Positions 1-47,165 of a DNA stretch of 47,165 bases are shown in pieces (position 1 is the first letter of the stretch; each line of letters begins with the position of its first letter). The DNA is from Novipirellula herctigrandis (GTDB lineage Bacteria > Planctomycetota > Planctomycetia > Pirellulales > Pirellulaceae). The position numbers were made by a program, and so were the translations under genes. The notes under the pieces are model-generated. The model made no database searches, was not told where the DNA came from, and worked only from the letters and a program-made list of their open reading frames with translations. The stretch spans positions 7,404,838 through 7,452,002 of the forward strand of contig SJPJ01000001.1 in NCBI GenBank assembly GCA_007859835.1, read 5' to 3'.

Positions 1-557
1 GGGTCAGTTCACTCTTTTCGTGCAGTTCCCACATCTCTTCGGCGTAGTGAGATTCCGCTAGCTCCGGAGCATACTGCGCGTAGTATTGCGTGATGTTTCG
101 AACGTCACGCGTGATCTTTCACGGCTTGTTCGGCCGACATTGTGATTTCGTTCAGCCGCGGTGCCACGTCGCCGTCCCCATCGGTGACCAGCTCCATCAA
201 TAGCACGCCATCGAAGAAACCGTATGCCTTTGGGACTCGGACACCCGCGTCGGCGAGTTTATACAACGCGTCCACTTCGGCCCGTTGCCAAACGACTTCC
301 TGTTGATCTCGGCCAAATTTAGAGCGCCTGTTGATCGCCCTTTGTCGGCGGCTGTTCCGGATTTTCCGGCCTTCCTGGTACTGCACCGCGTTTTTGAAAC
401 TGCGCTGGGCCACATCCTTGTACACCTTGGCACAGCGAATCTCGTCGCCGCAACGTACAAGGAAGACCTGGGCCTCTTTGCCGCTCATCAGTGAGCCTAA
501 GACTTTGTCGACGAGCCCGTCTTCGATAAGTGGTTTGATACGCTTGGGGACTTTCAA
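1..557 (-). pseudogene. RIO-type serine kinase, catalytic core deleted
   Basis: The first 150 codons (557 down to a TGA at 105) match the N-terminal lobe of bacterial RIO1-like kinases of about 280 residues: a basic MKVPKRIKPL start, the SGKEAQVFLV nucleotide loop, the ATP-anchoring lysine in CAKVYK, and the GVRVPKAYGFFDGVLLMELV hinge. Just past the stop, in another frame, the sequence resumes with RDVRNITQYYAQYAPEL and EEMWELHEKSELT, which is the C-terminal part of the same family. The piece between, expected to hold the HGDLS(E/Y)xN catalytic loop and the metal-binding IDxPQ motif, is absent. This is an out-of-frame internal deletion, not just a short ORF. The start is a TTG. The C-terminal end runs off the left edge of the window. 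A functional kinase is very unlikely. Confidence 0.8.
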
Positions 558-848
558 GATGCTACCGATTCAGAAGCATGGAAGCTTCCGCAGGAAAAGA
601 ATGGGTGAATGACCAGGAGACAGCGTCCCTGAAGCAACAGAGCGTCCCGGGCGTAACGTAGCACGACGTAGAAAATGCCGTAAAGAGGCTCTCGATAGGC
701 CCCGTCTCGGCTGCGCAAGGGGCAATCGAGGGTGGCCGAATCCTCCTAGCCTGTATATATATATATTGCGTTGGACTTGCCGTGATGGGCCCACCAGAAT
801 GAACCCAGCGATCCATGCTTCCCTCAACAAATCCAGGAATGAAAACGG
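558..848. other. Non-coding stretch
   Basis: I see no credible gene here. It holds a short TA-rich run near 751-766 (alternating TA) that could be part of a promoter for the HNH gene on the right or a simple repeat. Confidence 0.4.
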
Positions 849-1307
849 ATGGGACAACTTAATGACGTGGGCGAGGCCGACGGTTGGCGGTGTTGGTTGT
901 GTGACGAACCGGTCGACCGCGAGATGTCGCCCAACGATCCTCGCGGAGCCAGTGTGGACACTCGTATCACCAAGGCCCGCGCGAAGAAAAGAAAACAAGA
1001 CAAGGGAAACGTGCCGCCAGAGCGTTTGGCGCACAAAAGCTGCAACACGGGCAAGGGCGCGAATGATCCCGTGGTGCCCTGGGCCGATCACCTGATTGTC
1101 GTTGACCCGGCACCGATCATCGCGGCTACCGAGCGACTCGAGCGAAAGGGCGGCCGCGAAGCCATGGCTCGTTGCCCCACGCGTGAAGACGCCGACGCCG
1201 TTGCCGCCTGGCTCATCGATCGACTCTCGCGTCTCTCTCCCAAGTTGGATGTGCACTCCGAAATCGCGACCACCGGAGGGCAATACCTAGTCAGCTTGCA
1301 CACGTAG
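849..1307 (+). CDS. HNH-like zinc-binding protein, degenerate
   Basis: This 152-residue protein carries a CWLC pair near residue 15 and, about 50 residues on, RLAHKSCNTGKGA. That is the layout of an HNH endonuclease fold with a C-terminal helix (two Cys, then His/Cys and the N of CN). The usual DH of the first catalytic strand is replaced: the sequence reads SVDTRI, so the general-base histidine appears to be missing. A similar family with a CWLCDxPVD signature is known to me as hypothetical HNH proteins in other bacteria. The rest (residues 80-152) has no motif I recognise. An in-frame stop at 840-842 limits the start to the ATG at 849 or later. It stands alone between a broken kinase gene and an unknown small gene. 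Nuclease activity is doubtful. Confidence 0.65.
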   Translation: MGQLNDVGEADGWRCWLCDEPVDREMSPNDPRGASVDTRITKARAKKRKQDKGNVPPERLAHKSCNTGKGANDPVVPWADHLIVVDPAPIIAATERLERKGGREAMARCPTREDADAVAAWLIDRLSRLSPKLDVHSEIATTGGQYLVSLHT

Positions 1308-1758
1308 CAGAGCCACCCGCCGAATGCGAAGTGAATTCCCCCCCTTATTTCCGCAATAGCCGAGAGGGACAAAACGGGTACAGGCGATTTTTATTGCCTG
1401 CGACATCGTCTATCGATCGAGTTTATCTTGTCAGCACAATCCAATTGTTTCTAGGCAGTCCCAGGCCGCCCTACCAACCACTCTCGGGGTCAACATGACC
1501 GTGAACGATTCTGATCGATTTTTCCAGCGACGTCACAGGCTGAGTGACGCGCGTATGCGGATGGGCGGCACAACCGAGAACATCGCATGACGCAGTAATA
1601 CAGAAGACCGTAATGCAGAAGACCATCTCATAGGCATCTTTTGGGAACGCCAACACAAGCCGGGTGTTGCTCGATGAAGTATCACTGCTAACCTGCACCA
1701 TGAGCGTCATCAGACTGCGTGTTCCAATTGCGTAAGCGACAAGCGTCGGGAGGAAAAG
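1308..1758. other. Intergenic stretch, no clear gene
   Basis: About 450 bases with no convincing coding sequence. A 79-codon open frame on the minus strand (1471-1710) shows no signal, motif or plausible composition. A clear ribosome binding site for the next gene ends the stretch at 1748-1753. Confidence 0.4.
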
Positions 1759-1761
1759 TTG
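1748..1761 (+). promoter_or_regulatory. Shine-Dalgarno site that fixes a TTG start
   Basis: GGGAGG lies five bases before a TTG at 1759-1761. Many genes in this window lack a good Shine-Dalgarno sequence, so this match is good support for TTG as the start of the small gene that follows. Confidence 0.55.
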
Positions 1762-2079
1762 ACAAACCGAGAACTAGATCAGAAAGCGGCAATCATGATT
1801 GTCATCGAACACTTTGGTGACATTCTGCCAGGTACAAAGTGTTCCGCAGTGTTCTTTGACACGCAAAAAATCCGCCGGGAGAAGGAGTTCTACACAAAAT
1901 TGTTCAGCGAGAACGGTGTGCATGATCTGGAAATCCTTCGAGCGATGGTGGCGGCGAATGTGCCTGACGATCCTTATTGGTTGGTCTCCTTAAAACCCGC
2001 CGATGGTGCGTTTGGGCAAGAACCTCGCTTACACAGAGTGGACGACCGAACCAGGAAGATCCTAGCGGACCCAGCCTAG
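1759..2079 (+). CDS. Hypothetical protein, 106 residues
   Basis: I do not recognise the family. The protein is soluble in composition, with no signal peptide or membrane segment, and mixes charged helices (residues 1-60) with a tail containing PYWLVSLKP. It starts at TTG with a good GGGAGG site upstream, and the reading frame has a protein-like composition. No neighbour is in an operon with it: the next gene to the right is 670 bases away and points the other way. Its role is unknown. Confidence 0.5.
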   Translation: MTNRELDQKAAIMIVIEHFGDILPGTKCSAVFFDTQKIRREKEFYTKLFSENGVHDLEILRAMVAANVPDDPYWLVSLKPADGAFGQEPRLHRVDDRTRKILADPA

Positions 2080-2751
2080 CTGAGCGCGTCCGGGCAACCA
2101 ACCGGTAACCAACCGGGGCCATAACCAACCGGGGCCACCCATGCACTTGAACCCAAAACACTAATGGAACGGACACCAAAGCCGAGCCCAAAAAACCGTG
2201 CCTCCATTGTTTTGTTCGGTTGTCACTTTTGCATCATTTCGCAATGAAGAATGAAGAGGGAAGAGGGAAGGGGCCACATATAGAGGGTTGCCCAACCTTG
2301 GGTATGACGATGACTCGCGAACCCGCGTCGGACGATAAATCCGACGAGGTTTCCGATTTCCCATTAGTGCATCGGTCTTACGTACCTCTGCAGTTTTGCG
2401 GCCTTCAGTTTCGCGTTCGGTCGATGCAACCAAATGTACGAAGAAATCTCTGGTCGTGCGGTCGGTGTTGTGCACCGCAACGCGTTGCTCGATTCACGTC
2501 CTAACGGGGCCGCTTCCGGACGGTTACACAAACGCAAACCCTCGTCACAATAGCCGCCGATGGCTTGTATGCTTGGTGATGAATCTTGCTTCGCTTCAAT
2601 CGCTCCAATTCGCGTTCGTTGATTGAACATCGCTGACGGAAACCGCGGGTAGTAGTCGAACTGCAGCAAACGCGATTTCTTGTCCTCCCAACATCCGCGG
2701 GATGGAGGCGAGCACGCCCATTTCAAGTACGCCGTTTTTGTACTTAAAGAT
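2080..2751. other. Intergenic stretch with short direct repeats
   Basis: No gene is convincing. Near 2097-2137 the 10-mer AACCAACCGG occurs three times in a row with small spacers. A purine-rich run (AAGAGGGAAG type) lies at about 2245-2275. On the minus strand, the frame of the large gene that ends at 2752 stays open for about 47 codons past its TAG; I could not tie that stretch to a known family. Confidence 0.4.
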
Positions 2752-5700
2752 CTAATCCGAGCGGCGAAGGACGTAATCGTACTCCGGGCCGGTGCGGAAT
2801 GCTTTGAGGTACGGTGAGTAAGTACGAACGTGGACGGACTGATTATCCGGCTGGAATTCGAGTAGCAGTAGCCAACCGTCGCCGCCTGAACTCATCCATT
2901 GCGCGTTGAACAGCATTGCGTGGAATTTCGCACCATTGTCCCGGGGATCGCTGCAGTGCGCTGTGGCAATTTCCTGCCTGTCAAAAACGGCTTGGCCACG
3001 TTCATTGATGATTTGGCAACCGTAGTGGCCGCAGACGAGGAATTCGACGTTGGGATTGGGATCAATCAACTTCGCCTTGATGTCGACGCCGCAATTGATG
3101 TTGTCAGCCTCGGATCGAAAACTGCGCAGGTAGTCTTCTTTGTCCGATAACTCGGGTGAAGGCAATCCGTCTTTGCTGGTCAGCCGACTCTTTTCACTGA
3201 TGTACTCGTGGATCGTCAAAAAGACATGATGGTCGGTATGCTTTTTGATGATCGCGTCGGCCCAAGCGACGACTTTATCGCGCGGTAAGAATTCGAGTGC
3301 CATGAACAGCAGCTTTTGACCGTTTTGTTCCATGACGTAATACGCATTCTCAAGATTATCTTCCTCGAACGATGCAACGAAGAACTCTTCATTCAGTGGA
3401 TTGTCGGCGATTTTGAAATACTCATCGAGATGTGCCGTTCGGTTAATCGGTTTCTCGTCGTGGTTACCCACACAAACCACGTAGGGAACGACGCCGTCGA
3501 TGTTTCGGTACGAGCCGCGAATCTTTTCCCATTCTTTCGGTTCGTTTTTCGATGTCATGTCGCCGACATGCACCGCGACTTGGATGTTGCGTGTTTTCTT
3601 ATTCGTCGCCATCCACTGAAACATCTGATCAAGAATCTGAACGTTTTCCTCGCGGCCCTTTCGCAGGGTCGTGTACGTTTGCGTGTCAGGAATGATGACG
3701 GCGGTCCACGCTCCGTCTTTAAGCGGCGGTAATGGTTTATTGTGCAGTACAAAGTCTTTTTCGTCCTGCGCTGCCCCCTCGTTTTTGACGCGCGGGTTAA
3801 CGGACTGCTGGATGACTTCAAACAGAGTCGCGCCTTGGTATTCTCCCGATTGGCTGGTCAGTTGTTTGGTCGCGTCCCACTGGTCGAACAGTATGGGATA
3901 GACAAAAATAAAATCGTGCGTCTTCTCGGCTGGTTGGATCAATTTCGTAAATACGTCGGCCTGCTGGTCGCCGGGTAACTCCATGAAATCGTTCATTTGA
4001 CCCGGATAGTCGATGTAAAGGTAGTACTGCGTCAGATGCGGATCTCGTTTCATCTTTTCCAGCGTGCTCAACCGAAGTTCCCAGGTTTGGCTATTGATTA
4101 GGAAGTCGGCGAACGAAAGGTATCCGTAACCTTCGTTGAAACCGCCGGCCATGTTCACGCCGATCGATTCAAAGCCAATCTTCTTAAGTCGCTTCAAGAC
4201 TTCAGTCGCCTTTTTGTCTCCGTGCTTCTCCAGAAAGTCCTTCCAGTTGTCCAGATTCACGATCCGAATGGGTCGCGTTAGCGGAAGGCTGAAATAGTTC
4301 TCGGCCGTTTCCCAAAAATATTTTTCACGGCCCCATGAAATCCAAGTGAGATTTAGTTTCGGAACGATGACGCATCCCGGCGATCCGGCGTTGATCGACG
4401 CATTCAAGAATTCCCCAACGTTCATCGGTTCGTGGCCGCGTCGTACCGGGACCATCGCGTCGATGTTCTGTTTACCAGTGATGTAACGCTCAAGTACCTG
4501 TGGCTTCAGCTTGTCGATCATCTCCAAGATGTCTTGTGCCGTGTATTGGTCGGGGAACATCCATTGAGCGAACCCATCTTTTGACTTCAGTGCACTTGCC
4601 AAAGGGATAATTCGGACGTTCGTACCCACTGGGATGCCCGCGTTTGTTTTCGGTTTGATCGCCTGGTCGGCTTTCCGTTTTCCTGACTGTTTAATCAGTC
4701 CGATGGCTTTGTCGGCAAAGCGGAGGCCCATTTGCTTGTAGCCTCCGGGCGGACAATGGACACCGTTGTTTGCCCCATTCAGGTCGTCGGTGTTGACCCA
4801 AGCTGCGCGGGCGTGATTGTCGGCGACATCAACTTGAATCTGCCGAATCGCATCCCAATTGGCCGTGCCGAGTCTCGCGTCGCTCAATCGTCCGATCACC
4901 CAGTTGATATCGTCGCGGTCGAAGTCTTCGGATAGTTGCTGGTAAAGTGTTTTTAGATTGCGTTCGTATGCCGTCGTCGTCGCATCTTCCTGATGATCCT
5001 TTTCGCCTTGCATCCAGACGAAGGTCATGGTGTCTATTTTCTTACCGGTCGAAGCCTTCTTGGCTGCTGCTAGGAGTTCCGTATAGATTTTGGCACGCGG
5101 TACCCAACGCGATATCCCTCGCCCGCCGTAAGCAACCTTCGTCACGATGACTTCGTCGTTAGGAAAAGCCTGCTTGAGTGTCGGAGTGAACGATACACTC
5201 AGGTCGAGGTTCTTCATGTTCGACTGGCCAGAACAGAGAAAGAGATGTGTTCTCCTTTCGGATGCCTCTCCCGATGCAGTCGGTGTGGGTGGCGTTGAAT
5301 CTGCGGATTCATAATCCTTGCCGAGACGACTCTGTTCGACCGAGTCGACCCACTGCCGCAATTGCGACTTCATTTCTTTGACGACTTTCGGATGCTTCTG
5401 TGCGATGTCGTTCTTCTCGCCAGGGTCGTTTTCCAGGTCAAACAGTTCAAACTTCTTGTCTGTGAAACTGACGGCACCGCCCGACCGTTTGCCTTTCGAT
5501 TGTTCTGCCGATACGAGTTTAAAACGTTCGCCAGAGAGTGCCACCGCATCACGAAAGTAGAATGCGATTGGTTCGCCGCGTTCCTGCCCTTCGCCTCTCA
5601 AAATTGGCAAGATGTCGACACCGTCGTAGGGCCGATTGGGCAACTCAATGCCAAGCAACTTAGCCAGGGTTGGCAGGTAGTCGAGTGTAGAGCAGGGAGT

Positions 5701-6774
5701 TTTTACGACGGTCCCGGATTTGATTTGACTTGGCCATTCGATCAAGCCGGGCTCTCGGATTCCGCCTTCATAGAGCGACGCTTTTCGTTCGCGGAATGAG
5801 CCGGCCGATCCTTGCAAACGTGCTTCCGCTTTCTTGGTGCGTCCAATTGGTGGTCCTGGGCCGTTGTCGCTGGTGAATGCAAGCAGCGTATCGTCAGCAA
5901 TACCAAGGTCACGAAGTTCTTGCCGAAGCCGCCCCATCTGCGCGTCGATCGCTGTCGCCAGGCTGTAGTAGTGCTGTTGGTTTTCGGGCAAACCCGAGTA
6001 CATTTCCTTCATGTACTTCGGGTGTCCCACCACAGGAGTGTGCGGCGGGTTAAACCAGATGACGGCCAGAAAAGGTTGTTCTTTTTTGGTTGATTCGCGA
6101 ATGAAGGGGATGGCGCGATCCATTACGATTTCGGCGGCGCAGCCTTCGATCGGCTCGTCCAATGGATTGCCGTTGTGAATGTAGCCCGCTCGCAGATCAA
6201 TAGGCTTGGGCGACGACTGGCCACCGAGCGCACGTCCGATGCCACCCGGATCGGTATAGGGATTGTGAGTTGCGACCGATGATGGACTAGCAAACCACTC
6301 GTCGAAGCCCGCCATGCCTGGTGTCATCAGAACATCCTTGTCGCCTTTGTAGTCCGGCGTCAGCATGCCGAGGTGCCACTTGCCAAAGTGCCCTGTCGTG
6401 TAGCCTTTCGATTTCACGAGTTCAGCGATGGTCAGCTCTTCGGCTTTCAGGTGACTGACCGCGCCGCGGTGATTACTGATCCCGCATCGAGTGGCAATTC
6501 GGCCAGTCAACAGTCCGGCCCGCGACGGCACGCACAACGGTGACCCGACGTAAAAGCGATCGAGTCGCGCACCGGCCTTTGCCATCTGATCCAGATGCGG
6601 CGTCTTGATGTGAGGATGTCCGTTGTAGCCAACATCGCCCCAGCCGAGATCGTCCGCCATGCAAAGGACAATATTAGGACGAACTGGTTGATCGTCTGCG
6701 CTCGCTGTTCGTGGTCCAATCGCCGCAATGACGAAGAGGAACGAGGTGAGAAGAAATCTAGCTGGAATACGCAT
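2752..6774 (-). CDS. Secreted four-part protein: sulfatase, SASA esterase, unknown, metallophosphoesterase
   Basis: A signal peptide (residues 1-26, ending TASA) leads into an S1 sulfatase (about 33-480): the DD metal ligands at 41-42, CVPSR with Cys81 as the formylglycine site, KWHLG at 131, NPPHTP near 241 and SDNG at 301. After a Pro/Thr linker comes an SGNH/SASA carbohydrate esterase (about 507-697) with GQSN (Ser516) and WMQGE. Residues about 710-1000 have no family I can name. The last part (about 1020-1335) is a calcineurin-like phosphoesterase: PDTQTY, VGDM, GNHD at 1102-1105 and CGHYG at 1247. Typical sulfatases are 450-550 residues, so this is an unusual fusion. It is the last gene of cluster 1, 98 bases after the preceding stop. 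A sequencing artefact joining separate genes is unlikely because the frame is continuous. Confidence 0.9.
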   Translation of the reverse strand: MRIPARFLLTSFLFVIAAIGPRTASADDQPVRPNIVLCMADDLGWGDVGYNGHPHIKTPHLDQMAKAGARLDRFYVGSPLCVPSRAGLLTGRIATRCGISNHRGAVSHLKAEELTIAELVKSKGYTTGHFGKWHLGMLTPDYKGDKDVLMTPGMAGFDEWFASPSSVATHNPYTDPGGIGRALGGQSSPKPIDLRAGYIHNGNPLDEPIEGCAAEIVMDRAIPFIRESTKKEQPFLAVIWFNPPHTPVVGHPKYMKEMYSGLPENQQHYYSLATAIDAQMGRLRQELRDLGIADDTLLAFTSDNGPGPPIGRTKKAEARLQGSAGSFRERKASLYEGGIREPGLIEWPSQIKSGTVVKTPCSTLDYLPTLAKLLGIELPNRPYDGVDILPILRGEGQERGEPIAFYFRDAVALSGERFKLVSAEQSKGKRSGGAVSFTDKKFELFDLENDPGEKNDIAQKHPKVVKEMKSQLRQWVDSVEQSRLGKDYESADSTPPTPTASGEASERRTHLFLCSGQSNMKNLDLSVSFTPTLKQAFPNDEVIVTKVAYGGRGISRWVPRAKIYTELLAAAKKASTGKKIDTMTFVWMQGEKDHQEDATTTAYERNLKTLYQQLSEDFDRDDINWVIGRLSDARLGTANWDAIRQIQVDVADNHARAAWVNTDDLNGANNGVHCPPGGYKQMGLRFADKAIGLIKQSGKRKADQAIKPKTNAGIPVGTNVRIIPLASALKSKDGFAQWMFPDQYTAQDILEMIDKLKPQVLERYITGKQNIDAMVPVRRGHEPMNVGEFLNASINAGSPGCVIVPKLNLTWISWGREKYFWETAENYFSLPLTRPIRIVNLDNWKDFLEKHGDKKATEVLKRLKKIGFESIGVNMAGGFNEGYGYLSFADFLINSQTWELRLSTLEKMKRDPHLTQYYLYIDYPGQMNDFMELPGDQQADVFTKLIQPAEKTHDFIFVYPILFDQWDATKQLTSQSGEYQGATLFEVIQQSVNPRVKNEGAAQDEKDFVLHNKPLPPLKDGAWTAVIIPDTQTYTTLRKGREENVQILDQMFQWMATNKKTRNIQVAVHVGDMTSKNEPKEWEKIRGSYRNIDGVVPYVVCVGNHDEKPINRTAHLDEYFKIADNPLNEEFFVASFEEDNLENAYYVMEQNGQKLLFMALEFLPRDKVVAWADAIIKKHTDHHVFLTIHEYISEKSRLTSKDGLPSPELSDKEDYLRSFRSEADNINCGVDIKAKLIDPNPNVEFLVCGHYGCQIINERGQAVFDRQEIATAHCSDPRDNGAKFHAMLFNAQWMSSGGDGWLLLLEFQPDNQSVHVRTYSPYLKAFRTGPEYDYVLRRSD

Positions 6775-6872
6775 ATGGAAATCTCTGCAACAAACGTGTC
6801 GTATAAATTGAATCTAGTCTCCCGCTGCGCCCAGCGGATTAATCAACGCGATTAACGCGAAGGCCAGCACGG

Positions 6873-8396
6873 TTAGTCAGTAACAAGCCGACAATTTTCC
6901 TGCATTTCTTTCACTCTATCTGGTGCGACTGCGCTGATGTTTCGTTGGGAAATCGGTGAGTTGGATTTGTGGTAATGGTCGTATAGCTCGACACCCAGGA
7001 TCGGAGACCGGGACGGAAATGTTGCCGGTTCCCCCTGCCACCACTGGGTATATCGATATCCGTTGCGATGCGTTGCGCTGGCGCCGATCGCTTTGGGATG
7101 CGTGACGTTGTCCGATGTCGTCCGCTCGGCACGGGTCACAAAGGTGTGTATGTATTCGCGTGCGGAAGACTGTTTGTCTCGGAGAGTGCTCGCAAAACTG
7201 ATGCCGTCGATCCCAGGCGGAACCGGCACATCGCATAACGTGGCCAGCGTCGGATACAGATCAATCAGTCCGACGATGGCATCCGACTTCGCATTGTGGC
7301 CGGATTGGAGACCCGGGACGCGAACAATCAGCGGAACCACGGCGTCTTTTTCGTGCAGCGTAAATTTCGCCCACCGGTCGTATTCACCGAGTTTGTAGCC
7401 GTGGTCCGAAGTGAAGACGACGATCGTATTGTCATCGAAGCCGGTCTGCTTCAATGAATCCAGTAGATCTCCCACCAGGAAATCCGCATAGGAAACGCAG
7501 GCGGCGTACCCTTGCATCATTTCCTTCTTCTTCGCAGCGGGGAGGCTGTACGCATCGTATTGCTGTTTATCGGCATGCACGCTCAGCAGAGCATTCGGAA
7601 AGCTCAGTGAATAGTGGGTGAGAATGTCGCCCGGCGGCTTGATATCGGTGATCTGCATCGCTTCGCGTTGATGCAGATTGAAGAAGCGTTTTGGAGCCGC
7701 ATACGGCGAGTGCGGCTTCTTCAATCCGACGCACATGAAGAATGGTTTGCTGGCTGACTTCTTTGCACGCTGCTGCAGCCATTGCTTTGCGTTTTTGACC
7801 AACGCGCCGTCCTTGTGCTCGTACACGCCGAACTCACTGGCCGAAGTAATTCGCGTCCTCTTATCTTTTGTCTTGGGATCTTTGACATTCACCCCATCCT
7901 TGCCCTTGCTCGGCAGAACGACGGAGAAATCTAGCTTCGCGCTTTCTGTTTCAGGCAGGACGGTGTCGTGATACAGTTTTCCGCCTCCGACGGTGACGTA
8001 TCCATGTTCACGAAAGTGGGCGGGCATGGTTTTGATGCCAAGCCTTTCGGCCTTCTTTTGGACGTTGCTGCTTTTGCCGCCCTGGTTGCAAGTGATCTCG
8101 CTGTTGCTGGGATACGTGCTAAGAAACAACGAAGCACACGACGGTCCGCAAAGCGGATATTGGCAGTACGCGCGATCGAACAGCATGGACTCCTTTGTCA
8201 GTCGATTCAAATTTGGCGTTTCGACGAAATCGTAGCCGTACACACCAACCTGTTTCATCAAGTCGTCGGCGATGATCACCAGCACGTTCGGGCGTTCGTT
8301 TGAATGCACTGCTGGCGCGGTTTGGTTGTCCACAGCAGAAGCCGCCGTGACACCGGTGACTTGACAAAGCAGCGCGCAGATTAATATTCGTTGCAT
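6873..8396 (-). CDS. Iduronate-2-sulfatase-like secreted sulfatase with CxPSC motif
   Basis: The chosen start (ATG at 8396) gives a signal peptide, MQRILICALL onward to about residue 21, and removes overlap with the upstream gene; a longer frame starts at 8480. The fold is S1 sulfatase of the iduronate-2-sulfatase-like group: ADDL at 43-46, TPNLNRL, GKLYH, HSPYAAPKRF, and TSDHGYKLGEYDRW near the end. The activation motif is Cys83-Gly-Pro-Ser-Cys87, so the arginine that normally follows (CxPSR) is a cysteine, codon TGT, one transition away from CGT. Formylglycine formation may be weak or absent. The remaining metal ligands look intact, so the gene is not plainly dead. It lies 43 bases after the glycoside hydrolase gene. 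Confidence 0.85.
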   Translation of the reverse strand: MQRILICALLCQVTGVTAASAVDNQTAPAVHSNERPNVLVIIADDLMKQVGVYGYDFVETPNLNRLTKESMLFDRAYCQYPLCGPSCASLFLSTYPSNSEITCNQGGKSSNVQKKAERLGIKTMPAHFREHGYVTVGGGKLYHDTVLPETESAKLDFSVVLPSKGKDGVNVKDPKTKDKRTRITSASEFGVYEHKDGALVKNAKQWLQQRAKKSASKPFFMCVGLKKPHSPYAAPKRFFNLHQREAMQITDIKPPGDILTHYSLSFPNALLSVHADKQQYDAYSLPAAKKKEMMQGYAACVSYADFLVGDLLDSLKQTGFDDNTIVVFTSDHGYKLGEYDRWAKFTLHEKDAVVPLIVRVPGLQSGHNAKSDAIVGLIDLYPTLATLCDVPVPPGIDGISFASTLRDKQSSAREYIHTFVTRAERTTSDNVTHPKAIGASATHRNGYRYTQWWQGEPATFPSRSPILGVELYDHYHKSNSPISQRNISAVAPDRVKEMQENCRLVTD

Positions 8397-8439
8397 CGAT
8401 CGTTCTTGGTTGGCTCGTTGAGATGGCAAACCAGTTCGC

Positions 8440-9954
8440 TCACTTGCGGAGTACCTTTCCCCAGGTTGCTTTGAATTCATCCAGAGTCACATGGCCGTCT
8501 TGATCTTTGTCTGACCAGGTGAATCGTCTTTCCGCGCCTGCCTTCTGTTCTCCGTAGGCATTGGCGATGAATTCCTTCAGCGTCAGACGCTCATCCTTGT
8601 CTTTGTCTCGCTTCTGAAAAATGGCCTCTGTTTGGATGCTTTTCTTATCGTCCGGAGCACCGCGAGTGCCGTCGGAATCAGTGCTACCTACGATTCGAAA
8701 CGGCACATGATGCACCGTCCCTTTCCCGCGGCCATCAAGCACTTGGCAGTACAACCGGTAATCGCCCGGAGCAGGCGGAACTTCGACCTTGGTCTGCGAC
8801 GTTCCTTTGACTGGTCCCCACACCAATTTGCCTTTGTCGTTGCCGCGGGCACGAAAGATCAAGTAGCGATACGTCAGCAGGTCATTATCGGGGTCGTTAG
8901 CCGTGACAACCACCTTCAATTTCTCGTGCTCGGAGACTTCGATTCCCTGATCCGTCCCACCGAGCGTCAATCGCTCAATGACGGGGGCACGATTTGATGG
9001 TTCCTTCCCGGTCCAAAACCGGTGCATCTCGTCCGCCATCGGCGTCACCAAGGGAGAATCTTTTTCACGCAGCAGCTCTCTTGGATCTTCTGGCAGTAGG
9101 AGACTGAACCAGGTGCCCATTCCTCGTTTGTGTTCGCCCCAGACAAAGACGACTCCGCCTGTGTTATTCTTGCCAACCTTGATCATGGGATTCGCTTCCC
9201 GAAGTTGCTGGACCTTTGCGAAAGGTGTTAGTTCCAAAGCGTGGTCGGTGGCACCCTTCTTGGCAGCCCAGGGTCCACGGTGCGAATACTCGGAAAAGTA
9301 ATACGGTTTCTTCCAGTGCTTTTCTAGGTTGTTGATCGCCGTTTGCATGGCTCCTTTGCTGTAGGCGTTGACTCCAATCATGTCGACTTCGGGAGCGTGC
9401 TGTTTGATCAGGTCGATCGACTTCTTCGGCGCATTGATGATGACGATGCAAGTCAAGCGATGCGGGTTGCGACGATGGATTCTCTTCGCCATCTCGTTGA
9501 CCGTGGTTAGATACTGTTCTTCTAGATGAACCTCATTGCCCAGTCCCCACATCAACAGCGCTGAGTGGTCGTCGTAGGCATCGAGATGAGAATCGAGTTT
9601 CTTGAGCATCTCTTCACGGCGCTTCCGATAGTCGAAGTCGTAAGCCGTTTTGCCTTCGATGCCGTTTCTTCCCTGGTGCGGCATCCAGATTCCAAGAATC
9701 AGCTTTTGATTCAGCTTGTCCGCGTCCTCCAACCATTGGCCGGTGTCGTCGCTGATACGCCACGTGCGAATCGTGTTGGCCCCGTACTTGGCTGCTAATT
9801 CCATAAAATCGGTGCCTCCGGCGCCCTTGATATGGAACGAACTGAAAACGTCATAACGGCCTTGGAACGCGTCGCCTTCTTTCGCGAACGAATTTTGCCC
9901 CGGCCCATACATCATTGTCAGCAGCACGAGCAACATTGAGATTCGAGTGATCAT
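8440..9954 (-). CDS. Secreted GH2-like glycoside hydrolase with C-terminal EF hands
   Basis: With the ATG at 9954 the protein is 504 residues and begins with a signal peptide (to about residue 24). A longer frame reaches 10053 but would run into the gene before it. Residues about 30-330 form a TIM-barrel of clan GH-A, closest to the GH2 catalytic domain: TIRTWR at 61, WGLGNEVH with the probable acid/base Glu141, and YFSEYSHRGPW with the probable nucleophile Glu222. An Ig-like domain follows (about 345-440). The C-terminus has two EF-hand loops, DKDKDERLTLKE and DKDQDGHVTLDE, so calcium binding is expected. No substrate-binding partner domain of classic GH2 is seen. It sits between two sulfatases, 40 bases after the previous stop, which suggests it cuts the desulfated chain. 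Confidence 0.85.
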   Translation of the reverse strand: MITRISMLLVLLTMMYGPGQNSFAKEGDAFQGRYDVFSSFHIKGAGGTDFMELAAKYGANTIRTWRISDDTGQWLEDADKLNQKLILGIWMPHQGRNGIEGKTAYDFDYRKRREEMLKKLDSHLDAYDDHSALLMWGLGNEVHLEEQYLTTVNEMAKRIHRRNPHRLTCIVIINAPKKSIDLIKQHAPEVDMIGVNAYSKGAMQTAINNLEKHWKKPYYFSEYSHRGPWAAKKGATDHALELTPFAKVQQLREANPMIKVGKNNTGGVVFVWGEHKRGMGTWFSLLLPEDPRELLREKDSPLVTPMADEMHRFWTGKEPSNRAPVIERLTLGGTDQGIEVSEHEKLKVVVTANDPDNDLLTYRYLIFRARGNDKGKLVWGPVKGTSQTKVEVPPAPGDYRLYCQVLDGRGKGTVHHVPFRIVGSTDSDGTRGAPDDKKSIQTEAIFQKRDKDKDERLTLKEFIANAYGEQKAGAERRFTWSDKDQDGHVTLDEFKATWGKVLRK

Positions 9955-9994
9955 CGTTGTCCTGTCTTCCGTCATTGGAATTGTCTTGAAAGTG

Positions 9995-11431
9995 TCATTG
10001 GCGGGAGGGCCGGTCTGTTTGATTGCGATTCCGCTTGGAAGATTTGCTGTCAAGCTTCGGGTCGATCTCGCCGGTTTTGAACCGTTGGGTGTGGTATTGA
10101 TAACGCATGATTTTGTATCGCTCGCCTTCCTTCCACAGCGGTTCCATCTTGTCCTGCTCCCAGGCTTCCAGCAGACCCTTCATCTGACTGACTCTGTCCG
10201 GCTGTTGGGCGGAAAGATCATTCCGCTCGGCGATATCGTCCTTCAGGTTGTACAGCGCGAAGCCATAGTCATCGACTCGAATGAGTTTCCAATGCCCGTC
10301 GCGCATCGCGGCACATTCCAGCTTGCGAAAATAGAGCCTCTCGTGCGGTGTGTTTGTGTTTTCCCCGGTCACATACGGGATCAGATCCACACCATCGACA
10401 GGACGTGGCTGATCCAGTGAACCACCCGCCGCAGCCAGACTTGTGGGATAGATATCTAGCGACGACACCATCTGATCGTAAACCTTGCCGGCAGGAACAT
10501 GGTTCTTCCAGTACAGAAGGAACGGCACGCGATGACCGCCCTCGAACTTGAATCCCTTCTTCCCGCCCAGTGGATAGTTGGAAAACGTGGGACCGATGCC
10601 GCCGTTGTCGCTCAGAAACCAAATGATCGTGTTGTCGATCAATCGGTGCTGATGGAGTGAGTCAAGCACTTTGCCGATGTTGCGGTCCATTCCGTAGATC
10701 AGGCCGAGATAGTTGTCGTCCGTGCCGAGTGCTTGCAAATCTTCAGGCTTGGATTGCAGCGGCCCATGCGGCGCGGTGAACGAGAGGTAAACAAAGAATG
10801 GTTTGTCTTTGCATTCTTCGATGAACTTCACCGTTTGGTCGCCGAGACGATCCGTCAGATGCCCATCGAATTTCACCTGCGTCCCGTTGTGCTCGGTTGC
10901 CTTATCGCTGCCGGGCTTGTCGGTTTTCTGTTCGTCGTACCAGTACGTTCGCGAGCCTTCACGCAATCCCCAGAACACATCAAAGCCACGCCTTGTCGGG
11001 TAGTGCTTCTCTTCACTGCCCAGGTGCCACTTTCCGAAGATGGCTGTGCGGTAGCCGAGTGACTGCAATGCTTGCCCCATCGTGCGTTCCGCGGTATCCA
11101 TTCCATCGGGTCGGCGCGGCGAGTTGCCTTCGTGGCCGAAGCGTTGCTGATAGCGGCCTGTCATCAGTCCCGCCCGACTTGGACTGCAAACGGAAGCGCT
11201 GACATGGCCGTCGGAAAAACGCGTTCCCATGGATGCCAGGCGATCAAGATGCGGCGTCTTGATACGGTCGGAGCCCTGGAATCCCAGGTCTGCGTAGCCA
11301 AGATCATCGGCCAGAATGAGGATCACGTTTGGCTTCCGTTCGGAAGCGCAGACCGGCATGACGCTGACTGCTATCAGAAAAGCCATGTTGGTGATAAACA
11401 GTTTCGGATTCAAAGGGCTAATTCGATTCAT
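9995..11431 (-). CDS. Secreted arylsulfatase-type S1 sulfatase
   Basis: A 478-residue sulfatase with a leader ending near Ala29 and all core motifs: ADDLGYADLG at 41, CSPSR with Cys82 to be converted to formylglycine, GKWHLGSEEKHYP, APHGP and LSDNGG. The stretch YPLGGKKGFKFEGGHRVPF is the usual substrate-side lysine and histidine region. The start ATG (11431) overlaps the end of the preceding sulfatase gene by 14 bases and follows AGGAAC, so the two are probably translationally coupled. The basic C-terminal tail (SKSSKRNRNQ) is not part of the fold. Confidence 0.93.
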   Translation of the reverse strand: MNRISPLNPKLFITNMAFLIAVSVMPVCASERKPNVILILADDLGYADLGFQGSDRIKTPHLDRLASMGTRFSDGHVSASVCSPSRAGLMTGRYQQRFGHEGNSPRRPDGMDTAERTMGQALQSLGYRTAIFGKWHLGSEEKHYPTRRGFDVFWGLREGSRTYWYDEQKTDKPGSDKATEHNGTQVKFDGHLTDRLGDQTVKFIEECKDKPFFVYLSFTAPHGPLQSKPEDLQALGTDDNYLGLIYGMDRNIGKVLDSLHQHRLIDNTIIWFLSDNGGIGPTFSNYPLGGKKGFKFEGGHRVPFLLYWKNHVPAGKVYDQMVSSLDIYPTSLAAAGGSLDQPRPVDGVDLIPYVTGENTNTPHERLYFRKLECAAMRDGHWKLIRVDDYGFALYNLKDDIAERNDLSAQQPDRVSQMKGLLEAWEQDKMEPLWKEGERYKIMRYQYHTQRFKTGEIDPKLDSKSSKRNRNQTDRPSRQ

Positions 11432-12857
11432 TCTGTTCCTTATCGAAAGTTAAGCCTGTCCACCACTGGTCGTAATGCTTCGACATCTTTTCAACGACAT
11501 CAGGTTTCAGTGCGGCAAGATTCCAGTCTTCATGCGGATCGCTGGACAAATCAAAGAGGCTCCACTGCCCGGGTTCGGTGTACTTGTAGTGTTCGCGGGC
11601 GCCGTAGTAACCCGGTCGAGAGGGATCGTTGATGTATTCATAATGCAACTTGCAGATGATGGCCCGTTCGGTCTTTCCGCATTCCGGATCAAGGCACGGG
11701 TATTGGCGCAGAAGGTGATAACTGCCGTAGCGGATTCCACAAAACGCATGCTTGTGGCTTTGCGCGCGGCCACTCGGCCAGCGACCGGAATGATGCACCA
11801 CCATGCGGTCCTTGCCGGGCCAGTCTTTGTTGTCGTGTTGGAAGAGCGGAGTCAAATCGAACCCATCGAGTTGTTGCCGATGTTTGGGGTCCAGCGGAAC
11901 ATCAGCGACCGCAGCCAGCGTCGGAAGTATGTCATGATGGGCCGTTAACTGATTCCGCTCGCCAGGCTGGAGCGTGCCAGGCCAGCGCCAGAACGAGTAG
12001 GCGCGAGAACCACCGTAGTAGGCATTCACCTTTGCGCCACGCATTCCCGAATTCCAGGTGTCGACACCAAACGTGCCTCCATTGTCATTCATGGCGATCA
12101 ATAGCGTGTCTTCTTCGATGCCCAGTTTCCTGAGCTTATCGAGCAACCGACCAACGTTTTCATCGACCTTGGCAACCATTCCGTGAAATTCGGGTTTGGC
12201 TGCCTTTCCCCGGTACGGCTGCGTGTATTCATCGGGAACCTTCAATGGTGAATGCGGAGTGAACGTCGACAGGTAACAAAAGAAGGGCGCATCTTTATTC
12301 TCTTCGATGTACTTCATTGCCTCGTCGAAAAGAACATCCGTGCGATATCCCTTGTGGCGTTCCTCAACGCCGTTGTGAACCATTACCGGATCGTAGTGTT
12401 GACGCTGGTCATCGTTCAGATCGTTGAGTGCAACATCAAAACCACGCTTATGAGGCACGTGCTCGCCTTCAAAACCAAGATGCCACTTGCCAAACATCGC
12501 GGTTCTGTAGCCCGCTTTTTTCAGCACTTGCGGGAGTAGGGTTGCATTCAAGCTCAATTGATGACGCGGGTAAGTCGTATGCGTGACACCAACCTTGAAT
12601 TCATGCATCCCGCTCAATAGCGCTGCTCTCGTTGGGGAGCACGTGGGGCTCACCATGCAGTCGTTAAACCGAAGGCTCTCTTCGTGCAAGCGGTCAAAGT
12701 TGGGTGTCTTGAGAACGGGATTTCCGTGGGCCGCAATGTCGCCATGCCCCATATCATCCACCAGCAACAGGACAATGTTCGGTTGTATCGCGTTGAGTGG
12801 AGCAACAACAAAGGCCACTGCCAGAAGTGCAAATACTCGCATTAGGTAATCACTCAT
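11418..12857 (-). CDS. Secreted arylsulfatase-type S1 sulfatase
   Basis: A 479-residue sulfatase. MSDYL precedes a leader, MRVFALLAVAFVV; either Met could be the start, but the ATG at 12857 overlaps the previous stop as ATGA, which argues for it. Motifs: VDDMGHGD at 33, CSPTR with Cys73, GKWHLGFEGEHVPHKRGFD, STFTPHSPLKVP, MNDNGG near the middle and RGAKVNAYYGGSR, the latter differing from the usual GGHRxP loop. A cysteine-containing insert near residue 400 (CLDPECGKTERAIICK) is unusual and could hold a disulfide. The GGSRAY variant may signal a different sugar position from its neighbours. Confidence 0.92.
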   Translation of the reverse strand: MSDYLMRVFALLAVAFVVAPLNAIQPNIVLLLVDDMGHGDIAAHGNPVLKTPNFDRLHEESLRFNDCMVSPTCSPTRAALLSGMHEFKVGVTHTTYPRHQLSLNATLLPQVLKKAGYRTAMFGKWHLGFEGEHVPHKRGFDVALNDLNDDQRQHYDPVMVHNGVEERHKGYRTDVLFDEAMKYIEENKDAPFFCYLSTFTPHSPLKVPDEYTQPYRGKAAKPEFHGMVAKVDENVGRLLDKLRKLGIEEDTLLIAMNDNGGTFGVDTWNSGMRGAKVNAYYGGSRAYSFWRWPGTLQPGERNQLTAHHDILPTLAAVADVPLDPKHRQQLDGFDLTPLFQHDNKDWPGKDRMVVHHSGRWPSGRAQSHKHAFCGIRYGSYHLLRQYPCLDPECGKTERAIICKLHYEYINDPSRPGYYGAREHYKYTEPGQWSLFDLSSDPHEDWNLAALKPDVVEKMSKHYDQWWTGLTFDKEQNESN

Positions 12858-14332
12858 CGATCAATTCCAAGGCTTCGCCCGCGACTGACATGTTCGGCGT
12901 GCAGTCGAGTGAGTTCGGTGACGACATCAAGATGCTTAAGCCAGAGGTTCTTCTTTTGGCCAGGGTCCGTCGACAAATCAAACAGCTGTCCCTGCGGGCC
13001 GCCTTCATCCGATTCAACGGCATTCTTATTATACGGCCCGCCGCCTTCCATGAATGGCATTAACACCCATGAGTCTTTGCGAATGACCGGCTTGCCGAAG
13101 AACGTACTCAGTACGGCATAGGGTCGAATACCGGATGCAGCCTTGTCGCCGAGTAGGTACGGCAGAATATTAAAGCTGTCCTGGGCCGTGTCTTTCGGGA
13201 GTGGCTTCCCGATGATCTCCGCGCACGTGGCCATGAAATCTTCCAGCGTGATCAGTTCGTCACACTGAGAGTTCACCGGTACATGCCCCGGCCAGCGAGC
13301 GATAAACGGAACGCGGTGCCCGCCTTCGTAGCCGTCTCCTTTGAGTCCACGCCAATTGCCGTTGGCTTGGTGGTCGAACTTCTTCATCACGGATCCCGGG
13401 CCGTTTCCGTTTCCTTCGGCAGCGCGGCCATGCGAACCGTTATCGCTGCTGAATACAATCAGCGTGTTTTCACTGAGGTCGTGTTCGTTGAGCTTTTGAA
13501 CGATCTGGCCGACGGTATCGTCAATCTGATAGACAAAGTCGCCGTAGTCCGATGCGTCCGATTTTCCGTGATACTGTTTGGCGGGAACGATTGGCGTGTG
13601 AACGGCGGTCAATGCGTAATAAATGAAGAACGGCTGTCCCTTCCGTTCTTTCACCGACGCATCGATGTAGTCCAACGCGCGCTGGGTCGTGCGAGGCATC
13701 ACGTCAATGGGACGATGCGACTTCGCCATCGGTCGTCCCTTCTTGGGGCCTTTTACGGTTGGGATCTCCGTCACCAGCCGGTTCTCCATCAATGACAACG
13801 GCGATCCAACGGCCGTGCCATTCATGCCGAAGAAATGGTCGAACCCGTGGTCGTTTGGACCTCCCCTGGTCGGACGCTTGTAGTCGGTTTTGAAGCTGGC
13901 GCCGGTCGCTTTGCCCTTTTGGTCAAACCAAGTTTGGCCAAGATGCCACTTGCCGAAGCAGGCAGTGTGATAACCGTTTGCCTGCAGATATTCAGCCACC
14001 GTCAGTTGTTCTTCATCGATCAGGCATCGATTGAGAATGCCTTCAATCCAGTTGGGGCGACGAAGGAAGTGTCGTCCCGTCAGGAATCCGTACCGCGTCG
14101 GGCTACACACGGCTGCACCGGAATGGGCGTCGGTGAACCTCATGCCACCATTCGCCAGCCGGTCGAGGTTAGGCGTCGGCACCTTCGAATTCGCGTTGTA
14201 GCAGTGAAGGTCGCCGTACCCTAGATCGTCAGCGAGCACAAACACGATGTTGGGTCGCGACGATTCTGCACCGGATGCGTTCGCAACCACCGTGATTGCG
14301 ATAATAATTGCGAGGAAGCATGTTGTTTTCAT
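12854..14332 (-). CDS. Secreted arylsulfatase-type S1 sulfatase
   Basis: A 492-residue sulfatase with a clear leader (MKTTCFLAIIIAITVVANAS). A TTG two codons earlier (14338) overlaps the stop of the gene before; the ATG at 14332, two bases after that stop and behind a GGAG, is more likely. Core motifs: ADDLGYGDLHCY at 34, CSPTR with Cys76, GKWHLGQTWFDQKG, AVHTPIVPAKQYHGKS, SSDNGSHGR and GGHRVPFIARWPG. Its stop overlaps the next gene by the classic ATGA. The run of four sulfatases with these overlaps indicates one transcript. Confidence 0.93.
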   Translation of the reverse strand: MKTTCFLAIIIAITVVANASGAESSRPNIVFVLADDLGYGDLHCYNANSKVPTPNLDRLANGGMRFTDAHSGAAVCSPTRYGFLTGRHFLRRPNWIEGILNRCLIDEEQLTVAEYLQANGYHTACFGKWHLGQTWFDQKGKATGASFKTDYKRPTRGGPNDHGFDHFFGMNGTAVGSPLSLMENRLVTEIPTVKGPKKGRPMAKSHRPIDVMPRTTQRALDYIDASVKERKGQPFFIYYALTAVHTPIVPAKQYHGKSDASDYGDFVYQIDDTVGQIVQKLNEHDLSENTLIVFSSDNGSHGRAAEGNGNGPGSVMKKFDHQANGNWRGLKGDGYEGGHRVPFIARWPGHVPVNSQCDELITLEDFMATCAEIIGKPLPKDTAQDSFNILPYLLGDKAASGIRPYAVLSTFFGKPVIRKDSWVLMPFMEGGGPYNKNAVESDEGGPQGQLFDLSTDPGQKKNLWLKHLDVVTELTRLHAEHVSRGRSLGIDR

Positions 14333-14334
14333 GC

Positions 14335-15825
14335 TCAAACTCCACTCTCTTCACTATGTTCGCTGGCAGCGCCGGCCCGAGGACGGGAGCGGCCATCTTT
14401 CAGGAAAGCCCTCGCCTGTCGCTTCAGCTTCTTTTCGATCTGTGCGAACTCGGGGCTGCCCAGCAGATTACGGGATTCGCCGAGGTCTTTCCGCAGGTTA
14501 TACAACCCCGTGAACTTCAACGGCTTGGTCGTCTCCCAGACGATTTTGAAATCTCCGTCGCGAATCATCAGATGAGTCGGACGCAATGCCTGTGCCGCAT
14601 AGATGCCTTTCGGGCGCGGCTTGGCGGTGTCCGGGTGCAGGAATGTGTCCAGCATGTTGAAGCTGTCGACTGCCTCGTCGTCGGCTAGTTCTTCGCCGGC
14701 AACCGCCGCCAGTGTGGCGAACATGTCCAGCAGACTAATCTGCGCTGACGAAGTCACGCCCGCTGGAATTCGCCCTGACCAGGAAACGATAAACGGCTCA
14801 CGGTGCCCGCCCTCTTCGATCTTCCCTTTGCTGCCCGACAGACGTCCATTTGCTGGCAGGTTCGCCTTTTCGTTCGCACCGTTGTCGCTGCTGAAGATGA
14901 ACATCGTATTGGCAAGCATCTTCTCGCTCGGATTTCGCGGGTCGTCAGTCTCGCCAAGCCACTTCAATAGCAGACGAACGGCCACGTCGTTCTCGTAGAT
15001 CATTTCCGATCGATCGAGCCTGAGCGAATCGCGATTTGACAACAAAGCACGACCGTCCGCGGTCTTGCAGGCTCCCTTGACCGTGACGCCATCCAAGTCG
15101 GCTGCCGGAAGCAGCTTGTTATGATTCGCGTGCGATGGGTAGTAGAGGAAGAACGGTTGGTCCGCGTGATCTGCTCCGGCCGCGTGTTCGTTCATGTATC
15201 CACGTGCTGCGTTGAGCCACAACTGCTGGCTGATGAATTCGATGGGACCGCCCGGGTTTCCGTAACCGGGAGCATTTTTGGAATCGTTGGGTACCAGCGA
15301 CTTCGTGTTCGCGTCGTACTTTTGATAGACGCGGTCGATGTGATAGGCAGGACTCTTGGTGATGTTGTGCTGTGTCCCGGTGTAATGATCAAAGCCAAAG
15401 TCGAGCGCACAGAGCTTGATGGGTGAACTCGCGTGGAAATCCTGTCCCTTTTCAAAGAAGACATGCCATTTCCCAACGCCATAGGTTCGATAACCCGAGC
15501 GTTTCAACATCGCGGGAAGTGCCGTACCGAATTGTTCCGCTGTACGAACCGTTCGACCGCCTCGCAACAGACTAATCCGAGTGGGATTGCAGAACGCAGC
15601 CGGTGAGTGACCGTCGGTGAATCGCAACCCACTGGCCGCCAGTCGCTCCATCGTCGGCGTGTGAACCTGAGACGCGTTCGAGTTTTGCGTGAAATCCTGA
15701 TATGCTGAAGTGTCGCCTTGTCCCATGTCGTCGGCTAAGAACAGGATGATGTTGGGTCGTGAATCGGCACCGTTTGCGGTGCTGACGCACGCGAGAAGTG
15801 CCATTGCAAGAATCGTCGTTCTCAT
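14335..15825 (-). CDS. Secreted arylsulfatase-type S1 sulfatase, first in the tight run
   Basis: A 496-residue protein with a leader ending around Gly19-Ala20. Motifs: ADDMGQGDTSAY at 31, CNPTR with Cys79, GKWHVFFEKGQDFH, YPSHANHNKL, SSDNGANEKAN and EEGGHREPFIVSW. The CNPTR motif is followed by ISLLRGG, not the more usual LTGR. It heads the run of genes read to the left, so the main promoter of that run should lie in 15826-16074. The arginine- and serine-rich C-terminal tail (DGRSRPRAGAAS) is outside the conserved fold. It is clearly a sulfatase, though diverged from its neighbours, so a different linkage is plausible. Confidence 0.92.
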   Translation of the reverse strand: MRTTILAMALLACVSTANGADSRPNIILFLADDMGQGDTSAYQDFTQNSNASQVHTPTMERLAASGLRFTDGHSPAAFCNPTRISLLRGGRTVRTAEQFGTALPAMLKRSGYRTYGVGKWHVFFEKGQDFHASSPIKLCALDFGFDHYTGTQHNITKSPAYHIDRVYQKYDANTKSLVPNDSKNAPGYGNPGGPIEFISQQLWLNAARGYMNEHAAGADHADQPFFLYYPSHANHNKLLPAADLDGVTVKGACKTADGRALLSNRDSLRLDRSEMIYENDVAVRLLLKWLGETDDPRNPSEKMLANTMFIFSSDNGANEKANLPANGRLSGSKGKIEEGGHREPFIVSWSGRIPAGVTSSAQISLLDMFATLAAVAGEELADDEAVDSFNMLDTFLHPDTAKPRPKGIYAAQALRPTHLMIRDGDFKIVWETTKPLKFTGLYNLRKDLGESRNLLGSPEFAQIEKKLKRQARAFLKDGRSRPRAGAASEHSEESGV

Positions 15826-16074
15826 TGAATCTCTCGTTTAAATACTTCACAATCGACGCCACTGCAGGCGACTGGCTGGAGCTGTTTTCAGGTTCGCTCT
15901 ATAGGTAATAGCACTTAACTGACGAATTTTACGGCTGTGTAGAAAAAGATAGTTTCACCGGTCACGAATATGCCGCGGTCGATTGCCAGCAGCGGAGGAT
16001 GTGCGACGCGAAACGAAAAAGCCTTGTCGTCCGAGCAAGGGGCCACTTTACGAACTCAGTGACTCAAAACGCTT

Positions 16075-16314
16075 ATGAAATCTACAGCCACCTTGACCCT
16101 GGTCGGGAGATTGCTGCTCGCCGGAGTCTGCCGTTTCGAAGACAAGCCCATTCATAGCCACAAAATAGGGAAGGACTACCTGTTCAAGATCAGGAAGGAT
16201 CTGAGCGAGAAAAACAACCTTGCATTAAAGAAGCGGGAGAAGACGGAGGAAATGAAAACGCAACGGTTTCGTAGTCTGCAGCGGATCGACGCCAAGATGC
16301 CCGCGCCGAAATAG
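16075..16314 (+). pseudogene. Probable sulfatase remnant (leader plus C-terminal tail)
   Basis: The 79-codon frame opens with MKSTATLTLVGRLLLAGVC, like a secretion leader, and then runs straight into YLFKIRKDLSEKNNLALKKR and a lysine-rich end. That second part resembles the last 40-50 residues of S1 sulfatases, where (L)YDLxxDPxExxNLA is followed by a basic tail. The whole catalytic domain is absent. It points away from the sulfatase run. I read it as a deletion product of a sulfatase gene; an independent small secreted protein is the alternative. A possible terminator follows at 16322-16350. Confidence 0.5.
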
Positions 16315-16321
16315 ACCGAGA

Positions 16322-16350
16322 ACACTCGGGTTCGGAGTGTCTTTTGTGTT
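16322..16350 (+). terminator. Possible intrinsic terminator
   Basis: ACACTC (16322-16327) pairs with GAGTGT (16335-16340) across a 7-base loop, and CTTTTGTGTT follows. The stem is only 6 bp and the T-run is interrupted, so this is a weak call. It lies 8 bases after the sulfatase remnant's stop. Confidence 0.3.
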
Positions 16351-16545
16351 CAGCGTGATGAGTTTTCAAGTCGTTACCGCAAGATCTTTGCCGTGTCGTG
16401 TTTGAATTTGTTGATCGATCGTTGCAGTTTTTCATGCAACGCGGTCTGTTCGGCGGCAACGGTTGGGGTAAGACGTATTTCGTTTTCCTTATTTAAGGGC
16501 AATTGCCTTTTACGGAGACTTGCTGGCACCACAAATACGACCGAC
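16351..16545 (-). other. Short stretch after the anti-sigma gene
   Basis: In a different frame from the anti-sigma gene, the minus strand stays open to a stop at 16374 and encodes a plausible helical tail (LPLNKENEIRLTP, then AAEQTALHEKLQR). It has no start of its own that I trust. It could be the remnant end of another protein; I do not recognise it. Confidence 0.25.
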
Positions 16546-18135
16546 TCAATGTGCCTGCATGAGGCGGTAGTGTTTGGTGATTTCCTCGGCAGAGAGAGCC
16601 TTCGGATACACGGCCAACTCGTCGACCATCCCTTTGAAATACATTTGGCCGTCATAGGAACCGGGGGTCTTTGATCGTAGAAACGCTCCGATGGCAATCA
16701 TCGCATCAAGCGGCTCGGCCTTGAGCGGCGGTGCCGGTGAGGTTTCAACCGCACTGCCGTTCAAGTAGATCTCAACCTGATTGTCACTCCGCACCGCAAC
16801 CACATGATGCCACGAGCCCGGTGTGTATCGCTGCGATGAAAAGACATTCACCGACTCCTGCTCACCGTACGGCCACAAATGGTTGATGAAACGAATGGAT
16901 TCGTCCGGGTAAACTCGACGATGCTGCATTGGTAACAGCGAAAGGCGGTACAGTTTTTCACGCGACCTGGAGTCGGGTTGACGATGGTTGATATCGATAA
17001 GCGTTGTCCGCTGTGTGAAGGACGGGTTCATCCACAGTTCCAGCGTGAACTCGTCACTTAACACTGACGCCACTGGTCTGTCGATCATCACGTAACCGTG
17101 GTTTCGACGACCGCGTGGAAAATACACGCCGCCGTCTTGCAGTTTTGCCCCACCATGAAGAACCGCATCAGCATCGCCTGCTATGTCAGTAATCGTCCCG
17201 CCGTTTTCTGCCTCGAATCGCCAGTAATGCGCGGGCTCGGCGTTTTGGACACTCCCGACGTACTCGGCCGGAACGCTAAGCGGTTCCAAAGGAGCTTCGG
17301 CAAGACGCGGCAGTGCAACCGGAGCCGCCTCGTCGACAATCTGACCGTTAGAGGCATCGATCCGAACCGCATCCGATGTCAACAGTTCGCGACTCTTCCA
17401 TGCGCGCCCGTCCTCGTCCAGCAACGCGACTTCGACTTCTCCGTCATAGACTTCCACCCAGCTCTCGCCGTCCGCCACGGCCATCGCGAACTCCGTCCCA
17501 AGATCAACCACGGCTGCATCGGGACCAAGGATCGTGAACCCGTGAGCGATCTCCGTCACTTGCGCCGCGACCTGGCCCCGCACCAGCGATACCTGCATGT
17601 CTGAATCAATCGATAATTGACCCGGACCGTGAACCAGCAGTCGCGTCCCATGATTGAATCGCAGCTCCATTGAACCTGACTCAAGGCGAACGGCTCCGCG
17701 GGAAACGCTCGCTCCGCGTGCCAGTGCGGACTCTTCGCTCCAGGCCGAACCATTCAGTTCTTCGACGCGGGCGATCACTGTCGAAGGCACGGAGACGGTC
17801 CCGCCGGAATCCGAAAAGAACGTGGCGGCGGCAAGGCCAATGGCGAACACGACACTGGCCGCAACAACCCAGCCTACCCACGAAGGCATTGAATGCCGAC
17901 TATCGCTTTGTACGGTGGACGCGACCTCAGACTTCTCCGCATCAAACGATGCCAGCAGCGTCGATTGCTGAAGCATCGCCTGCATCTGACATTGTTCCAG
18001 GTAGATGCGTCGGGCATCGTCTGACCCTGACACCAACATGTTTAGCCGCTGCTTGCCGTCGTCATCAAACTCATCACTGCACATCAATGCCAGGATATTT
18101 TCAAGCTCTCTTCTGGTCGTTTCATCCGGCGACAT
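16546..18135 (-). CDS. FecR/LamG transmembrane anti-sigma-type regulator
   Basis: The ATG at 18135 follows AGGTGG at a good distance and overlaps the sigma gene by 14 bases; an earlier ATG at 18153 is possible. From the start: a cytoplasmic helical region of about 85 residues with DDARRIYLEQ, a single membrane helix (WVGWVVAASVVFAIGLAAA), then a FecR-like beta domain with the signature LGTEFAMAVADG and WVEVYDGEVEV, and a C-terminal LamG/concanavalin-like domain with FTLELWMNPSF and WHHVVAVRSDNQVEIYLNG, ending GMVDELAVYPKALSAEEI. The design fits a protein that senses something outside, perhaps glycan, and holds the sigma factor inside. That role is inferred from family and position. Confidence 0.85.
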   Translation of the reverse strand: MSPDETTRRELENILALMCSDEFDDDGKQRLNMLVSGSDDARRIYLEQCQMQAMLQQSTLLASFDAEKSEVASTVQSDSRHSMPSWVGWVVAASVVFAIGLAAATFFSDSGGTVSVPSTVIARVEELNGSAWSEESALARGASVSRGAVRLESGSMELRFNHGTRLLVHGPGQLSIDSDMQVSLVRGQVAAQVTEIAHGFTILGPDAAVVDLGTEFAMAVADGESWVEVYDGEVEVALLDEDGRAWKSRELLTSDAVRIDASNGQIVDEAAPVALPRLAEAPLEPLSVPAEYVGSVQNAEPAHYWRFEAENGGTITDIAGDADAVLHGGAKLQDGGVYFPRGRRNHGYVMIDRPVASVLSDEFTLELWMNPSFTQRTTLIDINHRQPDSRSREKLYRLSLLPMQHRRVYPDESIRFINHLWPYGEQESVNVFSSQRYTPGSWHHVVAVRSDNQVEIYLNGSAVETSPAPPLKAEPLDAMIAIGAFLRSKTPGSYDGQMYFKGMVDELAVYPKALSAEEITKHYRLMQAH

Positions 18136-18643
18136 CGGCCACCTCGCTTTCATCCGAGACGCACTTGATCAGTGTCCTGCGGATTCGGAACAGCGTCTGC
18201 CCGACAGCGTTGGCAGTTCGCTTCAGCACTGCGCCAATTTCATTCATCGATTCACCATTCACATAAAAGCGACGGACGACGTCCCGGTTGCGCTCCGAGA
18301 GCCGTTGCATGCAGCCTTCCAGGCGTGCCACCCGTTGTTCGTAGACGTCATCGATTGCCATTGCGTCGCGGCTAAGCTTTTCCAACGCGGCATCGTCAAA
18401 CACCAGCCGATCACGAATCTGCCGTTGCCGAAAGGCCATCACCTGAAAGTGAGCCACACGAAACGACCATGCCTTGAAGCTGGAGCCCGGTGTAAAATCG
18501 TCTGACTTTTTCCAAAGCACCAGATTGATTTCCTGTAGTACCTCGTTGGCTTGGTCCACATTGCCAAGCATCGACAGAACGAAGCCGAACAACCGCCCCT
18601 GGTATTCCGTGATCAATTCGAGGAATTCATCGCTGTGATTCAT
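18122..18643 (-). CDS. ECF-type sigma-70 factor, Rhodopirellula/Verrucomicrobium group
   Basis: At 173 residues this has region 2 (EYQGRLFGFVLSMLGN to FKAWSFRVAHFQ, about 12-75) and region 4 (LSERNRDVVRRFYVNGESM with the helix-turn-helix GAVLKRTANAVGQTLFRIRR, about 115-165). This is the two-domain ECF form, with no regions 1 or 3. It overlaps the anti-sigma gene, so both come from one message. The pair sits just upstream of the sulfatase run and in the same direction, so it may switch that run on when substrate is present. I found no promoter motif that would prove this. Confidence 0.88.
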   Translation of the reverse strand: MNHSDEFLELITEYQGRLFGFVLSMLGNVDQANEVLQEINLVLWKKSDDFTPGSSFKAWSFRVAHFQVMAFRQRQIRDRLVFDDAALEKLSRDAMAIDDVYEQRVARLEGCMQRLSERNRDVVRRFYVNGESMNEIGAVLKRTANAVGQTLFRIRRTLIKCVSDESEVADVAG

Positions 18644-19095
18644 CTGTTTCCTGGTTTTAAACGCTTACGCAGTGTCCTGCAGAAGCTTGGCTCTCGGTCC
18701 TACGGAAGCATTCTGCGGTTAACGCAACGAAGGTACCGTCACATGTAAATAACGCGAAATATCGCCATTTTACGCCAATGCACGAGCAAACATAAGTTTT
18801 TCGCCGCCGGACGGGTTTGAGCGTCTTTACTTGAAGCGATTCAGTACCTGAATGACCGCCTAAATGACTACCACATGGCGTGCAGATTCCGCTCGCGTTT
18901 TGACCGGTCCGGAGTCAAGAATTGAGTGGTATTCGCAAGCCCGTTGCATGCGACCGTACTTTGGACGCATTGGTTTGTTTTGGGGCACACGCATAGAACG
19001 GGTCGCGAAACAGTCGACGTGACTTGTTGATTTCGTCGGCACCTAGCTCCGAAAGAAATCCAAGATGATGAAAACGGATTTAGCTGCTGCACGAG
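18644..19095. other. Intergenic stretch, presumed promoter of the sigma gene
   Basis: About 450 bases without a convincing gene. It should contain the promoter of the sigma/anti-sigma pair on the minus strand. Two overlapping minus-strand frames of 60-74 codons (18860-19092) look random. Confidence 0.35.
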
Positions 19096-19491
19096 TCATC
19101 TGGATGGATGAGGCAATCGCCACAACAACTCCCGGAATCCGTGCTCGCCCTCCTCGTCACAATCAGGCAATAGAAGTACTCGATTGTCGCCCGCTTGCCT
19201 AGCAAAACGTATTAGCTTTTCGATTGGATGATCGGTCGCCTTGTTGCTACCGAGTCCCACCGCAGCCACACCAAGCGTCTCCATTCGTAAAACTTCATTT
19301 TGGCCCTCGCAGACAACGACCCCATAGGTGCCAAGCGATTCCTCTACGTATGGCTCTTTCAACCGATCCACGTGATCATCCACAGGAATTTTGAGGAGAT
19401 CACGAGCGTAACCTATGAATCGTTTGAAGAGCAATCGATTGAGTGGGGGCAGCGACTTCGTTCGATGAAAACTGGTGAAGCCATCTTGCAA
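19096..19491 (-). pseudogene. TOPRIM-domain fragment
   Basis: Residues about 55-125 form a TOPRIM fold: [14 protein letters not shown] holds the conserved glutamate, and [13 protein letters not shown] holds the DxD-type acidic pair. Such domains occur in DnaG-like primases of plasmids and phages, in topoisomerases and in OLD-family proteins. At 131 residues the protein lacks any zinc-binding or polymerase N-terminal part, and the C-terminus stops abruptly after RELLWRL. I take it as a fragment of a mobile-element replication gene, probably not functional. Its upstream end overlaps an opposite-strand open frame. Confidence 0.5.
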
Positions 19492-19674
19492 AGACCGGGA
19501 ACGCTCGATGTTGAATACGTGAAAGTGAATTTCATGAAACTCCCTGAGACTGCTGAATCAGATGATGCCGTTACGCGGCTACTACAGAGAAATTTTGAAA
19601 GCGATTTCCTCATTTCTACCGAACAAGCTCGCAAGGAACATGAGCAATGTCTTGACGGTCTGACGCTGCGCTAA
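19393..19674 (+). pseudogene. Unrecognised C-terminal fragment
   Basis: On the plus strand a frame ending at 19674 has a protein-like sequence: [27 protein letters not shown] and [15 protein letters not shown]. It looks like the last 90 or so residues of a larger protein, but I cannot name the family. It overlaps the start of the TOPRIM fragment on the other strand, so the two probably meet at a junction near 19390-19490. Confidence 0.3.
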
Positions 19675-20278
19675 CCCCTTGGGGCAAGGGCTGTGCTGAC
19701 CGTCACGACCAGATTGCATTTTGACCGATCGGTCCGGCCGCGGCGCCCCTGCACCCTAATCGGAATCGCCGACCATCGAGGTCGTCCATCCCGAGCCGTC
19801 CCCTACTCCGGCATGCTGCAAAAGGAGGGCTTTCCAACGAACAGTTTATCGTGCTTTGGCCTTCGTAGTACACAACAACGTCACTGGTCGATGAAACCGG
19901 ACCATCCAAGCCGACCCGCGTTTGCGCGCGGAGGTGTGTTTGACCGAAGCGGATTTGCGACATACGGATTCCGCCTCGGTCGATGCAACGAATGGAGTTC
20001 AGGGACGGCGAACCGATGGCAATAGGGGCTTACTCCATGCCCTTCATAGGCCTGCTATCAGTTGCCCGACAAGAATTGCATCTGGCGTCTTACGACACGG
20101 CCAAATCTGCTCTTCTTGACGCGATAGGCCGTTCGTGACGATTAGAGTGGGGCCGAATGCCGAATCACCTTCCCCGCATATTGTTTCCCTTGTTTTTTGA
20201 AAACGTCGGAACAGGATTACGTATTCCGCGTCTGACCTACTTAAGAGGTGTGGCACACTTCACCGATACGACGCAAGA
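19675..20278. other. Intergenic stretch with a short unassigned frame
   Basis: No certain gene. A plus-strand frame at 19983-20138 (51 codons from ATG, ending ALLDAIGRS) has fair amino-acid composition but no recognisable motif. Nothing else stands out. Confidence 0.3.
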
Positions 20279-20398
20279 ATGAAGGGAACTTCCGAAAAGA
20301 TGGATTCTGAAAAAATCGACGAATTCGCTCGTGCAGTCTTTTATTGCGGGCTTGGGGTTGTAGCGCTCGTTCTGGCGGTTCAGAAATTTCTCTTCTAA
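20279..20398 (+). CDS. Possible 39-residue membrane peptide
   Basis: ATG at 20279 opens a 39-codon frame with a charged start (MKGTSEKMDSEKIDE) and one hydrophobic helix (VFYCGLGVVALVLAV) ending in a Lys-Phe-Leu-Phe tail, the layout of a small single-span membrane protein. The Shine-Dalgarno match is weak (GACGCAAGA). Longer frames on the other strand here look random. Its context gives no hint of function, and it could be chance. Confidence 0.3.
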   Translation: MKGTSEKMDSEKIDEFARAVFYCGLGVVALVLAVQKFLF

Positions 20399-20685
20399 TC
20401 TCCGTGAGTTGAGCGTCGTAACCTGACCCGTGAGGATACAAGCTCGCTGCGCAGGAAAAATGTATTTCATCACGTTTCGACGGCAAGTGAACTTCCATAG
20501 CCGTGGCTTGAGGACACATAAGTTCTGTACATCCACGTTCTGACACGTCCGCTTCGGTGCAATGTTCTCGGAATCACTTCCGAAAATTCACGAGAACTGC
20601 AGCGCGAGCTACGTATCAGATTTGCGATCCCCGTTCTCCTCATTTACTGATACGAATGATGGCAATGACGATTAAATCCGGATCA

Positions 20686-20952
20686 CTAGAATGTTTTCCG
20701 AAATCGTTTCTGCTTGCCATCCATTCGCAAGCCGTCCACGGAAAGAGGGGAAAGCCATCCGAGCGCGGCTCCCTTGCTCGACGCATGAAGATTTGGTGCG
20801 CCGATGATGGAGTTGATCAATCGGTCGCGCATTCCAGTGCGAGCAATGATGCCAGGAAACAAGACAACGATCAACGCGAGCCCGCTCAACAACCACCGCA
20901 CTCTCTTGGAGGTGCGTCTTTGATTGGCGGAACCTTGGGATTGTTTGGGCAT
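20686..20952 (-). pseudogene. N-terminal fragment of an AsmA/TamB-like protein
   Basis: From the ATG at 20952 the sequence has a basic start, one membrane helix (WLLSGLALIVVLFPGII) and then RTGMRDRLINSIIG and GAALGWLSPLSVDGLRM. This is how the very large AsmA/TamB-like envelope proteins of planctomycetes begin, with the GxxLGWxSPxxxxxL motif after the anchor. The frame stops after about 88 residues where the family runs to hundreds or more. The rest of the gene is not found downstream, so it is a truncated relic. A longer frame to 21087 adds nothing recognisable. Confidence 0.45.
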
Positions 20953-21140
20953 TTCTCTCTGGCCGCCTGTCGTTGGGCTCTGCGCAAATAGTCGATCCAG
21001 GTGAGGATACGGCCCCGCGTCGTCACCGCGGCATGGTCCGCCGATAGACCGACTGTCGCCACAAATCTCTTGTGAGCGGTAGGGCACCGCTAGAAACCGA
21101 ATATTACCGAACGAAATCGAGTTACGCAGCTAACAGCGTT

Positions 21141-22067
21141 TTAGACGCGTTTTAGTGTTTGGCTTGGCAACTCACCAAACAGCTTCATGTAGTCTCTTGA
21201 AAAGTAACCAAGGTGGGGGAGGCCACACTGTATAGCCGTGTGGGTGATCGGGTTGCTAACGTGCGCCGAGCTGAGAAGAAGTTGGCGGGCACGATTGAGA
21301 CGACGAGTGCGAATGTACTCTACCGGTGTGACACCGAGCACCTCGCGGAAAGCGAGCCCCAGCGTTCGACTACTAACACCAGCATTGGTCGCGACGTCGC
21401 TCAGGCGGACGACACGTCCGAGATGAGCTTCAATGTAATCACGGGCTTGGCGAACGTATTTGACGCGATTCCGCTCACGTACTTCCCCAGCCCGTCCACA
21501 CAATCCTTCAGCTATTGTTCGAAGCATCTGGTCTTCGATTTCCAGAATACCGGCTTTGGCAATTCCCGTGCTCTGTAATGCAATGATCGAATCATTCAGT
21601 TTCCGAATCACCTGCGGAGAAAACGCAAACGTGCTGCTTGTTGGAATGATCGTCGACAACTCGCTGCGATTGTAATCCCAGAGGGCCGACTCAAGCTGAG
21701 CACGTGAAATACTCACCGAACTGATCCAAACATTGCGTGGAGATCTCAGGAAACCATCAACTTCCGGACGCAGGATAATCCCCTCATGTTCTTTCAGTTG
21801 GACGCCCTGGAATACGCCCAGACTATTGCTAATCATTGGCAATACGACAGCCAGCATGCCCTGCGGAGGTACGCCTTGGATCGCCACATCCCGGTTGCAG
21901 ACTTGTTGAGTGATTCTCAACTGACCGCAACCAACCACGGCAAAATCTGCGTCGAACGCTCCACATCCGATTTGCTGGTAATCGACATCCCATCCGATGG
22001 CCCGTGACCAGTCGGCGATTTGAGAGCAATCAAGGGCTCTCGCGGTGACGAGATTCTGCGAAGTCAT
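21141..22067 (-). CDS. AraC-family transcription regulator
   Basis: The C-terminal 100 residues carry the two helix-turn-helix motifs of the AraC/XylS family: VVRLSDVATNAGVSSRTLGLAFREVLG, then PVEYIRTRRLNRARQLLLS and ITHTAIQCGLPHLGYFSRDYMKLFGELPS. The N-terminal 190 residues should be the effector-sensing part; no membrane or signal segment is present. The start at 22067 (MTSQNLVTARA) fits family length; an upstream ATG at 22103 would add 12 residues. It is divergent from the DUF1254 gene row, with about 165 bases between, and is the natural candidate to control it. Confidence 0.88.
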   Translation of the reverse strand: MTSQNLVTARALDCSQIADWSRAIGWDVDYQQIGCGAFDADFAVVGCGQLRITQQVCNRDVAIQGVPPQGMLAVVLPMISNSLGVFQGVQLKEHEGIILRPEVDGFLRSPRNVWISSVSISRAQLESALWDYNRSELSTIIPTSSTFAFSPQVIRKLNDSIIALQSTGIAKAGILEIEDQMLRTIAEGLCGRAGEVRERNRVKYVRQARDYIEAHLGRVVRLSDVATNAGVSSRTLGLAFREVLGVTPVEYIRTRRLNRARQLLLSSAHVSNPITHTAIQCGLPHLGYFSRDYMKLFGELPSQTLKRV

Positions 22068-22143
22068 GGACAGATCACGCGTGAAAAGGAGTGCATTGCG
22101 CAAATAGGATAGCCAGCGGAAAAGTGCGATCTATCATACCCAC

Positions 22144-22180
22144 AAATCGCCGGGATGTCCTGCCACGCGTGAGGCGATTT
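22144..22180. promoter_or_regulatory. Inverted repeat in the divergent regulator/DUF1254 promoter region
   Basis: AAATCGCC (22144-22151) and GGCGATTT (22173-22180) are an exact inverted pair with a 21-base spacer. The spacer ends with the 8-base palindrome CACGCGTG (22164-22171). Placed between the AraC-type regulator gene and the divergent DUF1254 row, it could be an operator. AraC proteins more often use direct repeats, so the link to this regulator is uncertain. Confidence 0.35.
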
Positions 22181-22244
22181 TGCCGCGTTTTGGGCCAAAG
22201 TACGTCTGACACGCGACGTTTTCTCGTACTGGTTGAAGTCGGAG

Positions 22245-25200
22245 ATGAAAGAGCGAATGAGACTACCTGAATGGATAATCTTGGTCGGCAGCTTGTCTGT
22301 CTGCGCAATGACCGGACTTGCTGAGGATACGGTTCCTGCGAATCCCTTCCTCTATCAAAGCAGCAGTCAGCCAATCATCCACTTCAACGCTGCGCAGACA
22401 GACGCTGTCTCCGCTCCGATGCCGAAGGGAACGGTGCGGGTCCGACCTTCAGAGGTCCGCTTCCTGCCAGCCAGTTTGGCGATTCCCGGAACCGTTCACA
22501 AAGTGTACGACGACGGCTCGGAGGTCCTGCTCGCCTCAACCAACTCGAGTGTCATGAAGCTGCGAGTCGACGGAGGAAGATTCGAGAAAATCGACGAGAT
22601 CGTATTGCCGGGCTTCGAGGATGACTACGCGTCGCCGGACGTGGTGGAAGCTCTCCTGAAGAAGCTCGACGCCAATTACAAGAACGACGACGTCGTGCTA
22701 TCGGAACTCGATCGCTACATGAAGAAATACAACCTCGGGGCGGAAAACGCTCCGAATGGCTTGTACACAATGATCGATCGTGACGGTCATCTCTATGCCG
22801 GATACGGCACGACGATTTTCAAGATTGGCGATGCAGACCCCGGTCAAACAGCGAATTCCAAACTCAAAGTGTTGGCAAGCCAGGACGTTCGCAAGCTGCT
22901 GCCGGAAGATCTCGCGGAAAGTGTCAGCCGATTCCTTGGAATCAACATGACGTACGACGGATTCGTGGTCATTGCCATGCCGGGGCTGATTGCCGCCATG
23001 GACCGGGACCTGGACAAACTTTACACCGCACCCATTACCGGTGAGGCAGTCGACAACGGGATTGCAATTGCGCCGGATGGCATCTACGTCGTGACCTCAA
23101 AGTTTCTCAGGAAGCTAGTTTGGACCGGCGCCAAACTCTCGATGGAAGAGGAGGACGGCGCATGGAAAGAACCCTATCCTTACAAAGCCGACAAGCCAGG
23201 GATGTGGCTCTCACGCGGCAGCGGCGCCACGCCAACCTTGATGGGTTTTGCAGACGACAGCGATAAGCTGGTGTTCATTCCAGACGCAGGAGACCCGGTT
23301 CAATTGCTGGCGTTTTGGCGAGACCAAATACCTGCGGATGCCAAACCCGTTGAGGGCTTTTCTTCGAAGCGACTCGCGGCCGCAATTCCAATCAAGTTTC
23401 CTGTTGAAACGACGATCGAGTGGTCACCCCATGTCCACGGAAATGGGATCATGGTCTTCGCCTCGGATTTCCCGGATCCCGTCTTCGATGGCGATCGTTC
23501 GCTCTTCAAGACCCTGCTGACGATGGGCTATACGCGAAAGGCTCCGATTGGAGCGGACAAGTTTTCCTGGGATGAAAACTCCAACACGCTGCAACGTGAC
23601 TGGGCCTACATTGACCGGGGAATTACCTGGACACTCAGCCCGGTAAGCACGGCCTCGAATGCCGTTTACCTGAACACGCTGCAGGACGGAGAGTGGCGAA
23701 TCCTGGGCTTCGATTGGGACTCCGGAGAACAGGTTGCGGACATTGCGCTGCCCGATTCGTACAAGTTCAACTGTGCCGGTGGCTTTATTTATCCGCTACC
23801 TGATGGGCGAATCTTTGCCGGTGGAATGTTTGGTCCGACCGTGATTGAACTGGGGAAATCCGGCGGCGGCAACGGGGCGCCTTTCAGTTCAATCGCTCCA
23901 ATTGATTCCTCGAAGTGGGCCGTCGATCCTTCGAAGCACGGTATGAAACCGGAAGAATTTATCCGATCTGAGTCGCTTCATTTCATGAAGGGCATGGCCA
24001 AGCGAGAGGGCATTAATGAGTTCTACCACTTCACCAGCCTCGCTAAGGCCGCCGACAAATGGGTAGTCAGCCCGAATAACGATGTGATTTATTCGATGGC
24101 GATCGTTGATACCTCCCAAGGCTTCACACTGACACTTCCCGAAACGGAGGATCGTTTTATCACAGCCCAGATTGTCACTGAGGAACACATGAGCCACCAA
24201 CTGGTCGGCGGTGGGGTCTACGAGTTCGAGGGGACGGAATTCAACGGAAGCCATGTGGCAATTGGCGTGCGAGTTGGAACCGACGCTACCGCAAAGGATG
24301 TCGATTTCATTGTCAAGAAGCTGCAGCCGCAGATGAAGGTCAAGGCTCCATCAGCGAAGCCGGTTCCGGACTACAACGAGGAGACGCTGCTTCAAGTCCG
24401 GTCGGTGTTGATGGAAGAATACGACAAGATGAGCGACACCTTCGGACTGATGACGGACGACGTCCACAAGGTGACCGATTGGGAGCGGTTCACCTATGCC
24501 ACGGCCGGGGCGTGGGGGCTCTCGGCGGACAAATATGCGATGTACCTGCCCTACAGCCTCCCACTCGCTAAAAAAGATCTCGGCTACGTCGCAACCTACA
24601 CGCAGCCGAAGGTTGGGCAGTTCTGGTCAATCACGGCCTACAACAACGAAAAATACCTGATGTCGGACAAGAACAATATCGTCAACACCGGGAATGCGGT
24701 CCTAAACGACGACGGCACCTTCACCGTTCATTTCGGTCCCGAGCGATGGAGGAATGCGAAGGGAGTCAAGAACTTCATCCTGGTGACGGAAGACGATTGG
24801 GGCTTCCTGATGCGGGCCTATGAACCGGACGTCGAGGCCTTTCGAGCGTATGAAGCGCCTGAGATCACGCCGATCTTCTCGCAAATCGGCGACGGAGAGA
24901 TCGGGGTCAAGCCGATCACGAAAGAGAATTACGTCGTCGCGGAAACGGACTGGTATTTTGCCGAACAACAGAAACGTGCTCCGGTCAACACCTTCACGCA
25001 CAATGGACCGGTCAGTAAGGACTCCCAGGATGTGATCCGTTCGAATCGTGATGTGATGTATTCGCTGGCCGTGGTGGACATCTCGAAAGGAGCTACCTTC
25101 ACGATTCCCAAACGGGACGCCTTTCAGGCGATCCACATCATGGATGAGAACCATCTGACGCACCGTGTTGTGCGAGCCGGTGAGTCCGTCCGGATCGGTC

Positions 25201-25850
25201 CCGAAGATGTGACCGGCGGATCCCACGTCTACCTGCTTGCACGAACCAAGATCACCGATGACATGGACGAATCGCTAGCCGCACAGCAGGTGATGAAAAT
25301 TGAGGCGGGCTCCGCCAAGCCATATCCAAGTAAAGGATTCGATGAGAAGGAACTGGTGGCAGCGAGAAATGCCTTGGTGCAGGAATATGTCGCCGGAGAA
25401 GCCAAGATCCTCGAGCATAAGTCATTCGTCCCGACGCTGAAGGACGCCGACCTGGAAAGCTACCTCTACGCGGCCGCAGTGGGTTGGGGAGGCCTGCCCT
25501 CCCATACCGCGCAGTACCTGCCTACCATCCCCGGTCAGGGCAAAGTGGAACCACAAAAGATTACCGTTCCCAAGCCAGATCTCGACTGGGATGCAGGCGG
25601 TTTCTTTTCGCTGACCACCTATGACGCCGATGGTTGGATTGTGGAAGACAATTTCTACATTGACCACAACCGAATGCAGGACAATGGCGACAGCTACACC
25701 ATCTACCTGAACAGCCCCGGCAAGGAAAACAGTGTCACCGTGCCCGAGGGTTGGACGGGCGTCTTCCGCTTCTATCTTCCGAAGAACGAACTCGAGTTCA
25801 TCGACTACATCGATTCTCTCCGCAGTATCAAGACTGAGCCCGTCAAATAG
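22245..25850 (+). CDS. Secreted beta-propeller fused to two DUF1254/DUF1214 units
   Basis: About 1200 residues. Possible starts are TTG 22233, ATG 22245 and ATG 22257; the last gives the neatest leader (MRLPEWIILVGSLSVCAMTG). Numbered from the TTG, residues about 50-560 look like an SMP-30/NHL-type beta-propeller (NGLYTMIDRDGHLYAGYG; DNGIAIAPDGIYVVTSKFL; FIYPLPDGRIFAGGMFG). Unit one of DUF1254/DUF1214 lies at about 570-875 with SPNNDVIYSMAIVD and WSITAYNNEKYLMSDK. Unit two, about 890-1200, has RSNRDVMYSLAVVDISKG and FFSLTTYDADGWI. The function of these domains is unknown. Unit two is close to the next gene's whole product, so a duplication is likely. First gene of a row; nothing in it shows an enzyme active site I know. 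Confidence 0.85.
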   Translation: MKERMRLPEWIILVGSLSVCAMTGLAEDTVPANPFLYQSSSQPIIHFNAAQTDAVSAPMPKGTVRVRPSEVRFLPASLAIPGTVHKVYDDGSEVLLASTNSSVMKLRVDGGRFEKIDEIVLPGFEDDYASPDVVEALLKKLDANYKNDDVVLSELDRYMKKYNLGAENAPNGLYTMIDRDGHLYAGYGTTIFKIGDADPGQTANSKLKVLASQDVRKLLPEDLAESVSRFLGINMTYDGFVVIAMPGLIAAMDRDLDKLYTAPITGEAVDNGIAIAPDGIYVVTSKFLRKLVWTGAKLSMEEEDGAWKEPYPYKADKPGMWLSRGSGATPTLMGFADDSDKLVFIPDAGDPVQLLAFWRDQIPADAKPVEGFSSKRLAAAIPIKFPVETTIEWSPHVHGNGIMVFASDFPDPVFDGDRSLFKTLLTMGYTRKAPIGADKFSWDENSNTLQRDWAYIDRGITWTLSPVSTASNAVYLNTLQDGEWRILGFDWDSGEQVADIALPDSYKFNCAGGFIYPLPDGRIFAGGMFGPTVIELGKSGGGNGAPFSSIAPIDSSKWAVDPSKHGMKPEEFIRSESLHFMKGMAKREGINEFYHFTSLAKAADKWVVSPNNDVIYSMAIVDTSQGFTLTLPETEDRFITAQIVTEEHMSHQLVGGGVYEFEGTEFNGSHVAIGVRVGTDATAKDVDFIVKKLQPQMKVKAPSAKPVPDYNEETLLQVRSVLMEEYDKMSDTFGLMTDDVHKVTDWERFTYATAGAWGLSADKYAMYLPYSLPLAKKDLGYVATYTQPKVGQFWSITAYNNEKYLMSDKNNIVNTGNAVLNDDGTFTVHFGPERWRNAKGVKNFILVTEDDWGFLMRAYEPDVEAFRAYEAPEITPIFSQIGDGEIGVKPITKENYVVAETDWYFAEQQKRAPVNTFTHNGPVSKDSQDVIRSNRDVMYSLAVVDISKGATFTIPKRDAFQAIHIMDENHLTHRVVRAGESVRIGPEDVTGGSHVYLLARTKITDDMDESLAAQQVMKIEAGSAKPYPSKGFDEKELVAARNALVQEYVAGEAKILEHKSFVPTLKDADLESYLYAAAVGWGGLPSHTAQYLPTIPGQGKVEPQKITVPKPDLDWDAGGFFSLTTYDADGWIVEDNFYIDHNRMQDNGDSYTIYLNSPGKENSVTVPEGWTGVFRFYLPKNELEFIDYIDSLRSIKTEPVK

Positions 25851-25983
25851 CAGGTCGTGGTGCTCCTGTTCTCAGATAGGACCATCGAAAAATCACCAAC
25901 CGGGCAGCCCTCATTACGAAATTTGGCGGCCCGCTCACTCCAACTTAACATTTGAAACCGATCATTCCTGAAAGAATCGAGCC

Positions 25984-27027
25984 ATGAAAAAATACATCCT
26001 AGCCATCATTCCCGCCCTTGCCATTTCCACCACGGGAGTCCTTCCAGCATTCTGCGGCAAGCCCGACGAGAACGTGGACGCCGCTGCCTCAAAGCCGGTC
26101 ACCGAGGAAAACTACGTGATCGCAGAAAGCGATTGGTATTTCGCGGGGGTGCAGAAAAAAGCGGGCGTGAACACCTGGATGCATGATGATCCTGTCTCCA
26201 AGAACAACCAACAAGTGATCCGTTCGAATCGCGATGTCGTCTACTCCATCGCCATTGTCGATGTGAGCGAAGGTGCCACTTTCACCGTCCCGCCCTCTGA
26301 CGAATTCCAGCTCATTCACATCATTGATGAAGCCCACCTCTTCCACCAGGTCCTCCTCAATGGCGAATCTCTCGAAGTCACTGCAGCCGATATTGAAGGG
26401 GAGTATGTTTACCTTTTGGCACGCACCAAGGCCACCGAAGATCTCAAGGACACCAAGGCCCGACAAACGGCCCTGGAATTCAAAGCCAGGGCAAGTCGCC
26501 CCTATCCCTCCAAAGGCTACGATGAAAAGGAAGTGATCGCATTCCGGGAAATGCTGGTGGGACGCGTCAATGCGGGTGAGGAAACCCTGGAAGGACACAA
26601 TGCCTTCGGCAAAACCCTCAAGGATGTCGATCCACACAACTACCTCTATGCCGCGGCTTATGGCTGGGGTGGCCTCCCCATGACCACGGCACAATACGTC
26701 CCCATGCAGGTGAAGTCAGACCAACCCCAAAAATGGACCATCCCAAAACCTGATCTCAAATGGAGCGAAAAAGGATTCCTATCGGCGACCTTCTATGGTG
26801 CTGACGGATGGATCAAAGAAGATGATTTCTACATCCCCCACGACGACATGAAGGACGAAGGAGATTACTATTCCTTCACCACAAATGCCAAGAAAGGCCC
26901 AGGTAACGCCACGGTTGAAAAGGGCGGCAATTTCGTGATCCGCATGTACCTCCCCAAGGATGCCGATGCCGTGAAGAAGACCGTTGACATTATCAGCGCC
27001 ATCGAAGGCGTGCCCACGGAACAATAG
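25984..27027 (+). CDS. Secreted DUF1254/DUF1214 protein
   Basis: A 347-residue protein with a leader (MKKYILAIIPALAISTTGVL) and one DUF1254/DUF1214 unit. RSNRDVVYSIAIVDVSEGATFTVP and PYPSKGYDEKEVIAFREM match, nearly word for word, the second unit of the preceding gene, so it is a paralog by duplication. FYGADGWIKEDDFYIPHDD marks the C-terminal DUF1214 sub-domain. It starts at ATG 25984, 133 bases after the previous gene. Codon choice leans to C-ending codons (ATC, CCC) more than in the gene before, which hints at a different history. The biochemical role is unknown. Confidence 0.82.
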   Translation: MKKYILAIIPALAISTTGVLPAFCGKPDENVDAAASKPVTEENYVIAESDWYFAGVQKKAGVNTWMHDDPVSKNNQQVIRSNRDVVYSIAIVDVSEGATFTVPPSDEFQLIHIIDEAHLFHQVLLNGESLEVTAADIEGEYVYLLARTKATEDLKDTKARQTALEFKARASRPYPSKGYDEKEVIAFREMLVGRVNAGEETLEGHNAFGKTLKDVDPHNYLYAAAYGWGGLPMTTAQYVPMQVKSDQPQKWTIPKPDLKWSEKGFLSATFYGADGWIKEDDFYIPHDDMKDEGDYYSFTTNAKKGPGNATVEKGGNFVIRMYLPKDADAVKKTVDIISAIEGVPTEQ

Positions 27028-27052
27028 TTCCCAACACCCAAAGCCCATCACG

Positions 27053-28165
27053 ATGAAAACACTCAATCCATCCGCCGCAGCTGTCATTCTTTCCGCCTTC
27101 ATCATGGGCTTGAGCGGCATCGCTTCCGCTCAGGAGGACAAGTCCCCAACCATACCTGTCGATGAAAGTAATTTCGTTGAGTCCATGTCCGATATTTATT
27201 TTGGGCAAGTCGTCGACGCGGTCGGCACCAACGTCATCCAGCACAATCGCGCCACCGCGAACATCAAGTCTCAGGGAATCATCCGCGAGAATCGAGACAC
27301 CCTCTACAGCAAGGTGGTGATCGACGCCCGCGGCGGTTTTCGCCTGACCCTGCCGGCTGCGGGCAAAACCTACATGGCGGCACTTATCCTGAACTACAAC
27401 ACGGGGCTGGTGCGGGAAGCCAGGGATCAGGGAGATGTTGGGACCTACATGGCACACTCGGATCGTCCGCGCGTCATCGAGATCACCCGTGAAGCAGCAG
27501 GGACTGATTTTGTCTACATCCTGTTTCGGACGCAGACGGACAATAGCGCCGAGGGAAATGCTGCCGGGGCCAAGCTGCAGGATGCCATCAAACTTGAGAT
27601 CCACGGGGATCCGAAAGACTGGAAACCCCAGAATTTCGATACCAAACAGCGGGACAAACTCGCCGACCTCTACAAGAGCCACCTGGCTGAGTATGTGGCA
27701 CGCGGGGCGCATTTCGGCTACCAGGAAGACTCGGTTGTTAAAGAAGGTGGCGAGAAAGCTGCCGATGTGCGCCGCCACTATGCCGCATTCGGCTGGGGCG
27801 GTCAGCTTGAACGCTACGCCACTTATCTCACCACCCCGGTGATCAAAGGCAAGGATGGCACCGCAGTCACCCTCAAAGTCACCCCCTTCAAAGTGCGCGA
27901 AGATCTCAATGGATTCTGGAGCTACACCGTCTACGACGCCGGGGGATGGATCGCGACCGAGAACAATATCATCAACAACGAGAGTGCAGTGCTTAATCCG
28001 GATGGCACGCTCACCCTCCGCCTGGGAACCAAGGAAGACTGCGGCACTGATGCCAACCGCATGGACCTGCCCAAGGGAGGCTTCACGATCGTCACCCGTA
28101 TCTACAACACAGCCAAGGAGATACCTCTCTCAGATAGAGCCAGTCATATTCCCATTCCTAAGTAG
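27053..28165 (+). CDS. Secreted DUF1254/DUF1214 protein
   Basis: The ATG at 27053 gives a leader (MKTLNPSAAAVILSAFIMGLS, cut near IASAQ); a longer frame from 26984 overlaps the upstream gene and is rejected. The 370-residue product has the DUF1254 motif RENRDTLYSKVVIDARGGFRLTLP and a DUF1214 part with FWSYTVYDAGGWIATENNI. It is more distant from its two neighbours than they are from each other. The gap of 25 bases to the gene before suggests the same message. Function unknown. Confidence 0.82.
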   Translation: MKTLNPSAAAVILSAFIMGLSGIASAQEDKSPTIPVDESNFVESMSDIYFGQVVDAVGTNVIQHNRATANIKSQGIIRENRDTLYSKVVIDARGGFRLTLPAAGKTYMAALILNYNTGLVREARDQGDVGTYMAHSDRPRVIEITREAAGTDFVYILFRTQTDNSAEGNAAGAKLQDAIKLEIHGDPKDWKPQNFDTKQRDKLADLYKSHLAEYVARGAHFGYQEDSVVKEGGEKAADVRRHYAAFGWGGQLERYATYLTTPVIKGKDGTAVTLKVTPFKVREDLNGFWSYTVYDAGGWIATENNIINNESAVLNPDGTLTLRLGTKEDCGTDANRMDLPKGGFTIVTRIYNTAKEIPLSDRASHIPIPK

Positions 28166-28201
28166 AGGCCCACCACGGCTCATCGACCACACCAGCATCA
28201 A

Positions 28202-28500
28202 ATGAAAAATCCAACGGTACTCGCCCTCGCCGCTCTGTGCGGATTGTCCTTTCTCAGTCCGGCCTCCGCCCAGAAGGCGCAGCCAAAAATCCCAATGCAG
28301 ATCGAATCGGACCTCGAGAAATTTCAGCAAGCGGGCCAACAAAGCTACATCTATGGCCTCGGGATTGTCGCGATGTATCGCTACTACTCAGGGATGGCCT
28401 TGCAAGAAGGAGGCCTCAATCAATTGGTGCATGGTCGGAGTTTTCTCAAACCCGGTGACAAGCCCGGCGGCGAGCCGAACGTCGACACTTATTATTCAAC
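28202..28500 (+). pseudogene. DUF1254 gene cut off at a rearrangement junction
   Basis: ATG at 28202 opens a leader (MKNPTVLALAALCGLSFLSP, to SAQ) and then about 70 residues of the DUF1254 start: QQSYIYGLGIVAMYRYYSG, LVHGRSF and EPNVDTYYSTA, the equivalent of the PNxDTLYS motif. After that the frame makes no sense, because the same bases encode the tail of a sulfatase fragment on the other strand. So the gene lost everything past about residue 100 at a break near 28490-28505. It is the fourth gene of the DUF1254 row. Confidence 0.75.
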
Positions 28501-29110
28501 TGCTCGATGCAATAATCCGCATAGTGCCAATCATTCAAATCCTCGTCTTTCAGGTCCAGCGTCATCGGCTCCAGAAAGCCCTCCATCCGCGCGGCGCCGC
28601 CACCATAGCGTTTGGTGTTTTTCGGATAGTCATCCCATTCCGACGCATAAGCAATATCCGGACCTGGTACATGAAAGATCTTACCGATGCCCATCACCTG
28701 ATAGCCCGCGTCTTTAAACACGGCATTCACGCTCATCCCCTCAGGAATATATTCCTTCCACTCCACATCGGCCTGATTGGAATAGCAACCGGAAGTACTA
28801 GGCCGCAGCCCCGACATCAACGCCGCCCGCGAAGGGTTGCAGACCGGTGCCGCACAGTGCGCATTGGAAAATGAAACCCCCATGCGCGAAAGCCGGTCAA
28901 TATTCGGCGTCTTCGTCTGCTTATTCCGACCGGTATAACCGCCCAGTGGCTCAAATCATCCACCGGAATCAACAGCACATTGGGCCTGTTCGCCGGAGCG
29001 GCAATCACCGCCGTTGCCGGCAGTAGAACCGAAAGAACCAAACAGATCCACGAACTATACCGACCACACGTAAACCTCGTTGTGATATTTTTCTTTTCTA
29101 GATTTTTCAT
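28490..29110 (-). pseudogene. Sulfatase gene with frameshift and missing C-terminal half
   Basis: ATG at 29110 begins a leader and NRPNVLLIPVDDLSHW. The frame then slips: GGYTGRNKQTKTPNIDRLSR and NAHCAAPVCNPSRAALMSG continue one frame over, with CNPSR as the activation motif. Reading DLSHW(V)GYTG would need one more base near 28941-28943, so a single-base loss is likely. The body runs on to DWHYADYCIEQLNN and ends at about 28490, where it meets the truncated DUF1254 gene head-on. More than half of the usual 470-500 residues is missing. The group is iduronate-2-sulfatase-like. Confidence 0.8.
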
Positions 29111-29201
29111 CAGCAATTCCATATCCACTCACTGATAACTGATAGCGATTTGAATACCCGGTAGTGGACCAAGAGTACCGTAAACCGGCTTCAACAGCCA
29201 C

Positions 29202-29273
29202 TTTCCCGGGCACTTTCCCGGGCACTCTTTTGGGCACTTTCCCGGGCACTCTTTTGGGCACTCTTTTGGGCAC
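29202..29273 (+). repeat. 12-bp tandem repeat, six copies of two types
   Basis: Two 12-mers alternate in a row: type A TTTCCCGGGCAC and type B TCTTTTGGGCAC, in the order A A B A B B. A decayed copy follows to about 29285. They share the GGGCAC end. The block is 12 bp in period, so it keeps any reading frame; in one minus frame it would give repeats of VPGK and VPKR type. It lies between a dead sulfatase and a protease gene. No CRISPR-type spacers are present. Confidence 0.8.
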
Positions 29274-29285
29274 TTTTTTGGCGGC

Positions 29286-29629
29286 CTTTTTGCAACTGGA
29301 TTGAAGGTCAACCGACATGATCCGGTCGATCTGACGCCAGCTTCACGATCTTGGGTCCGAGCAACGCGTAAACCGTACGTAAATCGCTAAATGAAGAAAA
29401 TTCTCCGCCTTGAAGTGGCCCCGCAGCGTGGCCCGCAAGCTGGACCGGGAAATCCCGAACTGAAAAGAGTCTGGGTAGCAATTCCAACGCGTGGAGCGTG
29501 GTGACGTCGAGCGTTCCAGAATCAGCGTCACACAGACAAAAGATAGTCGTGCGTGCCGTAGCCACCTGTTTGGCGGCGACGTGCATCGCGCACCACTGCC
29601 TCCGTGGTCTACCGTGTAGCACACAATTG
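29286..29629. other. Intergenic stretch, no recognised gene
   Basis: About 340 bases lie between the repeat block and the protease gene. Minus-strand frames of 96-117 codons cross it but have no motif, leader or family match known to me. I see no clear hairpin terminator. Confidence 0.35.
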
Positions 29630-31900
29630 TCAATTCTTGTGGCGGTCACAAATACAGACATAGCAGAGTTTGGTGTTGATGGCCGAAGGCGCGGGCGTGA
29701 TGGTCAATCGGCCATCGGTCACTGTGACCACACCGTCATAGAAATCAAACTGATCCTTGCCATCGGGATCCTTGCCATCGGGATCCTTGCCATCGGGATC
29801 CTTGCCATCGGGATCCTTGCCATCGGGATCCTTACCATCGGGATCCTTGCCATCGGGATCCTCGAATCGCCTCCCCTCAACCAACAAGTCGTTGATATGG
29901 TCTGAGGCATTAGGGTCGGCATCACCGCAAGCGATCGTGATATGGTAGTCGCCATTAGGTAACGCAATTTCCCACTTGCTTGTTTCCATGGATTGCATCC
30001 TGATGCATGAGCCCAGATCGTTGGCCGCCACTTGATTGATTCCGCGGACGATCGAATCGTTTACGTTCCTGGTCCAGCCATACTCAAGGTCACCATATTC
30101 TCGCTGGCCAAAGGCGAGTCCCTCGTCATGACAGTAGATGCCTTTCCATGCTGTATCGTAATTGTCTGGAGTTAAACGGCTTGAAAAGTTGATCCGAATA
30201 TCGGTCTCGGAATGGACCATGAGATGATCGATCAAGGTGACCGCGTTGTCTGTGGCTTTCAAACGAATTGTATTCTTGCCCCGGTTCAGTGGAACGCGAG
30301 GGAATCCCACATAACGCCATTCGGCACGTTTTCCCGTCGGCGGGAAGGCGACATCGCCTTGGATCAATTGGCCGTTCACGTAGAGGTCCATACGTCGCAA
30401 TTCATCGGTTTGTCCAAACCGTATCTTCAAACCGTGAGAGCCTTGGTTAGCTTGGACAGTCCAATCAATCATTTGCCCGGCAGCGCTCAGTCGTACAGAA
30501 CCGGTACCGGTATTGCCGGAACCCAATCTCAGTTTTCGTCCGGAACTCTTCGCCTCCTCAGCTTCAAAAATTCGATGGTCCGGCTGAACATCAACGACAA
30601 CAACCGCATTAAACTGATAGAGGCCGTCGGAGATCGTATACTTGAAAGCATCCATGCCGATCCGATTGGGCGCATGATAGACGACTTCATCTCGTCCCTG
30701 AGGCCCGGTGCCTTTTGACAGAGCGACTTGCGCACCCAGTCGTGATTTCGGTTCAACGTCGACCAACATCAGAGCATCGCCGTTGACATCGTGATCGTTG
30801 GCCAGGACATCCATTTTCAAAGACTTGGCCGAACCATGCGTGACTCGCGCGAAATCATAATTGCCATAGGGCGGCAACGGCACGGCATAGTCGCCTAGGA
30901 CGTCGAACATGTCCGTTTTTGCTTGTTTTGTATCTCGGTAGTTGACGACAGCTTCCAATTCGGTGGAGCTAATACGGTTGAAGCGGCTGTACCGAACCAT
31001 AATCGTTGCACCTTCTGGATAGCCTCCCTCATCGTTACGAGGGTTGAATGTGTGCAACAACTCATGGCGCCATACAAGATCAGCACGTGGCGGCTTGCCG
31101 GAAACACCCGTTCCTGCGGTTAATCCACCCAGGCCTGCTGACGATCCGTGGAACAACAGCAACTTGTCGTAATCAACCGAAGAGAGATGCGAGCCCGCGT
31201 CTTTCCATTGGGCACTCATCGTCGCCCGAGACAGAGCATCCGGTCCGATCTGATAAGGATCAACGGCTCGGTTGTCGCGAATCACCACATGATTCACGGC
31301 TTGTTTCAATTTAGCATCTCGAAGGTAAATCGCTGCTACCTGGGCCGCAGAGAACTCAATCACCTCCAGTGCCAGCTCCGGATCACGTTTGAGTCGCTTG
31401 TGATAGACACTGCTGGGGATATCAATGCCCAACATGAACTGATACACACCATCCGTCATACGTCCGCCCTGAAGAAACTGGCGTCTGGGCTCATCAAAGG
31501 TCTGCGGGTAATCGATATTGCTTTCCGAGACCATTTGCCCTCGATCAAAGCTCATGCGTTTCGAGTATCGATCCCAATACATAGCCCCTCGAAAAGACCC
31601 GTCCTTACGCAAGTAGCCGACCACCATCGCTTTCGGATCTTCCTGGACGGTTCCGACATAGGTCCGAACAGGGCCCGGATCGTACGCTTCAAAACGATCG
31701 GCCTCGGTCTGCAACTGAACCTGATAATCGGGGCCGCGCACATCAAACAGTTCAACTCGATAGCTGTACGTCTTGTTCTTGTAGCGAAACGAATCCGAAT
31801 GAACGGAGGGCAACGCCGCTTGCACAACGGACGCAAGGCTCATCAAGACACACATATAAAGCAAGGTGAAAGTGCCTGCCATTTTATCAGTTCGATTCAT
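29630..31900 (-). CDS. Secreted HExxH metalloprotease-like protein with CBM-like and DPDGK repeat regions
   Basis: A leader (cut near VVQA) is followed by a propeptide-like region and WRHELLHTFNPRNDEGG, where His279-Glu-Leu-Leu-His283 is a zinc-protease HExxH motif. Then come a cadherin/tandem-95-type segment (DVLANDHDVNGDALMLVDV, about 363-440), a CBM6-like beta-sandwich (FEAEEAKSSG to DHLMVHSET, about 445-565) and a malectin-like domain (INFSSRLTPDNYDTAWKG to YHITIACGDADPN, about 570-670). Seven exact DPDGK units (681-715) follow, then a 41-residue Cys-containing tail. The metal's third ligand is not certain. The gene follows the sulfatase at 31933 with a 32-base gap, in one direction. Proteolysis of a carbohydrate-bearing target is inferred. 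Confidence 0.8.
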   Translation of the reverse strand: MNRTDKMAGTFTLLYMCVLMSLASVVQAALPSVHSDSFRYKNKTYSYRVELFDVRGPDYQVQLQTEADRFEAYDPGPVRTYVGTVQEDPKAMVVGYLRKDGSFRGAMYWDRYSKRMSFDRGQMVSESNIDYPQTFDEPRRQFLQGGRMTDGVYQFMLGIDIPSSVYHKRLKRDPELALEVIEFSAAQVAAIYLRDAKLKQAVNHVVIRDNRAVDPYQIGPDALSRATMSAQWKDAGSHLSSVDYDKLLLFHGSSAGLGGLTAGTGVSGKPPRADLVWRHELLHTFNPRNDEGGYPEGATIMVRYSRFNRISSTELEAVVNYRDTKQAKTDMFDVLGDYAVPLPPYGNYDFARVTHGSAKSLKMDVLANDHDVNGDALMLVDVEPKSRLGAQVALSKGTGPQGRDEVVYHAPNRIGMDAFKYTISDGLYQFNAVVVVDVQPDHRIFEAEEAKSSGRKLRLGSGNTGTGSVRLSAAGQMIDWTVQANQGSHGLKIRFGQTDELRRMDLYVNGQLIQGDVAFPPTGKRAEWRYVGFPRVPLNRGKNTIRLKATDNAVTLIDHLMVHSETDIRINFSSRLTPDNYDTAWKGIYCHDEGLAFGQREYGDLEYGWTRNVNDSIVRGINQVAANDLGSCIRMQSMETSKWEIALPNGDYHITIACGDADPNASDHINDLLVEGRRFEDPDGKDPDGKDPDGKDPDGKDPDGKDPDGKDPDGKDQFDFYDGVVTVTDGRLTITPAPSAINTKLCYVCICDRHKN
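29752..29856 (-). repeat. 15-bp in-gene tandem repeat, seven copies
   Basis: Seven perfect-length units encode DPDGK seven times in the protease-like gene; one unit differs by a silent glycine codon. On the plus strand the unit reads GATCCTTGCCATCGG. Acidic Asp-Pro-Asp-Gly units resemble calcium-binding linker repeats of secreted proteins. Near identity at DNA level means the array is young and its copy number may vary. Confidence 0.9.
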
Positions 31901-31932
31901 GATACGAGATACTTCCGGTTGTATTGCAAAAG

Positions 31933-33456
31933 TTAGAATTCGTCGTTGGGCTGGGCAGTGGGAAACGGTCTGTCGAGATTGTAGTTATCCCAAGGTGACA
32001 AGCCTTGCATTCGCGGATCGCCATTTGCCGTGAGATAATCATTCAGTTTGCCGCGAAGATCCTTGAGTACGTCCTGGTGAGTTGAGGCGGCAGCCAAGTT
32101 CCTCGTCATCCCTGCATCAACGCGTTTATCATACAATTCTTCGGCGGGGACCTTTCCAAAACCGAGTTCGAAAAACAGCTTTACCTTCGGATCCTCCTGT
32201 CTTTCCATGAAGAACGTCTTGATCACACTCGGGTCGATATCGCCGTAAGTGCCCCAGCCGGGAATAAGCGTCTGGGGATGACCCGCGGGGTAACGGTTGG
32301 GTTCGTAATTGCGGATGTAGGTCCAATTCTCCGAATGCAGTGCCCTTCGCGGAAAGCCCAAATTGTGCGGACGAGCCAGGGTGTGCTTCTCGAACGCCGA
32401 CACGACGAATTCCCGTTCATGGTCCACGCGGCCAGACTCGCTGTTAAGGAGAACATTCTTCAAGCTCTTCCCTGTCATCATGGCGGGGACGTCTAACTCG
32501 GCCAGTTCCAAAAACGTTGGTGCCCAGTCAGTCAACGAAACGGGATCTGTGACAACACGCCCTCGTTGTATCTGGTCGTCCCAGCGAACGATCAGTGGCA
32601 TGCGTACGCCATGGTCGTACAGCGTGGCCTTGGCTCGCGGAAAAGGCATGCCGTTGTCCGACGTAAAGACGATCATGGTGTTGTCAACCAAGTTCCTGTC
32701 TTCCAGAGTCTGGATGATTCTGCCGATCATCTTGTCTGCCCACTGGATTTCCGCCAAGTAGTCCGACAGGCCGCTACGAATATCAGCGGCGTTAGGGTAG
32801 AAGTCGGGGATCGCGATGGCGTGTTCTGAGATTCCCTGCTGCGTGCCCAGTCCGCTTGGATGTGGCAGGTGCGGTTCCGAGATCCCGACCCAGAAGAAGA
32901 AGGGAGCCTCTTGAGGCGTCTGATCAAGAAACGATTCGAAATTTGCGGCGTAGTCGACTCTGCTAATCCCCTTGGGCGCACTCGCGGTACGATCGTTGTA
33001 TCGCTTGCCAAGTGGAGCCTCGTGCGTGTCTGGTACGTCACGAGTCCTGGGAGCATAGGGTTTTCCCGTATTGCCGATCGAGTATCCACCATTCTCTAGT
33101 AGCAACGGGAATACATCGAATTTGTCGCGAATGAAGCCTGTTAAAACGCCACCTTTCTCCAATCGGAAAATATCCTGACCTGTCAGAATGGCTGCCCTTG
33201 ACGGTGAGCACGACGGGGAGGCACAGTAAGCGTTGATGAATCGAATACCCTTTTCCGCCAGGCCATCCATGGAAGGTGTGCGTACTGCGGTATCCCCGTA
33301 GCAGCCGGCATGTTGCCACGATTGGTCGTCCGTAATGATGAACACAAAATTCGGCCGCTCAGTCGTCTCGCCATGTGCTTGGCCTAGCCACGCGCCAGCG
33401 ATCGCTGCCATCGAGTAGATCGCTAACCGAAATTGAATCGCAATTGGCCTCGTCAT
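31933..33456 (-). CDS. Secreted S1 sulfatase, heparan N-sulfatase-like group
   Basis: A 507-residue protein with a leader to about Gly29. ITDDQSWQHAGCYGDTAVRTP and ASPSCSPSRAAILTGQ are typical of the N-sulfoglucosamine sulfohydrolase-like group; Cys83 of CSPSR is the formylglycine site. GKPYAPRTRD replaces the GKWH loop, as in that group. Later motifs: SEPHLPHPS and TSDNGMPFPRAKATLYDHGVRMPL. The start ATG is preceded by GGGAAAGA. The group name reflects sequence style, not a tested substrate; it may act on other amino- or O-sulfates. Confidence 0.88.
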   Translation of the reverse strand: MTRPIAIQFRLAIYSMAAIAGAWLGQAHGETTERPNFVFIITDDQSWQHAGCYGDTAVRTPSMDGLAEKGIRFINAYCASPSCSPSRAAILTGQDIFRLEKGGVLTGFIRDKFDVFPLLLENGGYSIGNTGKPYAPRTRDVPDTHEAPLGKRYNDRTASAPKGISRVDYAANFESFLDQTPQEAPFFFWVGISEPHLPHPSGLGTQQGISEHAIAIPDFYPNAADIRSGLSDYLAEIQWADKMIGRIIQTLEDRNLVDNTMIVFTSDNGMPFPRAKATLYDHGVRMPLIVRWDDQIQRGRVVTDPVSLTDWAPTFLELAELDVPAMMTGKSLKNVLLNSESGRVDHEREFVVSAFEKHTLARPHNLGFPRRALHSENWTYIRNYEPNRYPAGHPQTLIPGWGTYGDIDPSVIKTFFMERQEDPKVKLFFELGFGKVPAEELYDKRVDAGMTRNLAAASTHQDVLKDLRGKLNDYLTANGDPRMQGLSPWDNYNLDRPFPTAQPNDEF

Positions 33457-33519
33457 TTGTTCTTTCCCTTAGTTTCTCTGCCGAGACACTTTTGCTTTCC
33501 AGAGTCGTGGAGAACTGCT

Positions 33520-35574
33520 CTATCTTCCATAGATGAATACCTTACCAAGTGTAAGCTTCTCTCCGCTCTCGTTTTCCAACTTGATGAAACGTGCTGACAC
33601 TCCATCCGATAGGGTCACCAGCCAACGACCATCTTCCGACGCATCAACATTGCCGACTGTCTCCCATTGAGTTCCATCGTCGGAGATAGAAGCGATGGTG
33701 TTCCTCATGCGTCTCTTGTCGATATTGGATCGTGTCTTTCCGACAACCTCAATGTGCTTTACCTGGCGCATCTCATTTAATCTGATCACGATCGTCGGAT
33801 TCTCCCCGTCACTCTTAGGCGGCAGAGAAAAGGATGACAGAGAATTGTCATGACCCGACAGAAGAAAATTGTTCAATATGGATGATCGATACGTACTCTC
33901 TATTCCATCAGGAAGCTTGTAGACGGCATCTCTGTTGATCTCCCGGAAGCCGCCTATGGTGCGCACAGGGAGATTGCATACGGCGGTCGGTATCCAGCCC
34001 TCGCTATCCGCCGGACGATAATGGAAATGCACGACACGATCGGTCTTCAGCGAACTCCGATGGAGGGTGAAAGACATTGTCGACCCCACCTTGCTGATGT
34101 CACTGATTTCCAGTCCGGAATCCAAGCCGGCCTTTTCGCCGTACATCCAGCGGGAACTTGCCACGGTGTCGGCGGTATAGGCGTCATATTGTCCCGACTT
34201 GAAGAAAACGTTGGAGCCCCTGACATCGGCGTTCACCCCGTCGCAATGAACCATTTCGACCAGCAACGGTTCCTTCGGAAAAACGTGGTTCGCTCCTTTT
34301 GTATAAATCCGCCAAATCGCAAGTCCTTCATCGTTCGTCCGGTTGTCAAACAGACCAGACTTAATCATGGGCTGAATGAAGAAGTATTCATCGGGATTGC
34401 TGGGGTCATAGTAGGCGTACGCTGTATTGACATCGCCGCATTGGATTGAAAACCTGCCCGATTTACCGTAGATGTTTTCCGCGTCCAGCCAGCCAGTCTG
34501 GTACATGTGATACGGATCAGGAGTCGAATTCCAGACTCCACTCATGATTGTAGAGACACCCGTTTGCGGACCAACTTGACTCCCGACGCCGTAGAGATCA
34601 GGCCATTCCAGTACACGGTGCGCCACCTCGTGGATGCTGCTACCGCCGAAGAACGTACTGAATCTCACTCCGTCGGCCTCGATGGGTTTGATCCCTCCAA
34701 AACGAAGACTTGTGGTCGAAGCATTGAACAGCAGTGCGTCGGGACGCCCCGTCTCACTTCTCTGGCCCCGTGCCTGACACACGAAAGACAGGAAGAGCAG
34801 TTGGTTGTCTCGACGGGGATCCGACGATTGCACCTTGGTATACGGTGAGAAGTCGAATCCACTGGCGATCAGGTGGTTGAGGCAGTCTTCCAGTGCTTTG
34901 TATCTGCCCAAGGAAACCTGCTGTCCTTTCGCGCCTGTCTTGGCCCCCAACTTGTAGTAGTGCATTGCGTTGTGTGGCAAGGGAATGGGCCCGACCACAT
35001 CGGTTTTGATGGTGAGAGAGCCTCGACTCAAGACGTGATAGTATTTTTTGATTGATTGAATCTTACCGTCTGCGGTCAGTTCCATCGCACTATACTTCCT
35101 TTTCAGTTCAGCCATCCGCTCCTCTGAAATCGGCTGATCCGGGAAATCCGCGATGATCGCCAGTCCTTTGATGATGCCCTCATGCATAGAACCTTCTTTG
35201 GGCTCGTTTCTTGCTGGTAGCTCGCTCAAAGATCCGGTCTGGTTGGATGCTATTGGGGTGCGTTGGGCGACCGTTGGATCTTGAATGGGTGCCTGAACCA
35301 CAGCCATTTCTTTCGCTCGCTGCAGTTCCAGAATCAACGCCTTGCTATCCTCTGAAAACAGTGACAGCTTGGACGTCATTGGACGCGGTGCCCCATGCCT
35401 GCGATACACGACTTCTTGTGTCGCCGGAATGTAGCGAATGAACTCAAACTCGATTGCCTTCTTGCCATCGGCACTGGTGACTTTCACGTGCTGGGTCTGG
35501 GCATGCGTGGAGGTGGAGATGAGTAGAGACGCGATAACACTCGCTACCAAGGAAAGAAGCTCTGTTCGGTTCAT
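33520..35574 (-). CDS. Secreted M6-type metalloprotease with SHD1-like N-terminus and discoidin-like C-terminus
   Basis: The ATG at 35574 gives the leader MNRTELLSLVASVIASLLIS, with cleavage near HAQ; a frame to 35604 adds ten residues without effect. Residues about 27-92 look like the SHD1-type domain of planctomycete secreted proteins (SADGKKAIEFEFI, LSLFSEDSKALIL). The protease (about 130-530) has the M6 style: GLAIIADFPDQP and GGSSIHEVAHRVLEWPDLYG, with the zinc motif at His315-Glu-Val-Ala-His319. The last 150 residues form a discoidin (F5/8 type C)-like sandwich: RLNEMRQVKHIEVVG, SISDDGTQWETVG and ARFIKLENESG. It lies 63 bases before the sulfatase at 33456 and should share its message. 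Confidence 0.85.
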   Translation of the reverse strand: MNRTELLSLVASVIASLLISTSTHAQTQHVKVTSADGKKAIEFEFIRYIPATQEVVYRRHGAPRPMTSKLSLFSEDSKALILELQRAKEMAVVQAPIQDPTVAQRTPIASNQTGSLSELPARNEPKEGSMHEGIIKGLAIIADFPDQPISEERMAELKRKYSAMELTADGKIQSIKKYYHVLSRGSLTIKTDVVGPIPLPHNAMHYYKLGAKTGAKGQQVSLGRYKALEDCLNHLIASGFDFSPYTKVQSSDPRRDNQLLFLSFVCQARGQRSETGRPDALLFNASTTSLRFGGIKPIEADGVRFSTFFGGSSIHEVAHRVLEWPDLYGVGSQVGPQTGVSTIMSGVWNSTPDPYHMYQTGWLDAENIYGKSGRFSIQCGDVNTAYAYYDPSNPDEYFFIQPMIKSGLFDNRTNDEGLAIWRIYTKGANHVFPKEPLLVEMVHCDGVNADVRGSNVFFKSGQYDAYTADTVASSRWMYGEKAGLDSGLEISDISKVGSTMSFTLHRSSLKTDRVVHFHYRPADSEGWIPTAVCNLPVRTIGGFREINRDAVYKLPDGIESTYRSSILNNFLLSGHDNSLSSFSLPPKSDGENPTIVIRLNEMRQVKHIEVVGKTRSNIDKRRMRNTIASISDDGTQWETVGNVDASEDGRWLVTLSDGVSARFIKLENESGEKLTLGKVFIYGR

Positions 35575-35768
35575 GACAAAGGCACTATGCGAATAACATC
35601 TCATTACTTATCTCCTTGTTGCCGTTCACAAATCATTGCAGTCCAGTAGTCTTCAATTTAATCTCACTTCAGGGCCTGCCAACTAGGGCCTATCAACTCG
35701 GCCTGCAAAATCGGCCTTTTCATGGACTGGATCTGCAATGCGTCGACATAATGTAGAACACTTCGCGT

Positions 35769-37262
35769 CTACTTACTCTTGCCCTTCTTGACCGTTTGTT
35801 TCTTTTCTCTTTGCTTCTTTTGGCTTGCCTCTCGCCTGGCGACATTCTCGGGGCTATTGGCCAGGTCCATCGCCTGCTCTATCGGGATAAAAGCCGACAA
35901 CTCCTTGATCACCGAGGCATACTCAGGATTGTCAGCCAGATTCCTCCATTCGTTTGGGTCATGGTCATGATCGTAAAGTTCATCGGAACCATCCTGTGAA
36001 CGGATATACCGCCATCGTTTCGTTCGGAGCGTGTTCTGATACTGTCGATTGCTGGTCATCGAAGGGGACGCTCGTTCGGTCGTTGGGTCCTGCAGTTGAG
36101 GCATGAGTGAGATGCCATCGAGTCCATCGCGTTTGGGCAATCCACATAGGTCGATCAGCGTCGGATAGATATCGATCAAGTTCGCGACTTCATCGCATCG
36201 CCCAGGCTCAATGCCGAGGGACGGTGCTGAGAACAACAATGGGGCGTGGGCCGACTCTTCCCATAGTGCAAACTTGCCATATCGCAACTTCTCGCCCACA
36301 TGCATTCCGTGGTCCGACCACAGCACGATGATCGTGTTGTCCTTAAATTGCGAATCATCAAGTGCATCTACTAGCTGGCCCACACATTCGTCTACAAAAT
36401 GAATGCAGCCGAGATAGCCTTGCACGGCCTGCTTCGCTTTTCCTGTATCGAGATATCGTTTCTTAAAGAGTTCGCCTGAATTTTCCCTGCCTGGGATATC
36501 GTCGTAGTCATCCAGGTTGATTGGAGGAAGCTCAATTTCGTCAACAGGAAACTTCTCCAAATAGGCTTTGGGGGCATGCCAGTCGACGTGCGGAAGATGG
36601 AAACCACACGCCAGAAAGAATGGTTCTGGGAGCCCCTTCTTGATTCGCCCGACAGTCCACTGGGCGCGTTTCCAGTCAACCATTTCCTCTTTTTCAACAT
36701 CCAACATCCCCCAATGCTGCCAGTAACCTTCATGATTGGGCAGGTGCTTTTCCGCCGTGACTTTGCCGAATTCATGCCATGACGCTGTGTCCGTGCTATG
36801 CGTGATTTTGCCGACACCTTCGGCCCGGTATCCGTTCTGCATGAAATGCTGGGGCAACGTGACTGCCTCTTTCGTTATTTCGGCTTTTCTGAAATTCCCA
36901 CATCCATTCGTGTACATGCCGGTTGTTGTGGGATGCAGGCTCGTGAACATTGCATTGCGTGACGGCACGCACGCGGGTGCCGGACACTGAGCATTCGTAA
37001 ACACAACACTCCGAGCGGCCAGACGATCCATGTTGGGCGTCTGAACGTTGGGGTTCCCGTTCAAGAAACCAACCCAGTCATTGAGATCGTCAATTGCAAT
37101 GAAGAGAACGTTTGGACGCTGGGGATTGCCCCCTTCTTTCGCATCAACGGAGGCATCGGCGAACGTCATCGTCAGGAAAACAACAGCAAGGGCAAGCCGG
37201 AAGTACCTGCTCTCAAAAAACAAAACGTTTGCAAGTCGATGTGGAGCCGGATAGATCTTCAT
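35769..37262 (-). CDS. Secreted S1 sulfatase, iduronate-2-sulfatase-like group
   Basis: A 497-residue protein. A long N-terminus (about 42 residues, hydrophobic part LALAVVFLTMTFA) acts as leader. IDDLNDWVGFLNGNPNVQTPNMDRL and APACVPSRNAMFTS place it with iduronate-2-sulfatase-like enzymes; Cys98 of CVPSR is the formylglycine site. GVGKITH, ACGFHLPHVDWHAPKAY and WSDHGMHVGEKLRYGKF complete the set of metal and sulfate ligands. The C-terminal 30 residues are mostly Lys, Arg and Gln. The ATG overlaps the stop of an esterase tail (ATGA) that lies between it and the DUF4838 gene, so the original upstream neighbour was that esterase. Confidence 0.9.
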   Translation of the reverse strand: MKIYPAPHRLANVLFFESRYFRLALAVVFLTMTFADASVDAKEGGNPQRPNVLFIAIDDLNDWVGFLNGNPNVQTPNMDRLAARSVVFTNAQCPAPACVPSRNAMFTSLHPTTTGMYTNGCGNFRKAEITKEAVTLPQHFMQNGYRAEGVGKITHSTDTASWHEFGKVTAEKHLPNHEGYWQHWGMLDVEKEEMVDWKRAQWTVGRIKKGLPEPFFLACGFHLPHVDWHAPKAYLEKFPVDEIELPPINLDDYDDIPGRENSGELFKKRYLDTGKAKQAVQGYLGCIHFVDECVGQLVDALDDSQFKDNTIIVLWSDHGMHVGEKLRYGKFALWEESAHAPLLFSAPSLGIEPGRCDEVANLIDIYPTLIDLCGLPKRDGLDGISLMPQLQDPTTERASPSMTSNRQYQNTLRTKRWRYIRSQDGSDELYDHDHDPNEWRNLADNPEYASVIKELSAFIPIEQAMDLANSPENVARREASQKKQREKKQTVKKGKSK

Positions 37263-37408
37263 TTCTTTTGTTCTTGTGTCTCGAGAAGCGTTTGCATCTT
37301 GATGGCGAAACGTTGGCCGAAGTCAGTCATGCCGGGGGTGTTAAAATAGATGTTGTCAGGACCGAGGGTGATGGTATCGAGATCGCCCCACCGCTCGGAA
37401 TGGTCTTC
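37259..37408 (-). pseudogene. Esterase C-terminal tail in frame after the DUF4838 stop
   Basis: Right after the TAG that ends the DUF4838 gene, the same frame stays open for 49 codons to a TGA overlapping the sulfatase start. It reads EDHSERWGDLDTITLGPDN, then IYFNTPGMTDFGQRFAIKM and a glutamine-rich end. This resembles the last helix region of SASA/SGNH carbohydrate esterases, where a His is expected at the Tyr of DNIYFNTPG. I see two readings: the end of an esterase gene replaced from its 5' side by the DUF4838 gene, or rarely, readthrough of the TAG. The first is more likely. Confidence 0.5.
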
Positions 37409-39397
37409 CTATCGCGATTCCACCTTTGCGCGGATTTCGGGCGACGGGTCGCTCCAGTAGTAACGACCAAAATAGTTCCAGCTGCCCCACGCGACGGTTG
37501 CAACGTTCACCGCGAGATGGTGATTCTCGAAGATACCGCGCGATACGAGCCAGTTATTGTCGAGCGCTTCGCGGATTCTCTGTTTCGTTTCTTTTAACAG
37601 TCGACCGCCGCCCGCTGCCTCATGTTCCCGGAAAATCCGAAACGCGGCAACGTAGGCGTCCGTGTATTCCAGTCCGCTCCGCAGGAACGCGACTCGTTTG
37701 GACGCATCAGGTTCGTCGGCCGTAGCTGCTGCCGCCATGTCGAGATAACCACGTAGCTCGTCGATGACGGCTGGTGGGAAAGGCTGAGTGATTTTCAACT
37801 GCTGCTCCGCGATCGTGTTCGTGATATCCTCCAGGCGGAGGAAATAACTCTTCACGGCGTCTGCACCGGACCCAAAACCCGACTGGCAGTAGTCGTCGAT
37901 CAACGCATCCACGTCGAGATCGGGATTCCAATGCAGTTTGGCGCAGACATAGTAATTCAGTCCCTGCGTCGCCCAGTTATGGCAGCACGAATCGAAGTCA
38001 GTGCCCACCAGAGAATGACTTGCCAGATACCGAAAGTCTTCAGCCAGTTTGTGAACGTAGATAACCGGAGTGCCCTGACGACGTCCGGCCAGCAGCACGT
38101 TGGGACGGAAGTAGATCTTCTTCACCGCTTTCGACCACGCGTCCCAGTCTTCGCGGTCCTGTCGCCGTTTCTCTTCATTTGTGTACGTCAGCCCGACGAA
38201 TCGAATAGCGATGTTCGGATGGAGCTTCCGGAGTACGGGTGGAGCTGAATAGACGCTGTAGGCATCAGCGGTGAGCCACGCATCCGGATGCACTTCGGTT
38301 ACCCGTTTTGCGATCTCGTTCCAAAAGTAGATGTATCGGTCAGTCAGCGCGGGGCCGCCGCCAGCCAATTTGCGGCTGTTGGGCGGGTCGAGCTTCCTGC
38401 ATTCGTCACAGCGGCAGAACGAAGTCTGTCCACCGTCGTTCGGGCCGATGGAAACGCTGTTCAGGTCTGACTTGTTCAAGCTTTCGATTCGGTCACGCGC
38501 GATCTCTTCGATCAATTCCAGGTTTGAGACACACAGGCGAGAACGATCGGGGCTGCGGCTTTGATCTCGCGTTCCATCGGGTTGCACGGCGAACCACTCC
38601 GGATGCTCATCCTTGTGCTTCTCCCACATGTAGCCAAACGAATGTCCTGACGCGAGTCGAAGCGATCCGCCAAGTCGATGCCAGTTGGCCCAGCCTCCGT
38701 CTCGCGAAGTCGTAACCATCGCGGCCTTGTTAAAATAGTGATAATCTGCATCGGTGAAACCCAACCGCTTCACGCCGTGAGACTTACGTTCGCCAAGCCC
38801 CATGGCCATCCGTATGCGTCGCTGGCGAATCCTAGGCGTGTAATTGAAGTTGATCGGAGCGACTTTGATCGTCTTCCGTTGGGGAACGACTTTGCCCAGT
38901 TCACCGGGCCACAGAAATCGACAACCCAGCGAATCTTCCATAAAAGTCATGACGGCATAACGAGTACCGTACGGATCGGACGGTGCTGTCTTGCCTGGGC
39001 CAAGCAGAACAATCGCGTTGGGAAAGGTGCGAATCAGTATTCCACCGGGCCCCAGATCGGCTGACGTTGCGCCTAGCAGCTTCGTTAATCCGCCTTCGCC
39101 AAGAAGGATGAAAGTCTCAACCGGTTCAGTGGACTTCGTCACGATTCGCTGATCCTTCACCGATGCGTCTTTCAGATCGCTTTCGACAATAACCCGAAAT
39201 TCGCCACCGCAGATCTGTTTCAGATGATCGGCGAGAATCCCGCCCGTCTCGCGAGCGGCAGACGTGGCTCCACCCGGCAGTACGATCACGGCCTTGGCAT
39301 TGCCGTCTTTCGCGAGTGTCAAAACTTCGGCGGCAAGGCATGCATCAGTGAACGACGATGCCAGCAACAACGGAAACAATATCACGATTACCCGCAT
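37409..39397 (-). CDS. Secreted DUF4838 protein, probable glycan-active enzyme
   Basis: The ATG at 39397 gives a leader (MRVIVILFPLLLASS, cut near CLAAE). The 662-residue body matches DUF4838: an N-terminal alpha/beta part (ETGGILADHLKQICGGEFRVIVES) with GTRYAVMTFMEDSLGCRFLWPG, then a barrel-like core with HPEWFAVQPDG, SIGPNDGG and FCRCDECRKLDP. The family is often linked to GH20/GH67-like glycosidases; its activity is not proven. It heads cluster 2 in the minus direction and is followed at once by an esterase tail and a sulfatase. A glycosidase role fits that setting but is inference. Confidence 0.82.
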   Translation of the reverse strand: MRVIVILFPLLLASSFTDACLAAEVLTLAKDGNAKAVIVLPGGATSAARETGGILADHLKQICGGEFRVIVESDLKDASVKDQRIVTKSTEPVETFILLGEGGLTKLLGATSADLGPGGILIRTFPNAIVLLGPGKTAPSDPYGTRYAVMTFMEDSLGCRFLWPGELGKVVPQRKTIKVAPINFNYTPRIRQRRIRMAMGLGERKSHGVKRLGFTDADYHYFNKAAMVTTSRDGGWANWHRLGGSLRLASGHSFGYMWEKHKDEHPEWFAVQPDGTRDQSRSPDRSRLCVSNLELIEEIARDRIESLNKSDLNSVSIGPNDGGQTSFCRCDECRKLDPPNSRKLAGGGPALTDRYIYFWNEIAKRVTEVHPDAWLTADAYSVYSAPPVLRKLHPNIAIRFVGLTYTNEEKRRQDREDWDAWSKAVKKIYFRPNVLLAGRRQGTPVIYVHKLAEDFRYLASHSLVGTDFDSCCHNWATQGLNYYVCAKLHWNPDLDVDALIDDYCQSGFGSGADAVKSYFLRLEDITNTIAEQQLKITQPFPPAVIDELRGYLDMAAAATADEPDASKRVAFLRSGLEYTDAYVAAFRIFREHEAAGGGRLLKETKQRIREALDNNWLVSRGIFENHHLAVNVATVAWGSWNYFGRYYWSDPSPEIRAKVESR

Positions 39398-39491
39398 GAT
39401 GTGCATCTGATCGAACTCCTATTGTTTCATCACGACTGAGGATTCTGATGATTGATTGTAGCGGAAGTCGCCAGGACTTTTTTGTGTTTCA

Positions 39492-39935
39492 CTACTCCTG
39501 TGTTTCCGGGACCGACTTCGTGTTCTCAGGTCGTCCGCCCGCCAACATACCTGCACGACGTGGCAGGGCACCGATGTCCGGCCGCGATGCGTCCATTGGG
39601 CGGAACGGGTCCTCCAACTCATCCGGCAGCACGATGCCGGCGTCGATCGCCGATCGCCAATCGCCGGGCTGTTCTCCTGAAGAGGGCAATCGCCGGCAGC
39701 CTCTGCATCGCGGTCGAACGCGACAAGTTTAGGATCGGCAACGATCGACCTGCTGGCCCATCTCGGTGGGTACTGTTGCTTGTTGGCCTCGGAAAACTTG
39801 GAGTTTCTCACCTTGTTCAAGAATCCGTTCGGCACTTCAACCGTAGGATCGACACACCAATACAGGTTGCCGTCTACCTGTACGTCGTTTTCGATCGTTT
39901 TGTACTGGCACAGCCAGCCGTAGCGGTTGAGGTAG
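39492..39935 (-). pseudogene. C-terminal remnant of a parallel beta-helix protein, frameshifted
   Basis: Two minus-strand frames join into one protein tail. The first holds QYKTIENDVQVDGNLYWCVD and ends with DPKLVAFDRDAEAAGDC and ENSPAIG. The second, from about 39660, holds SAIDAGIVLPDELEDP and MDASRPDIGALP. DPxLV...SPAIGxG(I)DxG...DIGA is the usual ending of right-handed parallel beta-helix polysaccharide lyase-like proteins. A short duplication, GGCGATC repeated, marks the slip at about 39650-39665. No N-terminal part exists; an IS21 remnant abuts it. Confidence 0.55.
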
Positions 39936-39947
39936 ACGAATTACCTT

Positions 39948-40182
39948 GTTGAACACGCAGCGCTTGGCGATCGGGTCCATTCGTTCGTTGAGGATTCGCA
40001 CCAGACGACGGTTGTGGCGAACCCAAACATTGCGACCAAGATATTCCGGCGGCACACTATAGAACGCTTTGTTGACTGCGATGTGTCCATCACGAGTCAC
40101 CTTGCGACGAACTTCGTGGTAGAACGGAAATCTCGCCAGTGGCAATGGCTTGAACGCTGCACGCTCGAGATTGCAAAAGACC
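39948..40182 (-). pseudogene. IS21-family transposase (IstA) fragment
   Basis: The translation LERAAFKPLPLARFPFYHE is followed by RRKVTRDGHIAVNKAFYSVPPEYLGRNVWVRHNRRLVRI. This is the conserved C-terminal third of IstA of IS21 elements (FxxxRRxVxRDGHVxVxxAYYSVPPEYxGRxVWVR). The DDE catalytic part, IstB and terminal repeats are absent. It is a dead remnant at most 80 residues long. Confidence 0.75.
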
Positions 40183-40273
40183 GTAAGTAGAAGTTCTTAC
40201 CACAGAACGAGACGACCGCTTGGCCAGAGATGTGATAGCGATACGCGGGCTGATCGAACTTTTGACGAGGCAT
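40183..40273 (-). pseudogene. N-terminal scrap of a planctomycete-type tyrosine recombinase
   Basis: ATG at 40273 gives MPRQKFDQPAYRYHISGQ and then VSFCGKNFYL before it breaks into the IS21 fragment. This start is typical of the phage-type integrases abundant in planctomycete genomes. About 30 of 350-400 residues remain. Confidence 0.55.
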
Positions 40274-41607
40274 TCGACCCCTCCTTTTCGATTCTTGATA
40301 TGGAAATATCAAGAATGGATTCAGAAGCGGGTCGCACGGCACTTTGCCGGTTACTCTAAGTCGATTATCAACCGAAACTTACGAAAACAAATAACAGTAC
40401 ATCCCAGAGGATTCGCAACCGTCAACGCGGGCATTGTCCGATGTTGATAACGTTCGCATGGAAGGGCACCAGGAAGGGCAATCAGGACCAATCCTGACCA
40501 ATCCTGACCAATCAACAATTCGAAACACTGGAGATAATGCGGACGATGGACGAGGCAACGCAAGATGATCTGTTGGCGATTGCACGTGGATTGGCAAATC
40601 AACGAAAGGCAACTTCGGACTGATCCAATCGACGTTCTAAACCAACGGGCTTCGCCACTCTACCAGTCATCTCGCCAAGACGCTGTCAATGGCAATCGGG
40701 GTGCATGCTGACTGATGTGTCCAATTGGAAACAACGACTTGGATCCGTTCGTCTGTTCTTGGATGCCTAACTGTCGCATTCACCCTGCAACTAACGAAAT
40801 AAAATTGTGGACACATCGCATGGTTTATCGAGCCAGTTTGGTAAACGGTTCATTGCCCCAGTATCGCCAGTCCAGTGCAGTATCGATTTTGATTAAGGCA
40901 GGATTCGATCACCACGCTGATCCATCGGGTCAGTAGTGCCTACCTTCGATCCTGGTGCAGCATGACTGCTGATCGATGACAACCGATGACAGGCGAGCAC
41001 CTAAGGTCACGGGGGAGAGGGACAGCGACGACGCGACCGTGGCAAAATGAAAGGCTCCCCGTCGCTCATTTGAGAGTAGTGATGGAATCAAAACATCGTT
41101 CTGGTTTTTTGACCCGCTACCCCCGGTCGTTCCAATACCGTTACCTAGTTATCCAGCGATCCGGTCCACTCACGCGTAGCTTAGGAATGTTGCTGGCAGC
41201 AATGCTTTCAGCGGATGGGCGTGGTTTCTCTAGCATTGGATCAGCTGGCTTTAGTGGAAATCGTTGGCCATTCTTGATTTCTAAGCTGCCTGCTCGGCAG
41301 AGAACACGCCCGATGGAAGTAAAAATGCTCGGATGGCAACCCAGGCAATGTTGGCTTTTTAGTCAACTGCGCGACTGAGTGTTAACAAAACGGCGCGAAA
41401 ATGATGCTTCGACTTTGTTTAAGTAAATACGTTTCTTGCCAAGCATCCTGGAAACAGCTTGACCTAGGTAGACTGTATCGATCATGCCGGTGATCGGACG
41501 CATAGTGACAAGTGAATCGCTTGGAAGTTTCCGTAATTGCTGTGCCGATTCGATCGAAAATGCCGAAATTGACGAATAATCCCGTAAATCCGAGGCTCGC
41601 CGACCGA
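40274..41607. other. Long stretch without a clear gene
   Basis: About 1.3 kb. A 10-base unit, GACCAATCCT, repeats two to three times at 40486-40513. A 99-codon plus-strand frame from ATG 41081 to 41378 has a possible hydrophobic patch (LGMLLAAML) but is Arg/Ser-rich like random frames; I leave it uncalled. The last 100 bases should hold the promoter of the autotransporter gene. Confidence 0.4.
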
Positions 41608-43998
41608 ATGAACAAGACGAATTTTCCACATCGTGTCCTTAGACGCACTGCAGAACTGAAGCGGATTGCGCTGGCCGCCTTTTTGTTGATTGGCGCGAAT
41701 GCGAATGTGATGGCTGGCACCGTTACTACCACGGCGGACAGTGGAGCGGGATCGCTGCGCCAGGTTCTTCTGGTCGCTACACCCGACGAAGTGATCGACT
41801 TCGCCACGGGACTCTCTGGTCAAACCATTACACTGCTCACACCTTTGCCGACCATCAACGAGAATCTAACCATTGACAGTAGCGCCGCTACGGCATTGAC
41901 GATCAGCGGTTCGGATTTGGTAACAAGCAACTCGAGCACGCTGACATTAAATGGCGACGCCAACTATATCGGTAATGCAGAAGTAGGTGCGAATACAACC
42001 CTCATCATCGCTGCTACGGGAACCATCACTGGAAATGCTTCCGTTGCTGCTGGTGGAACACTGACTTCAAATGGATTGATCACAGGCGATGCAGACGTTA
42101 GCACCGGGGCAACGGCAACTATCACCGGTACCGTCAACGGCATGGTAGTCGTCGACGGAAACCTAACGGTAGATCCCAGTGGAACGATAAATGGCAATAC
42201 GACTCTCCGCGACGGAGCGATGGCGACGGTTCAGGGGGCCATTAACGGAAATGTGGCCGTTGACGGAATCATCAATGTTCCGGCGGGTGGGACCATTACG
42301 GGAAACACCACTTTGGTTGCTGACGCGGTCGCTACGATCGACGGGACAATTAACGGTGACGTAGTGGCAAATGGCGGCTCGCAGTTTAATGTTGGTGGCG
42401 TCGTCAACGGTGACACGAACGTTTTGAGCGGCGCGATCACGAACGTATCAGGCTTTGGCATAGTCAATGGCGTGACCAATATTGTTACTGGCGGCACTCT
42501 CATCGGAAACGGTACGCTCGCAGGCGATACATCGAGCAGCGGTACGTTAAATTCCGGCGGTACCGGAGCGATCGATACACTCAACTTCGGCAACAACCTG
42601 ACGGTTGACGATGGCAACGTACAAGTCGATATCAACGCTGATGGCACGGTCCCTGGTACCAATAACGATCTCTACGCTGTCACCGGTAATGTCAACCTTA
42701 ATGGCGGCACGGTAAATGTGAATGCGTTGGATGGAATCTATACAGACGGAATGGAATACACATTCCTGACCTCAGGCGGCACTGTTACCGGAGTGTTCGC
42801 CGGTATCACAGAAAACCTGCCGTTCTACACCGCTAATCTGAACTATGATCCGGCTTCTGTAAGCTTCACGCTTGTTGACGATCCGACCGCAACGTTCGCT
42901 GCCATCGGGGATTCTTGTAATCAGGTCAGCGTTGGAGCTTATCTGGATACTTTACGAACGGCGTCCCCTAGTGGTGATTTACAACATGTCATTGATTCAC
43001 TTAAGAGTTCCACTACCGATTCGATCCAGGCGAATTTGGATCAGCTTGGCGGACAGATTTATCCGTCGCTTGTTGCAGCCCAGTTGCAACATACAAGTTT
43101 TACGATGGCAATGCTTCGCGATCAGTTGATTCTCGACACAATGTATCGGCAACCGGACGAGCTGACCCGTGGATGGGTGCGTGGATACGGCATCGGTGGC
43201 GACGCTGACCGAGATGACTGTGGTACGCCGGGCTTTAACTACTCGCTTGGCGGTACCGAGCTCGGCTTGCAACGAGGTTTTGCGAATGGGCTGGACCTTG
43301 GGCTGTTTTTGAATATGGGTTGGTCTAACGTGACGACTATAGGCGTGGCTCAAGATGCCGACGTCGACAGTTACCAGTACGGCGGTTCGATGCAGTACAT
43401 CGGCGGCTATGGCTACCTTTTGGGAATCGCTGGCGGCGGCAATCAAGAATACCAAGCTCGCCGAACGATTACCAACACGCAGGGCATGATCAACCGTGTC
43501 GCAAGAAGCGAATTCGATGGCACGCAGGGGTTTGGGAGTCTGGAATATGGAACGTTGATCCAAAGCGGTGCGACTTCGTGGGTGCCGCACTTTGCTATGC
43601 AGTACATCTCACTGGATCAAGACGAAATACACGAAACCGGAGCCGACTCGGTGAACTTGGTTGGTGATTCAATCGACGCCGATTCACTTCGCAGCATCCT
43701 AGGATTGTCAATTCAGCAGACTGCCCCGACTAGCATTGGACCTGCGACAACAAAGTTACGATTTGGCTGGATGCACGAGTACTTGGATACACACGAAACT
43801 TTTGTTGCCAATTTTCAAGACGAGACCGAGAGCGTGAGTGTCCGTGGCATCGATCTCGGACGTGATTGGGCCGTACTAGGCATCAACTTGGAATGGTCAA
43901 TATTGCAACACTTCACCACGGTGCTTGGCTACCAAGGACAAGTCAACAGCATTCAATCGCTGCACACCGGTTTGGCAGGATTGGAAGCTCGCTGGTAG
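41608..43998 (+). CDS. Type V autotransporter with repeated glycine/threonine-rich passenger
   Basis: The ATG at 41608 gives a leader with a basic start and LKRIALAAFLLIGANANVMAG; a frame from 41512 adds 32 residues. The passenger (about 40-450) is a parallel-helix-type string of GxINGNxxV and GxITGN units. A linker (PSLVAAQLQHTSFTMAMLRDQL) precedes the outer-membrane barrel of about 280 residues, beginning GWVRGYGIGGDAD, with alternating aromatic strands, and the last residue is Trp, as is usual for autotransporter barrels. The product should cross the outer membrane by itself and show the passenger on the surface. No Cys-rich or protease motif is seen in the passenger; adhesion is a guess. 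No operon partner. Confidence 0.88.
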   Translation: MNKTNFPHRVLRRTAELKRIALAAFLLIGANANVMAGTVTTTADSGAGSLRQVLLVATPDEVIDFATGLSGQTITLLTPLPTINENLTIDSSAATALTISGSDLVTSNSSTLTLNGDANYIGNAEVGANTTLIIAATGTITGNASVAAGGTLTSNGLITGDADVSTGATATITGTVNGMVVVDGNLTVDPSGTINGNTTLRDGAMATVQGAINGNVAVDGIINVPAGGTITGNTTLVADAVATIDGTINGDVVANGGSQFNVGGVVNGDTNVLSGAITNVSGFGIVNGVTNIVTGGTLIGNGTLAGDTSSSGTLNSGGTGAIDTLNFGNNLTVDDGNVQVDINADGTVPGTNNDLYAVTGNVNLNGGTVNVNALDGIYTDGMEYTFLTSGGTVTGVFAGITENLPFYTANLNYDPASVSFTLVDDPTATFAAIGDSCNQVSVGAYLDTLRTASPSGDLQHVIDSLKSSTTDSIQANLDQLGGQIYPSLVAAQLQHTSFTMAMLRDQLILDTMYRQPDELTRGWVRGYGIGGDADRDDCGTPGFNYSLGGTELGLQRGFANGLDLGLFLNMGWSNVTTIGVAQDADVDSYQYGGSMQYIGGYGYLLGIAGGGNQEYQARRTITNTQGMINRVARSEFDGTQGFGSLEYGTLIQSGATSWVPHFAMQYISLDQDEIHETGADSVNLVGDSIDADSLRSILGLSIQQTAPTSIGPATTKLRFGWMHEYLDTHETFVANFQDETESVSVRGIDLGRDWAVLGINLEWSILQHFTTVLGYQGQVNSIQSLHTGLAGLEARW

Positions 43999-44576
43999 TG
44001 ATGCACGTTTCGGTGTTGCTACCATCCAGTGTGGCCAGCGCGCTATGTGCGTGAGCAGATGCCCGCGAGTGTGGGCGGAACGTATCGGAAACTACGATGT
44101 CTTCGATCGTGACTGTTGACCTAGCTTAACACCATTGCTATTCCGATCGGCTCGGTTCGTCGGCATTTAGTCGAACGTATGGCGCTACGACTTCCCAAAG
44201 TTACTTTGTCACTGACGGTCGCTTAAAGTCGCCTCGGACATTGAAGAATCCGGAATATGGTTTCGTTTTGGCTGCTTTGAGTTTGGGTAAACGCTTAGAC
44301 TTGATGCGTTTTCCATAGAAAACACGAACCTTAATCTTTGGATCAACCGGATCCGGTTTGAATCATTGCAGTATGTCCGACCGCAATTCCGGTTACACAC
44401 TTCCCCATCCATGAATGTGGGATGATTCGCCCTATTGCGACGATAAACTCAGGCTAGTGAGCAAAAGCCGTTCGTTTGAGTTACAACTAAATATCACACG
44501 AGCGTTGATAAGGGAATGGCGACTGTTTGCAGCGATGTGACGGTGCTGCCTGCGATGTTCGTGGGAATTTGCTAAA
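43999..44576. other. Intergenic stretch with a possible dead reading frame
   Basis: About 580 bases. On the minus strand, 44201-44362 encodes 53 codons of plausible basic sequence (PDPVDPKIKVRVFYGKRIK) without a start, directly after a TGA. It may be a remnant C-terminus. Nothing else is clear; the promoter of hsdM must lie at the right end. Confidence 0.3.
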
Positions 44577-44636
44577 ATGCGACACATGACCATGCCGCGT
44601 TTAAGCATGGCGGAACTGGCCAATGGATTGTCATCG

Positions 44637-46488
44637 ATGAATCAACAAAATCTTTCCTCGTTTATCTGGTCGGTTGCAGACCTCCTGAGAGGGGATTACA
44701 AGCAGTCTGAATACGGCAAGGTGATCTTGCCTTTTACGGTGCTCCGGCGTTTAGACTGCGTTCTGGACCCCACCAAAGAAGCGGTGCTGAAGGAGAAGGA
44801 AAAACGTGAAGCTGCGGGGCTGAATCCGGAACCGTTCCTGCTGAAGAAGTCGAAGTGTTTGTTCTATAACACGTCGCCGCTGGACATTAAGAAACTGATG
44901 GGCGATCAGGACAACATTGCCGAGAACATGTTCTCGTATATCCAGGCTTTCTCACCAGATGTCCGCGACATCTTTGAATGCTTCGACTTCCACACCCAAG
45001 TCGATCGTCTCGCCAAACCCGGCCTGCTGTACATGGTCACCGAGAAGTTCGCCAACGTCGACCTGCACCCCGAAGTGGTTACCAATGAGCAGATGGGCCA
45101 TGTCTTTGAAGAATTGATCCGCAAGTTCGCGGAACTCTCGAACGAAACCGCCGGAGAACACTTCACGCCGCGAGAAGTCATCCGGCTGATGGTCAACTTG
45201 CTGTTCATTGAAGACGACGACGCCCTGACCAAACCCGGCATCGTCCGTTCGTTGTACGATCCGACAGCCGGAACCGGTGGCATGTTGTCGGTGGCCGAAG
45301 ACCACCTCAGCGGTCAAAATCCAGACGCTCGGCTGGTGATGTACGGACAGGAACTCAATGGCGAGTCCTATGCCATCTGCAAAGCCGACATGCTGATCAA
45401 GGGGCAGGACATCAGTAACATCATCCACGGCAACACGTTGTCCGACGATGGCCTGCCGGGTAAGCAGTTTGACTACATGCTTTCCAATCCACCGTTTGGC
45501 GTCGAATGGAAAAAGATTCAGAAGGAAATCAAAAAGGAGCATGCTTCAGACGGCTTCAACGGTCGCTTCGGCCCCGGACTGCCGCGAGTCAGCGATGGTT
45601 CGCTGCTGTTCCTGATGCATCTGATTTCCAAGATGCGCTCCACCAAAGACGGAGGCAGTCGCTTTGGCATTGTCCTGAACGGCTCGCCGCTGTTCACCGG
45701 CAACGCGGGCAGCGGGGAAAGCGAGATTCGCCGTTACGTGCTGGAGAACGATTTACTGGAAGCCATCATCGGTTTGCCGACCGATATGTTTTACAACACG
45801 GGCATCAGCACCTACATCTGGATCGTGACCAACCGCAAGCCTGCCAGCCGCAAGGGCAAGGTGCAGTTGATCGACGCCAGTGCAATGTGGCAGAAGATGC
45901 GAAAGAGTCTCGGCAGCAAACGCAAGGAATTGAGCGACGAACACATTGCCGAGATCACACGTCTGTTCGGCGAAGCCAAGGAAGTTTGGATTGACGAGAA
46001 CACCGGCAAGCGAGTGAAACGCGTATCCGTGAGCGGCACGGCGCTAGCCGCCGGTACTTCACGCAACGGCAAGCCGAAAACACCGGCGGCTAGCGCCTTG
46101 CCGCTCACACAATTCCCATCAGCTGCATCTTCAAGACGACCGACTTTGGCTACCAGACGATCACCGTCGAGCGACCGCTACTTGATGAAGACGGCCAGAG
46201 AGTCCTCGAAACGCGAGGCAAAAAAAAAGGCCAGCCCAAGCCCGACTTCAAACTGCGAGACAGCGAAGAGGTTCCGCTGGGCGAAGATGTGGACGAGTAT
46301 TTCCATCGCGAAGTTGTGCCGCATGTGGCAGACGCTTGGATCGACCACGACAAGACGAAGATTGGTTAAGATATCCATTCAACCGTCACTTCTACGTGTT
46401 CAAACCGCCGAGGGAACTCGATGAAATTGATACTGAACTCAAAGGCGTAACCGATCGCATCGTACAAATGATCGGAGAGTTGTCATGA
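44637..46488 (+). pseudogene. hsdM: Type I restriction-modification DNA methyltransferase subunit, disrupted
   Basis: The first 460 residues are a good HsdM: the helical N-terminus ([27 protein letters not shown]), [14 protein letters not shown], the SAM-binding motif DPTAGTGGM and the catalytic NPPFG of N6-adenine methylases, with [13 protein letters not shown] after. ATG 44637 fits the family start; ATGs at 44577, 44586 and 44592 also exist. At 46029 an 80-bp palindrome interrupts the gene and shifts the frame. The remainder ([32 protein letters not shown]) is readable after it but hits a TAA at 46367-46369, where one base is lost. It then goes on as [24 protein letters not shown] to a TGA at 46486 that overlaps the next ATG. 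Without repair the product lacks its C-terminal domain. Confidence 0.88.
46029..46108. repeat. REP-like palindrome inside hsdM, copy 1
   Basis: Arms 46029-46055 and 46081-46108 are inverted copies (one mismatch) around a 25-base loop. Each arm starts GTGAGCGGCA on its own strand and has the palindromic core GCTAGC. It lies exactly after a codon boundary (TCC ending 46028) and its length, 80, accounts for the frame shift in hsdM. Three more copies lie to the right. Confidence 0.9.
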
Positions 46489-47009
46489 CCGAGCAAGTGA
46501 GCGGCAAGGCGCTAGCCGCCGGTATTTCAGACGCGCCTGATACCATCACACTTTTTATCACTTGGACCACCTATGGCACTTGGCTACCGGGCGATTTACG
46601 TGGCTGGCGGAAATGGAAAGTCGGTCAGCAACAACCGCAGCCATTGCTTGAGGACTGGTGTCGCGACCGCATGAAAGACAAGCCGCTGGCTCTGAACGAA
46701 TCGCAACGCAAGGAAGTGGAAGACATCATTCGACAACACGCATCCATTCGTGGCTGGGAATTGCATGCGGTTTCTGTGCGCTCAAATCACGTTCACGTTG
46801 CAGTTACGGCCTGCGCCCCGCCGAAACGAGTGCGCGATCAATTCAAAGCAAACGGAACCACTGCATTGCGCCGCATGCAGAATCCCGTCACTCACGAAAA
46901 GGTGTGGACAAAAGGCGGAGACATCGAATTCATCGACACCGACGATGATCTGGAACAGGTTGTCATTTACATCACCGAAGCGCAAGACCGCATGGATCGA
47001 GGCAAATGA
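46485..47009 (+). CDS. REP-associated tyrosine transposase (RAYT, Y1/IS200-like)
   Basis: A 174-residue protein of the Y1 HUH group: YGTWLPGD and RGW near the start, the metal-binding SNHVHVAVTA with the HUH pair at about 103-105, and the candidate nucleophile tyrosine in VVIYITEAQD near the end. RAYTs nick single-stranded REP hairpins. The first codons are odd: MTEQ followed by VSGKALAAG, the last being a translated REP arm (copy 2). The ATG overlaps the end of hsdM as ATGA, so it is probably the start codon of the original next gene, hsdS, now used by the element. The size is normal for the family; it looks intact. Confidence 0.82.
   Translation: MTEQVSGKALAAGISDAPDTITLFITWTTYGTWLPGDLRGWRKWKVGQQQPQPLLEDWCRDRMKDKPLALNESQRKEVEDIIRQHASIRGWELHAVSVRSNHVHVAVTACAPPKRVRDQFKANGTTALRRMQNPVTHEKVWTKGGDIEFIDTDDDLEQVVIYITEAQDRMDRGK
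46497..46523. repeat. REP arm, copy 2 (at RAYT start)
   Basis: One 27-base arm starting GTGAGCGGCA with core GCTAGC, the same as the left arm of copy 1 save one base. It has no nearby partner arm and lies in the coding frame of the RAYT gene, right after its fourth codon. Confidence 0.85.
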
Positions 47010-47029
47010 AAATCAGAACACCGATATTT

Positions 47030-47097
47030 GTGAGCCGCAAGACGCTAGCCGTCGGTCCGGATGCGCTGTCACCGGCGGCTAGCGTCTTGCCGCTCAC
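47030..47097. repeat. REP-like palindrome, copy 3
   Basis: Arms 47030-47056 and 47071-47097 with a 14-base loop. Compared with copy 1, the stem has AGACGCT facing AGCGTCT where the other has AGGCGCT facing AGCGCCT: both sides changed together, so base pairing is kept. It begins 21 bases after the RAYT stop. Confidence 0.88.
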
Positions 47098-47140
47098 GGA
47101 CCAGCCGCCCCGCGAGTTGGATAGGATCGAATCGGGCTTT

Positions 47141-47165
47141 GTGAGCCGCAAGGCGCTAGCCGCGG
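47141..47165. repeat. REP arm, copy 4, cut by window end
   Basis: GTGAGCCGCA and the GCTAGC core begin a further copy that leaves the window at its right edge. With copy 3 it gives two units spaced by 43 bases, the layout of a REP cluster (BIME-like). Confidence 0.75.

What the first reader, a model, noticed from the sequence alone, without database searches (positions are those of the whole stretch)
46029..46108. An 80-bp REP palindrome broke hsdM, and removing exactly 80 bp restores the frame
The hairpin starts right after codon TCC at 46026-46028. If 46029-46108 is taken out, TCC is followed by ACA ATT CCC ATC and the HsdM C-terminal sequence ([15 protein letters not shown]) reads in frame. 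So the hairpin appears as a clean insertion with no clear target duplication, which is seldom caught for REP elements. They usually sit between genes.
Basis: seen in the sequence. Interest (0 to 1): 0.75.

Follow-up and report, generated by a model that had tools for sequence, protein, structure and literature searches.

The report
REP hairpin in a decaying hsdM
A short mobile DNA hairpin sits inside a bacterial DNA-methylase gene, beside the transposase that probably moves such hairpins; relatives suggest that this spot in the gene has taken up such pieces before, so it is a familiar kind of event in an unusual setting.

Summary
Window 46029-46108 is an 80-nt inverted REP pair (REPIN) in hsdM, and its ends match the REP family's conserved edges. 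Joining the flanks puts the C-terminal part back in frame. "Exactly 80" is weak evidence: 9 of 41 removal lengths tested do the same, no relative gives a readable empty site because the linker is hypervariable, and the joined frame meets a TAA at 46367-46369, so hsdM has a second lesion. hsdR looks damaged too.

None of 99 related hsdM loci has a REP arm in hsdM (3 mismatches or fewer), but three to four open hsdM genes carry degenerate REP-arm sequence, in frame, at the same linker, so REP arrival there may be old or recurrent. Intragenic REPs are already in print (PMC3733652).

Less ordinary is the neighbourhood. A RAYT transposase starts at the hsdM stop codon, its N-terminus partly encoded by a REP arm, followed by REPs and a second hsdM 3'-end piece. 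The five best-scoring RAYTs in 241 family genomes have hsdM-end pieces beside them (one only 21 residues). In four of these loci an ORF runs from the RAYT stop through REPs into an HsdM end. My searches found no report of this.

The parts
44577..46028 (+). hsdM 5' part: HsdM_N and N6 methylase domains (484 codons)
   Evidence: PF12161 1.1e-26 and PF02384 1.3e-61; dN/dS 0.036-0.079 against five relatives
46029..46108 (.). 80-nt REPIN: two inverted REP arms with a 26-nt spacer, in the linker of hsdM
   Evidence: unit edges
46029..46055 (+). left REP arm; reads V S G T A L A A G in the hsdM frame
46082..46108 (-). right REP arm
46109..46488 (+). hsdM 3' part (first tail copy), out of frame after the REPIN and with a second frame slip at about 46367-46375
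   Evidence: tblastn of a relative's tail breaks into two frames; stop at 46367-46369 when flanks are joined
46485..47009 (+). RAYT (Y1/HUH transposase), open 174 codons; ATG overlaps the hsdM stop (ATGA)
   Evidence: PF01797 2.6e-6, 28 bits against a cut-off of 23; NHVH and YITEAQ motifs; start context
46497..46523 (+). REP arm encoding part of the RAYT N-terminus (VSGKALAAG)
47006..47165 (+). start of an ORF overlapping the RAYT stop and reading through REPs towards an hsdM end; cut by the window end, then by an N gap just beyond
47030..47056 (+). REP arm downstream of RAYT
47071..47097 (-). REP arm downstream of RAYT
47098..47140 (+). 43-nt hsdM-3'-like spacer (PPRELDRIESGF) of the tandem REP array
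47141..47165 (+). REP arm cut by the window end; the array goes on in L009 (units of 123-124 nt, ending in a second hsdM 3' end before hsdS)

Best explanation
The 80 nt are a REPIN of a REP family shared across this planctomycete family. It was most likely mobilised by a RAYT-type Y1 transposase, probably the one encoded 376 nt downstream, and copied as a single-stranded hairpin into the variable linker between the methylase core and the C-terminal tail of HsdM, with no duplication of target bases beyond 1 nt. Because 80 is not a multiple of three, translation would run through the hairpin (27 REP-encoded residues) into the wrong frame and end at 46424, so the tail is lost. The type I operon looks to be decaying (second slip in hsdM, early stop and replaced 3' end in hsdR), so the insertion probably cost little. 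Shown: structure, edges, frame effect, neighbours, absence of the hairpin in the related loci tested. Inferred: transposition by this RAYT, that the insertion was 80 nt long and recent, and the low cost.
For: Hairpin and edges. REP arms are genome-wide repeats: 31 matches in the own genome against 3 for the reversed control, 10 of the 31 in this locus. RAYT and REP go together: 10 of 10 genomes with a RAYT of at least 58% identity have 10 or more REP arms, against 12 of 139 others (my counts, Fisher p 6e-10; both cut-offs were chosen after seeing the counts). 0 of 99 related hsdM loci have a REP arm in hsdM at 3 mismatches or fewer. The hsdM 5' part still shows strong constraint, and the tail's dN/dS (0.10-0.27) is about that of relatives' tails among themselves (0.04-0.26), so the breaks look recent. 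A 71-nt REP pair stands in an open sulfatase gene of the same genome where three homologues have a 21-residue gap, so the family does enter genes.
Against: No empty site can be aligned base for base. REP-like arms at the same linker in relatives allow an older, in-frame resident. The right arm stands within 1 nt of where REP arms join the second hsdM tails of L118 and L120, which favours shared ancestry or recombination over an independent landing. A 13-nt near-perfect direct repeat with a spacing of exactly 80 offers a microhomology route. The tail's dN/dS is higher than that of the 5' part. A run of ten N lies in the REP array about 1 kb downstream.
Confidence: 0.53

Rival explanations
1. 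An older REP, in frame at this linker as REP-coded peptide in relatives, was resident; the reading frame was lost later by a small slip in or beside it. Removing 80 nt would restore the frame just as well.
For: REP-arm-like sequence in frame in open hsdM of L114, L115, L121, at the limit of the shuffles in L118 and below it in L119 and L011; REP right arm joined in frame to second tails in L118 and L120, where the distance to the same codon is one nucleotide longer than in the window; the 71-nt pair in the sulfatase shows that a pair whose length is no multiple of three can stand in an open gene.
Against: The window arms are 96% complementary while the linker arms of relatives are degenerate; the hsdM nearest in the tree (L117, SH-aLRT 83) has an unrelated linker.
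Confidence: 0.27
2. The REP-tail junction came by recombination between REP copies of the RAYT cassette and a REP or a short homology in the linker, joining an hsdM tail from another copy to this hsdM; no transposition of this REPIN was needed.
For: hsdM 3' ends are found on both sides of the RAYT in four loci and on one side in a fifth; a tandem REP/hsdM-end array in L009; hsdM is a mosaic, as L117 and L121 have 98% identical tails but 70-88% identity per 100 columns over columns 100-1000; the 13-nt direct repeat at spacing 80. I raised this rival from 0.13 to 0.15, and lowered the best explanation from 0.55 to 0.53, because of that repeat, which I had first left out.
Against: The window's first tail is not especially close to any second tail; the direct repeat joins linker to REPIN-internal sequence, and removing that stretch would leave a right arm behind.
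Confidence: 0.15
3. Assembly or sequencing artefact: REP-rich sequence misassembled, and the frame slip an indel error.
For: A 10-N gap lies in the REP array just beyond the window; reads were not available.
Against: In the own genome only the window's copy matches the whole 251-base query across the site, the other 18 matches being REP-only pieces, and the RAYT is open; hsdR damage is of other kinds (an in-frame stop and a domain replacement).
Confidence: 0.05

Closest known systems
REPINs, mobile inverted REP doublets with a RAYT (PMC3116915, 2011; passages seen)
   Same: Two inverted REP arms with a spacer, repeated in the genome, a RAYT flanked by the same REPs.
   Different: This copy is inside a gene, and the RAYT lies in a type I restriction operon. 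Sequence relation to the Pseudomonas REP groups was not tested.
Intragenic REPs (GTAG and CGTC REPs, PMC3733652, 2013; passages seen)
   Same: REPs and REP dimers inside coding regions, often as peptides in tolerant places; R. baltica is listed there with REP families.
   Different: Here the copy breaks the frame; the arm foot is GTGAG, not GTAG or CGTC.
Class 3 TnpA-Y1 proteins (PMC6006769; passages and the Class 3 section seen)
   Same: Found principally in Planctomycetes, Acidobacteria and Proteobacteria; NHVH, WT and a Y----Q motif; REPtron-like surroundings.
   Different: Their hairpins have a CnGA foot; these have GTGAG. No hsd linkage is mentioned in what I saw.
Rickettsia palindromic elements (as cited in PMC3733652 passages; otherwise recalled)
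   Same: Palindromes inside protein-coding genes; the sulfatase copy and the linker arms in relatives leave the gene open.
   Different: The window copy is out of frame and has a RAYT beside it.

Membership tests
REPIN | two REP arms in inverted orientation with a short spacer | tested here: met
   sizes of convergent pairs 66-95 nt in G029, 63-82 in own loci
REPIN | arms repeated many times in the genome | tested here: met
   31 matches against 3 control matches in the own genome; 708 in relative G029
REPIN | cognate RAYT flanked by the same REPs | tested here: met
   RAYT-REP association. That this RAYT acts on these REPs was not tested
REPIN | predominantly extragenic | tested here: met
   39 of 42 arms outside non-overlapping ORFs of 150 aa or more in 320 kb of G029 (ORFs by length only); the window copy is an exception
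REPIN | demonstrated mobility | not testable with these tools
   no reads or strains
GTAG REP super-family | GTAG-type unpaired foot at one end of the hairpin | tested here: not met
   foot is GTGAG: 86, 91, 100, 100 and 95% at its five positions in 22 own arms
Class 3 TnpA-Y1 | NHVH, W[TA] and Y----Q motifs | tested here: met
   NHVH, WT, YITEAQ in the window RAYT (motifs from PMC6006769)
Class 3 TnpA-Y1 | associated hairpins with a CnGA foot | tested here: not met
   foot GTGAG
MITE with target-site duplication | direct repeat of target bases at both ends | tested here: not met
   at most 1 nt at the hairpin edges (46028 and 46108 both C); the 13-nt repeat does not lie at the edges
Rickettsia palindromic elements | in-frame insertion that keeps the gene open | tested here: not met
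   80 nt shifts the frame

The most novel reading that the evidence does not exclude
A RAYT-REP unit has become a resident cassette of type I restriction operons in this planctomycete family. It sits between hsdM and hsdS, takes its start codon and ribosome-binding site from the hsdM 3' end, encodes part of its own N-terminus in a REP arm, and carries behind it an ORF that reads through REPs into a second copy of the HsdM C-terminus, which re-creates the coupling to hsdS. REP insertion and REP-REP recombination at the HsdM linker would then be a route by which hsdM tails are swapped.
Probability: 0.3. Interest if true: 0.7.

Novelty: new variant of a known kind. Interest (0 to 1): 0.48.

Why it matters
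REP doublets are known as mostly extragenic repeats, and where and how they land is, from what I saw in print, poorly documented. Here a hypervariable linker in one gene seems to have taken up REP and other palindromic sequence more than once, with open and broken outcomes in different species, and the presumed mobiliser is in the same operon. If the RAYT cassette is resident in type I operons, it links REP dynamics to the remodelling of restriction systems and gives a place to look for REP movement.

Tried and rejected
Exact empty site: looked for in pairwise DNA alignments with seven relatives, and for a REP-bearing hsdM-like gene of G013 in its genus (the one other genome has no homologue at E 1e-60); none could be read base for base.

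A general habit of these REPs to sit inside genes was considered and rejected: in 320 kb of G029, 39 of 42 arms are outside the ORFs.

Low dN/dS of the second hsdM tails (0.039 between L118 and L120) was considered as proof that the tail ORF works on its own; not claimed, because the tails may have been parts of whole genes until recently, and dS there is 1.0.

A single ancestral REP insertion shared by all linkers was not claimed: L119 and L011 score 17 of 27, which 42 of 1440 shuffled linkers reached or passed, and whole-ORF best matches of 19 also occur outside the linker in six ORFs and in 4 of 288 shuffled ORFs.

RAYT tree: 24 of 30 rows sought were recovered, because my search expression missed the rest, among them L217 (G149); the HUH motif printed for L216, L218 and L034 is a wrong match of my expression. 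The branch that groups the REP-led RAYTs has SH-aLRT 80 only.

One search printed 72 for the sulfatase pair, one flanking base too many; it is 71.

The PDB sequence search found HsdM structures, but the best stretches end at residue 450 of the query or before, short of the linker.

Literature: search listings and passages of five papers (PMC3733652, PMC6006769, PMC8266576, PMC3116915, PMC12306157), with one section of PMC6006769. 'RAYT' with 'restriction-modification' (41 papers, 10 listed) and 'hsdM' with 'palindromic' and 'Planctomyc' (1 paper) showed nothing on point in the listings. Only open-licence PMC papers are held, so a missing report is weak evidence.

Full report
What is there. The window lies at G000:C1:7404838-7452002 of a 9.5-Mb genome in 23 contigs. 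hsdM starts at 44577 with HsdM_N and N6-methylase domains. Bases 46029-46108 are an inverted pair of 27-nt arms with 26 nt between; as ssDNA they fold at -37.8 kcal/mol, z -8.5.

The unit. The arm GTGAGC(G/C)GC...GCTAGCCGC(C/G)GGT occurs 31 times in the own genome with up to 3 mismatches, against 3 for the reversed pattern; 10 of the 31 lie in this locus. Among 149 genomes of the family 53 have a match at up to 2 mismatches, with 708 arms in G029 and 679 in G011. Aligned on an inner core, 42 distinct arms of G029, 49 of G013 and 22 of the own loci share a block from the G of GTGAG (this first base 65-86%) to the T of GGT. The best upstream base reaches 52% in G029 and 68% in the own arms; in G013, where arms lie in tandem, flanking bases reach 84%. 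Arm positions 7 and 24 vary together: G-C in 90, C-G in 36 of 143 distinct arms. So the coordinates of the finding are the edges of the repeated unit. In 320 kb of G029, 39 of 42 arms lie outside the non-overlapping ORFs of 150 aa or more: there the family is extragenic as a rule.

Effect on hsdM. As it stands, the ORF 44577-46424 reads through the hairpin and on in the wrong frame. With the flanks joined, the tail [21 protein letters not shown] comes into frame, up to a TAA at 46367-46369; full-length planctomycete relatives have 40-41 more residues. The frame returns for 9 of 41 removal lengths between 60 and 100, and the boundary is ambiguous by one base, because 46028 and 46108 are both C. 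A 13-nt direct repeat with one mismatch (45995-46007, 46075-46087) is also spaced by exactly 80; one of 1439 hsdM 13-mers matches the unit this well. Its right copy belongs to the REPIN, and AACACCGGC of it recurs in two other pairs of the locus. I read it as chance or microhomology; it keeps the recombination rival alive. Further down, the likely hsdR ATG (L009 10500) is followed by an in-frame stop at codon 12, and the ORF that goes on ends in phage-integrase sequence (residues 757-908 of 993). dN/dS of the 5' part of hsdM is 0.036-0.079 and of the tail 0.10-0.27 against five relatives; tails of relatives among themselves show 0.04-0.26. The breaks therefore look recent, though the tail is less constrained than the 5' part.

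Relatives at the same site. One search kept the best 80 of 219 named hsdM stretches, and one search found 54 of 98 genomes with a match. Of 99 such loci tested (L011-L029, L114-L193), only L118 and L120 have REP arms at 3 mismatches or fewer, and these lie around a RAYT, not in hsdM. The linker between LFGEAK and PISRIF is hypervariable: L117 and L121 have tails 98% identical in DNA but unrelated linkers, L117 with a different C/G-rich sequence that has a kin in L126. In the 72 of 83 loci with a full ORF, the best ungapped match of the linker to a REP arm was 22 of 27 (L114), 21 (L115), 20 (L121), 19 (L118), then 18 or less; 1440 codon-shuffled linkers gave 19 once and nothing higher. These four matches, and those of L119 and L011 at 17, have the same orientation and reading frame, but 17 is not significant alone. 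So a few open hsdM genes appear to carry REP remnants in frame at this place; whether their proteins work was not tested.

The neighbour. The ORF 46485-47009 is a Y1/HUH protein (PF01797, 2.6e-6) with NHVH, WT and YITEAQ. It is flanked by REPs, and after ATG ACC GAG CAA its codons are a REP arm (VSGKALAAG). Its ATG overlaps the hsdM stop behind a GGAGAG stretch like a ribosome-binding site. Of 149 family genomes, the 10 with a RAYT of at least 58% identity all have 10 or more REP arms, against 12 of the 139 others (Fisher p 6e-10; counts by me with cut-offs set afterwards, two of the ten standing at exactly 10; test).

RAYT and hsd. A search of 241 family genomes found 37 with a RAYT at E 1e-40 or better. 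Of the 29 RAYT loci then examined (L214-L242, about 1.5 kb on each side where the contig allows), 5 have hsdM 3'-end pieces: the window's, G250 (88% identity), G206 (80%), G149 (76%) and G214 (75%), the five best-scoring; the other 24 have none at E 1e-3. The sixth, G134, lies near a contig end. G206 and G214 have a whole hsdM upstream. In 18 kb of G250 there is a tail piece before and an end piece behind the RAYT and no HsdM N-part; in G149 there is only the end piece behind the RAYT, 21 residues at 62%, which passes E 1e-3 but not 1e-4. In these four loci an ATG at the RAYT stop opens an ORF of 175 (G214), 199 (G206), 62 (G250) and 94 (G149) codons that reads through REPs into GVTDRIVKMIGELS or a close variant; the two other frames are closed. 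In L120 (G206) and G250 an hsdS-like ATG overlaps the end of that ORF, in G250 leading into only 37 codons; in L118 (G214) and G149 no such ATG was seen. In the window the corresponding stretch has a gap of Ns and three repeats of 123-124 nt, and its ORF, as assembled, is broken after 66 codons. Seven RAYTs have a REP arm in frame at the N-terminus (those five, G134, G272). Six of them form one group in a quick tree with SH-aLRT 80; the seventh row was missed by my script. In a draw of 392 genomes of the phylum the only matches at E 1e-58 besides the own were five genomes of one other family, at 58-63% identity; their surroundings were not examined.

Other genes. A sulfatase of the own genome (L072) holds a 71-nt REP pair and stays open, where three homologues of 43-48% identity have a 21-residue gap. 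An hsdM-like gene of G013 carries a single REP arm in frame at another place. This agrees with published intragenic REPs (PMC3733652, passages).

Mechanism. IS200/IS605 transposition acts on single-stranded DNA (PMC8266576, passage); that it leaves no target duplication is recalled, not seen in a call. A REPIN dropped into a tolerated linker without duplication fits this. Because REP arms stand within 1 nt of the same place before the second tails of L118 and L120, an older resident or recombination between REPs is a serious rival; the evidence does not decide between them.

Verdict. The sequence observation is correct. The claim that the REPIN alone broke a working gene as a clean 80-nt insertion is plausible but not shown. 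The insertion itself is a known kind of event; the RAYT-REP cassette with repeated hsdM ends in type I operons is the part that deserves follow-up.

Noticed in passing
L009 10500-13526 (beyond the window): The likely hsdR has an in-frame stop at codon 12 and its 3' end is tyrosine-integrase sequence (PF00589), so the restriction subunit is probably dead.
   Followed up: partly
L055, L066, L067, L069, L079 (own genome): Several REP cores sit inside longer palindromes with outer arms like GCACTGTCTCGT...ACGAGACAGTGC, perhaps a larger MITE-like element.
   Followed up: no
L072 about 1500-1571 (G000:C1:322479-322549): A sulfatase gene that stays open with a 71-nt REP pair inside it.
   Followed up: yes
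L213 13722-13747 (G013): A distant HsdM-like gene with a single in-frame REP arm after WFITKNK.
   Followed up: partly
L117 and L126, hsdM linker: A different C/G-rich palindrome-like sequence (CCCCTCGCCCCG...GAGGGG) stands in frame at the same hsdM linker.
   Followed up: no
L120 5806-6237: Between hsdM and RAYT lies an open stretch that ends in an hsdM-like tail (VTDPIAVMIGEFSQ) directly before the RAYT start, as if a further gene of the operon had its own hsdM end.
   Followed up: partly
L009 8655-10335: A pRiA4b ORF-3-like gene and a Fic-domain gene lie between hsdS and hsdR.
   Followed up: no
L009 7004-7013, just past the window end: Ten Ns in the REP array: copy number and frame there are uncertain.
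   Followed up: no
window 45995-46007 and 46075-46087: A 13-nt direct repeat with one mismatch whose spacing equals the length of the REPIN.
   Followed up: partly
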